Below are positions 1 to 64,000 of a stretch of DNA of 64,000 nt, in pieces. A program made the translations under genes and the position numbers. The stretch comes from Bacteroidales bacterium (GTDB lineage: Bacteria > Bacteroidota > Bacteroidia > Bacteroidales > F082): the NCBI GenBank assembly GCA_017549805.1, contig JAFYNJ010000003.1:1-64000 (forward strand), given 5' to 3'. The notes beneath the pieces are model-generated. The model had not been told where the DNA came from and made no database searches. It worked only from the letters and a program-made list of their open reading frames with translations. How positions within the stretch are numbered: position 1 is the first letter of the stretch; every line of letters starts with the position of its first letter.

Positions 1-1
1 A

Positions 2-199
2 ATGATTATTATTCCTGTAAAAGAAGGCGAAAGCATCGACAGAGCTTTGAAGCGCTACAAGAGAAAGTATGAGAAGACCGGCGTCGTGAAGGAACTCCGT
101 GAACGCCAAAAGTTCACCAAGCCCTCCGTCATCAAACGCGCCCAGCGTCTGAAGGCTATCTACGTGCAGCAACTCCGTCAAGCTGAAGAGAATATGTAA
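2..199 (+). CDS. rpsU: 30S ribosomal protein bS21
   Basis: Small-subunit ribosomal protein bS21, 65 residues, the usual length. It begins MIIIPVKEGE, then has a basic stretch (ALKRYKRKYEKTG) and a Lys/Arg-rich C-terminal helix, the form common in Bacteroidota. The ATG lies at base 2, so its promoter is outside the window. A strong hairpin terminator follows directly, so it is probably transcribed separately from the recombinase gene behind it. Identification is by overall sequence; nothing in the protein looks unusual. Confidence 0.95.
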   Translation: MIIIPVKEGESIDRALKRYKRKYEKTGVVKELRERQKFTKPSVIKRAQRLKAIYVQQLRQAEENM

Positions 200-231
200 T
201 CTCGCCCGTAGGGAAAATAATTTTTTTGAAC

Positions 232-283
232 AAAAACTTCGTTGTGTAAGCTTTTTTGCTTATTTTTACAACGAAGTTTTTTT
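232..283 (+). terminator. Intrinsic terminator after rpsU
   Basis: A long inverted repeat: left arm AAAAACTTCGTTGT (232-245), right arm ACAACGAAGTTTTT (268-281), with an inner AAGC/GCTT pairing and a trailing T run. It ends just before the recombinase start at 298, which also argues against an upstream TTG start at 256 that would lie inside the hairpin. Confidence 0.85.
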
Positions 284-297
284 ATTGCCTTTTTGCG

Positions 298-1179
298 ATG
301 CGAATCATCGAGCAGTTCATATCGTACATTCAAGCGGAACGGCGCTATTCCCCTCTGACGGCGAAGTCGTACCAGCGCGATCTGGATCGGTATGGCGATT
401 ACATGTCGGCTGCATACGGTGTGGACAATCTGTGCAAGGTGTCGACGCCGATGATCAAGTCGTTTTTGGTGTCGCTGAAGGACGAAGGCTTGTCGAATCG
501 CAGCATCAACCGGATGATTTCCACCTTGAAAACCTTTTACAAGTACTGCCTCAGGGAGGGCTTGGTGGAGAAGTCGCCCATGTTCGGGATCAAGAATCTG
601 AAGCAGCCCAAGAACTTGGTGAAATTTGTTCCTGAAAACGATATTAATAAGGTGTCGTTTGAAAACAAGGATGAATACACAATAAAACGTGACGAATTGT
701 TGTTTGAGATATTGTACCAGACTGGCATCCGGAAGGCAGAGCTGATTGGAATGCGTGACCAGGATGTTGACAAGTTGGCGATGAAGGTCAAGGTAAGGGG
801 AAAGCGTGACAAGGAGCGCTTTATCCCGTTGAGTCGGGACTTGCTTGCGATGATCGGCCATTACCAGACCTTGCGGGATGAGCGTTTCGGGTCGCATGCC
901 GACAGGTTGTTGTTGAATGACAAAGGGGAGGAGATGACGCCATACTTTGTATATAATAAGGTGCATCGGATGTTGGAGGGGGTGACGAGCCTGAAGCAGA
1001 AAAGCCCGCATGTGTTGCGGCACACCTTTGCCACGCACTTGTTGGACGAAGGGGCGAGCCTGGTGGCGATACAGAAGCTGTTGGGGCATGCCGACTTGGG
1101 GACGACCCAAGTGTATGCGCACAACACGATCGAGCAATTGAAGAAGATACATCAACAAGCCCATCCAAAGGGTGGGTAA
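298..1179 (+). CDS. xerC: Tyrosine recombinase XerC/XerD family
   Basis: Site-specific tyrosine recombinase of the Xer type, which resolves chromosome dimers at dif together with a partner. The 293-residue length fits a Xer protein. An N-terminal SAM-like DNA-binding domain covers about residues 1-95. The catalytic set is complete: Arg145 (TGIRKAEL), Lys169, His238 and Arg241 (HVLRH), His264 (LLGHADLG) and the nucleophile Tyr273 (TTQVYAH). The ATG at 298 was chosen because an upstream TTG falls in the rpsU terminator. Its place between rpsU and hpf is the conserved Bacteroidota context, so this is a housekeeping recombinase and not a mobile-element integrase. Whether it is XerC or XerD cannot be settled from sequence alone. 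Confidence 0.9.
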   Translation: MRIIEQFISYIQAERRYSPLTAKSYQRDLDRYGDYMSAAYGVDNLCKVSTPMIKSFLVSLKDEGLSNRSINRMISTLKTFYKYCLREGLVEKSPMFGIKNLKQPKNLVKFVPENDINKVSFENKDEYTIKRDELLFEILYQTGIRKAELIGMRDQDVDKLAMKVKVRGKRDKERFIPLSRDLLAMIGHYQTLRDERFGSHADRLLLNDKGEEMTPYFVYNKVHRMLEGVTSLKQKSPHVLRHTFATHLLDEGASLVAIQKLLGHADLGTTQVYAHNTIEQLKKIHQQAHPKGG

Positions 1180-1239
1180 ACCCCTAAAGGGGATATTAAG
1201 AAACACACTCCCGAAAGGGAATAAAAGAAAGGAGAAATT

Positions 1240-1536
1240 ATGAAAGTAATGATCAATTCAGTCCATTTCAGGGCCAGCAGTGACCTTGAAGGATTCATCA
1301 CCCAGAAGGTGGAGAAAGTCTGCAACAAGTACAGCGATGTCATCGGCGCCGAGGTGAATTTGAAGTTGGACAACAACGACACCCCGGAAAACAAGATTGC
1401 CGACATCCGGCTGATGTTGAAGGGCGACGATTTGTATGCCAGCAAGCAGTGCAAGAGCTTTGAGGAGGCCACGGATTTGGCTGTGGATGCCTTGAAAAAG
1501 CAGTTGGAGAAATACAAAGGCAAATTTGTCAAATAA
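1240..1536 (+). CDS. hpf: Ribosome hibernation-promoting factor, short form (HPF/RaiA)
   Basis: Ribosome-associated inhibitor of the HPF/YfiA family, which binds the small subunit and helps store idle ribosomes. The 98 residues make up only the N-terminal ribosome-binding domain, so it is the short form without the dimerisation domain. Typical signatures are the opening MKVMINSVHFRASSDLEGFI, the middle ADIRLMLKGDDLYA and the helix FEEATDLAVDALKKQLEKYK. The start is preceded by AAAGGAGA, a Shine-Dalgarno-like sequence that is uncommon in this phylum. The gap after the recombinase is 60 bases and holds two small palindromes (CCCCTAAAGGGG and TCCCGAAAGGGA). Confidence 0.92.
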   Translation: MKVMINSVHFRASSDLEGFITQKVEKVCNKYSDVIGAEVNLKLDNNDTPENKIADIRLMLKGDDLYASKQCKSFEEATDLAVDALKKQLEKYKGKFVK

Positions 1537-1604
1537 TTAAATAATTGGGAATCAACAATATAAAGAAATCAAAGGAAAATTTTTAAAAAAAAAGGATTAA
1601 AAAT

Positions 1605-1635
1605 ATTGTCGGTTTCAAAAAAACATGTACTTTTG
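1605..1635 (+). promoter_or_regulatory. Bacteroidota-type promoter of the tRNA-tuf operon
   Basis: A TTG at 1606-1608 lies 19 bases before TACTTTTG (1628-1635), an exact match to the Bacteroidota -33/-7 pattern TTG-N19-TAnnTTTG. Transcription should begin near 1639-1642, about 55 bases before the first tRNA. This is one of the best promoter matches in the window. Confidence 0.8.
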
Positions 1636-1662
1636 CACACCCTTTCGAAAGAGAGGGTGTGC
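1635..1662 (+). promoter_or_regulatory. Leader hairpin at the start of the tRNA operon transcript
   Basis: Nine-base arms GCACACCCT (1635-1643) and AGGGTGTGC (1654-1662) form a hairpin with an inner CTTTCGAAAG palindrome. It lies at or just after the predicted transcription start and is not followed by a T run, so it is probably not a terminator. It could stabilise or guide processing of the leader; that role is inference. Confidence 0.5.
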
Positions 1663-1695
1663 TTCTGAAAGGAGCCAAGTGTTCTTAGAAAGAGT

Positions 1696-1768
1696 GCCGG
1701 TATAACTCAGTTGGTAGAGTAGCTGATTTGTAATCAGCCTGTCGGCGGTTCGAGTCCGTCTACCGGCT
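1696..1768 (+). tRNA. tRNA-Thr (anticodon TGT)
   Basis: A full cloverleaf with acceptor arms GCCGGTA/TACCGGC, anticodon stem GCTGA/TCAGC enclosing loop TTTGTAA, and a GGTTCGAGTCC T arm. The anticodon TGT reads ACA (Thr). The CCA end is not encoded. It is first of four tRNAs ahead of tuf. Confidence 0.95.
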
Positions 1769-1784
1769 CTGAGTTGTACGAAGC

Positions 1785-1866
1785 GGGGGAGTCGCATAGT
1801 GGCAATTGCAACAGACTGTAAATCTGTCCTCGGATGAGTTCGGTGGTTCGAGTCCACCCTCCCCCA
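1785..1866 (+). tRNA. tRNA-Tyr (anticodon GTA)
   Basis: Acceptor arms GGGGGAG/CTCCCCC, anticodon loop CTGTAAA (GTA, Tyr) and a long variable arm, as expected for a class II tRNA-Tyr. The length is 82 bases without CCA, and the discriminator base is A. Confidence 0.95.
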
Positions 1867-1873
1867 CGATCAA

Positions 1874-1946
1874 GCGGAAGTAGCTCATTTGGCAGAGCGA
1901 AAGCCTTCCAAGCTTTAGGTGGCGGGTTCGAGCCCCGTCTTCCGCT
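1874..1946 (+). tRNA. tRNA-Gly (anticodon TCC)
   Basis: Acceptor arms GCGGAAG/CTTCCGC, anticodon stem AAAGC/GCTTT with loop CTTCCAA; the anticodon TCC reads GGA/GGG. It is only 7 bases from tRNA-Tyr, so both must be cut from one transcript. Confidence 0.95.
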
Positions 1947-1961
1947 CTGAAAAAGACAAAA

Positions 1962-2033
1962 GCCGATGTAGCTCAGCGGTAGAGCACTTCCTTGGTAAGG
2001 AAGGGGTCGGGAGTTCAATTCTCCCCATCGGCT
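1962..2033 (+). tRNA. tRNA-Thr (anticodon GGT)
   Basis: Acceptor arms GCCGATG/CATCGGC, anticodon stem CTTCC/GGAAG with loop TTGGTAA; the anticodon GGT reads ACC/ACT. It is the last of the four tRNAs before tuf and complements the TGT isoacceptor in decoding Thr. Confidence 0.95.
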
Positions 2034-2081
2034 CGTTTTAGTGTTTATAGGATTCAATAACCTTAAATAATTTGAAATAAA

Positions 2082-3272
2082 ATGGCAAAAGAAAAATTCG
2101 AAAGAACTAAACCGCACGTCAATATTGGTACTATCGGCCACGTTGACCACGGCAAGACCACTTTGACCGCTGCTATCACCCTGCACCTGGCCAAGAAGGG
2201 TCTTTCAGAAATCAAGAGCTTCGATGCTATCGACTCCGCTCCCGAAGAGAAGGAAAGAGGTATTACCATTAACACCGCTCACGTTGAGTATCAGACTGAA
2301 AAACGTCACTATGCTCACGTTGACTGCCCTGGCCACGCCGACTATGTGAAGAACATGGTTACCGGTGCTGCCCAGATGGACGGTGCTATCATCGTGGTTG
2401 CCGCTACCGACGGTCCTATGCCCCAGACCCGTGAGCACATCCTGCTCGCCCGTCAGGTCGGTGTGCCCCGCTTGGTGGTGTTCCTGAACAAGTGCGACCT
2501 CGTTGACGACGAAGAGCTCCTCGAGCTTGTCGAAATGGAAGTTCGCGACCTTCTCAGCAAGTATGAATTCGACGGTGAAAACACGCCTATCATCCGCGGT
2601 TCCGCTCTGGGCGCCCTCAACGACGACCCGAAATGGACTCCCGCTATTGATGAGCTGATGGATGCCTGCGATACTTGGATTCCTGAACCTCAGCGTGCCG
2701 TTGACAAACCGTTCTTGATGCCTATCGAAGACGTGTTCTCCATCACTGGTCGTGGTACCGTTGCTACCGGCCGTATCGAAACTGGTGTCATCCACGTTGG
2801 TGACCCCGTCGATATCCTCGGTATGGGTGCTGAGAAACTGAAATCAGTGGTTACCGGTGTTGAGATGTTCCGTAAGATCTTGGACGAAGGTGAAGCTGGC
2901 GACAACGCCGGTCTGTTGCTCCGCGGTATCGACAAGGATGAAATCCGTCGTGGTATGGTTATTGCCAAGCCGGGTTCCGTGAAGCCTTATCACCACTTCA
3001 AGGGTCAGGTTTACGTCCTTTCAAAGGAAGAAGGCGGCCGTCACACCCCGTTCCGTAACAAGTATCGTCCTCAGTTCTACTTCAGAACCACCGACGTTAC
3101 CGGTGAGATCACTCTCCCCGAAGGAATGGAGATGGTCATGCCTGGTGACCACGTCACCATCGACGTTAAGTTGATCGCTGACATCGCCATGGACAAGGGT
3201 CTCCGCTTCGCTATCCGTGAAGGTGGCCGTACCGTTGGCTCAGGTCAGGTGATTGAGATCATCGACGATTGA
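2082..3272 (+). CDS. tuf: Translation elongation factor Tu
   Basis: EF-Tu brings aminoacyl-tRNA to the ribosome as a GTP complex. The 396 residues match the family. The G domain shows the P-loop GHVDHGKTT near residue 19, switch I with [20 protein letters not shown] (G3) and NKCD (G4). Domains II and III follow ([13 protein letters not shown], and the closing [15 protein letters not shown]). It sits 48 bases after tRNA-Thr and is probably cotranscribed with the tRNAs from the promoter near 1630. The arrangement tRNAs - tuf - tRNA-Trp - secE is typical of Bacteroidota. Confidence 0.99.
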
Positions 3273-3294
3273 TCAACACGTTGATTAAGTTCCA

Positions 3295-3320
3295 AAGGGA
3301 GGTCTGAAAGGGCCTCCCTT
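3295..3320 (+). promoter_or_regulatory. Hairpin between tuf and tRNA-Trp
   Basis: Arms AAGGGAGG (3295-3302) and CCTCCCTT (3313-3320) form an 8-bp stem. It is followed by ATCTAC with no T run and lies 4 bases before tRNA-Trp, so a weak terminator or an RNA-processing signal is more likely than full termination. Confidence 0.5.
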
Positions 3321-3324
3321 ATCT

Positions 3325-3397
3325 ACGGGCGTAGCTCAGTTGGTAGAGCATCGGTCTCCAAAACCGAGTGTCGAGAGTTCGAGCCTTTCCGCCCGTG
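3325..3397 (+). tRNA. tRNA-Trp (anticodon CCA)
   Basis: Acceptor arms ACGGGCG/CGCCCGT, anticodon stem TCGGT/ACCGA with loop CTCCAAA; the anticodon CCA reads TGG. The discriminator is G, as expected for Trp. It lies between tuf and secE, its usual position in this phylum. Confidence 0.95.
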
Positions 3398-3420
3398 CTT
3401 TGTGTAAAAGATTCAAGAAA

Positions 3421-3615
3421 ATGAAAATTGTAGATTACGTTAAGGAAAGCTATACCGAGTTGAAAGAGAAGGTTTCTTGGCCAACTTGGAAAGAGTTACG
3501 TTCTAGCGTTATTGTGGTATCCATTGCTTCCCTAATTATCGCCTTGGCGGTATTCTTGATGGATATTTCTTTTAAAAACCTTTTGGAATTGTTCTATCAA
3601 CACGTACATTTCTAA
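3421..3615 (+). CDS. secE: Preprotein translocase subunit SecE
   Basis: SecE is the small essential subunit that clamps the SecY channel in the inner membrane. The 64 residues give the short one-helix form: an amphipathic N-terminal segment (YVKESYTELKEKVSWPTWKE) with the conserved KVSWPTWKEL, then one membrane segment (IVVSIASLIIALAVFLMDI). The frame extends upstream into tRNA-Trp, but the ATG at 3421, just after the tRNA, gives the normal SecE N terminus. It lies directly ahead of nusG, as in most bacteria. Confidence 0.95.
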   Translation: MKIVDYVKESYTELKEKVSWPTWKELRSSVIVVSIASLIIALAVFLMDISFKNLLELFYQHVHF

Positions 3616-3673
3616 TTGTGTTTATTGAATCTAATTAGCATTTTTGGGTTAACAGATCAATTTCACAGGGAAG

Positions 3674-4219
3674 ATGAACGCAACAAACGAGAAGAGATGG
3701 TATGTGATTAAGGCGATCAGTGGCAAGGAGAAAAAGGTAAAGGAATACCTTGAATCCGAGATCAAGCGCCTCAATTACCAGGACCGTATTTTTCAGGTTT
3801 TGATACCGACCGAAAAGTACTTCGAGGTCAGGAACGGCAAGAAAGTCTCGAAAGAGCGCAACTATCTGCCGGGCTATGTCCTCGTCGAGGCTATTCTGGA
3901 AGGCGAAGTCGTTCATGTCATTCGGAACGTTCCGAATGTGCTCGGTTTCCTGGGAACCAAAGGCGAGCCTGATCCGCTGCGCCCTGCCGAAGTGAACCGT
4001 ATCTTAGGTAAGATCGATGAACTTCAGGAAATGGGAGAAGGCAGCGACATCTCGTTCATGGTTGGCCAGTCGGTCATCGTCAACGAAGGACCGTTCAAGA
4101 GTTTCAGCGGCATTATCGAAGAGGTTAACGATGAGAAGAAAAAGCTCAAAGTCAGCGTCAAGATTTTCGGCCGCAAGACTCCTCTGGAACTGAGCTACTT
4201 CCAAGTGAAGTTGGAATGA
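3674..4219 (+). CDS. nusG: Transcription termination/antitermination protein NusG
   Basis: NusG binds the RNA polymerase clamp and supports processivity and coupling of transcription to translation. It has 181 residues: an NGN domain from about residue 8 ([18 protein letters not shown]) through [11 protein letters not shown] and [11 protein letters not shown], then a C-terminal KOW domain ([22 protein letters not shown]). The length and position between secE and rplK show the housekeeping NusG and not an UpxY-type specialised paralogue. Confidence 0.97.
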
Positions 4220-4273
4220 TAACCTATATGTGAATTGACAGTTTCCTTATCATTTTAATGAAGGATTAAGAAA

Positions 4274-4720
4274 ATGGCAAAAGAAGTAAGCGGATTGATT
4301 AAACTGCAAATTAAAGGAGGAGCCGCGAACCCCGCTCCGCCCGTTGGTCCCGCATTGGGTTCCAAGGGTGTGAATATTATGGAGTTCTGCAAGCAGTTCA
4401 ACGCCCGTACACAGGATCAGGCCGGCAAGGTTTTGCCCGTCATCATCACGGTGTATAAGGACAAGTCTTTTGATTTTATCATTAAGGCTTCCCCAGTGGC
4501 GGTCTCCATCATCGAAACAGCGAAGATCAAAGGCGGATCCAAGGAACCGAACCGTACGAAAGTCGGCTCTTTGACTTGGGACCAAGTGAGAGAAATCGCC
4601 ACCAACAAGATGAAGGACATGAATTGCTTCACCATCGAATCAGCCATGTCAATGGTGGCTGGTACGGCCCGTAGTATGGGAGTGAAGATTACCGGCGAAT
4701 CACCTTTAAAGAAAGACTAA
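4274..4720 (+). CDS. rplK: 50S ribosomal protein uL11
   Basis: uL11 forms the base of the ribosomal stalk with 23S rRNA. The 148 residues show the Pro-rich loop [20 protein letters not shown] of the N-terminal domain and the RNA-binding C-terminal domain ([31 protein letters not shown]). It is the first of four ribosomal protein genes in the rplKAJL order and is 41 bases from rplA. Confidence 0.98.
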
Positions 4721-4761
4721 GTCTTTAATGCATTTGTAGAACAACAAAAAACTAAAGTTAA

Positions 4762-5457
4762 ATGTCAAAAGTTACTAAACAACGGAAAGAAGCTTTGGCT
4801 AAGTTCGACAAAAGCAAGAGTTACTCCTTGATTGAAGCGGTTAATATCGTTAAACAGATCACTTACACCAAGTTTGATGCTTCAGTGGACCTTAACATCC
4901 GTCTGGGCGTTGACCCACGTAAGGCCAACCAAATGGTCCGTGGCTCCGTCACACTCCCTCACGGCACAGGTAAGGTTGTCCGCGTCCTGGTGCTTTGCAA
5001 CCCGGACAAGGCGCAAGAAGCTTTGGATGCTGGTGCCGACTATGTCGGACTGGATGAATACATCCAGAAGATTAAGGATGGTTGGACTGATATTGACGTG
5101 ATCATCACCACTCCCAACATCATGCCTAAAGTCGGTGCTTTGGGTCGTATCCTCGGTCCCCGTGGATTGATGCCGAACCCGAAGACCGGTACGGTGACCA
5201 TGGAAGTGGGAAAGGCTGTTCAAGAAGTAAAGGCCGGTAAGATCGACTTCAAGGTCGACAAATACGGCATCATCAATGCTGCAGTCGCAAAAGTCAGTTT
5301 CACTCCAGAGAAGATCTTTGATAACGCCAAGGAGCTCATCTCCACTGTTATCAAATTGAAACCAGCAGCTGCTAAAGGTACTTACGTGAAGAGTGTTTAC
5401 ATTTCCAGTACCATGAGCCCGGGTGTGCAGATCGATATTAAGTCAGTAGCAATCTAA
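4762..5457 (+). CDS. rplA: 50S ribosomal protein uL1
   Basis: uL1 makes up the mobile L1 stalk, and in many bacteria it also represses its own mRNA. The 231 residues show [32 protein letters not shown], the [20 protein letters not shown] block and the closing [19 protein letters not shown]. It is followed after 20 bases by rplJ, which leaves little room for the long rplJ leader seen in enterobacteria. Confidence 0.98.
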
Positions 5458-5477
5458 ATTGGAAAGGAACTATTGAA

Positions 5478-6002
5478 ATGAGAAAAGAAGACAAACAAGT
5501 CATTATCGACTCCATACTCGCTGAACTGCAGGCTTGTCCCAATTTCTATCTGACCGACGTCTCCGACCTTAACGCCGAGAAGACCAGCCAGCTTAGAAGA
5601 CAGTGCTTCAATAGTGGCATCAAGATGCTCGTTGTCAAAAACGCCCTGCTGCACAAAGCTATGGTGCAGATGGAAGGTAAGGATTACAACGATCTTTACG
5701 AAGTCCTCAAGGGCTCAACGGCCGTGATGCTGTGCGAGACGGGTAATGCCCCCGCCAAACTGATCAAGAATTTCCGTCAGAAGAATGATCGTCCTATATT
5801 GAAGGGCGCTTATATCGAGGAATGCTGCTACATCGGTGACAACATGCTTGACACCCTCTGCAACATCAAGTCGAAGAACGACCTCATCGCCGACATCATT
5901 GCCTTGCTGCAGTCGCCAATGAAGAACATCATCAGCGGCCTCCAGTCAGGCGGACACAAGCTCTCCGGTATTCTCGAGACGTTGTCAGAAAAGGCAGAAT
6001 AA
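5478..6002 (+). CDS. rplJ: 50S ribosomal protein uL10
   Basis: uL10 anchors the L7/L12 dimers to the large subunit. It has 174 residues. The N-terminal RNA-binding domain is evident (YLTDVSDLNAEKTSQLRRQC, KNALLHKAM), and the C-terminal helix that carries L7/L12 ends near GGHKLSGILETLSEKAE. It lies 72 bases before rplL. Confidence 0.97.
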   Translation: MRKEDKQVIIDSILAELQACPNFYLTDVSDLNAEKTSQLRRQCFNSGIKMLVVKNALLHKAMVQMEGKDYNDLYEVLKGSTAVMLCETGNAPAKLIKNFRQKNDRPILKGAYIEECCYIGDNMLDTLCNIKSKNDLIADIIALLQSPMKNIISGLQSGGHKLSGILETLSEKAE

Positions 6003-6074
6003 CAAAAACATTGAATGTAAACATTCGCAAGAACAAAGTATTAAAATTGTATAACTCTAAAAAATAAATTAAAA

Positions 6075-6452
6075 ATGGCAGATCTTAAAGCTTTTGCTGA
6101 ACAATTAGTGAATCTTACTGTTAAGGAAGTAAACGAACTCGCTACCATTTTGAAAGAAGAATACGGTATTGAACCCGCTGCTGCTGCTGTTGCAGTCGCC
6201 GCTCCTGCTGCCGGTGGTGCCGCCGCCGCTGCTGAAGAGAAGACTTCTTTCGATGTTATCCTGAAATCAGCCGGCGCCGCTAAGTTGGGCGTTGTGAAAC
6301 TGGTGAAGGAACTCACCAGCCTCGGTCTGAAGGAAGCTAAGGAACTCGTTGACGCAGCTCCCAAGGCTATCAAGGAAGGTGTGAGCAAAGACGAAGCCAA
6401 TGCACTTAAAGCCCAACTCGAAGAAGCAGGTGCAGAGGTCGAAATTAAATAA
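6075..6452 (+). CDS. rplL: 50S ribosomal protein bL12 (L7/L12)
   Basis: bL12 is the multicopy stalk protein that recruits translational GTPases. The 125 residues comprise an N-terminal dimerisation domain ([19 protein letters not shown]), an Ala/Gly-rich hinge ([20 protein letters not shown], about residues 36-55) and the factor-binding C-terminal domain ([20 protein letters not shown]). A strong hairpin follows, separating the ribosomal protein genes from rpoB. Confidence 0.98.
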
Positions 6453-6486
6453 GAAGGATTTATTTCCTGCAAAAATCGTGGCATTC

Positions 6487-6535
6487 AACCTCAGTCCCAA
6501 GCAATTTTTAGGGACTGAGGTTTGTGCCGTTTTTT
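6487..6535 (+). terminator. Terminator or attenuator between rplL and rpoB
   Basis: Perfect 12-base arms AACCTCAGTCCC (6487-6498) and GGGACTGAGGTT (6511-6522) are followed, after TGTGCCG, by a T run (6530-6535). It lies 74 bases before rpoB. A partial terminator here would lower polymerase subunit synthesis relative to L12, as known for the equivalent enterobacterial site; its strength here is inferred. Confidence 0.75.
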
Positions 6536-6608
6536 CGCTCTAAGGAATTCGTTCCATTTTTTTTCGTTCGTTCTTTTATTTCCTTCACACACCTAAAATC
6601 TAAATACC

Positions 6609-10451
<3,843 letters not shown>

Positions 10452-10488
10452 TGTGAACTAGGTTTTGTAAATAATTATAGGAAGAAAT

Positions 10489-13400
10489 ATGGTCAATAAC
10501 ACAATCAATAGCAATTTTGCCAGTATTACGGTAAGTCTTGCCTCTCCGGAATCCATCCTCGCCCGTTCACACGGTGAGGTGCTGAAGCCGGAAACCATCA
10601 ACTACCGTACCTATAAGCCGGAACGCGACGGTTTGTTCTGCGAGCGCATCTTCGGTCCTGTGAAGGACTGGGAATGCCACTGCGGCAAATACAAGCGCAT
10701 CCGTTACAGAGGAACCATCTGCGACCACTGCGGTGTCGAGGTGACCGAGAAAAAGGTCCGTCGCGAGCGCATGGGTCATATCCAACTGGTGGTGCCGGTA
10801 GCTCACATCTGGTATTTCCGTTCCCTCCCGAACAAGATCGGTGCTTTGTTGGGCATCCCTTCGAAGAAACTGGATTCGATCATCTACTACGAACGTTATG
10901 TGGTGATCCAACCCGGTGCGCTCGAAGGCGTTGAGATCCCGAACGATTCCGAACACCGCAAGGTGGAGAAGATGGAGTTCCTCTCCGAAGAGGAATACCT
11001 CGACTTGCTGGAATCGCTTCCGATCGAGAACCAGTACCTTCCTGACGATGATCCGAACAAGTTCATCGCCAAGATGGGTGCCGAAGCCATCTATGACCTC
11101 CTTTCAAGACTGGATCTGGACAAGGAGTCCTATATGCTTCGCGACAAGGCCAACTCTGAGACTGCACAGCAGCGCAAGCAGGAAGCCCTGAAGCGCTTGC
11201 AGGTCTTTGAATCGTTCCGTGAGGCCAACAAACACATGGAGAACCGTCCTGAATGGATGATCGTGAAGATCGTCCCCGTCATCCCTCCGGAGCTGAGACC
11301 TCTCGTCCCGTTGGATGGCGGCCGTTTCGCCACCTCCGACCTCAACGACCTGTATCGTCGCGTCATCATCCGTAACAACCGTCTGAAACGACTCATCGAG
11401 ATTAACGCTCCCGACGTTATTATGCGTAATGAGAAGCGTATGCTTCAGGAAGCCGTTGACTCGCTGTTCGACAACTCGCGCAAGTCGAGTGCCGTGAAGA
11501 CCGATTCGAACCGTCCGCTGAAATCCTTGAGCGACAGTTTGAAAGGTAAGCAGGGTCGTTTCCGTCAGAACCTGTTGGGTAAGCGTGTCGACTACTCAGG
11601 CCGTTCCGTCATCGTGGTCGGTCCGGATCTGAACATGAACGAATGCGGTCTTCCCAAGGACATGGCTGCCGAGCTCTTCAAGCCGTTTGTCATCCGTAAG
11701 ATGATCGAACGCGGCATCGTGAAGACCGTCAAGTCAGCCAAGAAGATCGTTGACCGCAAGGAACCTGTGGTTTGGGATATCCTTGAGAACATCCTGAAAG
11801 GCCACCCGATCCTGCTGAACCGTGCTCCTACACTGCACCGTCTGGGTATCCAGGCCTTCCAGCCCAAGTTGGTCGAAGGCAAGGCTATCCGTCTGCACCC
11901 CTTGGTGTGTACGGCTTTCAACGCCGACTTCGACGGTGACCAGATGGCTGTCCACGTTCCGCTGGGCAATGCCGCCGTTTTGGAAGCCCAGATCCTGATG
12001 TTGGCTTCGCACAACATCCTGAATCCTTCCAACGGTGCGCCTATCACCCTGCCTTCACAGGACATGGTTCTCGGTCTGTACTACATCACCAAGCCTCGTA
12101 AGAGCACGCCCGAGCACATTGTGAAGGGCGAAGGTATGTCGTTCTACTCACCGGAAGAGGTCATCATCGCCCACAACGAAAAGCGCGTTGACATGCACGC
12201 CATCATCAACTGCCGTGTCAAGGTCCGCGAAAAGGGCGAGATCGTCACCAAGAAGGTCGAAACCACCGTGGGTCGTGTCATCTTCAACCAAGTGGTTCCT
12301 GAAGGCTATGGCTACATCAACCAGCTCTTGACCAAGAAGTCGTTCCGTAGCATCGTCGGCGAGATGGTCCGTTTGCTCGGTACCGCCGTGACGACGAAGT
12401 TCTTGGACGACATCAAGAACATGGGTTACTACATGGCATACAAAGGCGGTTTGTCGTTCAACCTCGGCAACGTCTTGGTTCCTGCCGCCAAGGAAAAACT
12501 CATCGGCGAGGCCAATGCCAAGGCTGCTGAGATCCGCGAATACGAAAAGATGGGTTTCATGGGCCCCAACGAGCGTTACAACCAAATCGTTGACCTTTGG
12601 ACCGATGTCAATACCAAGCTGACCAAGGAGGTGATGGATCTGCTGTCATCCGACGACCAGGGTTTCAACCCGGTTTACATGATGCTGCACTCCGGCGCCC
12701 GTGGTTCTGAGGCTCAAGTCTCACAGCTCTGCGGTATGAGAGGTCTGATGGCCAAGCCTATGAAAGCTGGTTCCGGTGGTGCTGAAATCATCGAGAACCC
12801 GATTCTTTCCAACTTCCAGGAAGGCCTTTCCGTGTTGGAGTACTTCATCTCCACTCACGGTGCCCGTAAGGGTTTGGCCGATACCGCTCTGAAGACCGCT
12901 GACGCTGGTTACCTTACCCGTCGTCTGGTTGATGTTGCCCATGATGTCATCATCACGAGCAAGGACTGCGGTACCCTCCGTGGCTTGACCGTCTCGCGCG
13001 GTGAAGAAATCAAGGAAAAAGGCAAGCACTCCCTGCTTTACGACCGTATCCTCGGTCGTGTGGCTTTGCACGACATCTTCAGTCCTCTTACCGGTGAACT
13101 GATCGTTGCCGGTGGCGAGGAAATCAACGAAGAGTTGGCAGAAGCCATCGACGAGTCACCCATCGAGAGCGTCGAAATCCGTTCCGTGTTGACTTGCGAA
13201 GCCAAGCACGGTGTGTGTGCCAACTGCTATGGCCGCAACCTCGCTTCGGGCAAACTGGTTCAGAAAGGTGAGGCTGTGGGCGTCATCGCTGCACAGTCCA
13301 TCGGTGAGCCTGGTACCCAGCTGACCCTGCGTACCTTCCACCAAGGTGGTAAGGCTTCGAAGGGTGTTGTGGTCAACAGCACCGAAGCCAAGTACGACGG

Positions 13401-14799
13401 TGTGCTCGAAATCGACGAGCTCCGTTCGGTTGATGCTGAACGCGACGGCGTGAAATGCCAAATCGTCATCGGCCGTTCCGCCGAAATGAAACTCCACGAC
13501 AAGAATACCGGTGTTGTCCTGATGACCACCAACATTCCTTACGGTGCCAAGCTGTATTTCGGCAATGGTGCCGAGGTCAAGAAGGGCGACAAGATTTTCG
13601 AATGGGACCCCTACAACGCAACCATCGTTTCAGAGTTTGCCGGTAAGGTCCGTTTCGTGAATGTGGTTGAAGGCATCACTTACCACAGTGAGACCATCGC
13701 CGAGACCGGATTTAGCGAGCGCGTGATCATTGAAGGCAAGAGAGGCACCAAGAATCCTCAAATCGAAATCATTGGTAACGATGATGAGATCTTGGCTGTC
13801 TATGACCTTCCTGTTGACGCTCACGTTGTCGTTGAGGAGAAAGACGACATCAAGGCTGGTGACCAATTGGTCCGTATCCCGCGTAACGTCTCTGGCGGCG
13901 GCGATATCACCGGCGGTCTGCCGCGTGTGACTGAGCTGTTCGAGGCTCGTAATCCTTCCGATCCGGCTGTGGTGTCCGAAATTGACGGCACCGTGCACCT
14001 GGAGAAGAAGCTCAAGCGTGGCAACCGTGAGATTGTGATCACCTCCAAGACAGGTGACCAGAAGCGTTATCTTGTTCCTACCTCCAAGCAGATCCTGGCT
14101 CAGGAGAACGACTATGTGAAGGCCGGTCAGCCATTGTCTGACGGTGCCATCACACCGGCCAGCATCCTCGCCATCATGGGTCCGATGAAGGTGCAGGAAT
14201 ACATCGTCAATGAGGTCCAGAGCGTGTATCGTTCACAAGGTGTGACCATCAATGACAAGCACTTTGAAGTCATCGTCCGCCAGATGATGCGCAAGGTTGA
14301 AATCAGCGAACCTGGCGACACTCGCTTCCTTGAAGGCGAGTTGGTCAGCAAGCTGGCATTCCAAGAAGAGAACGACGAGATCTACGGCAAGATGGTCGTC
14401 ACCGATCCCGGTGATTCCGAAACGCTTTCCGCAGGTCAGATTATCTCTGCCATGAAGCTGCGCGATGAGAACTCCTTGCTGAAACGTAAGGACCTCAAGT
14501 TGGTCGAGACCCGTCCCGCCGAGCCTGCCACGGCAAGCCAGGTGCTTCAGGGTATCACCCGCGCTGCTTTGCAGACCGACAGCTTCATGTCGGCTGCCTC
14601 CTTCCAGGAAACCACCAAGGTCTTGACGAATGCAGCCATCAGTGCCAAGACAGACTATCTGCTCGGCATGAAGGAGAACGTCATCGTCGGACATAAGATT
14701 CCTGCAGGTACCGGTCTCCGCGAATATGACGACCTGATCGTCGCTTCGCGTGAAGAATACGAGGAACTGAAGGAGAAAGGCGCAGTGCTCGCTGATTAA
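10489..14799 (+). CDS. rpoC: DNA-directed RNA polymerase subunit beta'
   Basis: The beta' subunit carries the catalytic Mg site [12 protein letters not shown] and the N-terminal zinc-binding CHCGKYKR...CDHC. Also visible are [19 protein letters not shown], the second zinc site ([19 protein letters not shown]) and the trigger-loop region ([18 protein letters not shown]). The length is 1436 residues, about average for the phylum. It follows rpoB after 37 bases and is closed by a strong terminator. Confidence 0.98.
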
Positions 14800-14818
14800 G
14801 CCTTTACGGTAAATGAAT

Positions 14819-14852
14819 GTAGAGACGTGCCGCAGCGCGTCTCTACTTTTTT
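14819..14852 (+). terminator. Terminator after rpoC
   Basis: Nine-base arms GTAGAGACG (14819-14827) and CGTCTCTAC (14838-14846) are followed directly by six T residues, a textbook intrinsic terminator for the rplK-rpoC transcript. The palindrome core resembles short dispersed palindromes seen in other genomes, but this window has only one copy. Confidence 0.85.
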
Positions 14853-14872
14853 AACAGACAAAAAACAATATC

Positions 14873-15181
14873 ATGGACGAAAAACAGAAGAATCAAATCA
14901 ACATTGAACTGACCGACGAGGTGGCCAGTGGCGTTTATTCCAATTTGGCTATCATCACCCATTCACCGACAGAATTTGTCCTCGACTTTGTGAGCATGAT
15001 GCCTGGTACGCCCAAGGCCAAAGTCAAGTCGAGAATCGTCATGACGCCTCAGCATGCCAAGCGTCTTTTCAAGGCCTTGTCCGACAATCTGAGCAAATAC
15101 GAGTCGAATTTCGGCACCATCAAGGAAGTGACCAACGAGGTGCTTCCACCGTTCACGATGGGACCGAAGGCGCAAGCTTAA
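14873..15181 (+). CDS. DUF3467 domain protein
   Basis: A 102-residue protein of the DUF3467 family, function unknown. Family signs are the opening INIELTDEVASGVYSNLAII, the stretch EFVLDFVSMMPGTPKAKVKS and RIVMTPQHAKRLFKALSDN. There is no signal peptide or membrane segment. It is often found directly behind rpoC in Bacteroidota, which suggests a link to transcription or translation, but I know of no tested role. Its stop overlaps that of lemA on the other strand (TTAA at 15178-15181). Confidence 0.85.
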   Translation: MDEKQKNQINIELTDEVASGVYSNLAIITHSPTEFVLDFVSMMPGTPKAKVKSRIVMTPQHAKRLFKALSDNLSKYESNFGTIKEVTNEVLPPFTMGPKAQA

Positions 15182-15726
15182 CGGCCAAAATATGGATGTG
15201 TCTCAAACCCGAACCAGTCGGCGATAAGGCTGCTGGGGAAGCTGCGGATGGACTTGTTGTAGTCTTGCACCATCTCGTTGTAGCGGCGACGCTCGACAAG
15301 GATGCGGTTCTCGCTTCCCTCATATTGGGCTAAGAAGGTTTGATAGGTCTCCACCGCCTTGAGGTCGGGATAGTTTTCAACCGAAACAATTACGTCGTTT
15401 ACGGCGTTGTCAAGCAGCTGCTGTGAATTCTCGAATTCCAGCAGCTGCTCTTCTGTCATGTTCTCGGGATCCACCTTGATGGCTGCAGCCTGCATGGCAC
15501 GGTTTTTCACCACCTCGATTAAGGTGGTGCTCTCGTAGTTGGAGTATGCCTTCACCACGCTGACCAGGTTGGGGATGAGGTCCATGCGCCGCTGGTACAC
15601 GTTCTCCACTTGTGACCAGGCCTGGGTCATCTTCTCTTGGGTTTTGACGAAGCTGTTGTATTTGGCGATGCCCCAAATGAGAGCGACAGCCAACAGGCAG
15701 AGGAGCAACCAAAGCGTTTTTTTCAT
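15178..15726 (-). CDS. lemA: LemA family protein
   Basis: A 182-residue LemA-family protein of uncertain function, anchored by one N-terminal membrane segment (LWLLLCLLAVALIWGIAKY), with the rest helical. The family core is clear: YNSFVKTQEKMTQAWSQVEN, YQRRMDLIPNLVSVVKAY and RRRYNEMVQDYNKSIRSFPS. I chose the ATG at 15726 over an in-frame TTG at 15738 because it gives the usual short basic start MKKTLW before the membrane segment. It follows pyrI closely, so read-through from pyrBI is possible. Confidence 0.9.
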   Translation of the reverse strand: MKKTLWLLLCLLAVALIWGIAKYNSFVKTQEKMTQAWSQVENVYQRRMDLIPNLVSVVKAYSNYESTTLIEVVKNRAMQAAAIKVDPENMTEEQLLEFENSQQLLDNAVNDVIVSVENYPDLKAVETYQTFLAQYEGSENRILVERRRYNEMVQDYNKSIRSFPSSLIADWFGFETHPYFGR

Positions 15727-15738
15727 GACGGGTTGCAA

Positions 15739-16203
15739 TTAGATGAATTCGATGTTCTCTTCTGAGGTGTATTTCTCGCAGTAGTGGCAGACCAGGCGAA
15801 GCTTGCCGTCCACATACTTCACGCGGAACTTGGTCGGGATGTCGTGCTCCTTGTTGGTGACGCAGTTCGGGTTGAAGCATTTCACGATGTGCTCGATGCG
15901 ATCGGGGATGGTCACGGTTTGCTTGTTGATCACCTCGAACTCCTTGATCTCGATGATGGAGGCTGTGGGTGCCACCAAGGCAATCTTGTTCACGTCTTCG
16001 GTCGCGAAATATTTATCGGAGACTTTTACGAAGCCCTTGGTGCCGTATTTCTTGCTTTCCACGTTGATGCCAAGATACACCGGGTTGTTTATCTTGTCCA
16101 AGCCTAAGATCTTGACCACTTGGAACACTTTGTCGGCAGGGATATGGTCGATGACCGTGCCATTCTCAATGGCGGATACGATCAGTTCTTTTCTTTTTTC
16201 CAT
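15739..16203 (-). CDS. pyrI: Aspartate carbamoyltransferase regulatory chain
   Basis: The regulatory subunit of aspartate transcarbamoylase, which binds CTP/ATP and tunes the first step of pyrimidine synthesis. It has 154 residues. The N-terminal allosteric domain carries VSAIENGTVIDHIPADKVFQ; the C-terminal zinc domain has the four Cys ligands in CFNPNC and CHYC. Its presence shows the allosterically regulated PyrB-PyrI enzyme. It follows pyrB after 32 bases, filled by a heptanucleotide repeat array. Confidence 0.97.
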   Translation of the reverse strand: MEKRKELIVSAIENGTVIDHIPADKVFQVVKILGLDKINNPVYLGINVESKKYGTKGFVKVSDKYFATEDVNKIALVAPTASIIEIKEFEVINKQTVTIPDRIEHIVKCFNPNCVTNKEHDIPTKFRVKYVDGKLRLVCHYCEKYTSEENIEFI

Positions 16204-16204
16204 A

Positions 16205-16238
16205 ACTTTTATCTTTTATCTCTTATCTTTTATCTTTA
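16205..16238. repeat. Heptanucleotide array between pyrB and pyrI
   Basis: About four imperfect tandem 7-base units (TTTTATC, TTTTATC, TCTTATC, TTTTATC on the plus strand; purine-rich in the mRNA sense). It occupies the whole pyrB-pyrI gap, abuts the pyrB stop codon and ends just before the pyrI start. It is one of several period-7 arrays in the window. Confidence 0.7.
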
Positions 16239-17156
16239 TTTGAGTCCCAAAATTGCTGCGATAAGTGCTTGCCTTGCATACACGCCATTCTGTGCCTGTT
16301 GGAAATAGTAGGCCTTCGGGTTGGCATCCACGTCCACATGGATTTCGTTGACGCGCGGCAGCGGGTGCAGGATGCGGCAGTTGGGCTTGGCGTTGGCCAG
16401 CATGGCGTTGCGCAGCACGTAGGAATTCTTCACCTTCTCGTATTCCAGCGGATCGGGGAAGCGCTCGCGTTGCACACGGGTCATATAGATGATGTCGGAG
16501 TGGGGGATGACTTCCTCCAGCTCGGTAAACTGTTCGTATTCAAGATGGGCGTCCTTGATGTGTTGTTTCACGGTTCTCGGCAGTTTGAGCTCAATGGGCG
16601 ACACCAGGTTGAACTTGGCGTTGAAGTGGCTCATGGCTTCCACGAGGCTGTGTACGGTGCGGCCGTATTTCAAGTCGCCCACCAAGGTGATCTCAAGGTT
16701 TTCCAGCGTGCCTTGGGTCTTGCGGATGCTGTAGAGGTCGAGCATGCACTGGGTGGGGTGCTGGTTGGAGCCGTCGCCGGCGTTGATGATCGGCACCTTC
16801 GACACTTCGGAGGCGAATCGGGCGGAACCGTCGATGGGGTTCCGCATGACGATCAAATCGGCATAGCTGGCCACCATGGTGATGGTGTCGGCCAGCGATT
16901 CGCCTTTCTGGATGCTGGTTCCCGAGGTGCTGCTGAAGCCGATGACGTTGCCGCCCAAGAGCTGGATGGCGGTCTCGAAGCTCAGCCTTGTGCGGGTGGA
17001 AGGCTCGAAGAACAGCGACGCGATGATGCGTCCGTTGAGCAGGTTCTGATGCGGATTCTTCTCGAAGTCTTCTGCGATGTCAAGAACATGGCAGATCTCC
17101 TCCGGCGTGTAGTCGCTGATGGAAATCAGGCTGCGGTTTTTCAATGAGATGGACAT
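16236..17156 (-). CDS. pyrB: Aspartate carbamoyltransferase catalytic chain
   Basis: Catalyses carbamoyl phosphate plus L-aspartate to N-carbamoyl-L-aspartate. The 306 residues show the carbamoyl-phosphate motif STRTR (residues 53-57), the SxxKGE-type loop ([11 protein letters not shown]), the HPTQ block ([11 protein letters not shown]) and the C-terminal HPLPR. It is the first gene of pyrBI. The 165-base region in front contains a promoter box, a possible 20-codon leader peptide and a strong terminator hairpin, which suggests transcription attenuation. Confidence 0.98.
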
Positions 17157-17185
17157 AGTGTTATGTGTTTAGTTTGTTGATTATC

Positions 17186-17218
17186 AAAAAAAAGACGGTT
17201 ACTAAATAGCAACCGTCT
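17186..17218 (-). terminator. Terminator hairpin in the pyrBI leader
   Basis: On the minus strand AGACGGTTGCT pairs with AGTAACCGTCT (11 bp with one G-U) around an ATTT loop and runs straight into eight T residues. It lies between the predicted promoter and pyrB, so it would stop transcription before pyrB unless relieved. The 5' arm overlaps the end of a small reading frame. It could instead just end the transcript of the upstream outer-membrane gene. Confidence 0.75.
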
Positions 17219-17264
17219 CGATTCCTTTTATTAAGTTTTCCGGTGATACTTTTTCGTACATCAT
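17202..17264 (-). CDS. Possible 20-residue pyrBI leader peptide
   Basis: A short frame starts with two ATG codons (17264 and 17261) only a few bases after a predicted promoter and ends with TAG inside the loop/3' arm of the terminator hairpin. The product would begin MMYEKVSPEN and end ETVAI. A ribosome translating close behind the polymerase would cover the 5' arm of the hairpin, the arrangement used in enterobacterial pyrBI attenuation. No homologue is known to me and a chance frame of this length is quite possible. Confidence 0.35.
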   Translation of the reverse strand: MMYEKVSPENLIKGIETVAI

Positions 17265-17271
17265 CGGAATG

Positions 17272-17300
17272 CAAATATAGGAATAACTTTCAAAAACAAA
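17272..17300 (-). promoter_or_regulatory. Predicted pyrBI promoter
   Basis: On the minus strand TATATTTG (17279-17272) matches TAnnTTTG exactly; a TTTG (17300-17297) lies 17 bases upstream, slightly closer than usual. Transcription would start near 17268, leaving about 110 bases of leader before pyrB. Confidence 0.55.
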
Positions 17301-17321
17301 GCCTTTTTTTGAAAAAAAAAC

Positions 17322-17906
17322 TTATTGATATTTCATAACATTGAAGGCAATACCCAAGTAGGCAGCGTGAGCAGTGCAAGTGGCATTGATCTCGAACCAT
17401 TTCCAGGGCACCACTGTGAGACCGGCGCCATAGTTGAAGTCGTTGCGGTGCCAAGTAGCGTGGTATTTGTGGTAAATGGTGTGCGAGGAGTAATCGATCT
17501 CGGCACTATAGCCCTCGGTGTAGCCTGTGGTGACACGGCTCCAGCCAATCAAAGGAGTGATAAACACATAGTCTTTGTAGATCGGAATTTGGTAACCTAC
17601 GTTAAGTGTTAAAGCGGAATGGTCATCCCAGTCGCCTTGGATGAGACGGCTGTCGAATCGGTGATCAGGGCTAACATAAACAAAATCGATGTAGCCACCG
17701 GCGATGGAGAAGCTTCCGCCTACGCCGATATCGGAAAAATCCCATGTGTCGGCGATACCAAGATCGCTAACGTTTCGGTAACCGACAAGACCTGTGTTAA
17801 GGCCGACAACGGCACGATCCATGTTTTCTGAAAAGTCAAACCATTGGGCTTGGGCGCTGATCGTCATCATGGAGAACAGCACTGCGATAATTGCTAATTT
17901 TTTCAT
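17322..17906 (-). CDS. Predicted outer-membrane beta-barrel protein
   Basis: A 194-residue exported protein of unknown function. A signal peptide is evident (MKKLAIIAVLFSMMTISAQA, cut before QWF). The rest alternates aromatic and polar residues in short strands (GSFSIAGGYIDFVYVS, ALTLNVGYQIPIYKDYVFIT), as in small porin-like barrels, and ends ACTAHAAYLGIAFNVMKYQ. It lies 11 bases behind the patatin/barrel gene and is probably cotranscribed with it. I cannot assign a family beyond an outer-membrane barrel. Confidence 0.65.
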   Translation of the reverse strand: MKKLAIIAVLFSMMTISAQAQWFDFSENMDRAVVGLNTGLVGYRNVSDLGIADTWDFSDIGVGGSFSIAGGYIDFVYVSPDHRFDSRLIQGDWDDHSALTLNVGYQIPIYKDYVFITPLIGWSRVTTGYTEGYSAEIDYSSHTIYHKYHATWHRNDFNYGAGLTVVPWKWFEINATCTAHAAYLGIAFNVMKYQ

Positions 17907-17917
17907 AATATTTATTT

Positions 17918-20197
17918 TTAGAATGTGTAACCGAATGAGAAATACAAACTAAACCGGTTTTGATAGATGTTGCTCCATTGAGCCGTCAGTGAAATGGGAC
18001 CTAAAGGACTGTTGTAGGCGTATTTCAGCCCTGCGCCATGGGCATAATCAATTCTAAGCAGGCCGTTGTACATGGCTGTCAAATAATGGTTTCCGAAAAG
18101 GTTGTAGCGTAAGTCGCAACGGGCAATGGTGAGGAGGGAGGGCACTGTGCCAAATGTTTCCAAGTATGGAATGCCAATGAAAGGCAGTTGATTCTCGAAA
18201 TGGCGTCCCTGGATCTCTCCTCCACACCTGTTTCTTAGGTTGTAGAAAGAGGTCTCGTTCAGGAAATACCGGCCATATACCTGCGGAATGATGGTCAGTC
18301 GTCCGTTCTTGGGTGTCATGTAGTATTGAAGGGCAAAACCGATATCGAAGTTGTTGTTGCCGCCATCCATGGGGTCCCAATAATAATGGGAGTTCAAATC
18401 GGCATAAAGTCCGCGTTTGGCAAAATAGTCGTCATCCAAGCAATCGTATTCGATGTCAACAAAAGGAGTGAGGAATCTGTTGGGTATAAACCAAATGGAA
18501 TCCAAGAAACTGCCTTCCAAAGAAGCGTTGTCGAAGGTGGTGCTTGTGTATGAAACGCCCACGACGGTGCTCAAGTTAAGTAAATGGAACTGCGATATGT
18601 AGGCGCTCAACTTGTTTTGGCGATAGTGCAGGTTGACCAAATTATTGTCTGTGACATCCAAAGCAGAAGTCCTGAAATGCTCGTTCCTGTAATCGTAGGC
18701 CAAGTTAAAATTGGCCAAGCCGGCGCGAGAGTACGTGTAAGTCAGATTCACTTTCGGGTTGTAACTCAGTTTTGCGCTGAGGCTGAGTTTTGATCCATTG
18801 AACCTTTTTTCGTTTAGGCCGACTTTGAGCAACAAGGCAGAGCCTTCTTCGGTGTCGTAACGAACGCCCAGACCAAAGAGGTGAGGTTTTGCATGCTTTA
18901 CGTTGATACTTAGATCGTATGCATTGGAGAGCCGATCGTTTTTGTGGATGGAGTCGGACTCTTTGACGAGGTAGGTGATCTCATCGAAACAGCCTGTGCC
19001 TCGATAGATTTTCATGGCTTTGTCGATGTCATTTTCCAGATAACGGTTTTCCTCGCGAAGCCCGCTTTTACGAAGAAGCCAACGGCTTTCCTTTTCACTC
19101 ACGTCATTGAAGTTGATGGAGCGGATTGTCACCGAATCTACTGATAGGTTTTTGGCATGAGGTGCGTGGAGCATCTTCATGACGGGTTGTCCTGCCGAGG
19201 CATCCACTGCCTCTTTGATGGCTAATAGCTGGTCGTGGAACTCGCTGGCCCGCTTGTAGCCTCTGCCTACCAAAGTGTCAATGGCTTCAGGGGTGAAGCT
19301 GAGCATGCCGAAACCGCTGATGTCGGGTATGATGTGTACATCGCACATGGAGCGGTTGTCCACCCTTTTGGCGCTCGTGCTCGTGATCACGAGTCTTGCA
19401 AACACTTGAGGTAGCGACTTCAGATCATGGATGGTGACATCTTTGGTGGAGGTCACCTCGACCCCGATGATAATGTCGGCCCCCATCTCACGTAGGACAT
19501 CGGCTGGGAAGTTGTTCACCAAACCGCCATCCACCAGCACTTTGTCGCCGATGACGACCGGGGAGAACAATCCGGGAATGGCCATGCTGGCTCGCATGGC
19601 GGTGGGTACGCTGCCACTGCGGAGCACTACCTCTTTGCCTGTGATCATATCGGTGGCCACACAGGCAAAGGGGATGGGCATGTCGTTGAAGTCCATTTCC
19701 TCTTGGTAACCAACGCACAAATCGTTGAATAGGTTGATTAGCGCGCTGTTGTTGACGTATGAGCTTGGCAACTGACTGATGAAACTGGAGCTCGGGTCGT
19801 TGTCGAAGAAATTGTCCGAACTGAACGGCACCTGAAGTTGCATGGTGCTATTGCGTTCACGCACTTCTTTCGATGTCAAAGGCCTCTCGATTTTGTTGCC
19901 AATATACTGCGACCAATCCATACCTGCGATGAGTTGGGTAAGTTCCTCAGGCGAATAGCCCATGGCATAGAAGCCGCCGATGATGGAGCCCATGCTGGTG
20001 CCTGCCACAAAATCGACAGGGATCCCCATCTCTTCGATGTATTTCAGTACACCGATATGCGATGCGCCTTTGGCACCTCCACCGCCCAACACCACACCTA
20101 CCTTAAGACGGGATGAGTTGGCTTCGTTTTGGGCAGACAGGGGCGCAAAGGCTGTCAAAACAAGGATCACAGCAAGAGTTAAGGATAGTCTTTTCAT
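17918..20197 (-). CDS. Patatin-like phospholipase fused to an outer-membrane barrel
   Basis: A 759-residue exported lipase of the patatin family with a C-terminal Omp85-type barrel, resembling PlpD-type proteins. It has a signal peptide (residues 1-22), then the patatin domain with oxyanion loop GGGGAKG (38-44), nucleophile Ser68 in GTSMG and catalytic Asp in VDGGLVNNFP near residue 215. A POTRA-like segment follows at about 350-420 (SVTIRSINFNDV, YRGTGCFDEITYLV), then repeated strands to the C-terminal YFSFGYTF, ending in Phe as outer-membrane insertion signals do. It would hydrolyse phospholipids at the cell surface or periplasm; the substrate is unknown. It is divergent from argS. Confidence 0.88.
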   Translation of the reverse strand: MKRLSLTLAVILVLTAFAPLSAQNEANSSRLKVGVVLGGGGAKGASHIGVLKYIEEMGIPVDFVAGTSMGSIIGGFYAMGYSPEELTQLIAGMDWSQYIGNKIERPLTSKEVRERNSTMQLQVPFSSDNFFDNDPSSSFISQLPSSYVNNSALINLFNDLCVGYQEEMDFNDMPIPFACVATDMITGKEVVLRSGSVPTAMRASMAIPGLFSPVVIGDKVLVDGGLVNNFPADVLREMGADIIIGVEVTSTKDVTIHDLKSLPQVFARLVITSTSAKRVDNRSMCDVHIIPDISGFGMLSFTPEAIDTLVGRGYKRASEFHDQLLAIKEAVDASAGQPVMKMLHAPHAKNLSVDSVTIRSINFNDVSEKESRWLLRKSGLREENRYLENDIDKAMKIYRGTGCFDEITYLVKESDSIHKNDRLSNAYDLSINVKHAKPHLFGLGVRYDTEEGSALLLKVGLNEKRFNGSKLSLSAKLSYNPKVNLTYTYSRAGLANFNLAYDYRNEHFRTSALDVTDNNLVNLHYRQNKLSAYISQFHLLNLSTVVGVSYTSTTFDNASLEGSFLDSIWFIPNRFLTPFVDIEYDCLDDDYFAKRGLYADLNSHYYWDPMDGGNNNFDIGFALQYYMTPKNGRLTIIPQVYGRYFLNETSFYNLRNRCGGEIQGRHFENQLPFIGIPYLETFGTVPSLLTIARCDLRYNLFGNHYLTAMYNGLLRIDYAHGAGLKYAYNSPLGPISLTAQWSNIYQNRFSLYFSFGYTF

Positions 20198-20254
20198 AGT
20201 TCAACATTTATTTTGGCAAATCAACCCTTTGTCTTTCCAGCAGGTCTCCAATGG

Positions 20255-20285
20255 CAAAAGTAATGATTTTCTCTTTACAAAAAAA
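20255..20285 (-). promoter_or_regulatory. Predicted promoter of the patatin gene
   Basis: On the minus strand TACTTTTG (20262-20255) matches TAnnTTTG. A T-rich stretch lies upstream, but the TTTG nearest to it is closer than the usual 19-21 bases. The leader would be about 55 bases. Confidence 0.45.
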
Positions 20286-20303
20286 GAATTAAACGTATCT
20301 TTG
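20280..20303 (+). promoter_or_regulatory. Predicted argS promoter
   Basis: TATCTTTG at 20296-20303 matches TAnnTTTG exactly, with a TTTA-type upstream element near 20274-20278. The start would be near 20308 and the leader about 20 bases. It is back to back with the patatin promoter in a 132-base intergenic region. Confidence 0.6.
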
Positions 20304-20329
20304 CACCAAGAATACAAAATAGCGAAACT

Positions 20330-22141
20330 ATGCTCGAAGAAATCCTCAAACAGCTATTTATCAAGTCGTTCAAGACCCTTTACGGACAAGAGCCGCCCGC
20401 GCAGCAAGTCAATTTCCAGAAAACAAGGCCCGAATTCGAAGGCGACCTCACCGTGGTGGTCTTCCCCTTTGGAAAACTTGCAGGCCGCAACCCTGAACAA
20501 CTGGCCAACGAGATGGGCGCCGAAATGATGAAGGAATCCACCATGATTGCCAAGTTCAATGTGGTGAAGGGCTTCCTCAATATCCTGATTTCCGATGCCT
20601 TCTGGCTGGATTTCTTCCGGGAGAACCATTTGAAAGAGGACTATGGCCGCAAAGAAGTGTCGGGTAAACCGGTGGTGGTGGAGTATTCCTCGCCGAATAC
20701 CAACAAACCTTTGCACTTGGGCCATATCCGCAACAACCTGCTCGGCTGGAGCGTGTCCGAAATTCTGAAAGCCAATGGCAAGAATGTGGTGCGTGTCAAT
20801 CTGGTCAACGACCGTGGCATCCACATCTGCAAGAGCATGCTGGCCTGGAAGAAGTGGGGCAACGGCTGCACGCCAGAATCAACAGGGAAGAAGGGCGACC
20901 ACCTGATTGGCGACTTCTACGTGCTCTTCGACAAGAAGTTCAAGGAAGAGCTCAAGACATTGTTGCCTGCCGACTACGCAACGCTGGACGAAAAGGCCCA
21001 AGAGGAAGCCAAAGCCAAGGCTGAAGCCCAATCCATCTTGATGCAGGAAGCCCGTGAGATGCTGCGCAAATGGGAGGCCAACGACCCTGAAGTGCGCCAG
21101 CTTTGGGAGATGATGAACCAATGGGTGTACGACGGCTTCGATGTCACCTACAAGCGTTTGGGGGTGAGCTTCGAGAAGATCTATTACGAGTCGCAGACTT
21201 ATCTGTTAGGCAAGTCGCTGGTACAGGAAGGCCTCGAAAAGGGTGTGCTCTATCGCCGCGATGACAACTCCGTTTGGTGTGACCTCCGCGATGAGGGCTT
21301 GGACGAAAAACTGCTGCTCCGTCGCGATGGCACCTCGGTATATATGACCCAGGATCTCGGCACTGCACAGTTGCGTGTAGAGGAATACAACCCCGAGAAG
21401 CTGATCTATGTGGTGGGCAATGAGCAAATCTACCACTTCGATGTGTTGAAGCGCGTGTTGGTGCGTTTGGGCCGCGAGTGGGGCAAGGACATCGAACACC
21501 TTTCCTATGGCATGGTGGAGCTGCCCAACGGCAAGATGAAATCCCGTGAAGGCACGGTGGTCGATGCCGACGATTTGATGGATGAGATGGTGGCCACGGC
21601 TAAAGGCGTCTCCGAGGAACTTGGCAAGGCCAAGGACCTCTCACCCGAGGATGCCGACAAATTATATCACACCATCGGTTTGGGTGCCTTGAAGTACTTT
21701 ATCTTGAAGGTGGATCCCAAGAAGACCATGCTCTTCAATCCCGCCGAGTCCATCGACTTCAATGGCAACACCGGTCCCTTCGTGCAATACACCCACGCCC
21801 GTATCTGCTCGGTACTCCGCAAGGCTTCCGAACAGGGCATCCAGCTCGAAAACGAGGTGAGGGTTACTGACCTCCAACCCAAGGAAAAGGAGATTATCGT
21901 GATGATGTACGGCTGGCCGATGGTGCTCAACCAAGCCGCCGAGGGCCGTAGCCCCGCGATGATTGCCAACTTCATCTTCGACCTCGCCAAGGAGTTCAAC
22001 CAGTTCTACCAGGAGTGCAGCATCCTCCGCGAGGAAGATGCCAACCGCCGCATGTTCCGTCTGCAGATCTGCGCCATGGTGGCCGCTTTGCTGAGGAACG
22101 CCTCTGAACTCCTCGGTATCGGCATGCCGGAGAGAATGTAG
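20330..22141 (+). CDS. argS: Arginyl-tRNA synthetase
   Basis: Class I synthetase that charges tRNA-Arg, 603 residues. The N-terminal Add-1 domain leads into the active site with SPNTNKPLHLGHIRNN (HLGH at 129-132). The second signature appears as GKMKSREGTVV, the KMSKS variant usual for Bacteroidota ArgRS. The C-terminal anticodon-binding helical domain includes GPFVQYTHARICSVLRKA and ends LLGIGMPERM. It has its own promoter and stands at the head of argS-rsmE-DUF4159. Confidence 0.98.
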   Translation: MLEEILKQLFIKSFKTLYGQEPPAQQVNFQKTRPEFEGDLTVVVFPFGKLAGRNPEQLANEMGAEMMKESTMIAKFNVVKGFLNILISDAFWLDFFRENHLKEDYGRKEVSGKPVVVEYSSPNTNKPLHLGHIRNNLLGWSVSEILKANGKNVVRVNLVNDRGIHICKSMLAWKKWGNGCTPESTGKKGDHLIGDFYVLFDKKFKEELKTLLPADYATLDEKAQEEAKAKAEAQSILMQEAREMLRKWEANDPEVRQLWEMMNQWVYDGFDVTYKRLGVSFEKIYYESQTYLLGKSLVQEGLEKGVLYRRDDNSVWCDLRDEGLDEKLLLRRDGTSVYMTQDLGTAQLRVEEYNPEKLIYVVGNEQIYHFDVLKRVLVRLGREWGKDIEHLSYGMVELPNGKMKSREGTVVDADDLMDEMVATAKGVSEELGKAKDLSPEDADKLYHTIGLGALKYFILKVDPKKTMLFNPAESIDFNGNTGPFVQYTHARICSVLRKASEQGIQLENEVRVTDLQPKEKEIIVMMYGWPMVLNQAAEGRSPAMIANFIFDLAKEFNQFYQECSILREEDANRRMFRLQICAMVAALLRNASELLGIGMPERM

Positions 22142-22146
22142 TTTTC

Positions 22147-22173
22147 GTCATTGCGAGCGTAGCGAAGCAATCT
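22147..22173. repeat. Palindromic repeat after argS (CATTGCGAGCG family)
   Basis: The core CGTCATTGCGAGCG then AGCGAAGCAATC, an imperfect palindrome with ATTGC/GCAAT ends, fills most of the 45-base argS-rsmE gap. A longer relative of the same family lies inside aroA at 37328-37365. From general knowledge, similar elements are scattered through many bacterial genomes. Confidence 0.6.
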
Positions 22174-22186
22174 AACTTGACCCGTT

Positions 22187-22894
22187 ATGAACGTCTTTTA
22201 TCTCAAAGCCGCCTCCGAAGGCCTCAACACCCTTCCCGAAGAGGAATCCAAACACTGCGTGAAAGTGCTGCGGATGACCGAAGGGGAGACCTTTTGCGTG
22301 ACCGATGGGGAAGGCTTCCTATATGACGCGGAGTTGGTGGGAGCCCTGCCGAAACGGGCGACCGTCAACTTGACGAACAAACACCAGGGCTATGACCACT
22401 GGGGCTTCAAGTTAGAGATCGCCATCGCCCCGACCAAACTCAACGAACGCACGGAGTGGTTCCTCGAGAAGGCCACGGAAATCGGCATCGACCGCGTGAG
22501 GCTGTTCACTTCTTATCATTCGGAACGCCGCGCCGCCAATGTGGAGCGCTTCCAAAAGGTGATGGTGGCTGCCATGAAACAAAGCATCAAATCAAGATTG
22601 CCGCAGGTTGACGATCTGGTGCCGTTTGAGAAACTGGTGAAACAACCTTTCGAAGGCCAGAAGTTCATCGCTTGGATCGACGATGATGTGAAGGATTGTC
22701 TCTGCAATCTATATCATAAAGGTGAAAACGCCTTGGTGCTGATTGGTCCGGAAGGGGACTTCAGTCCCGAGGAAGTGACCCTGGCCAAAGAGAACGGCTT
22801 TGTGCCTTGCAGCCTTGGTGATGCCCGACTGAGAACGGAAACGGCGGCACTGGTGGCCTGCCACACCATCCAACTCATCAATCAGATGCAATGA
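22187..22894 (+). CDS. rsmE: 16S rRNA m3U1498 methyltransferase RsmE
   Basis: SPOUT-class methyltransferase that adds the N3-methyl group to U1498 of 16S rRNA (E. coli numbering). It has 235 residues, with an N-terminal PUA-like domain (HCVKVLRMTEGETFCVTDGE) and a C-terminal knotted domain with TKLNERTEWFLEKATEIGID, LIGPEGDFSPEEV and SLGDARLRTETAAL. The stop overlaps the next ATG by 4 bases (ATGA), which indicates translational coupling with the DUF4159 gene. Confidence 0.95.
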   Translation: MNVFYLKAASEGLNTLPEEESKHCVKVLRMTEGETFCVTDGEGFLYDAELVGALPKRATVNLTNKHQGYDHWGFKLEIAIAPTKLNERTEWFLEKATEIGIDRVRLFTSYHSERRAANVERFQKVMVAAMKQSIKSRLPQVDDLVPFEKLVKQPFEGQKFIAWIDDDVKDCLCNLYHKGENALVLIGPEGDFSPEEVTLAKENGFVPCSLGDARLRTETAALVACHTIQLINQMQ

Positions 22895-23538
22895 AAAAGC
22901 TATTGGTTATAGTGCTGTTGCTCGCAAGTTGCTTTGCCCAGGCCCAGCAACTCAACATCGCCTTGCTGAAATACCGAGGCGGTGGCGACTGGTATGGTAA
23001 CCCGACTTCCTTGCCCAATCTGGTGCGTTTTTGCAATCAGGAGATTGGTACGGATATCAACCCTGATGTGCCTACGGTGGAACCTTCCAGTCCTGACATT
23101 TTCAATTATCCATACGTTTATATGACGGGTCACGGCAATGTGGTGTTCGACGCCGTGGAGGCGCAAAACCTCCGTAATTACATGTTAGCAGGCGGTTTTC
23201 TGCATATCGACGACAACTACGGCATCCGCCAATACATCGAGCCCCAGATGAAAAAGGTGTTTCCCGAACTGGATTTTGTGGAGCTGCCTTATTCGCATGA
23301 CATTTTCAAGAAGCCTTATCCTTTTCCCAACGGCCTCCCCAAGATCCATGAGCATGACAACAAGCCACCCCAGCTATTTGCCTTGATTTATGAAGGACGC
23401 ATCGTGTGCATCTTTACCTACGAGTGCGACCTCGGCGACGGCTGGGAGGACCAACGGGTGCACCACGATTCGCAAGAAACCAGAGAAAAGGCTTTACGGA
23501 TGGGAGCGAATATCCTGAGATACGTATTTGAGAATTGA
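22891..23538 (+). CDS. DUF4159 domain exported protein
   Basis: A 215-residue protein with a signal peptide (MKKLLVIVLLLASCFAQA, cut before QQLN) and a DUF4159 domain over most of its length. Family features include ALLKYRGGGDWYGNPTSLPN, YVYMTGHGNVVF, the acidic FLHIDDNYGIRQY and the late CIFTYECDLGDGWED. The fold is thought to be related to glutamine-amidotransferase-like domains, but the function is unknown. It overlaps rsmE by 4 bases. It converges with recN, with a three-palindrome repeat between them. Confidence 0.85.
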   Translation: MKKLLVIVLLLASCFAQAQQLNIALLKYRGGGDWYGNPTSLPNLVRFCNQEIGTDINPDVPTVEPSSPDIFNYPYVYMTGHGNVVFDAVEAQNLRNYMLAGGFLHIDDNYGIRQYIEPQMKKVFPELDFVELPYSHDIFKKPYPFPNGLPKIHEHDNKPPQLFALIYEGRIVCIFTYECDLGDGWEDQRVHHDSQETREKALRMGANILRYVFEN

Positions 23539-23570
23539 GAGGCGGTTGTCCGTGAAAACAAATTGAAAAT

Positions 23571-23644
23571 CATCCGCCTTTGGCGGATGACAGCTCTATA
23601 GAAAACGGATTTTTCTATAGAGCTAGCATCCCCGAAGGGGATGC
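23571..23644. repeat. Composite palindromic repeat at the recN 3' end
   Basis: Three palindromes in a row: CATCCGCC/GGCGGATG (23571-23589), AGCTCTATAGAAAA/TTTTCTATAGAGCT (23592-23624) and GCATCCCC/GGGGATGC (23626-23644). The unit GGATG-AC-AGCTCTATAGAAAA recurs, slightly changed, before wzt at 43235-43264. The last palindrome and the TAG at the junction form the end of recN. It may also act as a two-way terminator for the converging genes. Confidence 0.75.
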
Positions 23645-25299
23645 GGATCCAATAACACCTCAGCTGCTTTGACCGCCTCTGGTGTGACCTTGTCGTTGCT
23701 GAGCATCTTGGCAATCTCGGTAACGCGTTCCTCCGACTTCAAGAGGCGGATGTGCGACTGCGTGCGGACGCCTTCGTTGTCCTTGTAGATGAAGAAATGA
23801 TGCGTCGCCTTGCTGGCCACCTGGGGCAGGTGGGTGATGGCGATAAGCTGCAAGGCAGTGCCCATCTGCTGCAAGATGCTGCCGATCTTGGCGGCCACCT
23901 CGCCCGAAACGCCGGCGTCGATCTCATCGAAGATGAGGGTGGGGATGTAGTTGTGCTGCGACACCACGCTCTTGACGGAGAGCATCAATCGGGAGAGTTC
24001 GCCGCCCGAAGCCACCTTGCTAAGGTCGGCCACTTCGATACCTTTGTTGGCGGAGAACAGGAAACGCACTTGGTCCAGACCGTTGGAGCCAAACGCTTTC
24101 AAGGGCTCCAAGACAACTTGGAACACGGCATGCGGCATGGCCAGCTGCTTGGCGAGGTCGGTCACCTGCTTGCTGAAGGTCTTGGAGGCTTTTTCGCGTT
24201 GGGCATGAAGCTTCGAAGCCAGCTGTTGCAGCAACTTGGTCTGGTCGTTCAAGGCTTTCTCGGCTTTTTCAATCTCCTGGTCGATGTTCTCAAAGGCGTT
24301 CACCTTGGCTTCAAGCTCGTCACGAAGCTGGATCAATGCGTCGAATTCCTTGGCGTGATGCTTCATCATCAGCCGGTTGAGCAGGTCGTAGCGCTCTTGC
24401 AATTCCTGTAGCTGCCCTTCGTCGAACTGGGCGTCATTGCCGAGCCGATCCAGGTCGTAGGCGATGTCTTTCAACTCCACCTGGGCGCTTTCGATGCGTT
24501 GCTTCAACTCCTCCAAATTGGGAACAAGTTGTTCGAGTCGATGGAGCAGCGACGACAGTTCGTTGAGCTGAGGCAGGATGGCCGTCTCGGAGCTTTCCAG
24601 CAGACCGTTGGCACTGAACAGTAGCGACTTGATCTCCTCGGCATTTTCCATCACATTCAAGCTTTGCTCGATCTCGGCATATTCGCCTTCCTTGAGCTGG
24701 GCTTTTCTAAGCTCGTCAAGTTGGAATTTGAGGTAGTCGTTCTCGCTGAGGTTCTTCTCCGCCATGGCTTGGAGTTCCTTCAGCTGTCGGCCGAGTGCAT
24801 TATATTGGGTAAATGCCGTTTTGTATTCGGCAAGCAATGCGTTGTTTTGGGCAATCTCATCCAGGAGGTGGAGCTGGAAATCGGTATCGGTCAGCAGCAA
24901 GGAGTCGTGTTGCGAGTGGATGTCAACCAGCTGGTTGCCGATTTCCTTCAAGGTTTGCAACGATACCGGCGTGTCGTTGATGAAGGCACGCGATTTCTTT
25001 TGCGGGTTCAGCTCCCTGCGGATGATGCATTCCGTGGGGTCGAAGTCCAGGTCGTTCGCTTCGAAGGCGGTTTTCAGCTGGTCGTTGCCAAAGGAAAACA
25101 CTGCTTCCACGATGCATTTCTGGTCCTTGTCGAACAGCACTCCCGTATCGGCGCGGTCGCCCAGCACGAAGCCAAGGGCGCCCAGGAGGATGGACTTTCC
25201 CGCGCCAGTTTCACCGGTAATGACGCTGAATCCATCGGTGAAATCGATGGACAGGTCTTCGATGAGGGCGTAGTTTTGGATATGGAGGTGCTGCAGCAT
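23623..25299 (-). CDS. recN: DNA repair protein RecN
   Basis: SMC-like ATPase of double-strand break repair. The 558 residues show Walker A GETGAGKS (29-36), a long coiled-coil middle (about 150-370) interrupted at the usual place, the ABC signature ASGGELSRLMLS and Walker B LIFDEIDAGVSG, then ITHLPQVAS. The last eight residues (DPHPLRGC) and the stop codon are encoded by a palindromic repeat, so the native C terminus has been replaced or extended. It is the last gene of the bamD-rpoZ-DUF4835-recN group, 12 bases after DUF4835. Confidence 0.96.
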   Translation of the reverse strand: MLQHLHIQNYALIEDLSIDFTDGFSVITGETGAGKSILLGALGFVLGDRADTGVLFDKDQKCIVEAVFSFGNDQLKTAFEANDLDFDPTECIIRRELNPQKKSRAFINDTPVSLQTLKEIGNQLVDIHSQHDSLLLTDTDFQLHLLDEIAQNNALLAEYKTAFTQYNALGRQLKELQAMAEKNLSENDYLKFQLDELRKAQLKEGEYAEIEQSLNVMENAEEIKSLLFSANGLLESSETAILPQLNELSSLLHRLEQLVPNLEELKQRIESAQVELKDIAYDLDRLGNDAQFDEGQLQELQERYDLLNRLMMKHHAKEFDALIQLRDELEAKVNAFENIDQEIEKAEKALNDQTKLLQQLASKLHAQREKASKTFSKQVTDLAKQLAMPHAVFQVVLEPLKAFGSNGLDQVRFLFSANKGIEVADLSKVASGGELSRLMLSVKSVVSQHNYIPTLIFDEIDAGVSGEVAAKIGSILQQMGTALQLIAITHLPQVASKATHHFFIYKDNEGVRTQSHIRLLKSEERVTEIAKMLSNDKVTPEAVKAAEVLLDPHPLRGC

Positions 25300-25311
25300 G
25301 GCTGGAAGGGA

Positions 25312-26232
25312 TTAGCCTTTCTTGGAGCCGCCTTGCAGGATGGCGTCGTATTGCGACGACTTCGACGGGTCGATCTGCTTCATGATGTTGGCCGCCTTGG
25401 TCTTTTCCTGTTGCGACCCTTCGCTGAAGACGTTGATGATCTCGTCGCGCTTGGCTTCAATGATGAGCTGAAGCCAGAAACAGGTGGGGTAGGTGCTGTA
25501 AACGCTTTGGAGGTATTCCAGCGATTTCAGGATGGAAGCGCGTCCCTCGTCGGGTTTTTCCGACATCACGTCGAGACCCAGGCGGTGGTATTCATACATG
25601 AACTGGTGAAGCGGCTCGTAGCTGCTGTTGGTCATGTTTTCCGCCATCCAATAGCGGTTCTTGTTGCCGTCCATGGCCTTCCATCCCACTTGTGAGGAGC
25701 TTTGCGCATTGTTGACAATCTGCTGGGCCGCCTCAAAGAACGATTTGCCTCCGTCTTGTGAGAAGGAGTCGAAGTCAAGCCCGAGGAAGGTGTAAACATA
25801 GAACGCAAGGGTGGAAGTCAGGTCCGAGATGTGCGTGTTCATGCTGAAATCCAAAGGCTGTCCGTCCATGTAGTTGAAGGAGAATCGCTGGTCCACATAA
25901 TTGATGATAGGAGAAGTGTAGCTGGCCTTGTAGCAGGGACGGCGGAGCGCCATGTTGATTTCGCCCGAGAAGGAATCGGAGCCCGTGCGTTCCTTGATGG
26001 TGATGGCGATGGAGCACTCGATCTTCTCGGTGGTCTTGAAGTTGATGTTGGTCCACTTCGTGTTGTTGATGAACTCGTAGATGGCTGTCTGCAGGCTTTC
26101 GAAGACGGTCTTGTCGGTGCCCGCAACTTGGTTGGAGCTGACGCGAATGTCGCATTTCAGCTCTTGGGCGGCCAAGAGGTTCGTGAAGAGCACGCAAACG
26201 GCTATGATGACGGAAACAAGGGATCTTTTCAT
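25312..26232 (-). CDS. DUF4835 family exported protein
   Basis: A 306-residue periplasmic or envelope protein of the DUF4835 family, function unknown. A signal peptide (MKRSLVSVIIAVCVLFTNLLAAQ) precedes a domain with ELKCDIRVSSNQVAGTDKTV, FINNTKWTNINF, INYVDQRFSFNYMDGQPLDF and LGLDFDSFSQDGGKSFFEAA. It is Bacteroidota-specific and regularly neighbours recN. Here it lies between the rpoZ-like gene and recN, with 3 bases to rpoZ, so it is surely in the same transcript. Confidence 0.88.
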   Translation of the reverse strand: MKRSLVSVIIAVCVLFTNLLAAQELKCDIRVSSNQVAGTDKTVFESLQTAIYEFINNTKWTNINFKTTEKIECSIAITIKERTGSDSFSGEINMALRRPCYKASYTSPIINYVDQRFSFNYMDGQPLDFSMNTHISDLTSTLAFYVYTFLGLDFDSFSQDGGKSFFEAAQQIVNNAQSSSQVGWKAMDGNKNRYWMAENMTNSSYEPLHQFMYEYHRLGLDVMSEKPDEGRASILKSLEYLQSVYSTYPTCFWLQLIIEAKRDEIINVFSEGSQQEKTKAANIMKQIDPSKSSQYDAILQGGSKKG

Positions 26233-26235
26233 GGT

Positions 26236-26571
26236 TTAGAACTCGTCCTGGGTGTCCTTTCTGGGGTTGCGGAAATAGATCTCGTCGTTAAGGAACTCGT
26301 GAATGGCAATCAACGTGGGTTTGGGCAAGCGTTCGTAGAATTTCGCGATTTCAATCTGTTCGCGGTTTTCGAAGACTTCTTCCAAGCTGTCGTTGTTGGT
26401 GGCAAACTCCTCAATCTTCTTGTTGAGCTCTTCTTTCATCTCAGAGGCGATCTGGTTGGCACGCTTGGTCAGGATGGCCACGGTCTCATAGATGTTGCCT
26501 GTGCCTTTGTAAAATTGGTCTTTCTGACGGGTTACTACCGTCGTTTCGGTTCTGATTTTCTTGAAATCCAT
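26236..26571 (-). CDS. rpoZ: RNA polymerase omega-like subunit (RpoZ/Rpb6 type)
   Basis: A 111-residue Bacteroidota omega-type protein, expected to bind beta' and help polymerase assembly. The core is MDFKKIRTETTVVTRQKDQF, then NIYETVAILTKRANQIASEM, which resembles the omega/Rpb6 helix containing the R-A-xQI motif. The frame continues upstream into bamD; the ATG at 26571 was chosen because it follows the bamD stop by 5 bases and gives the family N terminus. A coaBC gene, often found next in related genomes, is absent here. Confidence 0.85.
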   Translation of the reverse strand: MDFKKIRTETTVVTRQKDQFYKGTGNIYETVAILTKRANQIASEMKEELNKKIEEFATNNDSLEEVFENREQIEIAKFYERLPKPTLIAIHEFLNDEIYFRNPRKDTQDEF

Positions 26572-26576
26572 GATGT

Positions 26577-27380
26577 TTAATATATGTTTTCTAATTTTTT
26601 TCTGGCTTTGTTGACGACAGGTTCCACCTCTTTCAGGTAGGGACTGTCGGGGAAAAGATAGCTGAGCGTGTTGTAGCGCTCGATGCACGATTCGTAACGC
26701 TCCTTCTGCTTCTCGGGTACGCTGTTCTCGGCATATTCGTAATAGGTCTTGGCCATGTCGCTGAGGATCTCCTCGCGATGGCTGGTGTTCGGATAGTTCT
26801 TCAGCAGGTTCTCGAAGCAGGTGATGGCTGCATTGTAGTTCTCCATCTTGTAATAAAGCAGGCAGATGTTGTAGTCCTTCTCCTCAAGCTTGTTGTTGAG
26901 ATCGGCAAGAAGTTCCTTGGCGCGTGCTATGCTGTCGCTTTGTGGGTACTTCTCAATGTACGACTCGAATTGGGAGATGGCCGACAGGGTGTTTTTCTGG
27001 TCCAGGGTGGAGATAGGAGAGGTCATGTAGCTGCAATAGGCGTTCATGAAAGCGGCATCCTCCGCGTCTTTTGAGAAAGGATAGGCGGTCACGAACTTGT
27101 TGAAGTAGTAGGCGGCAATCTCATAGTCGTGGGTCAGGTAGTAGCACATGGCCGTGCGATAGGTGATCATCTCGCCTTTCGGGGTGCTGCGGAACGAGTT
27201 CTGAAGCAGGTCGAAGAGCTGTAACGCCTTGTTGTAGTCCTTGCGGTCGTAATAGTCCATCGCCACCTCGTACTTCATGTCGTTGTCGGTACTTTTCAGG
27301 ATACGGTTGAACTCGCTGCATGCAGTGCAACAAACCGTCAAACAGAAGAGCAGTCCTATAATAAGCCTACGATAATTCAT
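26577..27380 (-). CDS. bamD: Outer-membrane assembly lipoprotein BamD
   Basis: Lipoprotein partner of BamA in the outer-membrane protein insertion complex. It has 267 residues with a signal sequence and lipobox ending at Cys21 (CTAC), then TPR-type helices: YDRKDYNKALQLFDLLQNSF, YYLTHDYEIAAYYFNKFV, YKMENYNAAITCFENLLKNY. The region AFMNAYCSYM is typical of BamD/YfiO. A promoter box ends only 4 bases before the ATG, so the mRNA may be leaderless. It heads the group bamD-rpoZ-DUF4835-recN. Confidence 0.93.
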   Translation of the reverse strand: MNYRRLIIGLLFCLTVCCTACSEFNRILKSTDNDMKYEVAMDYYDRKDYNKALQLFDLLQNSFRSTPKGEMITYRTAMCYYLTHDYEIAAYYFNKFVTAYPFSKDAEDAAFMNAYCSYMTSPISTLDQKNTLSAISQFESYIEKYPQSDSIARAKELLADLNNKLEEKDYNICLLYYKMENYNAAITCFENLLKNYPNTSHREEILSDMAKTYYEYAENSVPEKQKERYESCIERYNTLSYLFPDSPYLKEVEPVVNKARKKLENIY

Positions 27381-27384
27381 GCGG

Positions 27385-27392
27385 CAAAAATA
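27385..27392 (-). promoter_or_regulatory. -7 promoter box immediately before bamD
   Basis: TATTTTTG on the minus strand (27392-27385) matches TAnnTTTG exactly. It ends 4 bases before the bamD ATG, so transcription would start at or 1-2 bases before the start codon. I see no convincing TTG element at -33. Confidence 0.5.
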
Positions 27393-27433
27393 GCGAATTT
27401 TGTTGAATTGTTGTTGGTTTGGGCGTCGAATTG

Positions 27434-29956
27434 TTATTTGATGGCGATTTTCAGGGTGGAAGTGGAGGCACCGTTATCCAGTCTCAACAGATAAACACCT
27501 TGGGGCAGACTCGTCTCTAGGTCGAGTTGGTCTTGGCATTGGCCTTCCAGCATGATCTGGCCGAGACTGTTCATGATGCGGTAGTTGGTGATGCCATGGA
27601 GGCCTTCGATATGGAGGTGCCCGTCGGAAGGATTGGGATATACGCTCACGCCATCCAGGCTGTTTTCGCCGACGCCGAGGTTGCGGATGTCAACAAATAC
27701 AGAGGCGGTTGCTACATTGCCTTCACCGTCGGTGACGGTAACGATGTATTCCGTTGGCAACTCGGGCTTGGCAACGGGATTGGCTATATGGGAGTTGTTG
27801 AGGGTGGTGGCAGGCTCCCAGTGGTAGTAATAATTGCCGTCACCTCCTGTTACGACGGCATTGAGTTGGCTCTCTTCGCCTTCGTTGATTATTTCAGGAT
27901 CGGCTGTGGCCACTACCTCAAGCGGGTCATACACAATGCCGAGGCATCGCACGGTGGCTTGCCATCCCGTTCTGTTCACCGAAGCGTCGGAAGTAAAGCG
28001 GAATGTCAGGGCACCTGCCTCGTTGGTGGCGGTCACCGTTCCGGGACCGTTGAGGCCGTGATATTGTCCGATCTGCGTTGCAGAGGTCGAGGTGCCGTCA
28101 TAGATATAGAGGAAGTCATAGCTGCTTTCCGTTTCAAAGCTGATAAACTCCACTTCGATCTGGGCGCCTTCCGTGGCGGGCATGAAGGTCAGGGTGTAAT
28201 CGCGGTTGTTGCCATAGTTGCTATCAGCGCCGCCATCGTCATAGAATGCCGCGCTGCATGTGGTGATGGTGGCGTTTTGCATGTTGTAGGCCTCCACAAC
28301 CGAGATGTAGTTGGGCGAGTATTTGGTGTCGCTTTCGCCGTTGGCGTTCGTCACGGTGAGACGCACGCCGAAGTTGCCTTCTTGATAGTAGGTGACTACG
28401 GGATTCCGATCGGTCGATGTAGCGGGCGTTCCGCCTTCAAACTCCCACTGCCAGCTGTTGATTTGGGCGCCCCATGAATCATCGGTGAAATGCACGGAGC
28501 TGTTTATGGCAACGGTGGTGTAATCGGCTGTGAAGTCGGCAGAAATGCCATCAATGGCAGTCAGTTGGGCGTTGAGCGTCACGGATTCGTTGTCGGCTAT
28601 GGTGACGGAGGTCTCGTAGGATTCATAGCCGTTGGCAGTGAAACGCACATTGTAGGTGCCGGCCTTTACGGGACGGTGGTAGTCGCCGCCTGGCAATTGT
28701 GTTGAAACCTTTGAATACTGGTCGTCATGACCTGTCAAGGTAATGGTGGCTTCAATGGGGAGTCCTGATGTGGCATCGGTCACAGTGCCATGGATGCCGT
28801 TGAGGCATTGGTTCACAAAGGCGAAGATGGAATTCCTGTTGATGTTCCAGAAGTTGGGCATCTGGCTGCCGCTCGGGCATTTTGTCTCTGAGCACTCGAT
28901 GGTGAGCTCGCGGCATTGTGCATAGCCGTTCATGTAGTCCTGACGGCCGCCGCCAATCATGTACCAGGCAGCACCGTTAGTGATGCCGTTGTTGTAATCT
29001 GTCATATAGCTTGAACTCACCTGATGGGTCAAGTCGGCATATTCATGGCTGATGAGTTGATACCAAGCGTCGTCGGCATGCAGCGTATGGGTGTTGTCCC
29101 AAGGATAGTTCATCACTTCGGCACCGCCGTGATAGTTGGCGCCCATCACAAAATTGTTGTTTTGTGCAAAATCCATGAACCACTGGGTCTCAAGCTGGTA
29201 TTCCTCTCCGTCGGGGTGCGGTCCGCCATGGGGGTCGGCATAGTTGCGGTTCATGTCCACGCCATTGGCGTTGTAACGGGTGGCGCCGTTCACATTGCTG
29301 TTGCCGCCATGATAGGTGCCGTCGGGGTTGGCGTTGGGGCCGATGTACAGATCGACGTTATTGAGAATGTTGGCGCACTCCGGAAGGGTGGGGTTCTCAA
29401 GGAGATAGTCGATGAAGCGGAGCATCAGCATCCAGCCAGTGGTCTCGTCGCCGTGGATGGTGGAGGTGTAGAGGAACTTCGGTTTGCCGGTGCCAGTGCC
29501 GTTGTTGATGTGGGCGATCATGATCTTGCGGTTACTGGGCAAGGTGCCGAGGGTGATGATCTCACACTTGTCGGGATGGTCGGTGGCAAACTGGAACATC
29601 ATGCTCTCGTAGGCTTCATAGGTCGGGTAGGCATCCCAGTCATACTCCTCGCGGTTGTTGCCGTCCCACATGGCCGCTTTTTCAATCATGGAAGGCGGAG
29701 TCAGTAAGGTGACTTGGTATCCAAGTTTTTGGAAGTTGTTGAATTCTTTGTTATTGGCGTATGCGATAACCGTGTTGCCGTCAACCCGGTCCACCGAAAT
29801 GGTGTGGGCGATGGTGGCGAGGTCGTCGTTTCCGTTCAAATTGAAACTAAAATAGTACTCATTGCGATCTTGCATGAGCTGTTTAAGGTTGGTCTCCTGG
29901 GCAGTGATTCCGAAGGAAATCATCAAGGAAAGTACCAGTAAAAATCTTGTTTTCAT
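27434..29956 (-). CDS. M14 zinc carboxypeptidase with T9SS sorting domain
   Basis: An 840-residue secreted metallocarboxypeptidase resembling CPG70 of Porphyromonas gingivalis. It has a signal peptide (1-19), a propeptide-like segment, then the M14 domain with zinc ligands His168 and Glu171 (TIHGDETTG) and His276 (NYHGGAE), and catalytic Glu354 (LTIECSETK). A carboxypeptidase regulatory-like domain (about 390-465), a PKD domain (about 470-555), a CUB-like domain (about 574-680) and a further Ig/PKD-like unit follow. The end is a type A T9SS sorting domain (VYPNPSDGHLHIEGL, PQGVYLLRL, TLKIAIK). It should cross the outer membrane by T9SS and be anchored to, or released from, the surface. It lies 10 bases after dapA. 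Confidence 0.93.
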   Translation of the reverse strand: MKTRFLLVLSLMISFGITAQETNLKQLMQDRNEYYFSFNLNGNDDLATIAHTISVDRVDGNTVIAYANNKEFNNFQKLGYQVTLLTPPSMIEKAAMWDGNNREEYDWDAYPTYEAYESMMFQFATDHPDKCEIITLGTLPSNRKIMIAHINNGTGTGKPKFLYTSTIHGDETTGWMLMLRFIDYLLENPTLPECANILNNVDLYIGPNANPDGTYHGGNSNVNGATRYNANGVDMNRNYADPHGGPHPDGEEYQLETQWFMDFAQNNNFVMGANYHGGAEVMNYPWDNTHTLHADDAWYQLISHEYADLTHQVSSSYMTDYNNGITNGAAWYMIGGGRQDYMNGYAQCRELTIECSETKCPSGSQMPNFWNINRNSIFAFVNQCLNGIHGTVTDATSGLPIEATITLTGHDDQYSKVSTQLPGGDYHRPVKAGTYNVRFTANGYESYETSVTIADNESVTLNAQLTAIDGISADFTADYTTVAINSSVHFTDDSWGAQINSWQWEFEGGTPATSTDRNPVVTYYQEGNFGVRLTVTNANGESDTKYSPNYISVVEAYNMQNATITTCSAAFYDDGGADSNYGNNRDYTLTFMPATEGAQIEVEFISFETESSYDFLYIYDGTSTSATQIGQYHGLNGPGTVTATNEAGALTFRFTSDASVNRTGWQATVRCLGIVYDPLEVVATADPEIINEGEESQLNAVVTGGDGNYYYHWEPATTLNNSHIANPVAKPELPTEYIVTVTDGEGNVATASVFVDIRNLGVGENSLDGVSVYPNPSDGHLHIEGLHGITNYRIMNSLGQIMLEGQCQDQLDLETSLPQGVYLLRLDNGASTSTLKIAIK

Positions 29957-29966
29957 TCTTAAAAGC

Positions 29967-30839
29967 TTATTTCAAATTGTTGTTGTATTCGTTTTCGATT
30001 TCTTTTTGTACAGCTTCCGAAGCGGGAACGAGGGGCAGTCGCAGCACGTTCTTGCAGAGTCCCATGATGCTCATGAGGCATTTGATGCCGGCTGGGTTGC
30101 CGTCGGCGAAGATGAGCTGGTTCATGCGCAGCATGCGGTAGTGCAGCTTCAGGGCCTCGTCGTGGCAGCCTTCCCGCATGGCCTTCATCATCTGTGCGAA
30201 CGGCTTGATGTAGGCGTTGGCGGCCACGGAGATGACGCCTTGTGCGCCAAGGGCCATCATGGGTTGGGTGATGCCGTCATCGCCGGAAATCACATCGAAG
30301 TTGGCGGGTTTGTCGCGGAGGATCTCCATGATCTGCATCAGGTTGCCCGAGGCTTCCTTGACGGCGACGATGTTCGGGTGCTTGGCCAGTTCTACACAGG
30401 TGGCGGCTTGCAGGTTGACGCCCACGCGGCCCGGCACGTTGTAGAGCACCACGGGCACGGGGCTGGCGTCGGCGATGGCTTCGAAATGGGCCTTCATGCC
30501 ACGCTGGTTGGGTTTGTTATAGAAAGGCACGACGCTTAGGATACCGTCGATGCCTGTGAAGTCTTGGGCGTGGATTTGGTCGATGACCGCTTGGGTGTTG
30601 TTGCCGCCCATGCCGAGCAACACGGGAAGCCGCTTGGCGTTGGTTTTCAGGATGGTGTTGACCACCTGTTTTTTCTCTTCCGTGGTAAGGGTCGGCGCTT
30701 CCGAAGTGGTGCCAAGCGCCACCAGAAAGTCGGCACCTCCTTCGATGACGTGGTTGACGATGCGTTCCAACGCCACGAAGTCAACGGATTTATCCTCGTT
30801 GAATGGCGTAATCAGTGCGATTCCTGTTCCTTTAAACAT
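29967..30839 (-). CDS. dapA: 4-hydroxy-tetrahydrodipicolinate synthase
   Basis: Condenses pyruvate with aspartate semialdehyde, the first committed step to diaminopimelate and lysine. The 290-residue TIM barrel has TTSEAPTLT (Thr44/Thr45), Tyr133 in YNVPGR and the Schiff-base Lys161 in AVKEASGN. Its start codon is directly preceded by GAAAACT-type heptads. It is between DUF6913 and the M14 peptidase on the minus strand, probably read from the promoter before DUF6913. Confidence 0.97.
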   Translation of the reverse strand: MFKGTGIALITPFNEDKSVDFVALERIVNHVIEGGADFLVALGTTSEAPTLTTEEKKQVVNTILKTNAKRLPVLLGMGGNNTQAVIDQIHAQDFTGIDGILSVVPFYNKPNQRGMKAHFEAIADASPVPVVLYNVPGRVGVNLQAATCVELAKHPNIVAVKEASGNLMQIMEILRDKPANFDVISGDDGITQPMMALGAQGVISVAANAYIKPFAQMMKAMREGCHDEALKLHYRMLRMNQLIFADGNPAGIKCLMSIMGLCKNVLRLPLVPASEAVQKEIENEYNNNLK

Positions 30840-30840
30840 A

Positions 30841-30894
30841 GTTTTCAGTTTTCAGTTTTTAATTCTCACCTTTCACCTTTCACCTCTCACCTTC
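30841..30894. repeat. Double heptanucleotide array between DUF6913 and dapA
   Basis: Two period-7 blocks fill the gap. In the mRNA (minus) sense, AGGTGAG/AGGTGAA units come first, then AAAACTG units, running straight into the dapA ATG. The TGA stop of the DUF6913 gene is part of the first AGGTGAG unit. Confidence 0.7.
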
Positions 30895-31420
30895 CCGTCA
30901 GTGCCACCAGGTAGTCGTGCAGCACCTTGATGTCGGAGTTGGGCGATGAGTTTTTCCCGTTGTCGATGATCAAGTCGTAAATGCCCGAGTAGTCGCTTTT
31001 GGTAAAGCTGACGCGGAAGCTGGCGTGGGGTAGGGTGGCCAGGAAGTCGCTGATGGCGACATGGGTCTTGGCCATGTTGATGAGCAGGTGGGTCATGGGC
31101 AGCTTGCGGATTTCCTCCTGCTTCTCGGCCTTCAGCACTTTCATGTATCCGAAATCCTTGGTGGTCACCTCGCAGTATTGGTCGCTGAGCAGGATGTCCT
31201 CGGAGGCCTTTTCACTGATGATGATGAACCTGATCCTGGAGATGCCGAAGGCGTTCTTGACACAGTCTTCGATGGTGCGGACAGTTTGCTTGTCCAAGTC
31301 CTCGAGGATGATGATCACGGACGAAAGCTTGCCGAAATCGGGCATCCTGCAACCATTCTTCTCGGCGATGAACTGGTTGATGGAGCGGTTGAGAATTCTA
31401 TATCTTAGTTTGTCGAACAT
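30887..31420 (-). CDS. DUF6913 domain protein
   Basis: A 177-residue soluble protein of a Bacteroidota-specific family (DUF6913), function unknown. It opens with a basic helix (FDKLRYRILNRSINQFIAEK), followed by an alpha/beta domain (KLSSVIIILEDLDKQTVRTI, RIRFIIISEK, MTHLLINMAKTHVAISDFLA). There is no signal peptide or membrane segment. It has its own promoter and is followed by dapA; in relatives it also lies close to dapA. The stop codon is provided by a heptanucleotide array. Confidence 0.75.
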   Translation of the reverse strand: MFDKLRYRILNRSINQFIAEKNGCRMPDFGKLSSVIIILEDLDKQTVRTIEDCVKNAFGISRIRFIIISEKASEDILLSDQYCEVTTKDFGYMKVLKAEKQEEIRKLPMTHLLINMAKTHVAISDFLATLPHASFRVSFTKSDYSGIYDLIIDNGKNSSPNSDIKVLHDYLVALTGR

Positions 31421-31459
31421 GATGCGATGTTGATGTGCTTACGCACATAATTAATTTTG

Positions 31460-31467
31460 CAAAAATA
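31460..31467 (-). promoter_or_regulatory. -7 promoter box for DUF6913-dapA
   Basis: TATTTTTG on the minus strand (31467-31460) fits TAnnTTTG. The start would be near 31456 and the leader about 35 bases to the DUF6913 ATG at 31420. It is divergent from the hydrolase promoter 23 bases away. Confidence 0.55.
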
Positions 31468-31489
31468 ACGATTTCCCACTATTTAATAT

Positions 31490-31497
31490 TATTTTTG
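31490..31497 (+). promoter_or_regulatory. -7 promoter box for the metallo-hydrolase gene
   Basis: TATTTTTG at 31490-31497 fits TAnnTTTG, 15 bases before the ATG at 31513. No clear -33 element is visible. Confidence 0.5.
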
Positions 31498-31512
31498 CGC
31501 AAAAATTTAGCT

Positions 31513-32283
31513 ATGCTGATTACGGTATTGGGAAGCGGAACGTCGCAGGGGGTGCCTGTCATAGGCTGCCAATGCCCTGTCTGTCAGTCGAAAGATCCTC
31601 GCGACAAGCGTACACGCACCTCGGTATTGATCCGCACGGAGCAGGTCACTGTGGCCATCGATGCGGGTCCCGACTTCCGGCAGCAGATGTTGCGCGAAGG
31701 CATCGACCATTTGGATGCGGTATTCATCACCCATGAGCACAAGGACCATATCGGCGGCTTGGACGATGTCCGTCCGTTCATTTTCAAGCAGGGCAACAAG
31801 CCCATGCCCCTTTATGTCGATAAGACGGCGTTGCCTGAGATCAAGCGGGAGTTTTCCTATGCCTTCAAGGAGCATCTCTACCCAGGCGCCCCGGTTTATG
31901 AGGTGCATCTCATCGACGAGACGCCTTTCGTGTTCGGCGACCTGTATGTGGAGCCCATCAAGCTGAAGCACTACACGCTCACCTGCTATGCCTTCCGTAT
32001 CGGCAAGTTCGCCTACGTCACCGACTTCCATGAGATCTCGAAGAAGGCTTTGAACCGGCTCCAAGGCGTGGAATACCTCATTATCGAGGCCTTGGCACGC
32101 AACAGGCATTATTCCCACATCAACCTTGAACAGGCTGTTCAGATTGCCACCCAGTTGGGGGTAAAAAAGGCCTGGTTCACCCATTGCAGCCACAGTTTGG
32201 GCAAGGCAGCGGACGTGAATGCGGAACTGCCTGATAATATGATGCTTGCGTATGACGGTCTAAGCTTTGTTATTACTGAATGA
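31513..32283 (+). CDS. MBL-fold metallo-hydrolase, PhnP-like
   Basis: A 256-residue metallo-beta-lactamase-fold hydrolase close to the PhnP phosphodiesterase group. It begins MLITVLGSGTSQGVPVIGC; the paired CxxC region GCQCPVCQSKDPRDKRTRTS is typical of this subgroup. The metal site is THEHKDHIGGLDDVRP, with later ligands in DFHEI and HCSHSLG. The upstream frame extends to 31435, but the ATG at 31513 fits both the family start and the promoter box. The likely substrate is a cyclic or diester phosphate; that is inferred from the family. Confidence 0.87.
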   Translation: MLITVLGSGTSQGVPVIGCQCPVCQSKDPRDKRTRTSVLIRTEQVTVAIDAGPDFRQQMLREGIDHLDAVFITHEHKDHIGGLDDVRPFIFKQGNKPMPLYVDKTALPEIKREFSYAFKEHLYPGAPVYEVHLIDETPFVFGDLYVEPIKLKHYTLTCYAFRIGKFAYVTDFHEISKKALNRLQGVEYLIIEALARNRHYSHINLEQAVQIATQLGVKKAWFTHCSHSLGKAADVNAELPDNMMLAYDGLSFVITE

Positions 32284-32315
32284 TTATCGTATTTACAATT
32301 ATTTTCAATAATTAA

Positions 32316-32345
32316 TTTGTATTATTGAATTATTTGCTATTTTTG
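32316..32345 (+). promoter_or_regulatory. Promoter of the small HTH gene
   Basis: TTTG (32316-32319), an 18-base spacer, then TATTTTTG (32338-32345) give a close match to the Bacteroidota consensus. The start would be near 32350, 20 bases before the ATG. Confidence 0.7.
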
Positions 32346-32369
32346 TGTCATTCTAAAGGATGAGCAAAA

Positions 32370-32633
32370 ATGGAAAGAAGAACGATTCATATCGGAAACA
32401 TGATTAAACATGAACTCCGAAGCCAAGGCAGATCGGTCGTCTGGCTGTCTCGTACGATATGCCATGAGCGCAGCGGCATCTACAAGATCTTCGAGCGCGA
32501 CAACATCGACATCAAGCTGCTGGTGCGGATCAGTCAAGTGTTGGACCACGACTTTTTTGAGGACATCTCCGAGAGAATGATAAAAAATGATTCCAAAAAG
32601 TCAACAAAAACGATTCCAAACAATCAACAGTAA
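32370..32633 (+). CDS. Small XRE-like HTH protein
   Basis: An 87-residue protein with a helix-turn-helix of the Cro/XRE type. The helices can be followed as IGNMIKHELRSQGRSVVWLS, RTICHERSGIYKIFE and IDIKLLVRISQVLDHDFFED. The C-terminal tail (IKNDSKKSTKTIPNNQQ) is low complexity and its DNA contains an 18-base direct repeat. Single-gene transcription from a good promoter is likely. Such short regulators are frequent in Bacteroidales, and the target is unknown. It could regulate itself or the downstream small transcript; that is speculation. Confidence 0.7.
   Translation: MERRTIHIGNMIKHELRSQGRSVVWLSRTICHERSGIYKIFERDNIDIKLLVRISQVLDHDFFEDISERMIKNDSKKSTKTIPNNQQ
32589..32629. repeat. Direct repeat in the 3' end of the HTH gene
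   Basis: GATTCCAAAAAGTCAACA (32589-32606) and GATTCCAAACAATCAACA (32612-32629) agree at 16 of 18 bases with a 23-base period. It may be a binding site or just a small duplication in a degenerate tail. Confidence 0.5.
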
Positions 32634-32654
32634 TTTTGTTGCGGTTCGAGAAAA

Positions 32655-32766
32655 ATTGTATTATTTTGCAAATGGGTTTTTCAACAGCGTTAGTTGCATT
32701 ACTAATGTTCATTTGTATCTCGACCGACTGGATGCCGCAGCGATGCACCATCCAGTCTCTTTTTTG
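32655..32766 (+). ncRNA. Candidate small RNA ending at a strong terminator
   Basis: After the HTH gene there is a -7-like ATTATTTTG (about 32661-32669), roughly 60 bases without a good reading frame, then an intrinsic terminator with no gene before it. The simplest readings are a small RNA of about 90 bases or the 3' end of the HTH mRNA. The -7 box is imperfect, so the call is weak. Confidence 0.3.
32726..32766 (+). terminator. Intrinsic terminator downstream of the HTH gene
   Basis: Nine-base arms GACTGGATG (32726-32734) and CATCCAGTC (32749-32757) are followed by TCTTTTTTG. It points in the plus direction, ending the HTH transcript or a separate small RNA before the convergent HD gene. Confidence 0.8.
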
Positions 32767-32826
32767 AGGGAGAATGCAACCTAAGGTATTGGGTTTTTCG
32801 AAATGTTACACCCTGAAGTGAAAATT

Positions 32827-34068
32827 TTATTTCCCGTTCAGGTCGAGTTCCTTGGGATAGCAGATGAAATGCTTCACCACGGGCTGTTTCAGCACCGAGA
32901 TGTTCAGCTGGTCGGAGGCCTCGCTGATGTCCTTGATGCTGCCGTCTTTGTACAGGATATTGATGGCGGGCTTCTTCGGATGGTAGGCGTGGTTGGATGA
33001 GATGCCCTGCAACAGCATGAAGCTGGCGTCGTAGAGGCTGATGCCATACAACGCGGCGATACGGTGCAGGATGTCGTCCACATAACCTGGATCGAAAGGC
33101 TCCTGGGCGATTTCGATCTTGAAGAGATGGCGGTTTACCAAGCGCTGGCATAGCGAACTCAACACGAAGTCGGGATCGTCGCACCAGATCTTCACTGCCG
33201 TCATCACGTCGTAGTCGTCGAGCTTGCCAAACTGTTCCAGCAACAGGTCCATGTTCTCCGTGCCATCGAAGGTGTCCTTGTGCTTCAGGAAGAACGACAG
33301 GGCAGGCGAGGCGGGGAGGGGACGCACTTGGCTGATGAGACGGGCGCGCTTTAGGATTTCCCGAAGCATGTACTCGGCACTCAACACGGTCTTGTGCATG
33401 TAAACCTGCCAATACATGATGCGTCGCGCCACCAGAAAACTCTCTACCGAATAGATGCCCTTGGCCTCGATGGCCAGCTCGTTGTCAACCACCTCCATCA
33501 TGTCGAGCAGACGCTCGGCGTTTACGTTGCCCTCGGCCACGCCGGTAAAGAAGCTATCGCGTTTCAGGTAGTCGATGCGATCCACGTCCAGCTGGCTTGA
33601 GATGAGCTTGTTGAGGAATCCCTTCTCATACTCGCCCGTGAAGATTTTGATGGCCATGTCGAGCCGCCCGCCATGGATCTCGTTGAACTTCTTCATGATC
33701 ATCACGGAGAGGTCCTCATGCGAGATGCCCTTGACGATGGTGTTTTCCAAGGTGTGGGAGAAGGGGCCATGGCCGCTGTCGTGCAGCAAGATGGCCAACG
33801 AAGCGGCTTCCCGTTCCTCGTTGCTGATGTCGTAGCCTTTGGCCTGCAGCAGGTGGATGGCGCGCCGCATCAGGTGCATGGCACCCAGGCTGTGTGCGAA
33901 TCGGGTGTGAAGGGCACTGGGATAGACCAAGTTGGTCAGGCTGACCTGCTTGATGCGACGGAGCCGCTGGAAATAGGGATGCTCGATGATGTCGAAATGC
34001 AACTCGTCGGGGATGCTGACAAATCCGTAGATGGGATCGTTGACGATTTTCTTCTTGTTAGTTTCCAC
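32827..34068 (-). CDS. HD-domain phosphohydrolase (YdhJ/SAMHD1-like)
   Basis: A 413-residue HD-superfamily hydrolase. The N terminus gives KIVNDPIYGFVSIPDELHFD, then HPYFQRLRRIKQVSLTNLVY and the metal site HTRFAHSLGAMHLM, with LLHDSGHGPFSHTLE carrying the HD pair and SSQLDVDRIDYLKRDS the distal Asp. This class acts on nucleotides (dNTPs or signalling nucleotides), but the substrate here is unknown. The frame opens with GTG at 34068; no ATG lies near, and the family start lies just behind it. It is divergent from porX. Confidence 0.88.
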   Translation of the reverse strand: METNKKKIVNDPIYGFVSIPDELHFDIIEHPYFQRLRRIKQVSLTNLVYPSALHTRFAHSLGAMHLMRRAIHLLQAKGYDISNEEREAASLAILLHDSGHGPFSHTLENTIVKGISHEDLSVMIMKKFNEIHGGRLDMAIKIFTGEYEKGFLNKLISSQLDVDRIDYLKRDSFFTGVAEGNVNAERLLDMMEVVDNELAIEAKGIYSVESFLVARRIMYWQVYMHKTVLSAEYMLREILKRARLISQVRPLPASPALSFFLKHKDTFDGTENMDLLLEQFGKLDDYDVMTAVKIWCDDPDFVLSSLCQRLVNRHLFKIEIAQEPFDPGYVDDILHRIAALYGISLYDASFMLLQGISSNHAYHPKKPAINILYKDGSIKDISEASDQLNISVLKQPVVKHFICYPKELDLNGK

Positions 34069-34072
34069 TTTT

Positions 34073-34106
34073 TTAAGTTGAAAGTTGAAAATTGAAAAAT
34101 GAAAGC
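34073..34106. repeat. Heptanucleotide array between the HD gene and porX
   Basis: Units AAGTTGA, AAGTTGA, AAATTGA, AAAATGA in tandem on the plus strand, ending in AAG. It lies directly before the HD gene start codon on the minus strand, where it is pyrimidine-rich. Confidence 0.7.
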
Positions 34107-34118
34107 TTTATTTCGCAA

Positions 34119-34126
34119 CAAAATTA
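34119..34126 (-). promoter_or_regulatory. -7 promoter box for the HD gene
   Basis: TAATTTTG on the minus strand (34126-34119) fits TAnnTTTG. The leader of about 45 bases would contain the heptanucleotide array. Confidence 0.5.
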
Positions 34127-34174
34127 GTAATATTGCGTTAAGATTCTGTAATTGGAAAATAGAAATCTTGAAAT

Positions 34175-35731
34175 ATGGACAAAACAACCATTCTTTGGGC
34201 CGATGATGAAATTGATCTGTTGAAGCCCCATATCATGTTCCTTGAGCAGAAAGGCTACACGGTGGTGACCGCCAACAGCGGTTCCGATGCCATCGATCTG
34301 GTTAGGGAGCATCATTTCGACATTGTGTTCCTCGACGAGCAGATGCCCGGTGTCAGCGGCATCGAGGCGTTGGAGGTCATCAAGCGCGAATACCCCAACC
34401 TCCCCGTGGTGATGATTACCAAGAGCGAGGAGGAACGCATCATGGAAGACGCCATCGGATCCGACATCGCCGACTACCTGATCAAGCCGGTCAACCCGAA
34501 CCAAATCCTGCTTTCGCTGAAACGCAATCTCGAGAACAAGAAGCTCCGTGGCGAGAAGTCCACGATGAACTACCAGCAGGAGTTCCGCCAAATCTCCATG
34601 GACCTGAACAACAACTTAAGTTACGACGAGTGGGCCGACCTCTACAAGAAGCTGGTGCGCTGGGAGCTGGAGCTCGAAAAGACTTCCGACGAAGGCATCA
34701 AGCAGATTTTGGCGGACCAAAAACAGGAGGCCGACGCCATCTTCACCCGTTTCGTGGAACGCAACTATATCGACTGGATCCAAGGACGCAAGGACAAGCC
34801 GGTGATGTCGCACACCCTGGTGCGCGACAAGGTGCTGCCAAGGCTTACCAACGACGACAAGCCGCTGTTCCTCATTGTGATCGACAACCTGCGTTACGAC
34901 CAGTGGAAGGCCATCCAGCCTGTTCTGGAGACTTACTTCAGGGTGGTTTCCGACGATGTCTATTATAGCATCCTCCCCACCTCTACGCAATATGCCCGCA
35001 ACTCCCTGTTTGCAGGACTGATGCCGTTGGAGATCCGCCGCCGCTATCCCAAATGGTGGGTCGATGAGGAGGAGGAACGCACCAAGAACCAGTTCGAGAG
35101 CGAGCTTTTCGGTGAACAGCTGAAACGCTTCGGGAAGAACATCAAATACTCTTATAATAAGGTGCTCAACCTACAGGCAGGCAAGAAGCTGTATGAGCAG
35201 ATGTCGAACCTCATGCAGAACAAGATCAACATCATCGTGTATAACTTCGTTGACATGCTCTCGCATGCCCGCACCGAAATGGAGATTATCCGTGAACTGG
35301 CCGACGACGAAGAGGCCTATCGCTCGTTGATGTATTCGTGGTTCGAGCATTCGAGCTTGCTCGACATGATGCGTTTCATTGCCGAGAAGCATTGCGACAT
35401 GATCGTCACCACCGACCACGGCTCCACCTACGTCAAGAACCCGGTCAAGATTTTGGGCGACCGTGAAGTTAACACCAACCTGCGCTACAAGTACGGCAGA
35501 AACCTCAAGTACAACCCCAAGGAGGTCTTCGAGGTGAAGGATCCCGAGAAGATCTTCCTGCCCCGCATCAACCTCAGCACTTCCTACGTTTTTGCCGGGT
35601 CGGGCGACTTCTTTGCCTATCCCAACAACTATAACTATTACGTGAGCTATTATCGCAACACCTTCCAGCATGGAGGCATCTCCATGAGCGAGATGTTGAT
35701 TCCGGTCATAGCACTATCCTCAAAGCGATGA
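34175..35731 (+). CDS. porX: T9SS regulator PorX (receiver plus PglZ phosphodiesterase)
   Basis: PorX controls T9SS gene expression and cargo transport together with the kinase PorY. The 518 residues show a receiver domain at 1-120 (ADDE 9-12, phospho-acceptor Asp54 in FLDEQMPG, Lys104 region YLIKPVNP), a helical linker and a PglZ alkaline-phosphatase-like domain from about 205. Metal-site and nucleophile motifs are IDNLRYDQW (Asp237), LPTSTQYARNS (Thr269/Thr271), VTTDHGSTYVKNP and QHGGISMSE. PorX of P. gingivalis hydrolyses cyclic oligonucleotides; the same activity is inferred. It overlaps tsaE by 4 bases. Confidence 0.95.
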   Translation: MDKTTILWADDEIDLLKPHIMFLEQKGYTVVTANSGSDAIDLVREHHFDIVFLDEQMPGVSGIEALEVIKREYPNLPVVMITKSEEERIMEDAIGSDIADYLIKPVNPNQILLSLKRNLENKKLRGEKSTMNYQQEFRQISMDLNNNLSYDEWADLYKKLVRWELELEKTSDEGIKQILADQKQEADAIFTRFVERNYIDWIQGRKDKPVMSHTLVRDKVLPRLTNDDKPLFLIVIDNLRYDQWKAIQPVLETYFRVVSDDVYYSILPTSTQYARNSLFAGLMPLEIRRRYPKWWVDEEEERTKNQFESELFGEQLKRFGKNIKYSYNKVLNLQAGKKLYEQMSNLMQNKINIIVYNFVDMLSHARTEMEIIRELADDEEAYRSLMYSWFEHSSLLDMMRFIAEKHCDMIVTTDHGSTYVKNPVKILGDREVNTNLRYKYGRNLKYNPKEVFEVKDPEKIFLPRINLSTSYVFAGSGDFFAYPNNYNYYVSYYRNTFQHGGISMSEMLIPVIALSSKR

Positions 35732-36162
35732 AACAAGCATTCCATATCACCAGTGTCGAAGGCTTGTCCGAGGTCTCCGACTATCTGATCTCCATCCGTG
35801 ACCGAGGGGACGTCGTGGCCTTCTATGGGCCGATGGGCGCGGGTAAGACCACCCTTATCAAAAACCTGTGCCATCGCATGGGTGTCACCGACGAGGTAAA
35901 CAGCCCCACCTTCGCCATCGTCAACGAATATGTCACCGACGAAGGGGAATCGGTCTATCATTTCGACTTTTATAGGATCAAGAAGCTGGAAGAGGCTTAC
36001 GACATCGGCTACGAGAACTATTTCTACAGCGGCAACCTTTGCTTGATTGAGTGGCCCGAGCTGATTGAGCCGTTGCTTCCCGAGCGCTATGTCCGCGTGG
36101 ACATCGCCTTGGGTGAAACCGACGATGAACGAATCATAATTGTTACGGACGATGAGGCTTGA
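35728..36162 (+). CDS. tsaE: tRNA t6A biosynthesis ATPase TsaE
   Basis: Small P-loop ATPase that works with TsaB and TsaD to form threonylcarbamoyladenosine at position 37 of ANN-decoding tRNAs. It has 144 residues with Walker A GPMGAGKT (34-41), SPTFAIVNEY, HFDFYRI and LIEWPELIEPLLP, all standard for TsaE. It is coupled to porX (ATGA overlap at 35728) and overlaps aroB by 11 bases at its end. Confidence 0.96.
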   Translation: MKQAFHITSVEGLSEVSDYLISIRDRGDVVAFYGPMGAGKTTLIKNLCHRMGVTDEVNSPTFAIVNEYVTDEGESVYHFDFYRIKKLEEAYDIGYENYFYSGNLCLIEWPELIEPLLPERYVRVDIALGETDDERIIIVTDDEA

Positions 36163-37156
36163 GGAACTACAAAATACGTTGGCCGAGGCCTCCAAGGTTT
36201 TCGTCTTGACTGACGAGAACGTGGCCATGTTTTGGTTGCCCGAACTCAAGCATTGGCTGGGTTGCGAGCAGGCGGTGGAAATCATCGTAAAGGCCGGTGA
36301 GAAATACAAGTCCATGGCGACGGTGCAGCGCGTATGGCGCGCCCTTCTGAAGAACAAGGCCGACCGTCATGCCGTGCTGGTGAACCTGGGCGGTGGCATG
36401 ATCACCGACTTGGGCGGTTTTGCCGCCTCATGCTACCAGCGGGGCATCCGTTTCGTCAACGTCCCGACCACCTTGCTGGCCATGGTGGATGCCGCCATCG
36501 GAGGTAAGACCGGCGTGGACTTCTGCGGTTGCAAGAACCAGATAGGGGTCTTTGCCGAGCCTTTGGAGGTGATGGTCAGCCCGATTTATCTCAGTACTTT
36601 GCCCGAGCGGGAAATCCTTTCAGGATTGGCCGAGATGATCAAATACGGCTTTATCGCCGACGAAGACATGCTCGAGGTGAACGACCGCAACTATGAGCAA
36701 TACATCCTCAGGGCGGGGAAGATCAAGAGGGAGATTGTGGAGGAGGACTTCAAGGAGGAGGACAGCCGGAAGGTGTTGAACTTTGGACATACTTTGGGCC
36801 ATGCTATCGAGAGTTTCTCGCATACAACGGAATGTCCGCTTACCCATGGCGAGGCGGTGGCTTTCGGCATGGGATGCGCCCTGTGGCTTTCGGTCAACCA
36901 GTGCGATTTGGACGAGGAGGTCTTGGTGGATTATCTTCCCAAGATGCGCATGCTGCTGTCGGAGGCCGAATGGTGCTTGACGCCGGCCGATGTCGATGCC
37001 ATTGTCGCCTATCTGGATCATGACAAGAAGAATGTCTGTGGCGAGCATGGCTTTGTCCTGCTGAAGGACGTCGAGAAGCCGGTTTGCGACCAGATCGTCC
37101 CCGGTGCGCTGGTGCGCCAGTCGCTCCTCGAACTGATGAGATACATGAATGACTGA
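36152..37156 (+). CDS. aroB: 3-dehydroquinate synthase
   Basis: Second step of the shikimate pathway: DAHP to 3-dehydroquinate, NAD- and metal-dependent. The 334 residues show the NAD-binding LGGGMITDLGGFAAS, TTLLAMVDAAIGGKTGVDF, the metal ligands in GLAEMIKYG, NFGHTLGHAIE and THGEAVAFGM. The ATG at 36152 lies inside the end of tsaE; a TTG at 36140 is in frame but less likely. It is followed directly by aroA (start at 37156 sharing the last base of the stop). Confidence 0.95.
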   Translation: MRLEELQNTLAEASKVFVLTDENVAMFWLPELKHWLGCEQAVEIIVKAGEKYKSMATVQRVWRALLKNKADRHAVLVNLGGGMITDLGGFAASCYQRGIRFVNVPTTLLAMVDAAIGGKTGVDFCGCKNQIGVFAEPLEVMVSPIYLSTLPEREILSGLAEMIKYGFIADEDMLEVNDRNYEQYILRAGKIKREIVEEDFKEEDSRKVLNFGHTLGHAIESFSHTTECPLTHGEAVAFGMGCALWLSVNQCDLDEEVLVDYLPKMRMLLSEAEWCLTPADVDAIVAYLDHDKKNVCGEHGFVLLKDVEKPVCDQIVPGALVRQSLLELMRYMND

Positions 37157-38418
37157 TGGATAGGCAGCTGAAAGGATCCGTTTCGCTTCCAGGAAGCAAG
37201 AGTGAGAGCAACCGTGTCCTCATGGTGGCCGCGTATGGAGGGTTTTCATTCGAAATGGAGAACGGAAAACGGAGAACGGAAAACGGAAAACTATCTGAAG
37301 CACATGATACGGTACTGTTGAAGCAAACGTCATTGCGAGCGGAACGTAGTGGAGCGTGGCAATCCACTGAGGAAGTCATTATCGATTGCGAGGATGTCGG
37401 CACGGCGTCGCGTTTCTTGATGTCTTATCTGGCTGGTAAGCCGGGAACTTGGATATTGACAGGAAGCCCAAGGCTGCGCCAACGCCCCATGGCTCCCTTG
37501 GTGGAGGCCTTGCGGCAACTGGGTGCGGATATTGCGTATTTGGAAGCGGAAGGTTGCCTTCCAGTAAAAATAAATGGGAAAAAGCTCCAGGGTGGGAGCG
37601 TGTTGATTGATGCTTCGCAAAGCAGCCAATTTGTTTCGTCGCTGCTGATGGCGGCCCCGACTTGGGAACGTGGCTTGCAGCTGCAACTCAAGGCGGAGGC
37701 GGTCTCCATGCCTTACGTTGACATGACGATCGCCATCATGCGACACTTCGGTGCCAAGGTGGAGCGTCGTGTAGATAGTATCGAGGTACAGCCGGGAGCT
37801 TATCAATCCAAACCGTTCGTGGTTTCACCCGATTGGAGTGCAGCCTCATATTGGTATGAGATGGCGGCGCTGAGCGATGATTGCGACTTGCTCTTAGAGG
37901 GCTTGACACTTGATTCCCTGCAAGGGGATGCCGTGGTGGCCGAGTGGTTCAAGGCGTTCGGGGTGCAGTCGTCTTTTGAGCCTCAGGGCGTGCGGCTTAC
38001 CAAGTCGGACGACAGCCTCTCTCAGGAGCCGCTGGTCTTCGATTTTACCATGACGCCCGACCTTTTCCCGGCGGTGTTCGTCACCTGTGTCGCCTTGCAT
38101 CGCCCCACCGTTTTTCGAGGCATCCAAACTTTGTCGCTCAAGGAATCCGATCGAGTAACAGCATTGGTTACTGAATTATTGAAATGCTATCATTTTGATT
38201 ATTCAATTAACCATAATGAAATCATTTTAAATACATCATCGTTGTTGCATCATAAAATAGCTTCCGAAAACATCGTTTTCGATCCTTTTGGTGACCATCG
38301 TGTGGCGATGGCGCTCGCCGGACTGTTTTTAAGGCTTGGTTCGGTGTCGTTCCATCATCCCGAAGTTGTATCTAAGTCATATCCAACATTTTGGAGCGAG
38401 TTGCAGACTTATTTTTAA
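37156..38418 (+). CDS. aroA: EPSP synthase carrying two repeat-derived inserts
   Basis: 3-phosphoshikimate 1-carboxyvinyltransferase, 420 residues. The core is intact: SKSESNR (14-20), RLRQRPM, SSQFVSSLLMAAP, TPDLFP with the catalytic Asp, LKESDR and DHRVAMALAG. Between residues 34 and 71 the frame runs through two short repeats: five heptads (37257-37291, residues 34-45, MENGKRRTENGK) and a CATTGCGAGCG-family palindromic repeat (37328-37365, residues 58-70, TSLRAERSGAWQS). Flanking residues GGFSFE, LSEAHDTVLLKQ and EEVIIDCEDVGTASRF look native, so both seem to be in-frame insertions into a surface segment. The gene shares one base with aroB. Confidence 0.93.
   Translation: MDRQLKGSVSLPGSKSESNRVLMVAAYGGFSFEMENGKRRTENGKLSEAHDTVLLKQTSLRAERSGAWQSTEEVIIDCEDVGTASRFLMSYLAGKPGTWILTGSPRLRQRPMAPLVEALRQLGADIAYLEAEGCLPVKINGKKLQGGSVLIDASQSSQFVSSLLMAAPTWERGLQLQLKAEAVSMPYVDMTIAIMRHFGAKVERRVDSIEVQPGAYQSKPFVVSPDWSAASYWYEMAALSDDCDLLLEGLTLDSLQGDAVVAEWFKAFGVQSSFEPQGVRLTKSDDSLSQEPLVFDFTMTPDLFPAVFVTCVALHRPTVFRGIQTLSLKESDRVTALVTELLKCYHFDYSINHNEIILNTSSLLHHKIASENIVFDPFGDHRVAMALAGLFLRLGSVSFHHPEVVSKSYPTFWSELQTYF
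37257..37291. repeat. Heptanucleotide array inside aroA
   Basis: Five exact-length units GGAGAAC, GGAAAAC, GGAGAAC, GGAAAAC, GGAAAAC. The unit is the same as that at 39785-39798 between wbpD and wbpE. Because 7 is not a multiple of 3, gain or loss of one unit would shift the aroA frame. Confidence 0.85.
37328..37365. repeat. CATTGCGAGCG-family repeat inside aroA
   Basis: It starts CGTCATTGCGAGCGGAACG and ends GAGCGTGGCAATCC, with ATTGC/GGCAAT ends pairing. It is a longer version of the element after argS at 22147. It is read as protein residues 58-70 of AroA. Confidence 0.75.
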
Positions 38419-38458
38419 TTAATTATTTAAATTTGTGATGTATGTCGGGAAAATAGAC

Positions 38459-38466
38459 TATTTTTG
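38459..38466 (+). promoter_or_regulatory. -7 promoter box for the CCG-domain gene
   Basis: TATTTTTG at 38459-38466 fits TAnnTTTG, 24 bases before the ATG at 38490. A TTTG lies further upstream than usual (23-base spacer). It may drive lutA-like, wbpD and wbpE. Confidence 0.55.
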
Positions 38467-38489
38467 CAGTCTATTTGTTTAAAAATTTT

Positions 38490-39209
38490 ATGAATATTGA
38501 TCTTTTTATCCCTTGTTCCATCGACCAGTTCTTTCCCGAAACGGCGATGAACACGGTAAAGGTGCTGGAGAAGGCTGGAGTGGAGGTGAATTACAATCCC
38601 GACCAAACCTGTTGCGGCCGGTTTGTCTACCATGCCGGTTTTGTGGAGGAGGCCAAGGCCTTGGGCGACAAGTTCCTGTCGGAGTTTTGTGACGATCGCC
38701 CTGTGGTATCGCCCTCAGCTGCCTGCATCTCTTTTATCAAGAAGCGTTATCCCGAGTTGTTTTTTAATACCGCCAACCATTTGAATGTCAAAAAGTTGGA
38801 GCGGAATGTATATGAGTTGACCGATTTCTTGGTCAATGTGTTGCATTATGACGATTTTGGTGCCGAGTTCCCCCACAAGGTGACCTTCCACGACAGTTGC
38901 AGTGCCTTGCGTGGCTTGGGTATCGGCAAAGAGGCGCGCCAGTTGCTCTCGAAGGTGAGAGGCTTGGAACTGGTGGAGATGAAGCAGCGCGATGTTTGCT
39001 GTGGCGGTGAGTTCACCATGGCGATGAACCATGAGGAAGTGTCGGTGGCTATGGCCAGCCATAAGGTGCGTAATGCCATGAACACCGGGGCGGAATACAT
39101 CGTCTCTAACGACATGTCGTGCCTCATGCACCAGAAGAGCTATATCGACGCGAATGGCTTGCCGATTCAGGTGATCCATATTGCGGATATTCTAGCGAAT
39201 TTTAGTTGA
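38490..39209 (+). CDS. CCG-domain (Fe-S) protein, LutA/LldE-like
   Basis: A 239-residue protein with two cysteine-rich CCG domains, like LutA of the lactate-utilisation complex and HdrB-type subunits. Motifs: LFIPCSIDQFFP and QTCCGRFVYHAG in the first half, FHDSCSALRGLG and RDVCCGGEFTMA in the second, with SNDMSCLMHQKSY. LutA normally works with LutB and LutC, but neither follows here, so its partners are unknown. The ATG at 38490 fits the family start; a TTG at 38475 is rejected. The stop codon lies in a GTTGAGA heptad array. Confidence 0.85.
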   Translation: MNIDLFIPCSIDQFFPETAMNTVKVLEKAGVEVNYNPDQTCCGRFVYHAGFVEEAKALGDKFLSEFCDDRPVVSPSAACISFIKKRYPELFFNTANHLNVKKLERNVYELTDFLVNVLHYDDFGAEFPHKVTFHDSCSALRGLGIGKEARQLLSKVRGLELVEMKQRDVCCGGEFTMAMNHEEVSVAMASHKVRNAMNTGAEYIVSNDMSCLMHQKSYIDANGLPIQVIHIADILANFS

Positions 39210-39254
39210 GAGTGGAGAGTTTAGTGTTGAGAGTAGTTTTAAAGTTGAGAGTTT
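39204..39254. repeat. Heptanucleotide array before the wbpD-like gene
   Basis: Units GTTGAGA, GTGGAGA, GTTTAGT, GTTGAGA, a degenerate stretch, then GTTGAGA and GTTT before the ATG. It supplies the TGA stop of the preceding gene (39207-39209). Confidence 0.65.
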
Positions 39255-39815
39255 ATGGATGAGTTTTTTGTACACGAAAGTAGTTATATCGACGATCATG
39301 TCACGATAGGCAAGGGCACCAAGATATGGCATTTCTGCCATGTGCAGTCGGGTGCCGTGATTGGCGAACGCTGTTCGTTGGGACAGAACGTCAACGTGGG
39401 CAACAATGTGAAAATTGGCAACGGGGTCCGCGTCCAAAACAACGTCTCCATCTACGAAGGGGTGGAGATCGAGGACAATGTGTTTTGCGGACCGAGTTGC
39501 GTGTTTACCAATGTCACCACGCCTCGCGCCCATTTCCCCGTGCATGGCGTTTATGCGAAGACTTTGATTCGCGAAGGTGCCTCTTTGGGCGCCAACTCTA
39601 CGGTGGTCTGCGGCCATACGGTAGGGAAGAGTGCCTTGATTGCCGCGGGTGCCGTGGTGACCAAGGACGTGCCCGACTATGCCTTGATGGCCGGTGTTCC
39701 AGCCCGACGCATCGGCTGGGTATGCGAATGCGGCAAACGTTTAGGTCCCTCGCTCCAATGTGACTGTGGCCGGAAATACAAAGAGGAAAACGGAAAACTG
39801 AAAACTGAAAAATGA
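39255..39815 (+). CDS. wbpD: UDP-GlcNAc3NA N-acetyltransferase, WbpD/WlbB-like
   Basis: Left-handed beta-helix acetyltransferase, 186 residues, which should acetylate the 3-amino group in the pathway to UDP-2,3-diacetamido-2,3-dideoxy-glucuronic acid. Hexapeptide repeats run from about residue 10 (IDDHVTIGKGTKIWHFCHVQ, GERCSLGQNVNVGNNVKIGN) to VAGVPARRIGW. The late VCECGKRL...CDCGRKY pairs four Cys and is usual for WbpD. The last residues (ENGKLKTEK) come from a heptanucleotide array. The wbpE-like gene follows, forming an amination-acetylation pair. Confidence 0.88.
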   Translation: MDEFFVHESSYIDDHVTIGKGTKIWHFCHVQSGAVIGERCSLGQNVNVGNNVKIGNGVRVQNNVSIYEGVEIEDNVFCGPSCVFTNVTTPRAHFPVHGVYAKTLIREGASLGANSTVVCGHTVGKSALIAAGAVVTKDVPDYALMAGVPARRIGWVCECGKRLGPSLQCDCGRKYKEENGKLKTEK

Positions 39816-39850
39816 AAACTGAACAACTTCTAACTGAACAACTTCCAACT
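39785..39850. repeat. Heptad array and 15-base direct repeat between wbpD and wbpE
   Basis: Units GGAAAAC, GGAAAAC, TGAAAAC, TGAAAAA, TGAAAAC (39785-39819), then TGAACAACTTCTAAC and TGAACAACTTCCAAC (39820-39849) ending at the wbpE ATG. The wbpD stop (39813-39815) is within it. Confidence 0.75.
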
Positions 39851-40981
39851 ATGCAATTTCGAGATTTAAAGAAACAATATAGCGTCCTGAAGGACGAAAT
39901 GGATCAAGCCATCCTCGACGTGGTGGCATCGAGCGCCTATGTGATGGGTCCGAAGATCAAGGAAATGGAAAACGCGTTTGCTGAGTATGTGGGCGTGAAG
40001 CATTGCATCGCCTGCAACAGCGGCACCGATGCCCTTTTGTTGGCTTTGAAAGCTTGGGATGTGAAGCCCGGCGACGCCGTGTTTGTGCCCAGCTTCACCT
40101 TTTTCGCCTCTGCCGAGGTGATCGCTATGCAAGGTGCCACACCCGTATTTGTGGATGTGGACTCCGAGACCTTCAACATGGATGTCCGCGACTTGCTGTA
40201 TAAGATTGAGCATACCATTAAAGCAGGGGAACTGAAGCCTAAGGCCATCATCGCTGTTGACTTGTTCGGTCTTCCTGCCGATTTCAAGATGATCCGTGCC
40301 ATTGCCGACCGCTTCCATCTCTATGTGCTTGAAGATGCTGCCCAGGGCTTTGGGGGTCGCATTGGCGAGCATAAGGCTTGTGCTTTCGGCGACATCTCCA
40401 CCACCTCGTTCTTCCCGGCCAAGCCCGTGGGGTGCTATGGCGACGGTGGTGCCGTGTTTACCAACAACGACGAGTGGGCGGCTTTGATTGATTCCTTCCA
40501 CATCCATGGCAAGGGCAGCGACCGTTACGACAATGTCCGCATCGGCATGAACTCCCGTCTCGACAGTCTCCAAGCGGCCATCCTGCTGGTGAAGCTGAAG
40601 GCTTTCAAGGCCTACGAGCTGGAGGATGTCAACAAGGTGGCGGCGCGTTATACCGAGAAGCTGCATGATGTGGTCAAGACCCCGGTGGTGCCCAAGGGTT
40701 TCTATTCCAGCTGGGCACAATACACCATTCAAGTCCCCAACAAGGAGGTTAGGACTAAGCTGCAAGAGGCTTTGAAGGCTAACGACATCCCTACCGCCAT
40801 CTACTATCCCATCCCGATGCATCGCCAAACCGCCTTCAGCTATCTCGACCCGAAAACCAACCAGTGCCCCGTCTCCGACCATCTCGCCGACACGGTGCTC
40901 TCTTTGCCCATCCACCCCTACCTCTCCGAAGAGGATCAAGATCTTATTTGTAATATCATAAAAATAGCCTTTAACTCTTAA
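39851..40981 (+). CDS. wbpE: DegT/DnrJ aminotransferase, WbpE/WlbC-like
   Basis: PLP-dependent sugar aminotransferase, 376 residues, expected to convert UDP-3-keto-GlcNAcA to the 3-amino sugar with glutamate. Motifs: CNSGTDALLLAL (about 55-66), PSFTFFASAEV, EDAAQGFGG and the PLP Lys191 in SFFPAKPVGCYGDGGA, a block typical of WbpE. An upstream in-frame ATG at 39812 would add 13 residues read from the repeat array, so the ATG at 39851 giving MQFRDLKKQY is preferred. The oxidising enzymes of the pathway (WbpA, WbpB types) are not in this window. Confidence 0.9.
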   Translation: MQFRDLKKQYSVLKDEMDQAILDVVASSAYVMGPKIKEMENAFAEYVGVKHCIACNSGTDALLLALKAWDVKPGDAVFVPSFTFFASAEVIAMQGATPVFVDVDSETFNMDVRDLLYKIEHTIKAGELKPKAIIAVDLFGLPADFKMIRAIADRFHLYVLEDAAQGFGGRIGEHKACAFGDISTTSFFPAKPVGCYGDGGAVFTNNDEWAALIDSFHIHGKGSDRYDNVRIGMNSRLDSLQAAILLVKLKAFKAYELEDVNKVAARYTEKLHDVVKTPVVPKGFYSSWAQYTIQVPNKEVRTKLQEALKANDIPTAIYYPIPMHRQTAFSYLDPKTNQCPVSDHLADTVLSLPIHPYLSEEDQDLICNIIKIAFNS

Positions 40982-40982
40982 C

Positions 40983-41021
40983 TATCACCTTTCACCTCTC
41001 ACCTCTCATCTTTCACCTCTC
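40983..41021. repeat. Heptanucleotide array before the sugar transferase
   Basis: Plus-strand units CTATCAC, CTTTCAC, CTCTCAC, CTCTCAT, CTTTCAC, CTCTC end exactly at the ATG. The same unit in the opposite sense occurs before dapA at 30861-30894. Confidence 0.75.
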
Positions 41022-42134
41022 ATGTCTTTCTTCAAGCAACTCACCTACCGGGAAAACTACGAGGCCGCACTGGAGTATCTCGTCAGTGCCGAGACCAAGC
41101 ATGCCCCCAAGTTCGACTTGGTGAATGCACCGGTGGCGTTGCAGGAGCTGATGCAGATGGCCTACATGCCCCGTAGCGAGGAGCGTTCGAAATACTTGAA
41201 CGACTTTGTGAAGCAATGTTGGGAGATCCCCGATGGGGAAGCGGAGTTGTTGCTGGCGGAGGACCATCTCAACGCCATCCGTTATGTGAACCGTTACTTG
41301 CGGAAGGCCAACAGTAAGTTGAAGCAGGATGGCTATTTGGTGGTGTCGTTCGATACGGCGGCCAAGCGGCGTTTGCAGTTCTATAGCAAGTATCCTAAGT
41401 TCATTGCTGGCATCCTGTATTTCTTCGATTTCATCTGGCATCGTGTTTGTCCCCGTTTGCTATTGACGCGGCGGTTCTATTATTTCTGCACCAGTAAGGT
41501 AAGGAAAGTGTTTCCGAGGGCTGAGATTTTGGGAAGGTTGTATTATTGCGGCTACGATGTGGTGTCGGAGCAATACATCCACGACCGTTATTGTGTCATC
41601 GCCCAGAAACGGCGTCCGCCTCATGACGAGCATCGCAATTACGGTTTGATTGTCAAATTGCCCAGGGTGGGCAAGGGCGGCAAGCTGTTCAACGTGTATA
41701 AGTTCCGTACCATGTACGCCTACGCGGAGTATTTGCAGACCTATGTGTATGAGAACAACAGCCTCCAAACGGGTGGCAAGTTCAACGACGATTACCGCAT
41801 CACCACTTGGGGCAGGATCATGCGAAAGCTTTGGATGGATGAATGGCCGATGTTCTTCAATATCTTGAAGGGCCAGATGAAGTTGATTGGCGTGCGTCCG
41901 TTGAGTGAACAGTATTTCAATTTGTATCGTCCTGAGATACAGCAGCTTCGTGTAAAAAACAAGCCTGGGATGTTCCCGCCGTTCTATGCCGATATGCCCG
42001 AAACTTTGGATGAGATCCAGGAGAGCGAGCGTGTTTATTGTGAAGCTTACCAGCAGCATCCTTTGATGACCCAGCTCCGATATTTTTGGAGAATCTTTGT
42101 GAACATCGTGTTCAAGCGGAAAAAATCCTGTTGA
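41022..42134 (+). CDS. Bacterial sugar transferase with unusual N-terminal region
   Basis: A 370-residue priming-type glycosyl-1-phosphate transferase, likely to load the first sugar phosphate onto undecaprenyl phosphate. The C-terminal catalytic part shows KLFNVYKFRTMY, GRIMRKLWMDEWPMFFNILK and MKLIGVRPLSEQYF, all standard. The N-terminal about 170 residues do not match the usual membrane helices; ANSKLKQDGYLVVSFDTAAK resembles the end of a SAM-methyltransferase fold, followed by a hydrophobic stretch (FIAGILYFFDFIWHRVC). That likeness is weak. It starts the glycan assembly part of the locus. Confidence 0.82.
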   Translation: MSFFKQLTYRENYEAALEYLVSAETKHAPKFDLVNAPVALQELMQMAYMPRSEERSKYLNDFVKQCWEIPDGEAELLLAEDHLNAIRYVNRYLRKANSKLKQDGYLVVSFDTAAKRRLQFYSKYPKFIAGILYFFDFIWHRVCPRLLLTRRFYYFCTSKVRKVFPRAEILGRLYYCGYDVVSEQYIHDRYCVIAQKRRPPHDEHRNYGLIVKLPRVGKGGKLFNVYKFRTMYAYAEYLQTYVYENNSLQTGGKFNDDYRITTWGRIMRKLWMDEWPMFFNILKGQMKLIGVRPLSEQYFNLYRPEIQQLRVKNKPGMFPPFYADMPETLDEIQESERVYCEAYQQHPLMTQLRYFWRIFVNIVFKRKKSC

Positions 42135-42150
42135 TTCCCCTCGTTTTTTC

Positions 42151-42181
42151 TTGTTTTTCTATAATTTTTTTAATAATTTTG
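42151..42181 (+). promoter_or_regulatory. Promoter of the wzm-wzt exporter operon
   Basis: TTG at 42151-42153, a 20-base spacer, then TAATTTTG (42174-42181) matches the Bacteroidota pattern well. The start would be near 42185, giving an untranslated leader of about 140 bases before wzm. Confidence 0.65.
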
Positions 42182-42194
42182 TATGATTTTTAAA

Positions 42195-42267
42195 AGACCC
42201 TTTTTTGAAAGGTCTGCTGTTTGTGTTTTGTCGTTGTATTTCATAGTGTTTCAATATTTTATGAAAT
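42195..42267 (+). promoter_or_regulatory. Structured leader of wzm
   Basis: Two hairpins lie in the leader: AGACC/GGTCT extended by TTT/AAA (42195-42215), and a perfect 8-bp ATTTCATA/TATGAAAT (42238-42245 with 42260-42267). Neither is followed by a T run. This could be a regulatory leader; no known riboswitch is recognised. Confidence 0.4.
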
Positions 42268-42325
42268 CGCGGTGGGACTCAGGTGGCGAAGCTGTGTAGT
42301 AGCTGAACTCCAACAATCTAGTGTT

Positions 42326-43201
42326 ATGAGTCAAAATGAAGAGCAATGGACCACGGTCATCAAGCCTCGGAACAAGCTTTTTGAGGTGAATTTGAGGGAA
42401 CTGTGGGATTATCGGGATTTGATTTCCCTGTTTATCAAGCGCAACATCATTACCCAATATAAGCAAACCATCTTGGGCCCGGCCTGGTTTGTGGTGCAGC
42501 CTGCCTTGACGGTCATCATGTACATGATCGTGTTTGGCGGCATTGCCGGTATCCCCACCGATGGCGTGCCGCGGCCATTGTTCTATCTGGCGGGTACTTG
42601 CATGTGGAATTATTTCTCCGAGTGCTTGACAAAGACCTCCAATACTTTCGTGACCAATTCCAACATTTTCGGCAAGGTTTATTTCCCTCGTTTGTCGATG
42701 CCCATCGCCGATGTGTTGTCGAACCTGTTGCGTTTTGGCATTCAGTTTGGTTTCTTCGTGATCGTCTATGCCATTTATGCCATCATCGGTGATTCGGGTG
42801 CGCATCTCAATTGGTTTGCCTTGCTGTTTCCCGTGTTGGTGATTATGTTGGCCGGTTTGGCCTTGGGTTTTGGCATCTTGATTTCATCCATGACCACCAA
42901 GTATCGTGATTTGCAGGTGCTGTTCTCGTTCCTTGTCCAGTTGTGGATGTATGCTACGCCGATCGTTTATCCTTTGTCGCAAACCAAGGGCATGTATTGG
43001 TTGGGTATTCCAGTGCATAAGCTGATGTGCTTGAATCCTGTGACGCCGGTTATCGAGACCTTCAAATACGGCTTCTTAGGTTGTGGCGACTTTGTGGGTT
43101 GGCGTTGGTTGATCTACAGCTTCGTCTTCATGTGGGTGTTGCTCGCCTTAGGTGTGGTGGTGTTCAACAAGGTTCAGAAGAGTTTCATGGATACGGTTTA
43201 G
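42326..43201 (+). CDS. wzm: Polysaccharide ABC exporter permease (Wzm-like)
   Basis: Inner-membrane permease of the ABC-2 type that exports undecaprenyl-linked polysaccharide, 291 residues. It opens with a cytoplasmic segment (NLRELWDYRDLISLFIKRNI) and the hallmark TQYKQTILGPAWFVVQPALT, then six predicted helices (for example FGFFVIVYAIYAIIG, VLVIMLAGLALGFGILISSM). The frame extends to 42221 without ATG evidence; MSQNEEQWTTVIKP at 42326 is the family-like start. The wzt gene follows after 63 bases of repeats. Confidence 0.92.
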   Translation: MSQNEEQWTTVIKPRNKLFEVNLRELWDYRDLISLFIKRNIITQYKQTILGPAWFVVQPALTVIMYMIVFGGIAGIPTDGVPRPLFYLAGTCMWNYFSECLTKTSNTFVTNSNIFGKVYFPRLSMPIADVLSNLLRFGIQFGFFVIVYAIYAIIGDSGAHLNWFALLFPVLVIMLAGLALGFGILISSMTTKYRDLQVLFSFLVQLWMYATPIVYPLSQTKGMYWLGIPVHKLMCLNPVTPVIETFKYGFLGCGDFVGWRWLIYSFVFMWVLLALGVVVFNKVQKSFMDTV

Positions 43202-43202
43202 G

Positions 43203-43230
43203 GAATTTAGAATTAAGAATTTAATATTTA
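43203..43230. repeat. Heptanucleotide array between wzm and wzt
   Basis: Four exact 7-base units GAATTTA, GAATTAA, GAATTTA, ATATTTA directly after the wzm stop. It is followed within 5 bases by a palindromic repeat. Confidence 0.7.
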
Positions 43231-43234
43231 GAGG

Positions 43235-43264
43235 CATCCCGCAGGGATGTTAGCTTTATAGAAA
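43235..43264. repeat. Palindromic repeat immediately before wzt
   Basis: CATCCC-GCA-GGGATG followed by TTAGCTTTATAGAAAA, ending on the base before the wzt ATG. It matches the GGATG-AC-AGCTCTATAGAAAA unit at the recN end (23571-23644), so the two are copies of one family. Confidence 0.7.
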
Positions 43265-44551
43265 ATGTCAACAGCAATAGAATTCAACAACATCAGCAAG
43301 CAATACCGCTTGGGTTTGGTTTCAACCAAAACCTTGAGTCACGATTTGAACCGTTGGTGGCAGACTGCGGTGTTGCACAAAGAGGACCCTTATCTAAAGA
43401 TCGGTTCAGTGAACGACCGCAGTACCAAGGGCGACAGCGAATATGTTTGGGCATTACGCGACATTGACTTCAAGGTGGAACAAGGTGATGTGGTGGGTAT
43501 CATCGGCAAGAACGGCGCAGGCAAGAGCACTTTGCTGAAGTTGTTGTCAAGGGTCACTGGGCCAACCACGGGTACCATCAAAGCAAGAGGTCGTATCGGT
43601 TCCTTGCTTGAGGTCGGTACCGGTTTCCATCAAGAAATGACTGGCCGAGAGAACATTTATATGAATGGGGCCATTCTTGGAATGACCAAGCCTGAGATTA
43701 CCAGGAAGTTAGATGAGATCGTCGATTTCAGCGGTTGTGAGCGATATATTGACACCCCAGTAAAACGTTACAGTTCGGGTATGACGGTGCGTTTGGGTTT
43801 TGCCGTGGCTGCCCATTTGGATCCCGAAATCCTTGTGGTGGATGAGGTACTGGCTGTAGGTGACGCTGATTTTCAAAAGAAGGCTATTGGTAAGATGCAA
43901 GATGTCTCCAAAACCGAAGGAAGAACAGTACTTTTTGTAAGTCACAATATGACCAGTATCAAGGCCCTTTGTAAGAGAGGAATTATCTTGAAGAATGGCA
44001 TGTTGATAGATGATGGTGACGTTGATTCGGTGGTTACCCATTACCTTCGTGGTGATAGTGCTATGGAGAACTACAAGTGCTGGGAACAACCTGAAATAAA
44101 GAAAAATGGCTTTGAGTTATTGGAAATAGGAATTCGAAGAAAAGATAGTGACTATGGAGATGTGATGCGGATGGACCAAGAATTGGAAGTGGTTATCAGA
44201 TATCGTTTGACTCAGACCTTTGATAAGTTTTGGATTACCATGCACATGAAAAATGAGCAAGGTAATAAACTGTTTTCATTTGGAGGAGGTGGACGTTGTT
44301 ATGACATGCGTCATGATTTGGGTGAGTATATACAGATTTGTACTATACCAGCCAATTTTTTTAATTGGGGAAATTTTGCCATTGATTTCATGGCTTTCCA
44401 ACAAATCAATAACATTGAGTGTTTAGCCGACGAGTCTGACATCATTTCGTTTACTATTAGCAATCGTCAAGTGGCCATTGGAGGTTATATGGGAAAGGAA
44501 CCTGGCGATGTGACACCGAGATTTGATTTTGTTGAAGAAAAACTGAAATGA
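43265..44551 (+). CDS. wzt: Polysaccharide ABC exporter ATPase (Wzt-like)
   Basis: ATPase partner of Wzm, 428 residues. The nucleotide-binding domain has Walker A GKNGAGKST (81-89), the signature YSSGMTVRLGF and Walker B ILVVDEVLAVGD. A C-terminal beta-sandwich from about residue 280 (FWITMHMKNEQGNKLFSF, FMAFQQINNIECLADESD) is the Wzt_C domain, which reads the terminal modification of the exported chain. This points to ABC-dependent export with a capped glycan. Base composition drops within the last third of the gene. It overlaps the next gene by 4 bases. Confidence 0.94.
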   Translation: MSTAIEFNNISKQYRLGLVSTKTLSHDLNRWWQTAVLHKEDPYLKIGSVNDRSTKGDSEYVWALRDIDFKVEQGDVVGIIGKNGAGKSTLLKLLSRVTGPTTGTIKARGRIGSLLEVGTGFHQEMTGRENIYMNGAILGMTKPEITRKLDEIVDFSGCERYIDTPVKRYSSGMTVRLGFAVAAHLDPEILVVDEVLAVGDADFQKKAIGKMQDVSKTEGRTVLFVSHNMTSIKALCKRGIILKNGMLIDDGDVDSVVTHYLRGDSAMENYKCWEQPEIKKNGFELLEIGIRRKDSDYGDVMRMDQELEVVIRYRLTQTFDKFWITMHMKNEQGNKLFSFGGGGRCYDMRHDLGEYIQICTIPANFFNWGNFAIDFMAFQQINNIECLADESDIISFTISNRQVAIGGYMGKEPGDVTPRFDFVEEKLK

Positions 44552-45657
44552 ATAAAGAAACTATTACCGTTACATCGCCTTTGCTTCCCGATCTTGACGA
44601 GTTTCATACTTTGTTGAAGGAGATATGGGATAGCAAATGGGTTACCAACAATGGCAGCTTTCATAAACGATTGGAGCAGGCACTATGCGAGTATTTGAAA
44701 GTTCCATACATCAGTCTTTTTACCAACGGAACGTTGCCATTGCTCACTTCTTTGCAAGCCTTGAGAATCACTGGTGAAGTAATCACAACCCCTTATAGTT
44801 TTGTTGCCACTACCCATGCCATTTGGTGGAATGGTTGTAAGCCGGTCTTTGTGGACATCGATCCGACCAATTGTGGAATGGATCCAGATAAGATCGAGGC
44901 CGCCATCACTCCACATACTACGGCAATCATGCCCGTGCATTGTTACGGTAAGCCATGCGACATGGAACGGATCCAAGCCGTAGCGGATAAATATAATCTG
45001 AAGGTTATTTACGATGCCGCGCATGCTTTCGGCGTAGAAGTGGATGGTGAGTCGGTGTTGAACCGAGGTGATATGGCCACTTTGAGTTTCCATGCCACCA
45101 AAGTTTACAATACCTTAGAAGGCGGTGCATTGGTGATGCATGATGCTGAGACCAAGAAACGGATTGATTACTTGAAGAACTTTGGCTTTGCGGGGGAGAC
45201 CGAGGTGGTCGGCCCGGGCATCAACAGCAAGATGGACGAGGTGAGGTCTGCCTACGGCTTGTTGAACCTCAAATTAGTTGATGATGCTATTGAGATGCGT
45301 CATCAGGTGGCAATCCGTTATCGTGAGGCGTTGCGTGATGTGAAGGGTATCCGTTTCTTTGACGACATGCCTGGAGTGAAGCACAATTACAGCTATTTTC
45401 CCATCTTTGTCAATGCGGAGGAATATGGCATGACGCGAGATGAACTCTATTCAAAGATGAAAGAGCAAGGCATTTTGGGCCGTCGCTATTTCTATCCGCT
45501 TATCAGCACTTTCAGCACTTATTGCGGTTTGCCTTCGGCTGCGCCTGAAAACTTACCCGTGGCTACAAGGATTGCTAACGAGGTGATATGTCTGCCGATG
45601 CATCACGGGTTGAATGAAGGAGATCTCAATAGAGTGCTTGAGACAATAGTGAGATAG
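44548..45657 (+). CDS. DegT/DnrJ/EryC1/StrS aminotransferase
   Basis: PLP-dependent sugar aminotransferase, 369 residues, acting on a nucleotide keto-sugar. Motifs: FTNGTLPLLTSLQAL, TTPYSFVATTHAIWW, Asp156 in IYDAAHAFG and PLP Lys185 in FHATKVYNTLEGG. This form resembles VioA/FdtB/QdtB-type enzymes that make 3- or 4-amino-6-deoxy sugars, but the substrate cannot be read from sequence. It differs from the WbpE-type enzyme at 39851. It overlaps wzt by 4 bases and precedes the ATP-grasp gene by 1 base. Confidence 0.87.
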   Translation: MNKETITVTSPLLPDLDEFHTLLKEIWDSKWVTNNGSFHKRLEQALCEYLKVPYISLFTNGTLPLLTSLQALRITGEVITTPYSFVATTHAIWWNGCKPVFVDIDPTNCGMDPDKIEAAITPHTTAIMPVHCYGKPCDMERIQAVADKYNLKVIYDAAHAFGVEVDGESVLNRGDMATLSFHATKVYNTLEGGALVMHDAETKKRIDYLKNFGFAGETEVVGPGINSKMDEVRSAYGLLNLKLVDDAIEMRHQVAIRYREALRDVKGIRFFDDMPGVKHNYSYFPIFVNAEEYGMTRDELYSKMKEQGILGRRYFYPLISTFSTYCGLPSAAPENLPVATRIANEVICLPMHHGLNEGDLNRVLETIVR

Positions 45658-45658
45658 T

Positions 45659-46861
45659 ATGCAAAAGAAGTTGATGCTTCTTGGTGGTATTCGTTATCTG
45701 TTGCCTGTCATCAAGGCGGCACATGAGCAGGGATATTATGTCATTACAGCCGATTATTTGCCCGACAATATTGCCCACAAATACAGTGACGAGTATGTCA
45801 ATGTGAGCATCATCGATAAGGAGGCTGTGCTAAAAGTGGCTCGTGAGAAACACATTGATGGCATCATGTCGTTTGGGGTGGATCCTGGTGTGGTAAGTGC
45901 TTCGTATGTTCAAGATCAAATGGGGTTACCTTCATTTGGACCTTTTGAATCGGTGTGTATTTTACAGAACAAGGATCGTTTTCGGGGCTTTCTTTCCGAG
46001 CACGGCTTTAATGTGCCCAAAGCAAAAGGCTATGCAAGCATTGACGATGTTATGGCAGACCAGGATGCTTTTGAATATCCTGTAATTGTAAAACCCACTG
46101 ATTCGGCTGGCTCGAAAGGCGTAATGAGGGTGGATAACAAGAACCAACTTAAAAAGGCTGTTGAACATGCCTTTGACAAATCGATTTCGGGGCACGTCAT
46201 CGTTGAAAGCTTCATTGAAAAGCAAGGTTGTTCATCGGATACGGATAGTTTTTCTTTGGATGGCAAATTGAAATTCGTGAGTTTCAATGCCCAGCACTTT
46301 GATTTGAATGCGGCAAATCCATACACGCCTGCTGCTTATAGTTGGCCTTCGACGTTTACTCGGGAACAAGAGGAATACTTGACCTTTGAGATACAGCGAC
46401 TCATTTCTCTATTGGGAATGAAGACTTGTATATTTAATATTGAAACACGAATTGGCACAGATGGCAAACCATACATTATGGAGTTGACTCCAAGAGGAGG
46501 TGGAAATCGCTTATGTGAATTGTTGCGCTATGCTACAGGCGTTGATTTGATTGCTGCCATTACGCGTTACACTGTTGGAGATCCTGTACCAAAGATTGAG
46601 CAAAAACAGTATTCGGGATACTGGGCTGAAGTGATACTTCATGCGGATAGGGAAGGCGTATTTGACCATTTGGAGATCTCTGAAAAACTGCGAACTGATT
46701 TGGTGGAAGAAGATTTGTGGGTGACAAAAGGAGAGCATGTGGACACTTTTGAAGGTGCCAATGATGCAATTGGAACGTTGGTCTTAAGATTTCAAACAGC
46801 AGAAGAATTGAAGAGAGCAATCACTCATCTGACTGAATGGTTGAGCGTAGTGGTAAGGTAA
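45659..46861 (+). CDS. ATP-grasp domain protein
   Basis: A 400-residue ATP-grasp enzyme that should ligate a carboxylate to an amine or thiol through an acyl phosphate. An N-terminal Rossmann-like part (LMLLGGIRYLLPVIKAAHEQ) precedes the grasp: YPVIVKPTDSAGSKGVMRVD (ATP binding), VIVESFIEKQGCSSDTDSFS and the metal-binding IMELTPRGGGNRLCELL. It resembles carbamoyl-phosphate-synthase or biotin-carboxylase type folds without extra domains. In this context it may attach an amino acid or amide to a sugar; that is inference. Confidence 0.8.
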   Translation: MQKKLMLLGGIRYLLPVIKAAHEQGYYVITADYLPDNIAHKYSDEYVNVSIIDKEAVLKVAREKHIDGIMSFGVDPGVVSASYVQDQMGLPSFGPFESVCILQNKDRFRGFLSEHGFNVPKAKGYASIDDVMADQDAFEYPVIVKPTDSAGSKGVMRVDNKNQLKKAVEHAFDKSISGHVIVESFIEKQGCSSDTDSFSLDGKLKFVSFNAQHFDLNAANPYTPAAYSWPSTFTREQEEYLTFEIQRLISLLGMKTCIFNIETRIGTDGKPYIMELTPRGGGNRLCELLRYATGVDLIAAITRYTVGDPVPKIEQKQYSGYWAEVILHADREGVFDHLEISEKLRTDLVEEDLWVTKGEHVDTFEGANDAIGTLVLRFQTAEELKRAITHLTEWLSVVVR

Positions 46862-46892
46862 AGTAAAGTAAAGATCTGTTTATAGGGGAATC

Positions 46893-47888
46893 ATGAAAAT
46901 TATTGTTTTTGGTGCAACAGGCGGAATAGGTGCATATACAATTATGCATCTTTTGCAAACTAATAAATATGAATTAGTTGCTGTAGGACATAGAAGGTCT
47001 GATAATGGATTCTATGAATCCTATGGGATTCCTTATTATAGTGTTGATATCTCGGATTATAGTACTTTTGATTGTTTGCCAAAAAACGATGTGTTCGCTA
47101 TTGTGAATATGGCTGGTGTGTTGCCAGCTGTCAATTACAATCCGCGTATGTTCATCAAGACATTCTCATTAGGACAGTTGAATGTGTTGGAATACATGCG
47201 AGGAGTTGGGTGCAAGAAAATAGTATTTGCCCAAACTCCCGCTGACTTGTGGTATTTACAAAACACAGATACACCAATGCCAGCAGACGCACAACGTAGT
47301 TTTCCCCCTTCAACGGATCATTCTATATATACAATTGCCAAAAATGCAGCGATTGATATTACTGAATACTATCATAACACATACGGGGTTCAATGGATCG
47401 CATTGCGGTTCTTTAATGTTTATCTATATACCCCCAACCCATATTACCATGTGGACGGAGTTAAGCGAATGATTTCATTTCGTCTGATAATGGAAAAAGC
47501 ATCTCGAGGCGAAGACATTGAGGTTTGGGGTGATCCGACGAGAAGCAAAGAAATGGTCTATGTTAAAGATGTGGCACAATTGATAGAGCAATGTGTGGAG
47601 AATCAAGAGGCGTGTGGAATATTTAATGTGGGCAGTCGCCATCAAGTTACTCTTGAGGAGCAGATAGATGGTATTATAGAAATCTTTACAAGAGAACAAA
47701 AATCCAGAAAGATTTACCGTCCAGACAAGCCAAATGCATTATTCAATCATCTTGATATTTCCAAGACAATAGAAGAGCTTGGCTACGACCCTCAATATGA
47801 ATATCTTGATTGGTTGAGGGATTTTAAAGAGGAAGAACGGCTTAATCGTTTTGAGAAGCTTTGGGGAATAAAGAAAGATTATTTTTAA
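46893..47888 (+). CDS. NAD-dependent epimerase/dehydratase family protein
   Basis: Extended short-chain dehydrogenase, 331 residues, probably modifying a nucleotide sugar. The nucleotide motif GATGGIGAYT (residues 8-17), the catalytic YTIAK and the later RFFNVYLYTPNPY and EMVYVKDVAQLIEQ are visible. The usual catalytic Ser/Thr region reads FAQTPADLWYLQ. The exact reaction (epimerase, dehydratase or reductase) cannot be told. G+C is low here (21 of 60 in the line starting at 47041), which suggests a transferred segment. Confidence 0.82.
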   Translation: MKIIVFGATGGIGAYTIMHLLQTNKYELVAVGHRRSDNGFYESYGIPYYSVDISDYSTFDCLPKNDVFAIVNMAGVLPAVNYNPRMFIKTFSLGQLNVLEYMRGVGCKKIVFAQTPADLWYLQNTDTPMPADAQRSFPPSTDHSIYTIAKNAAIDITEYYHNTYGVQWIALRFFNVYLYTPNPYYHVDGVKRMISFRLIMEKASRGEDIEVWGDPTRSKEMVYVKDVAQLIEQCVENQEACGIFNVGSRHQVTLEEQIDGIIEIFTREQKSRKIYRPDKPNALFNHLDISKTIEELGYDPQYEYLDWLRDFKEEERLNRFEKLWGIKKDYF

Positions 47889-47892
47889 CGTT

Positions 47893-48861
47893 ATGGAAGC
47901 AGGAAAAGCATTTGTTAGTATCCGCTGTTTAGCCTATAATCAGGAGCCGTATATTCGACAATGTTTGGATGGCTTTCTGATGCAAAAAACCAATTTTCGT
48001 TTTGAGGCTATTGTTCATGATGATGCTTCAACAGATGGTACGGCTGCTATTATTCGAGAATATGCTGAGAAGTATCCTGATATTATCAAGCCTATATTTG
48101 AAACGGAGAATCAATTCTCAAAACAAGATGGTTCATTGGGAAGGATAATGAATGAAGCTTGCAAAGGTAAATACGTTGCTATTTGCGAAGGCGATGATTA
48201 TTGGACGGATCCATTTAAGTTGCAAAAGCAGGTGGAATTTATGGAGGCACATCCTCAATGCAGTTTGTGTTGTTCGGATGCGAAGATACTTGAATGCGGA
48301 GCTTTCTTATCGTGGAAAAGATATGAAACCGATTGTGTGGTTCCTCCAGAGGATATTATCATTGGAGGGGGGATGTGGCTTCAAACTCCGACCTTTCTTT
48401 ATAGAAGGGCAACATATAATGATTATCCTGATTGTTGCCAAAAGTGTCATGTGGGAGATTTTCCGATGATTCTTTGGGCTGCTTTGAATGGAGGCGTTTT
48501 TTGTTTTTCTGATGCAACTGCGGTCTATCGGCATAAAAGGGAAGGATCATGGACAAGTAAAATAGAGTCTCTTTCGGCAAGTGAACAGTTGAAGGGATGG
48601 CACTCTGAAATCGATATGTTGAAGGGACTGGATGTTTGGAGTAAAGGGTTGTATCACGATGCTTTTAAGCAAAGAATCCGAGCGTATTTATGGTACATTA
48701 TCGAAGATTATCGCAAAGACGCTAGAATCATATGGAAAGAGTTTTCGAGCGAAAGACGTTATCTTTCTATGCATCAAAGAATACAATGGTTCGGATATGC
48801 ATACGCTCCCTTTCTCTGTTCTATCAGTCGAAAACTACAAAGGATGGCTAAAAAGATCTGA
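47893..48861 (+). CDS. Glycosyltransferase family 2
   Basis: A 322-residue GT-A glycosyltransferase. The N terminus gives VSIRCLAYNQEPYIRQCLDG and HDDASTDGT (42-50); the metal-binding motif is EGDDYW (99-104). The C-terminal part is basic and may touch the membrane. It belongs to a GT2 group common in Bacteroidota capsule loci (opening on VSIRC-AYNQEPYI). Donor and acceptor are unknown. Confidence 0.87.
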   Translation: MEAGKAFVSIRCLAYNQEPYIRQCLDGFLMQKTNFRFEAIVHDDASTDGTAAIIREYAEKYPDIIKPIFETENQFSKQDGSLGRIMNEACKGKYVAICEGDDYWTDPFKLQKQVEFMEAHPQCSLCCSDAKILECGAFLSWKRYETDCVVPPEDIIIGGGMWLQTPTFLYRRATYNDYPDCCQKCHVGDFPMILWAALNGGVFCFSDATAVYRHKREGSWTSKIESLSASEQLKGWHSEIDMLKGLDVWSKGLYHDAFKQRIRAYLWYIIEDYRKDARIIWKEFSSERRYLSMHQRIQWFGYAYAPFLCSISRKLQRMAKKI

Positions 48862-48908
48862 GCAAGAATTGGCGGTTCTTCGGATTGTTTGAATAATCGT
48901 GTTTGACT

Positions 48909-50048
48909 ATGAATAATTATGATTATCTTATTGTGGGATCTGGCCTATTTGGAGCGACCTTCGCTTTTTTGGCCAAACAATCGGGAAAGAAGTGTTTGGT
49001 AATTGATAAGCGTTTTCATCTGGGCGGTAACGTGTTTTGTGAAAAAATTCAGGATATCAATGTCCACAAATACGGAGCACATATTTTCCACACCTCAAAT
49101 AAAGAAGTGTGGGACTTTGTAAATTCATTCGTGCCGTTTAACCGATATACCAATGCTCCTATTGCGAATTACAAAGGTGAATTGTATAATCTTCCTTTTA
49201 ACATGAACACATTCAGCAGAATGTGGGGTGTGGTCATGCCGAAAGAGGCAGAAGAAAAGATTGCCCAACAAAAGAGTGAGGCAATAGAGCGTTTGAAAAG
49301 AGAAGGCGTTCAAGAGCCGCGAAATCTGGAAGAACAGGCGTTGCTATTGGTTGGGAATGATATTTATGAGAAACTGATTAAAGGTTATACGGAAAAACAA
49401 TGGGGTCGAAAATGCACTGAACTTCCTCCGTTCATTATAAAAAGACTGCCAGTTAGGATGGTTTTCGACAACAATTATTTTAATGATTGTTATCAAGGTA
49501 TTCCTATTGGAGGATATAATAAACTGATTGATGGCCTTTTGGAAGGTATCGAAGTTAAAACTAATGCAGATTTTTTTGAAAACCGTTCGTATTGGGAATC
49601 TTGTACCGAAAAGATTGTGTTTACAGGGAAGATTGATGAGTTTTATGATTATAAATATGGAAAATTGGAATACCGAACAGTCCGATTCGAACAGGAGATC
49701 ATAGATCAGCCTAATTTCCAGGGCAACGCTGTGGTGAATTATACTGACAGGAATGTTCCTTATACTAGAATCATTGAACATAAGCACTTTGAAATGTTTG
49801 GAGAGGATGTTTATAAAACACCTTGTACCGTCATTTCTAAAGAGTATAGTACAGAATGGAGTGACGGCATGGAGCCCTATTATCCTATCAATGATGATAG
49901 AAACAATAGGTTGTATCAACAATACAAAGAATTAGCAAATAGAGAAGACCGCGTGCTTTTTGGTGGCCGGTTAGCAGAGTATAAATATTATGACATGGCA
50001 CCGGTTATTGAACAAGCAATGAATAATTGGAAGGCAATCATACAATAA
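48909..50048 (+). CDS. glf: UDP-galactopyranose mutase
   Basis: Flavoenzyme that interconverts UDP-galactopyranose and UDP-galactofuranose, 379 residues. It opens with an FAD-binding Rossmann motif (YLIVGSGLFGATFAFLAKQS), then LVIDKRFHLGGNVFCEK and KYGAHIFHTSNKEVWDF. FAD and substrate contacts include YTEKQWGRKCTELPP and IPIGGYNKLI, and the end reads VLFGGRLAEYKYYDM. I prefer the ATG at 48909 to a TTG six bases upstream. Its presence shows that the glycan contains galactofuranose. Confidence 0.96.
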   Translation: MNNYDYLIVGSGLFGATFAFLAKQSGKKCLVIDKRFHLGGNVFCEKIQDINVHKYGAHIFHTSNKEVWDFVNSFVPFNRYTNAPIANYKGELYNLPFNMNTFSRMWGVVMPKEAEEKIAQQKSEAIERLKREGVQEPRNLEEQALLLVGNDIYEKLIKGYTEKQWGRKCTELPPFIIKRLPVRMVFDNNYFNDCYQGIPIGGYNKLIDGLLEGIEVKTNADFFENRSYWESCTEKIVFTGKIDEFYDYKYGKLEYRTVRFEQEIIDQPNFQGNAVVNYTDRNVPYTRIIEHKHFEMFGEDVYKTPCTVISKEYSTEWSDGMEPYYPINDDRNNRLYQQYKELANREDRVLFGGRLAEYKYYDMAPVIEQAMNNWKAIIQ

Positions 50049-50058
50049 TACTTTTTCA

Positions 50059-51009
50059 ATGAATATAGATGTCGTAATTGTTACTTTTAACAGGCTTGAA
50101 AAACTGAAGAAAACCCTTGAGTGTTATGCTCAACAGACACGACTGTTCCGTAATTTAGTTGTGGTAAACAATCATAGTACAGATGGAACAACTGAGTATC
50201 TTGAGGCGTGGCAACAATCGAATACCCCATTTGGGAAATATGTCATTACCACGGATGATAATTTAGGAGGAGCCGGAGGGTTCTATCTTGGAGAGAAAAA
50301 GGCGATGACAATGGATCCAGATTGGTTGTTCATCGCTGACGATGATGCGTATCCAGAACCTGACATGATGGAGCAGTTTTACAATTTTTCTGAACAACAT
50401 CCAGTGGATAGCTATTCAGCAGTTTGTGCTGCCGTGATGAAACCTGATGGCGGTTTTGATGTGTGTCACAGAAGCCGCTATACGGTTACTCCATCTAATC
50501 ATTTTATTTGGGATTCAGCGCCTTTGGAAGACTATCAAAAGCCTTTCTTCAATATAGATTTTTTGTCGTATGTTGGCCCATTTATAAATGCCAAAGCCAT
50601 CAAGAAAGTGGGGTTTATTGATCCGAAATTCTTTATCTATAACGATGACTCTGAACATAGCTTGCGCTTAAAGAAATTTGGGGAGATCATATGTGTTCCT
50701 TCCATAAAAATAGTACATGACGTAAAAACCGTAGGTCAATTTAAGGGACAAGTCGCGGAACAAACTGCTGCTGTCTCATGGGGGGATTATTACAGCAATC
50801 GTAATGAGATGGTTATGCTCAAAAGGCACTTGCCCAAAGTGGCTTGGAAGCGTTTTAAATCGGCCTTGAAAGGACAACTGAAAGGTAAAAACACCACCCC
50901 GTATGATAAGATCAAATGGATTGCGATAAGAGATGCATGGTTGCATAGGATGGGCAAGCATCCAGTGTATAAACCAGGTTGGTCTATCACGGCAAACAAA
51001 AACGAATGA
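50059..51009 (+). CDS. GT2 glycosyltransferase, galactofuranosyltransferase-like
   Basis: A 316-residue GT2 enzyme with VVIVTFNRLEKLKKTLECYA, TTDDNLGGAGGFYLGEKKAM and the metal site FIADDDAYPE (DDD at 94-96). The N-L-GGAGG-F block is typical of GlfT-type galactofuranosyltransferases, and the gene lies 10 bases behind glf, so UDP-galactofuranose is the probable donor. A later YNDDSEHSLRLKKFG holds the likely catalytic acid. It overlaps the next gene by 4 bases. Confidence 0.87.
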   Translation: MNIDVVIVTFNRLEKLKKTLECYAQQTRLFRNLVVVNNHSTDGTTEYLEAWQQSNTPFGKYVITTDDNLGGAGGFYLGEKKAMTMDPDWLFIADDDAYPEPDMMEQFYNFSEQHPVDSYSAVCAAVMKPDGGFDVCHRSRYTVTPSNHFIWDSAPLEDYQKPFFNIDFLSYVGPFINAKAIKKVGFIDPKFFIYNDDSEHSLRLKKFGEIICVPSIKIVHDVKTVGQFKGQVAEQTAAVSWGDYYSNRNEMVMLKRHLPKVAWKRFKSALKGQLKGKNTTPYDKIKWIAIRDAWLHRMGKHPVYKPGWSITANKNE

Positions 51010-51878
51010 TGCCTGCAGTTTCCATAGTGCTACCTTGCTACAACGGTGCCGGCTTTCTTGCCCAATCCATCGAGAGTTGTATTGCCCAAACTTTTAAGGA
51101 TTGGGAGCTGATCATTGTAAACGATTGTTCGAAGGACAACTCGCTGGAAATCATGCAGCAATATGCTGCAAAAGACAGTCGTATCCGTGTCATCAATAAT
51201 GAGCGCAACCTCAAACTCCCGGCGACGTTAAACCGTGGCTTCCAAGAAGCTAAAGGCAAATATTTGACGTGGACTTCCCATGACAATCGTATGGGAGAGA
51301 CTATGCTGGAAGAGTTTGTCAACTATTTGGATAAGAACCTCGACAAAGGATTGGTGACTTCTTGTTATGGCGCATTTAGTTTAAAAACAGGCGAACATCT
51401 TTACAATGTCCATCATCCTGATCCTCAGCTTTATTTGCCGCTGTATAATTGTGTCTGTTACGCTTTCATGTATCGTAGGGAGATTCTGGATACAGTGGGC
51501 GGCTATGACGAAACTTTGTTCTTGGTGGAGGACTATGACTATTGGGTGCGTATTTGGCTGAAATACCCTATTGGGAAAATCTATAAAGTGCTTTATTTTA
51601 CGGGAGTAGGGGATGAAACATTAACCATGTCTCGTAAAAAGGAAATAGCACAAAAACTGCTTGAAATGCGGTTGCGCTATTTTAATGATTTTGACAAAGC
51701 CTTTGATTTGCATCCCGAAATGAAGCGCCAGTTTTATATCAGCATCGCTGATAATATGCGAGGGGTTCCTCGATTTAAGTTTACGGCGAATCGGGGAATG
51801 AAGTTCAGCAGTTGGTATTGGCTGTTTTATCGTCCCAAGAAAACAGCAAAGAGAATAAAAAAAGCATTCTGTCAATAG
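51006..51878 (+). CDS. Glycosyltransferase family 2
   Basis: A 290-residue GT-A enzyme: VSIVLPCYNGAGFLAQSIES, VNDCSKDNSLEIM, and a variant metal motif TSHDNRMG (HDN at 92-94) in place of the usual DxD. A later LVEDYDYWVRIWLKYP has the acidic pair. The ATG at 51006 overlaps the previous stop (ATGA). G+C rises again compared with the epimerase region, so the locus is a mosaic. Donor unknown. Confidence 0.86.
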   Translation: MMPAVSIVLPCYNGAGFLAQSIESCIAQTFKDWELIIVNDCSKDNSLEIMQQYAAKDSRIRVINNERNLKLPATLNRGFQEAKGKYLTWTSHDNRMGETMLEEFVNYLDKNLDKGLVTSCYGAFSLKTGEHLYNVHHPDPQLYLPLYNCVCYAFMYRREILDTVGGYDETLFLVEDYDYWVRIWLKYPIGKIYKVLYFTGVGDETLTMSRKKEIAQKLLEMRLRYFNDFDKAFDLHPEMKRQFYISIADNMRGVPRFKFTANRGMKFSSWYWLFYRPKKTAKRIKKAFCQ

Positions 51879-51903
51879 TAATAGGGTTGATAAAGGATTC
51901 TTT

Positions 51904-52881
51904 ATGAATACCAGTGTCCAAAGACATATTATTTGGGCTGATTTGTTGAGGGTTCTGGCAATATTTGGAGTAATTTGCCAACATTATTGCCCTGCCTATT
52001 ATAGTAGTCATCCGATTACTTCGAATATTCTAGTTAGTATTTGTGATTGGTGTGTGCCCGTGTTTGTCATGCTATCGGGCATGTTTGCTTTGCCTGCTGA
52101 AAAGAAGTTTAATCTGTGGGAACGCATGATCCATATTACTGTTGCATTGTGTTTTTGGGGAATCATGTATGGAATCAACTACTATTGTATACAAACCCAT
52201 GGGTCATACACATTTTGGAGTATTATTCAGCCTTTGTTTTGGAAACGATTGCCTTGGTATCATTTATGGTTCCTTTATTTGATTATAGGGCTATATTTAT
52301 TGACGCCAGTTATTCGTAGGTGGTTATCGGTGGCGTCGAAGAAGAATGTCTTGTATTTCCTGTTGTTGTGCTTTGCTTTTAATTTTGTGACATATGTAAA
52401 CCAATTTCTTCCCGCTCCGCTTCACCATGTTTTGCCAAGTTTATCAGCCTTTGTGGGTTATTATGTGTCGGGTTATTATCTAACTAAATTTGATATTGCG
52501 AAACGAAACAGAGTGCTTTTATATGTTGGGGCTCTCTTTGCCTGTGTGGGGATGATTATACTTAATCGCATTTATGGAGTTAGCGCACACACTTTCTTTG
52601 TGAACGAGAATCCTTTGACAGCAGTCTTGAGCGTCGGGGTATTCTTGGCATTTAAACAATTTGATTTTGCGTCAGGATGGAGAAAGATTTCGTGGGTTGC
52701 TGAATTGGTTTTTGGGATTTACTTAATGCACGATTTGTTTATTCAATATGTTCATATCCCGTTATTCGACCGACTGCTTCCGATCAATTTAATAGTGAAT
52801 GTTTTGTGTAACTTCGCTCTATGTGCGGTGCTGACCTGGCTGATTAGGAAGGTGCCGTATGTGGGAAAATACATCACTTGA
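51904..52881 (+). CDS. Acyltransferase 3 family membrane protein
   Basis: A 325-residue integral membrane acyltransferase with about ten hydrophobic helices. The N terminus has IWADLLRVLAIFGVICQHYC, including the R...H pattern of the family, and the end reads FGIYLMHDLFIQYVHIPLF. It probably O-acetylates a sugar of the polysaccharide, using acetyl groups from the cytoplasm. It is read directly into the next GT2 gene. Confidence 0.88.
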   Translation: MNTSVQRHIIWADLLRVLAIFGVICQHYCPAYYSSHPITSNILVSICDWCVPVFVMLSGMFALPAEKKFNLWERMIHITVALCFWGIMYGINYYCIQTHGSYTFWSIIQPLFWKRLPWYHLWFLYLIIGLYLLTPVIRRWLSVASKKNVLYFLLLCFAFNFVTYVNQFLPAPLHHVLPSLSAFVGYYVSGYYLTKFDIAKRNRVLLYVGALFACVGMIILNRIYGVSAHTFFVNENPLTAVLSVGVFLAFKQFDFASGWRKISWVAELVFGIYLMHDLFIQYVHIPLFDRLLPINLIVNVLCNFALCAVLTWLIRKVPYVGKYIT

Positions 52882-52886
52882 AAAAA

Positions 52887-53900
52887 ATGCCACGCATAAC
52901 AGTGCTGATGCCGACATATAATGTGGCTCCTTGGGTTGATGAAGCCATACAGAGCGTCCTTAACCAGACCTACAAGGATTTCGAGCTTCTGGTGGTAGAT
53001 GACGCTTCCAATGATGATACATTGGCACATGTCAGAGCCATCCAAGATTCTCGAATCCGTATTGCCGCTTTCCCCAACAATGTTGGCTTGGCCGATAATC
53101 TTAATCGGGGATTAGACTTGATTGATACGGAGTTTGTGGCACGCATGGATGGCGATGACATTGCTGAGCCAGATTGGCTTGAAACTGGAATCAAGGTGCT
53201 GGACAGCCATTCTGAAGTGGGGGTTTGTAGCTTTGGTTTTCAGTTCTTTGGTACCAAGACCTCGTTGGTTCGCTTCCCGGAATTGCATGAGGATTCCAAA
53301 GCGCAGATGCTTTTTGGCTGTACGGTCATTGTCCCAGTGTTGCGTCGAAGCGTGTTCGTTGACAATAACCTGCGATATAGCACCGCAGCATTTCCTGCAG
53401 AGGATTATATGATGTGGTCCAATGTTTACAGAGTGACACAGGTTTATAATGTTCAGCGCACGCTTTTTCATTATCGCACGCACGAAACTCAGATTTCCAC
53501 AGCCAAACGTCAAGCCCAAATTGAAAAGTCGAATGACGTGAGGCTGAAGATGCTTAATTGGCTGAATGAGGATTTCAACGATGAAGAAAAACGCTATTTC
53601 TTAGATGTCTTTATTCCTTGTGTTGTAAAAGGGAAAGCAAGTGTTGACGAATTGAAATGTTTTGCCAAGTTACTGATTAGACGAAACACACAGGGGCATT
53701 ATGATTCCAGAGCATTAAAAAAGAAGTTTGATTCTCACATTTCGTATGGGGTGTTGGATTATGCCGAAAAGCAGTATTTTCCTAACAGATATGGCGTTCG
53801 AGGTTATTTCCGTTTGCTTTTCAGTGGTTTGTATAGTGCTATTCCAGCTAAGAACCGCAGAAAACTCTTGGCGAAAAGTGTGCTGATGAAGAAGAAATGA
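52887..53900 (+). CDS. Glycosyltransferase family 2
   Basis: A 337-residue GT-A enzyme with ITVLMPTYNVAPWVDEAIQS, VVDDASNDDTLAHV and the metal site ARMDGDDIAEPDWL (DGDD at 88-91). The C-terminal half carries PAEDYMMWSNVYRV. Either TTG at 52878 (overlapping the previous stop) or ATG at 52887 could be the start; the ATG gives the normal short N terminus. It overlaps the deacetylase gene by 4 bases. Confidence 0.88.
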   Translation: MPRITVLMPTYNVAPWVDEAIQSVLNQTYKDFELLVVDDASNDDTLAHVRAIQDSRIRIAAFPNNVGLADNLNRGLDLIDTEFVARMDGDDIAEPDWLETGIKVLDSHSEVGVCSFGFQFFGTKTSLVRFPELHEDSKAQMLFGCTVIVPVLRRSVFVDNNLRYSTAAFPAEDYMMWSNVYRVTQVYNVQRTLFHYRTHETQISTAKRQAQIEKSNDVRLKMLNWLNEDFNDEEKRYFLDVFIPCVVKGKASVDELKCFAKLLIRRNTQGHYDSRALKKKFDSHISYGVLDYAEKQYFPNRYGVRGYFRLLFSGLYSAIPAKNRRKLLAKSVLMKKK

Positions 53901-54613
53901 GTTTGCTGGCCACCATAAAAAGAAAGATTCATAACGCGACCCATCCCAAATTGGGAGTGGTTTTGATGCTTCATCGTGTGGTGGAAAAAAGAAGTGAAGA
54001 GCCTGAAAAACGGGAACTGGAAATCACGACGGAGTTTTTGGTGGAAACCATTGTGAGGTATCGTGAGCAGGGCTATCGCTTCGTGTCCATTGACCAAGTG
54101 TGCAACATATTGAATGGAAAAGAAAAAGGCAAGCCGTTTGTGTGTTTGACGTTTGATGACGGCTATCAGGACAATTACACGGTGGCATTGCCGTTGCTCA
54201 AGCGATTGGAAGTGCCGTTCGCCATATATGTCACCACGGGTTTTATTGACAATCGCCTACCAATGTGGTGGTATCCCGATGAGCAATTGGGTTTGAGTCG
54301 GGAGGAATTAGTTGCTCTTTCAAAAGAACCGCTTTGCACCATAGGTGCTCATACTATTAGCCATAGAAGATTGGATGAGTTGACGGGCGAAGAGCAATTG
54401 AAAGAGATTGTAGAGTCCAAAAGAGGATTGGAAGAGATAATTGCTTGCCCTGTGAATCATTTCTCCTATCCTCATGGCGCTTATAATGATGCGACAGTCA
54501 ACATAGTGAAAGAAAATGGTTTTAGTAGTGCTTTGATGGCTTGGGGAGGTGTGGTGAGAAAAGGAGATGAGCGTTTTCAACTCCATAGAATCATTTTAAA
54601 ACAGAACCAATAG
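53897..54613 (+). CDS. Polysaccharide deacetylase (NodB-like)
   Basis: A 238-residue carbohydrate esterase 4 fold. The motif LTFDDGYQDNYTVALPLL holds the metal and base Asp (87-88), GAHTISHRRLDEL the metal His pair and NHFSYPHGAYND the third motif. The N-terminal MSLLATIKRKIHNATHPKLG is not a cleavable signal peptide, so it acts in the cytoplasm or at the membrane face. It would remove N-acetyl groups from a lipid-linked sugar or a repeat unit. It is coupled to the GT2 gene before it. Confidence 0.88.
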   Translation: MSLLATIKRKIHNATHPKLGVVLMLHRVVEKRSEEPEKRELEITTEFLVETIVRYREQGYRFVSIDQVCNILNGKEKGKPFVCLTFDDGYQDNYTVALPLLKRLEVPFAIYVTTGFIDNRLPMWWYPDEQLGLSREELVALSKEPLCTIGAHTISHRRLDELTGEEQLKEIVESKRGLEEIIACPVNHFSYPHGAYNDATVNIVKENGFSSALMAWGGVVRKGDERFQLHRIILKQNQ

Positions 54614-54630
54614 ACATCATCGATCACGGG

Positions 54631-55593
54631 ATGCTCAAATTATCGATCATCATTCCAGCATATGATGTTGAGGCGTTCTTGCCAAAATGTCTTGACAGTA
54701 TCTTCTCTCAGGATTGTTCCGATTTTGAGGTGATTTGCGTCAATGATGGTAGTACGGATGGTACGCAGACCTTACTTGAACGATATGCCGCTAATCATAC
54801 CAATCTGAAGGTGATTTCACAACAAAATAAAGGAATGAGTGCTTCCAGGAATCACGGGTTGGATGTGGCTGAAGGTGAATACGTGATGTTTGTGGATAGC
54901 GATGACTGGCTTTGTGATGGAGCGCTCGCACGATTGAGGGCGCATTTGGATGGAGAGGACGTGGTTTGTTTCAATGCTAAGAAATTCATCGAGCAAACAG
55001 GAGAATATCAAGAAAACAAGTTGCCTGCTATTGATGGGGGTGTGACGGGTTGGGAGTATTTCAATAAAACCAGGCTGATTCCAACAGCGATTCATTTTGT
55101 TTGTATCTGGCAACGTGCTTATCGCCGATCATTTCTGGAGTCGCAAGGTCTGCTTTTTGAGGAAACTGTCAAACGTGCTGAGGACGATTTGTTTACCACT
55201 ATGGTTATGTATCACGCCCAAACTGTTAAAGCCGTGGATGAATGCGTGTATGTTTATCGGATTCGTCCACAAAGCATCACCACGACAGTGAGTATTGATC
55301 GCTGGTACGACAGTATCCGTGTTCAAGAAATGCTTGCCGACTTTTTTATCCCAAAGCAAGATGTCGATAAAACAGTCATCTATCAGGTGTTGGCTTCCAA
55401 CTATATCAACTATTTCTCGCAAAAAACGAAATCCTTATATGGCAATCGCGATCATGAGTTAAAGCAGCGAATCAATTGGGATTATTTCAGAGAAACATGT
55501 GTTATCGCTCGACATCGACGCTTGTTTAGGATGATTCGTTTCAGCCCAGTTATTTTCCGGTGGTATGAACGTATGGGTTCAAAAGTGCATTAA
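54631..55593 (+). CDS. Glycosyltransferase family 2
   Basis: A 320-residue GT-A enzyme: LSIIIPAYDVEAFLPKCLDS, VNDGSTDGTQTLLE, GMSASRNHGLDVAEG and the metal motif MFVDSDDWL (DSDD at 89-92), the standard capsule GT2 pattern. ETVKRAEDDLFTTMVMYH has the catalytic acid region. It precedes the MBOAT gene by 3 bases. Donor unknown. Confidence 0.88.
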   Translation: MLKLSIIIPAYDVEAFLPKCLDSIFSQDCSDFEVICVNDGSTDGTQTLLERYAANHTNLKVISQQNKGMSASRNHGLDVAEGEYVMFVDSDDWLCDGALARLRAHLDGEDVVCFNAKKFIEQTGEYQENKLPAIDGGVTGWEYFNKTRLIPTAIHFVCIWQRAYRRSFLESQGLLFEETVKRAEDDLFTTMVMYHAQTVKAVDECVYVYRIRPQSITTTVSIDRWYDSIRVQEMLADFFIPKQDVDKTVIYQVLASNYINYFSQKTKSLYGNRDHELKQRINWDYFRETCVIARHRRLFRMIRFSPVIFRWYERMGSKVH

Positions 55594-55596
55594 AAC

Positions 55597-57015
55597 ATGT
55601 TGTTCACTTCGGCTGAGTTTTTTGTTTTATTGATCGTTGTATTTGCGCTCTATTGGTTGTTGGCACGAAGGATCAAGTGGCAAAACGCACTGATTGTTGT
55701 TGCTTCCTACGTATTCTATGGTTGGTGGGATTGGCGTTTTTTGCTGCTTATCGCTTTCACGTCGTTTTGCTCGTGGGGAAGTGGGTTGTTAATTGGAAAG
55801 GCTGAATCGAGAAAAAAGGCCAAAGCATGGATGTGGACAAATATAGTCTTGAATCTTGGCATCCTTGCACTGTTCAAGTATTATGATTTCTTCGTTTCGG
55901 AGTTTGCTCAACTGTTCCACATCACCACGAATGGTTTGTTGTTAAAAATGATCTTGCCCGTGGGCATCTCCTTTTACACCTTCCAGGCTTTGAGTTATTC
56001 CATCGATGTGTATCAAAAGAAATTGGAGCCGACCAAAGACGTGGTGGAGTTTTTTGCATACGTAAGCTTCTTCCCCCAATTGGTGGCGGGTCCTATTGAA
56101 CGTGCCACCAACCTGTTGCCTCAATTCCAAAAACAGCGTCAATTCGACTATCCCCTAGCTGTCGATGGCATTCGCCAGATGCTGTGGGGATTCTTTAAGA
56201 AAGTGGTGGTGGCTGACAGCTGTGCCAATTACGTGGATTCGATATGGAATGACTATGGCGGTCAAAGCGGCTTCAACTTGGTGATGGCCGCAGTATTGTT
56301 CTCCATTCAGATTTATGGTGATTTCTCGGGATATAGCGATATCGCCATCGGTACGGCGAAATTGTTTGGCATACGGTTGATGCGAAACTTCAAGAATCCC
56401 TATTTCAGTCGTGATATTGCCGAGTTTTGGCGTCGTTGGCATGTTTCTTTGACCACTTGGTTCCGCGACTACGTATATATTCCGTTGGGAGGCAGTCGCG
56501 TGAGCAAAATCAAAGTGGTTCGTAACACTTTTATCATTTTTTTGCTGAGTGGCTTCTGGCATGGTGCCAATTGGACTTTCTTGGCATGGGGAGGTTTCCA
56601 CGCCTTGCTGTTTTTGCCCTTGATTTTGATGGGGAAGAACAGGAAATATACTGATGTGGTGGCAACTGGCAGATGGCTTCCCAAAGGAAAAGAATTGTTG
56701 CAGATGGCATTGACTTTTGTATTGGTTGCGATTGGTTGGATACTATTCAGAAGCCCTCATATTACTGATGCATGGAATTTCTTCACGGGAATCTTTACTC
56801 CAGGCTTCTTCTCAGGAATCAACATCCCCAAGAAAGCGATTGTTTTCGTGCTTTTGATGTTGCTGGTTGAATGGTTCCAACGGAATCGAGAACATGGTTT
56901 GGCGCTTGAGGGTGTCCGTTATGGAATTGTCCGATATGCCTGCTACTTGGGATTGTTAGTGGTCATCTTTGTTTTTGGTGTCTTTAACGAGACCTTTATC
57001 TATTTCCAGTTTTGA
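55597..57015 (+). CDS. MBOAT-family O-acyltransferase
   Basis: A 472-residue membrane-bound O-acyltransferase of the DltB/AlgI group, with about 11 membrane helices. Typical motifs are LPVGISFYTFQALSYSIDVY, FFPQLVAGPIERATNLLPQF, GDFSGYSDIAIGTAKLFGI, FWRRWHVSLTTWFRDYVYIP and the catalytic His in SGFWHGANWTFLAWGGFHAL. It moves acyl groups across the membrane for O-acylation of extracytoplasmic glycans. The next gene, an SGNH-like protein, overlaps it by one base and is the likely partner. Confidence 0.94.
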   Translation: MLFTSAEFFVLLIVVFALYWLLARRIKWQNALIVVASYVFYGWWDWRFLLLIAFTSFCSWGSGLLIGKAESRKKAKAWMWTNIVLNLGILALFKYYDFFVSEFAQLFHITTNGLLLKMILPVGISFYTFQALSYSIDVYQKKLEPTKDVVEFFAYVSFFPQLVAGPIERATNLLPQFQKQRQFDYPLAVDGIRQMLWGFFKKVVVADSCANYVDSIWNDYGGQSGFNLVMAAVLFSIQIYGDFSGYSDIAIGTAKLFGIRLMRNFKNPYFSRDIAEFWRRWHVSLTTWFRDYVYIPLGGSRVSKIKVVRNTFIIFLLSGFWHGANWTFLAWGGFHALLFLPLILMGKNRKYTDVVATGRWLPKGKELLQMALTFVLVAIGWILFRSPHITDAWNFFTGIFTPGFFSGINIPKKAIVFVLLMLLVEWFQRNREHGLALEGVRYGIVRYACYLGLLVVIFVFGVFNETFIYFQF

Positions 57016-57941
57016 TGGACATGAGACGCTTTGTCATAAAAACAGGGATTACTGCTTTGTTGGCGCTGCTCATTGCCATTGGGTTGGATATGTTGATTAC
57101 GAGAAACCTGCACCGTTCCAAAGCTCGAATGTTTCAGACCTATAATGAGATTTATTTTGGTAACGGGGACTATGATGCCATCATTATGGGATCATCACGA
57201 GGGCAGGTGCAGTATAGCCCCGCTATCCTTGATAGCATTTTGGACATTGACTGTTACAATATCAGTGTGGACGGTAGGTGCATTGATGCCGAAATTGTTA
57301 TTTACAATGCTTATCGGCAACACAAACCTAAACCGAAACTGATTATCCAAAATATTGATTGGGGAGCTTTAATTGGGTCAAATATGTATGAACGGGAACA
57401 GTATCTACCCTATCTCTACTTGGATGATCTCTATGAGCAAACAAAAGAGAGTGAGCAGTTCTCATGGGCTGACCGATATCTACCATTGGTGCGATATGCA
57501 GGTTATTCTGAGGTGATCAAAGAAGGTTTATGCCTAAAAAACAAGTTGGTGAGCCCGGCACAGTATAAAGGTTATGTCGCACGTGATGAAGAATGGGATG
57601 GTAGTACATTTAATAGCATTACCTCGATTCATTTTGATTGGAAACCAGAGGTGGTTGAGATGTTTGACAAGTATCTTGCTCAATGCAAAGAAGAAGGGAT
57701 TCAAGTGGTACTGGTGTATGCCCCGATTTACATCGGCGTTACAGAGAAAATGGATTCGGTGCAGTCCATGTTTGACTTTTACCAGATATATGCCGATAAA
57801 TATGGATTCCCGTTTTTGAATTACACATACGACAGCTTGTGTTATGACACGAACTACTTTTATAACGCCACTCATTTGAATAGAAAGGGTGCTGAGCTTT
57901 TTTCAAGAAAACTGGCGGTTGATTTGAAAGGTGTTTTATAA
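57015..57941 (+). CDS. SGNH-like protein, partner of the MBOAT acyltransferase
   Basis: A 308-residue protein with one N-terminal membrane anchor (KTGITALLALLIAIGLDMLI) and an extracytoplasmic domain. IIMGSSRGQVQYSP looks like the nucleophile block and YNATHLNRKGAELFSRKL the His block of SGNH-type acyltransferases such as DltD/AlgJ/AlgX. The start ATG shares the A of the MBOAT stop (TGATG). It probably receives the acyl group from the MBOAT protein and transfers it to the polysaccharide; the assignment rests on motifs and context. Confidence 0.72.
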   Translation: MDMRRFVIKTGITALLALLIAIGLDMLITRNLHRSKARMFQTYNEIYFGNGDYDAIIMGSSRGQVQYSPAILDSILDIDCYNISVDGRCIDAEIVIYNAYRQHKPKPKLIIQNIDWGALIGSNMYEREQYLPYLYLDDLYEQTKESEQFSWADRYLPLVRYAGYSEVIKEGLCLKNKLVSPAQYKGYVARDEEWDGSTFNSITSIHFDWKPEVVEMFDKYLAQCKEEGIQVVLVYAPIYIGVTEKMDSVQSMFDFYQIYADKYGFPFLNYTYDSLCYDTNYFYNATHLNRKGAELFSRKLAVDLKGVL

Positions 57942-57954
57942 ATTGCAAAATGGG

Positions 57955-58911
57955 ATGAAGTTTTCAGTTGTCATACCACTCTATAACAAAGCACCCTACG
58001 TGGCCAAAGCCATTCAAAGCGTATTAGCTCAAACTTTTACGGATAATGAGCTGATAATTATAGATGACGGCAGCAAGGACGATTCCGCTATCATTGCTAC
58101 TCAAGCCATTGAGAATCATACGAATTGTCGTTTGATCAAGCAGGAAAATGCAGGCGTTTCTTTAGCGCGAAATAATGGTGTAGCCCTCTCTCAAGGTGAG
58201 TATCTATGTTTCTTGGATGCCGACGACTGGTGGGAGCCGACCTTTTTGGAGGAGATGTCAAAGTTGATTGAAGAGTTTCCGGAAGCTGGCATCTATGGCA
58301 CTAACTACACCATTGTGAATGAAACCAGACATAAAACCCGTGTAGCGCCCATTGGTGTGGAAAATGACTTCGAGAAAGGCTATATCAACTATTGCCAAGT
58401 TTATTCAAAGACACTAGCGATGCCGTTGACTTCTATTTCAGTGGCAATTCCGCGTCCTGTTTTTGATGAAATGAAGGGCTTCCCGCAGGGTATCAAATTA
58501 GGAGAAGATTTCATTTTGTGGATCCATATTGCTTTGAAATATAAGGTGGCAATTTTGAATAAACCATTGGCTTATTATAACCAGGATGTGGATGTTGGAA
58601 ATCGAGGGACAAATCGCTTGCACAATCCAGAAGAGCACATGTTGTGGAACCTTACTGATTTGGAACCTTTGGAACAAACAAATGTGGATTACAAACGTTT
58701 GATAGACGATTTGCGTACATATAGCCTTTTGCCATACTATCTTTCACCAGAGTACCATGATGCCGCTCAGATAGAATTGGACAAGGTGGATTGGGATAAA
58801 CAATCGGTTGCTGTGAGAAATCAATATCATCTGCCGTTGTTGGTTGTAAGGCTATCTGTGGCAATAAAGAAATTAGGATCAAAACTAAAACAAAGAATTC
58901 GTTCCATATAG
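57955..58911 (+). CDS. Glycosyltransferase family 2
   Basis: A 318-residue GT-A enzyme: FSVVIPLYNKAPYVAKAIQS, IDDGSKDDSAII, GVSLARNNGVALSQG and the metal motif FLDADDWWEP (DADD at 88-91). IKLGEDFILWIHIALKY contains the acidic residue of the catalytic region. An in-frame start at 57931 is not used, because the ATG at 57955 gives the normal N terminus right after the previous gene. Donor unknown. Confidence 0.88.
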   Translation: MKFSVVIPLYNKAPYVAKAIQSVLAQTFTDNELIIIDDGSKDDSAIIATQAIENHTNCRLIKQENAGVSLARNNGVALSQGEYLCFLDADDWWEPTFLEEMSKLIEEFPEAGIYGTNYTIVNETRHKTRVAPIGVENDFEKGYINYCQVYSKTLAMPLTSISVAIPRPVFDEMKGFPQGIKLGEDFILWIHIALKYKVAILNKPLAYYNQDVDVGNRGTNRLHNPEEHMLWNLTDLEPLEQTNVDYKRLIDDLRTYSLLPYYLSPEYHDAAQIELDKVDWDKQSVAVRNQYHLPLLVVRLSVAIKKLGSKLKQRIRSI

Positions 58912-58920
58912 GTTCTTGAT

Positions 58921-60069
58921 ATGAAAAGAGTATTACTTGTTTTTGGCACACGACCTGAAGCCATCAAGATGGCTCCGTTGGTTCATGAATTCAAAAAGCA
59001 TCCCGATCAATTCGAGACCTTGGTCTGTGTGACTGGCCAACATCGTGAGATGCTGGATCAAGTGCTGGATTTGTTTCAAATCGTTCCCGATGTGGATTTG
59101 AACATAATGAAAAGCGGCCAGGACTTATACGATGTCACAAGCCGAGTGTTGGTGGGGATGCGGGATGTTCTCAAAGAATTGAGCCCAGACTTGGTGCTGG
59201 TGCATGGTGACACAACGACTTCCATGGCGGCTGCATTAGCGGCTTTCTATCAGCAGATTCCTGTCGGCCATGTGGAGGCCGGACTTCGTACGGGAGACAT
59301 TTACAGCCCATGGCCGGAAGAGATGAACCGTTTGATGACGGGAAGAATCGCTACCTATCATTTTGCGCCTACGCCGCTTTCCAAGCAAAACCTGTTGAAA
59401 GAAAATGTGAATGCCGAACATATCATCGTGACGGGGAATACAGTGATCGATGCTTTGCACTGGGTGGTTGATAAGATTCATTCCGAACAAGGATTACGAA
59501 ACGAGTTGCATGATGGTTTACTGCAATTTGGATACGACACAGACCGATTGGCTAAAGGGAAACGATTGGTGCTGATTACGGGGCATCGTAGAGAAAACTT
59601 TGGAGATGGTTTCTTGAATATCTGTTATGCCATCAAATCTTTGTCTATGCGGTATCCTGAGGTTGATTTTGTGTATCCAGTGCATCTGAATCCTAATGTC
59701 AGGAAACCAGTCATGGAAATCTTGGGTGATGGAGCCGACAATGTGTTTTTGATCGATCCATTGCAGTACTTGCCGTTTGTATATCTTATGGAAAGGTCTT
59801 ATCTGATTTTGACGGATAGCGGTGGAATTCAAGAAGAAGCTCCAGGTTTGGGCAAACCGGTTTTGGTGATGCGTAACACTACAGAACGTCCAGAGGCAGT
59901 GGATGCTGGAACGGTCTTGTTAGTGGGTGCGGATCGGGAGAGAATTGAGCAAGGAGTATCCCGATTGTTGGATGACACAGATCTCTATCAAAAAATGAGC
60001 GAAGCTATTAATCCATACGGGGATGGAATGGCATGTGAACGTATTGTAAACTATTTGGTTTCTGTATGA
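58921..60069 (+). CDS. wecB: UDP-N-acetylglucosamine 2-epimerase (non-hydrolysing)
   Basis: Converts UDP-GlcNAc to UDP-ManNAc, 382 residues. Motifs: [89 protein letters not shown] and [20 protein letters not shown]. The sequence fits WecB more closely than the WbpI type that works on the diacetamido uronic acid, though I cannot exclude the latter. It overlaps the next gene by 4 bases. Confidence 0.94.
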
Positions 60070-60785
60070 TACCTAAAACGATACATTATTGCTGGTTTGG
60101 ACGAGGTGAAATGCCACAATTGTCCATAGATTGCATTGCCAGTTGGCATAAGTATATGCCAGATTATGAATATAAACTATGGAATGAGGATAATTTCGAT
60201 GTTCAATCGGTGCCATATGTAAAAGAGGCATATGAATCTCGCAAATTCGCGTTTGTGACAGACTATGTTAGATTGTGGGCGTTGTATTCCGAAGGAGGCA
60301 TTTATATGGATACGGATGTGGAGATCTTGAAGCCATTGGATGATCTACTGCATTTGGATGCCTTTACCGGTTACGAAGGCAGCAAGTATCAGCCTCCAGT
60401 TACCGGTCTGATGGCTAGTATCGCTCATGGTGAGTGGGTAAAGGAACAACTTGATTCGTACAACGGCGCCCATTTTATCAAGGAGGATGGAACGATGGAT
60501 TTGACAACCAACACGGTTCGTATTTCGAAGATTATGTGTGAAAATGGTTTTGTTCAAGATGGAAAGTATCATGTATATAAAGACTTGCATGTCTTCCCAA
60601 CTGATTATTTTTGTCCAAGACAAACGACAGGGGAGTTTCTGCTGACGGAGCATACTTATTGTGACCATCATTTTCTGGGGTCTTGGAATGAGAAGGAAGG
60701 CGGCTGGAAAAGCCGCATCAAGATATTGATTGGACAAAAGAACATGACAAGGTTGATTAAACTAAAAAGAAAGCTGATAGGATAA
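60066..60785 (+). CDS. GT32-family glycosyltransferase (OCH1-like)
   Basis: A 239-residue glycosyltransferase with a DxD sugar-binding region of family GT32. It opens [20 protein letters not shown], has [13 protein letters not shown], and the metal motif [12 protein letters not shown] (DTD at 82-84). The C-terminal [19 protein letters not shown] is typical of bacterial capsule members. Donors in this family are often mannose or galactose, but not certain here. It overlaps wecB by 4 bases and precedes the GT-C-like gene by 1 base. Confidence 0.88.
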
Positions 60786-60786
60786 T

Positions 60787-62190
60787 ATGGTCCCGTTTTT
60801 TCCCAAACAGATAGCGACTAGGGCATTGTGGCTGTACATTGGTGTTTTGGCCATTGTTTCAATACTATTTTTGCAATATGCCATGTCATTGGATTTTATT
60901 GTTATGGGATTGGTGTGGACTATGGGCTTCTTCTTGTTGTCATCGAGGTGTAGCAAGGATTGGCAGGACATCCCACCAAAGAAGTTCATTGGCACACTTT
61001 TCGGTGTCGCTTTTCTGATTAGGTTGATTTGGGTGGTTTTCAGTTATTATTATTACAAAGCAAAGACGGGTGTTCCATTCGAATTTGCCGCGGGTGATTC
61101 ATTGTGGTATTATGAGGAATCTCTATCGTATCGAAATGCTTCGCTTGCTACTATTTGGCAATCCTTATTTGTGAAAAGTCCAACGGTGTCCGACTCGGGT
61201 TATGTGTTCTTTTTGTCGTTGTTGTGTAAGGTTACTGGAGACAGCATTTTGTTGCCAAGAATTGTAAATGCTATTTTTGGAGCTCTCACTTGTGTGTTGG
61301 TTTATCATCTTGCTTGTCGTAATATAGGGGAGCGTGTTGGACGGTTGAGCGCCGTTTTTGTTTGTTTCATGCCCAACCTAATCTATTATTGTGGACTTCA
61401 CTTAAAAGAAACCTTGATGCTTTTATTGCTGGTGGCTTTCTTGGAAAGGACTGATTATTTGCTGCGAAGCCGGAAGTATTCTGTTTGGACCATTTTGGTT
61501 CCCGTATTGTTGTTGCTTAGTCTTTTTACTTTCCGTACAGTTCTAGGAGCCTCAGCGGCTTTTGCCTTTGTGACTGCTTTGGTTTTTATGAATACTTCTG
61601 TTGTTGGTCGCAAGAAAAGGATAATGTTGATAGCGTGGGGGGTGTTGGCCTTGTTGACTTTTTCGGGGGGTGTCATTAGAAATGAGATGGAAGGGCTTTG
61701 GGAAGACCGCGAAACAAACCAAGATGCAAAACGATCTTATCAAACTTCCAAGGGAAACCAATGGGCTAAGTATGCTACAGGGACTGTAATGGCTCCTATG
61801 ATGTTTGTGTTGCCATTTCCGACTATGGTGGATGTGGATGAACAGTATAACCAACAGATTCTCAGTGGAGGAAATTATGTGCGTAACTTTTTGGGTGGAT
61901 TTGTGTTAATTGCCGTGTTTAGTGCGATTTTTGTAAAAAAAGATTGGAGAAACTTGAGTTTAATTGGTTCGTTTGTAATTGCCTATCTGGGTATTATTTC
62001 TGCCAGTGGTTTTGCCAATTCGGAACGATTTCTATTGCCAGGCCTTCCTGTGCTATTGATCCTTTCGGCGTACGGGGTTTCTTTGCTTAACGCCAGGTAT
62101 TATCGTTTTATCAAGATCTGGTATGTGATTGTGCCGGTCATGATTATTGGCTGGGCTGTGTTTAAATTGGGCTCACGAGGCATGCTCTAA
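60787..62190 (+). CDS. Multi-pass GT-C-like membrane glycosyltransferase
   Basis: A 467-residue protein with about 11-12 membrane helices (for example WLYIGVLAIVSILFLQYAMS, LLLLVAFLERTDYLL, YRFIKIWYVIVPVMIIGWAV). The first large loop holds an acidic AAGDSLWYYEESL, as in GT-C enzymes that use polyprenyl-phosphate sugars (GT39/ArnT-like). It could add a side sugar on the periplasmic side or act as a polymerase. With a Wzm/Wzt exporter present a Wzy polymerase is not expected, so a side-branch transferase seems more likely. Confidence 0.65.
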   Translation: MVPFFPKQIATRALWLYIGVLAIVSILFLQYAMSLDFIVMGLVWTMGFFLLSSRCSKDWQDIPPKKFIGTLFGVAFLIRLIWVVFSYYYYKAKTGVPFEFAAGDSLWYYEESLSYRNASLATIWQSLFVKSPTVSDSGYVFFLSLLCKVTGDSILLPRIVNAIFGALTCVLVYHLACRNIGERVGRLSAVFVCFMPNLIYYCGLHLKETLMLLLLVAFLERTDYLLRSRKYSVWTILVPVLLLLSLFTFRTVLGASAAFAFVTALVFMNTSVVGRKKRIMLIAWGVLALLTFSGGVIRNEMEGLWEDRETNQDAKRSYQTSKGNQWAKYATGTVMAPMMFVLPFPTMVDVDEQYNQQILSGGNYVRNFLGGFVLIAVFSAIFVKKDWRNLSLIGSFVIAYLGIISASGFANSERFLLPGLPVLLILSAYGVSLLNARYYRFIKIWYVIVPVMIIGWAVFKLGSRGML

Positions 62191-62201
62191 GAATTGGAGA
62201 A

Positions 62202-63209
62202 ATGAGAATTCTGTTGATAGCCAATTATCGTCAGGGTGTGGGAGGGATTTCCGGTCAAGTGGAGATCTTGCAAAAGAAATTGCGCGAGGAAGATCATTCT
62301 GTTGACGTCTTCAACACAAAGGGCTCGGTGCTTTCCCGTCTCATGCTGGCTCGACGGCTTCGTAAGTTGGGCGGGAACTATGATGTTTTTCACATCCATT
62401 GTTGCTCAAATTGGGGGTTCCTTCCTGCGGTGATTGGAATCAGAGTTGGAAAGAGATTGAAAAAAAGGATTGTGCTCACCTATCATGGTGGCGGTGGTGA
62501 AGCATTTTTCGATAAACATCCACGTCTTGTTCATCGTTATTTGACGCGTACTGATGTCAATATCGTGCTGTCAGGTTTTCTCTCCAAGGTGTTTGAAAAG
62601 CACCAACTGCCTTATGTTGTTATCCCGAATATCATCGAACTGGATTCGTCCCGTTTTAGGGAACGCAATCCATTGTGCCCCTGTTTCATTAGCATTCGTT
62701 CCCATGAATCGCTCTATAATATTCCTTGTATTCTTCGAGCCTTCCAACATGTCCAACAGACTGTTCCGGAGGCCTCTTTGATTTTAGTGGGAGACGGGTC
62801 GCAACATGAACAACTGGTACAAAAAGCTGAAACCATGGACTTGCAACATGTTGTTTTTACAGGGCGTGTTGAAAATAAGGAAATCTACAACTATTTGGAT
62901 CAGGCCGATATTATGCTTTCTGCTCCCAAAGTGGATAATATGCCAGTTTCACTGATAGAGGCCATGAACGCGGGCTTGTTGGTTATCGCATCAAGAGTGG
63001 GAGGCGTTCCTTATATGATCGAAGACGGTGTGAACGGTCTGCTGTTTGAAAGCGACAATGATATTGAACTTGCTGAAAAGATGAGGTGGGCAGTGGGGCA
63101 CCCTGTTGATTCCGACAGCATGACGAGGCAAGCATTCCAGTCTGTGAAAAAGTATTCGTGGGAACAAATTCGTGTTTCCTTGTTGTCAGCATATAATAAT
63201 AGAAATTGA
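62202..63209 (+). CDS. Glycosyltransferase family 4
   Basis: A 335-residue GT-B enzyme. The N-terminal domain starts RILLIANYRQGVGGISGQVE, with HIHCCSNWGFLPAVIG and LTYHGGGGEAFFDKH. The C-terminal nucleotide-sugar domain has LILVGDGSQHEQL, VVFTGRVENKEIYNYLDQAD and the EX7E-like EAMNAGLLVIASRVGGVPYM. It retains the configuration of the donor sugar, which is unknown. It precedes the PaaK/CapK-like gene by 4 bases. Confidence 0.9.
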   Translation: MRILLIANYRQGVGGISGQVEILQKKLREEDHSVDVFNTKGSVLSRLMLARRLRKLGGNYDVFHIHCCSNWGFLPAVIGIRVGKRLKKRIVLTYHGGGGEAFFDKHPRLVHRYLTRTDVNIVLSGFLSKVFEKHQLPYVVIPNIIELDSSRFRERNPLCPCFISIRSHESLYNIPCILRAFQHVQQTVPEASLILVGDGSQHEQLVQKAETMDLQHVVFTGRVENKEIYNYLDQADIMLSAPKVDNMPVSLIEAMNAGLLVIASRVGGVPYMIEDGVNGLLFESDNDIELAEKMRWAVGHPVDSDSMTRQAFQSVKKYSWEQIRVSLLSAYNNRN

Positions 63210-63213
63210 AATA

Positions 63214-64000
63214 TGGGATTCTATAATATACTTGATCGACATGTCCTTTTACCCTTGGCTGATTTGGCTTATGGTAGTGAGATAGCCCGTCAATGGAAAG
63301 AGTTGCGTCGCACAGAGTTTTTACCATATCCGGAAATCCTTGCACTGCAAAACATCAAGTTGAACAGGCTTATTGAGCATTGTTACGACAGTGTGCCTTA
63401 TTATCGTAAGCTATTTGACAGGCTGGGTCTTCGCCCTGAGGATATCCTGACTAAGGAGGACCTGAGCAAGTTGCCAATCCTTACCAAACAGATCATCCGT
63501 GACAACTATGACGATATGTTCAGTACTACCATTGATCCAAAACGGTTTCGGAGATCTTCGTCAGGTGGTAGTACGGGAACTCCCTTAAAGTTTTGCACCG
63601 ACAACCATGAGTGGAGCATGCAACGAGCTTCGACTTTACGTGCTTGGGATTCATACGGTTTAAAGCTGGGAGATAAGGTTTTTTCTTTGGGAGGCGATTC
63701 GATAGCTCGAAAGAAAAATGCGGTTTCGTTTAAAAATGTTTATGATACGGTAATCATGAGGAACTATAAGTTCAATAGTTCTGAAGTGGATGATGCTGGT
63801 ATGAAACAACATTTGGATAGCTTTAAAAGAATCAGTCCAAGTGCCATCAGGGGATATGGATCCTCATTGGTGATTTTTGCCAGATACATCAAGGAGACTG
63901 GCTATAAGCCATCGGGTATTAAAGTGGTTCTTACTACAGGGGAGGTGCTCATGCCGAATTACCGAAAAGAATTGGAAGAGGTGTTTAGTGCGCCTGTTTT
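63214..64000 (+). CDS. PaaK/CapK-like adenylate-forming enzyme (cut by window end)
   Basis: The first 262 codons of a protein related to phenylacetate-CoA ligase and CapK. The reading frame has no stop before base 64000. Visible are the N-terminal NIKLNRLIEHCYDSVPYYRK, the PILTKQIIRDNYDDM segment, and the AMP-loop SSSGGSTGTPLKF (residues 113-125). The late VVLTTGEVLMPNYRKELEEV fits the PaaK fold. CapK-type proteins are frequent in capsule and O-antigen loci, but their substrate is unknown; they may activate a carboxylate used to decorate the glycan. Confidence 0.87.

Follow-up and report, generated by a model that had tools for sequence, protein, structure and literature searches.

The pyrBI operon of a member of the Bacteroidales is likely to be preceded by a transcription attenuator that is coupled to translation and works like the pyrL leader of Escherichia coli. 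The operon lies in the first 64,000 nucleotides of contig JAFYNJ010000003.1 (assembly GCA_017549805.1). This whole stretch is called the window here, and all features located in it below are on its minus strand. Comparison with related genomes shows a conserved predicted promoter, start codon, open frame and terminator ahead of pyrB, and no exact promoter box after the terminator. Transcription would start just before the leader frame, the frame would be translated, and the position of the ribosome would decide on termination, with UTP as the signal. UTP sensing is the least certain element for the short form of the leader, which is the form found in the window.

The leader in the window

The gene pyrB (16236..17156) encodes the catalytic chain of aspartate carbamoyltransferase. 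It matches TIGR00670 with 365.9 bits (cut-off 236.95), and its product is 51% identical to E. coli PyrB. The regulatory chain is encoded by pyrI (15739..16203), where PF01948, PF02748 and TIGR00240 all score above cut-off. Both assignments are certain. The gap between the two genes (16204-16235) is filled by a AAAGATAAAAGATAAGAGATAAAAGATAAAAG-like repeat.

Upstream of pyrB, the first element is the promoter box TATATTTG (17272..17279), a -7 element of the main sigma type of the Bacteroidota, with consensus TAnnTTTG. A TTTG at 17297-17300, 17 nt upstream of the box, may be the corresponding -33 element. The bases CATTCCG separate the box from ATGATG, which starts at 17264. From there a pyrL-like leader frame of 20 codons (17202..17264) reads MMYEKVSPENLIKGIETVAI and then stops at TAG (17204-17202), inside the terminator hairpin.

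This hairpin, the candidate attenuator (17192..17219), was found by folding, by a terminator scan and by alignment. Its stem has 12 pairs including two G-T, and its loop is 4 nt long. A T8 tract (17186..17193) follows, the first two T of which also take part in the stem; the tract is kept in 38 aligned relatives. Another 29 nt (17157..17185), without a promoter box in the box scans, lead to pyrB. The first-pass annotation had described box, ATG codons, 20-codon frame, TAG in the hairpin and eight T as a stack in front of the operon, and every one of these parts is present; only the stem, there given as 11 bp, comes out with the pairs listed above.

Fold and alignment also predict a hairpin at the 5’ end, P1 (17238..17269), with arms at 17269-17260 and 17247-17238. 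In the fold of the window's leader, the 5’ arm of P1 contains the leader start codon, with the A of the ATG in an A-C mismatch. Further on, GGAATC (17220..17225) aligns with the 5’ arm of a hairpin called P2 in relatives that have a longer form of the leader. The 3’ arm of P2 and the U-rich tract of these relatives are absent from the window's leader.

The leader folds better than dinucleotide shuffles of itself, with z -4.31 for 151 nt and z -4.51 for 87 nt, and 0 of 200 shuffles were as good in either case. A terminator scan of 801 bases on both strands gave 4 sites against a shuffle mean of 0.5, and the attenuator stem is the longest. The promoter box by itself is uninformative, as TAnnTTTG occurs 34 times in the window where 33.5 are expected. 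What is informative is that in relatives box and ATG keep a constant distance of 7 nt.

Conservation within the genus

The genus sample consists of Candidatus Limimorpha, which is placed in the Bacteroidales, and its relatives. It was assembled from genus searches, fetched stretches and named contigs (at least 80 loci), and holds 86 distinct upstream regions that start at the pyrB ATG and have at least 85% identity. Two loci in which no start was found (L050, L129) were left out, and so was L198 (83% identity), where the leader is present by eye. Two regions cut by contig ends (L021, L074) and L024, where an unrelated hairpin was scored, stand as misses among the 86. Among the matches listed, most of the named relatives are MAGs from rumen or horse gut, and Candidatus Limimorpha equi and caballi have a PyrB identity of 93% and 87%. 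The window's own genome has the pyrB locus twice, identical over 3918 bp, on contigs C13 (27402-28319) and C14 (the window). The second copy may be an artefact of assembly, given 7.58% contamination.

Box, frame and terminator occur together in 76 of the 86 distinct upstream regions, which places the terminator between the operon promoter and pyrB; that pyrI lies 3’ of pyrB was checked in the window. Conservation in relatives was one of the checks named for the attenuator reading, and with promoter, start, open frame and terminator all recurring, that reading holds up. Wherever a leader has both box and ATG (78 out of 78), the two are 7 nt apart. The 76 leaders divide into 65 long forms and 11 short forms, the latter being the window's clade. 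The distance from ATG to hairpin is 85-89 nt in 60 of the 76, and 44-48 nt in the window's clade.

The leader has also been lost. In L005 and L064 the terminator is gone, with the start and P1 retained. Four loci (L011, L026, L077, L160, by script) and L024 (by eye) retain the box and the first bases only. In L008 the promoter is lost and the hairpin follows directly behind the upstream gene. Since seven upstream regions of the genus have lost the terminator and L008 the promoter, the attenuator is dispensable. Several of the loss loci retain TTTGCATTCCGAT or TTTGCATCCCGA right 3’ of the promoter, which marks where the deletions begin or end.

The arrangement in L008 touches on another explanation of the hairpin. 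It could be the ordinary terminator of the upstream gene, with a frame that is open by chance and a promoter of pyrB's own nearby. The window's neighbour (17322-17906) is indeed on the same strand and ends 102 nt before the hairpin, and in 10 of the 76 leaders (not in the window's) a box with one mismatch lies past the T tract. Counted anywhere after the hairpin, one-mismatch boxes are found in 63 of 76, a number inflated by the T tract itself. Against this, the scan for exact TAnnTTTG between hairpin and pyrB gave 0 in 76 leaders, so that an intrinsic terminator stands upstream of pyrB with no exact box of this promoter type behind it. In addition, argS lies divergently upstream, 137-405 nt from pyrB, in 16 of the 86 regions, 15 of which have frame and terminator. 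In these 15 the terminator therefore cannot serve the neighbouring gene. With stops missing from one specific frame as well, as described below, a terminator of the upstream gene is a very improbable account of the site.

An open frame with little constraint on the peptide

Read from the ATG through the whole 5’ arm of the terminator, 75 of 76 leaders have no stop in frame 0; for the other two frames the numbers are 1 and 15. Over the stretch before the hairpin, 65 out of 65 long forms keep frame 0 open, as against 1 and 31 for the others. The 1867 codons of frame 0 contain 0 stops there, where the other frames have 157 and 74. The leader frame thus reaches the terminator, as a frame of the pyrL type does.

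To allow for relatedness, neutral change was simulated forward along trees, with as many substitutions as had been observed. Runs that left every tip open were rare for the two large groups, with 5 of 5000 (24 tips) and 2 of 5000 (20 tips). Two smaller groups gave 37 (5 tips) and 1101 (4 tips) out of 5000. The window's clade, represented by eight short forms of 45 nt, gave 2053 of 5000, which is not significant by itself, and neither is the result for the 4 tips. It follows that across the genus the open frame is maintained by selection, and that the window's clade is insufficient on its own to say so.

The place of the leader's stop codon varies. It lies between terminator and pyrB in 36 of 76 leaders and overlaps the pyrB start in 31. 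In seven it is inside the hairpin, in one it is in the T tract, and in one short form (L063) it precedes the hairpin by 8 nt.

Selection on the peptide itself was considered and is not supported in the group with an 87-nt distance, where 251 synonymous and 1382 nonsynonymous codon differences were counted after P1. It is weak in the 89-nt group (138 synonymous, 360 nonsynonymous), where the mean BLOSUM score is 0.87 in frame 0 against 0.55 and -0.72. By these counts the pattern looks much as expected if the translation of the leader matters and not its product.

The same numbers bear on the idea that the unit is a small gene, translated and closed by a terminator of its own, where pyrB is expressed by leakage only and nothing is regulated. 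Promoter, frame and terminator do form a complete unit, and there is some constraint on the peptide in the 89-nt group. The lack of constraint in the 87-nt group speaks against it, as do the overlap with the start of pyrB and the fact that the unit stays joined to pyrB across species. It is scarcely believable as an explanation.

Predicted RNA structure

An alignment of 38 diverse leaders was examined for covariation. Paired cells make up 85.9% for P1 and 96.6% for the terminator. There are 26 double-change cells in total, 12 of which are in P1; shuffles have 12.6, and 0 of 500 were as high. The two measures that resist relatedness do not stand out: 89 of 500 shuffles have at least as many pairs with double changes (5), and 475 of 500 have at least as many pair types (15). 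The covariation is therefore weak, and suggestive only.

Predicted folds of seven leaders keep the terminator stem intact in 7 of 7, both as minimum-energy and as centroid structure. P1 forms in 6 of 7, the exception being L029. No pairing that competes with the terminator was found in any of the seven, a test of limited reach.

The order of parts in the long forms is P2, then a U-rich tract, then the terminator. In 37 of 56 unique long forms, P2 outperforms 90% of its mononucleotide shuffles. Over the 25 nt that lead up to the hairpin the U content is 0.50, compared to 0.24 before that, and 61 out of 61 unique long forms have the higher value next to the hairpin. The window's clade, with its 11 short forms, has 0.18 over the same 25 nt and no U tract. 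The four short forms in the alignment retain only GGAATC, the match to the 5’ arm of P2.

The folds tell against two further explanations. The first is attenuation of the trp type, where a ribosome stalls at specific codons and thereby shifts an antiterminator. A short frame before a terminator is what such a system has. It also needs a competing hairpin, which the seven folds lack, and the peptides differ widely among groups. There is next to no chance that this is the mechanism.

The second is an RNA-binding regulator of the PyrR type, or a metabolite aptamer, that acts at P1 or P2 to govern the terminator, with the open frame being secondary. In its favour, P1 is largely kept, as the paired cells show, and L146, L148 and L150 have a P1-like hairpin at the 5’ end (L146 and L150 by predicted fold, L148 by eye) with the ATG in its 3’ arm or just after it. 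However, the best match in the window's genome to NF003549, presumably the PyrR model, is 22.5 bits where the cut-off is 138; 6 of 14 control genomes score above that cut-off. At the window site no Rfam family reaches its cut-off, and a search of 9 loci with E up to 1 gave no match on the leader. PyrR or riboswitch control was rejected on these grounds, namely no NF003549 match over cut-off and no Rfam match on the leaders. Nothing in the folds competes with the terminator, and the stop-free frame would be left without an explanation. Control of this kind is improbable.

Predicted transcription start

The consensus TAnnTTTG is given in PMC7366714, and PMC9723704 places the box at -12 to -5 in Flavobacterium psychrophilum. 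Applied to the window, the position of the box points to a start zone at 17264..17270, with +1 near 17267 if the G of the box is -5. With the box placed at -12 to -5 as in F. psychrophilum, the 5’ UTR of the leader would be about 3 nt, a near-leaderless start. For Bacteroides thetaiotaomicron, PMC7366714 reports that only about 3.7% of 5’ UTRs are shorter than 10 nt.

The sequence TTTGCANTCCGATGA was considered as a regulon-wide motif and rejected. The window's own genome has 12 matches to it at 2 mismatches (control 0 and 1), and exact ones only at the two pyrB copies. Separately, TTTGCAGTCCGAAAA is found 3’ of TA-rich boxes elsewhere in this genome, for example at C2:14726, C6:13838 and C14:130562. 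This hints at an extended consensus of the start region in the genus.

Beyond the genus

PyrB of the window's type is present at E 1e-60 in 119 of 129 sampled Bacteroidales genomes, the window's own included. At E 1e-50 it is found in 0 of 87 genomes from other orders of the class Bacteroidia. That this type occurs in the Bacteroidales but not in these genomes of other orders hints at a separate origin of the operon.

The set outside the genus holds 123 distinct pyrB upstream regions: 115 sampled plus 14 named, minus six duplicates. Eight loci without a usable PyrB match were left out. The loci are mostly from different families, and some may be related.

An exact box plus a terminator at a suitable distance is present in 24 of the 123, with an ATG in between in 23. 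The frame of the first ATG reaches the hairpin, or stops at most 15 nt from it, in 21 of these 23. Dinucleotide shuffles give 8.5 as the expected number (P about 1e-9); long upstream frames were left in for this count. Doubtful among the 21 are three loci, L059 with 6 codons, and L245 and L288 with open stretches of 75 and 98 codons. Without them the count is 18 of 20, where about 7.2 are expected. The U excess is weaker in other families, at 0.37 versus 0.27, and higher in 13 of 17. The absence of stops from one frame in the genus, together with this recurrence in other families, gives good comparative support to an attenuator with a leader frame, as had been proposed from the window's letters.

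Terminators directly behind long upstream frames were excluded from the attenuator count. There are 33 such further distinct loci (38 rows), where the terminator starts 1-28 nt after the long frame. These loci favour the idea of an ordinary terminator of the upstream gene, and some of them have a box after the terminator (by eye). In L042, L045, L238 and L286 there are only 13-22 nt from terminator to pyrB. As this leaves no room for a promoter, read-through seems to be needed there, and the upstream gene may take the part of the leader frame.

Proposed mechanism

In the proposed attenuator, transcription would start a few nucleotides before the ATG, so the ribosome would begin almost at the 5’ end. 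It would then translate the short frame into or through the intrinsic terminator. If the polymerase outruns the ribosome, which would be the default, the hairpin would form and end transcription after some 80 nt, or about 120 nt in the long-form relatives. With the ribosome close behind the polymerase, the 5’ arm of the hairpin would be covered and transcription would continue into pyrB.

Low UTP may be what lets the ribosome catch up. In the long forms it would slow the polymerase, and P2 with the U-rich tract is the likely place for this. As the U tract is gone from the short form, the pause there would have to lie elsewhere, or the signal would differ. Sensing in the window might take place at the U-rich hairpin arm and loop (GGUUGCUAUUU), or at P1.

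Parts of this are known from E. coli. According to a passage in PMC4824070, a ribosome at a stop codon a few nucleotides before a terminator represses that terminator. Within the first 100 bp, the same source states, a terminator is effective except where a pause gives the ribosome time to close the gap, which is the case in pyrBI. PMC5021804 describes read-through in E. coli pyrBI as dependent on the coupling of ribosome and polymerase.

A more tentative addition is that P1 acts as a gate. Its ground is that the start seems to lie within a few nucleotides of P1 and that the AUG is in the 5’ arm of P1. The ribosome could load only before the polymerase releases the 3’ arm of P1 (some 45 nt), and a race between ribosome loading and P1 folding would then read the speed of early transcription. 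In the window's clade, without a U tract, this race could be the main sensor, giving a switch of the pyrL type on a near-leaderless mRNA. Beyond the genus, translation-coupled read-through of a terminator into pyrB may perhaps be general in the Bacteroidales, with the end of an upstream gene replacing the leader frame in some families. The race is speculation, and this extended version is rather unlikely to be right as a whole.

Relation to known systems

The pyrBI attenuator of E. coli and Salmonella (PyrL) is alike in layout: the operon is the same and the frame runs through an intrinsic terminator with T8. In the E. coli sequence (NC_000913.3) the hairpin is 90 nt from the ATG, close to the distance in most of the Bacteroidales leaders, and there too the terminator comes after a hairpin and a U-rich tract (by eye). 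The E. coli ATG is about 20 nt from the 5’ end. The Bacteroidales leaders differ in having a Bacteroidota promoter, an ATG that is 7 nt from the box and probably about 3 nt from the 5’ end, and a start codon inside the predicted hairpin P1. The window's clade differs further by its shorter distance from ATG to hairpin and the missing U tract.

PyrR attenuation of the Bacillus type likewise has a terminator before the pyr genes. The window's genome, as noted, has no NF003549 match over cut-off.

Within the Bacteroidota, sORFs resembling leader peptides have been reported for BT_4401 of B. thetaiotaomicron and for amino-acid operons of F. psychrophilum; these too are short frames in 5’ UTRs with a proposed role in attenuation. 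The main texts of the two papers on these (PMC7366714, PMC9723704) gave 0 matches for pyrB. Full-text searches covering the main texts of freely accessible papers did not find a pyrBI attenuator in the Bacteroidota or Bacteroidales, nor did broader searches among the matches listed, in agreement with the first-pass annotation, which knew of none in the phylum. Searching for pyrBI with Bacteroides led to two NusG reviews that have pyrBI in their reference lists only. The main text of the attenuator survey by Naville and Gautheret mentions neither pyrB nor Bacteroid. The best reading is a translation-coupled attenuator of the pyrL type with a near-leaderless start in a 5’ hairpin, of a kind that these searches did not turn up for the phylum.

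If this is true, textbook pyrBI attenuation exists in a second phylum, with different promoters and start signals. The 74 distinct natural leaders, together with eight species-level losses of terminator or promoter, provide material to learn from. A near-leaderless start inside a 5’ hairpin would, if true, set the race of ribosome against polymerase in a new manner. And with a native switch of this kind, which requires ribosome and polymerase to move together, transcription-translation coupling in the Bacteroidota could be tested directly.
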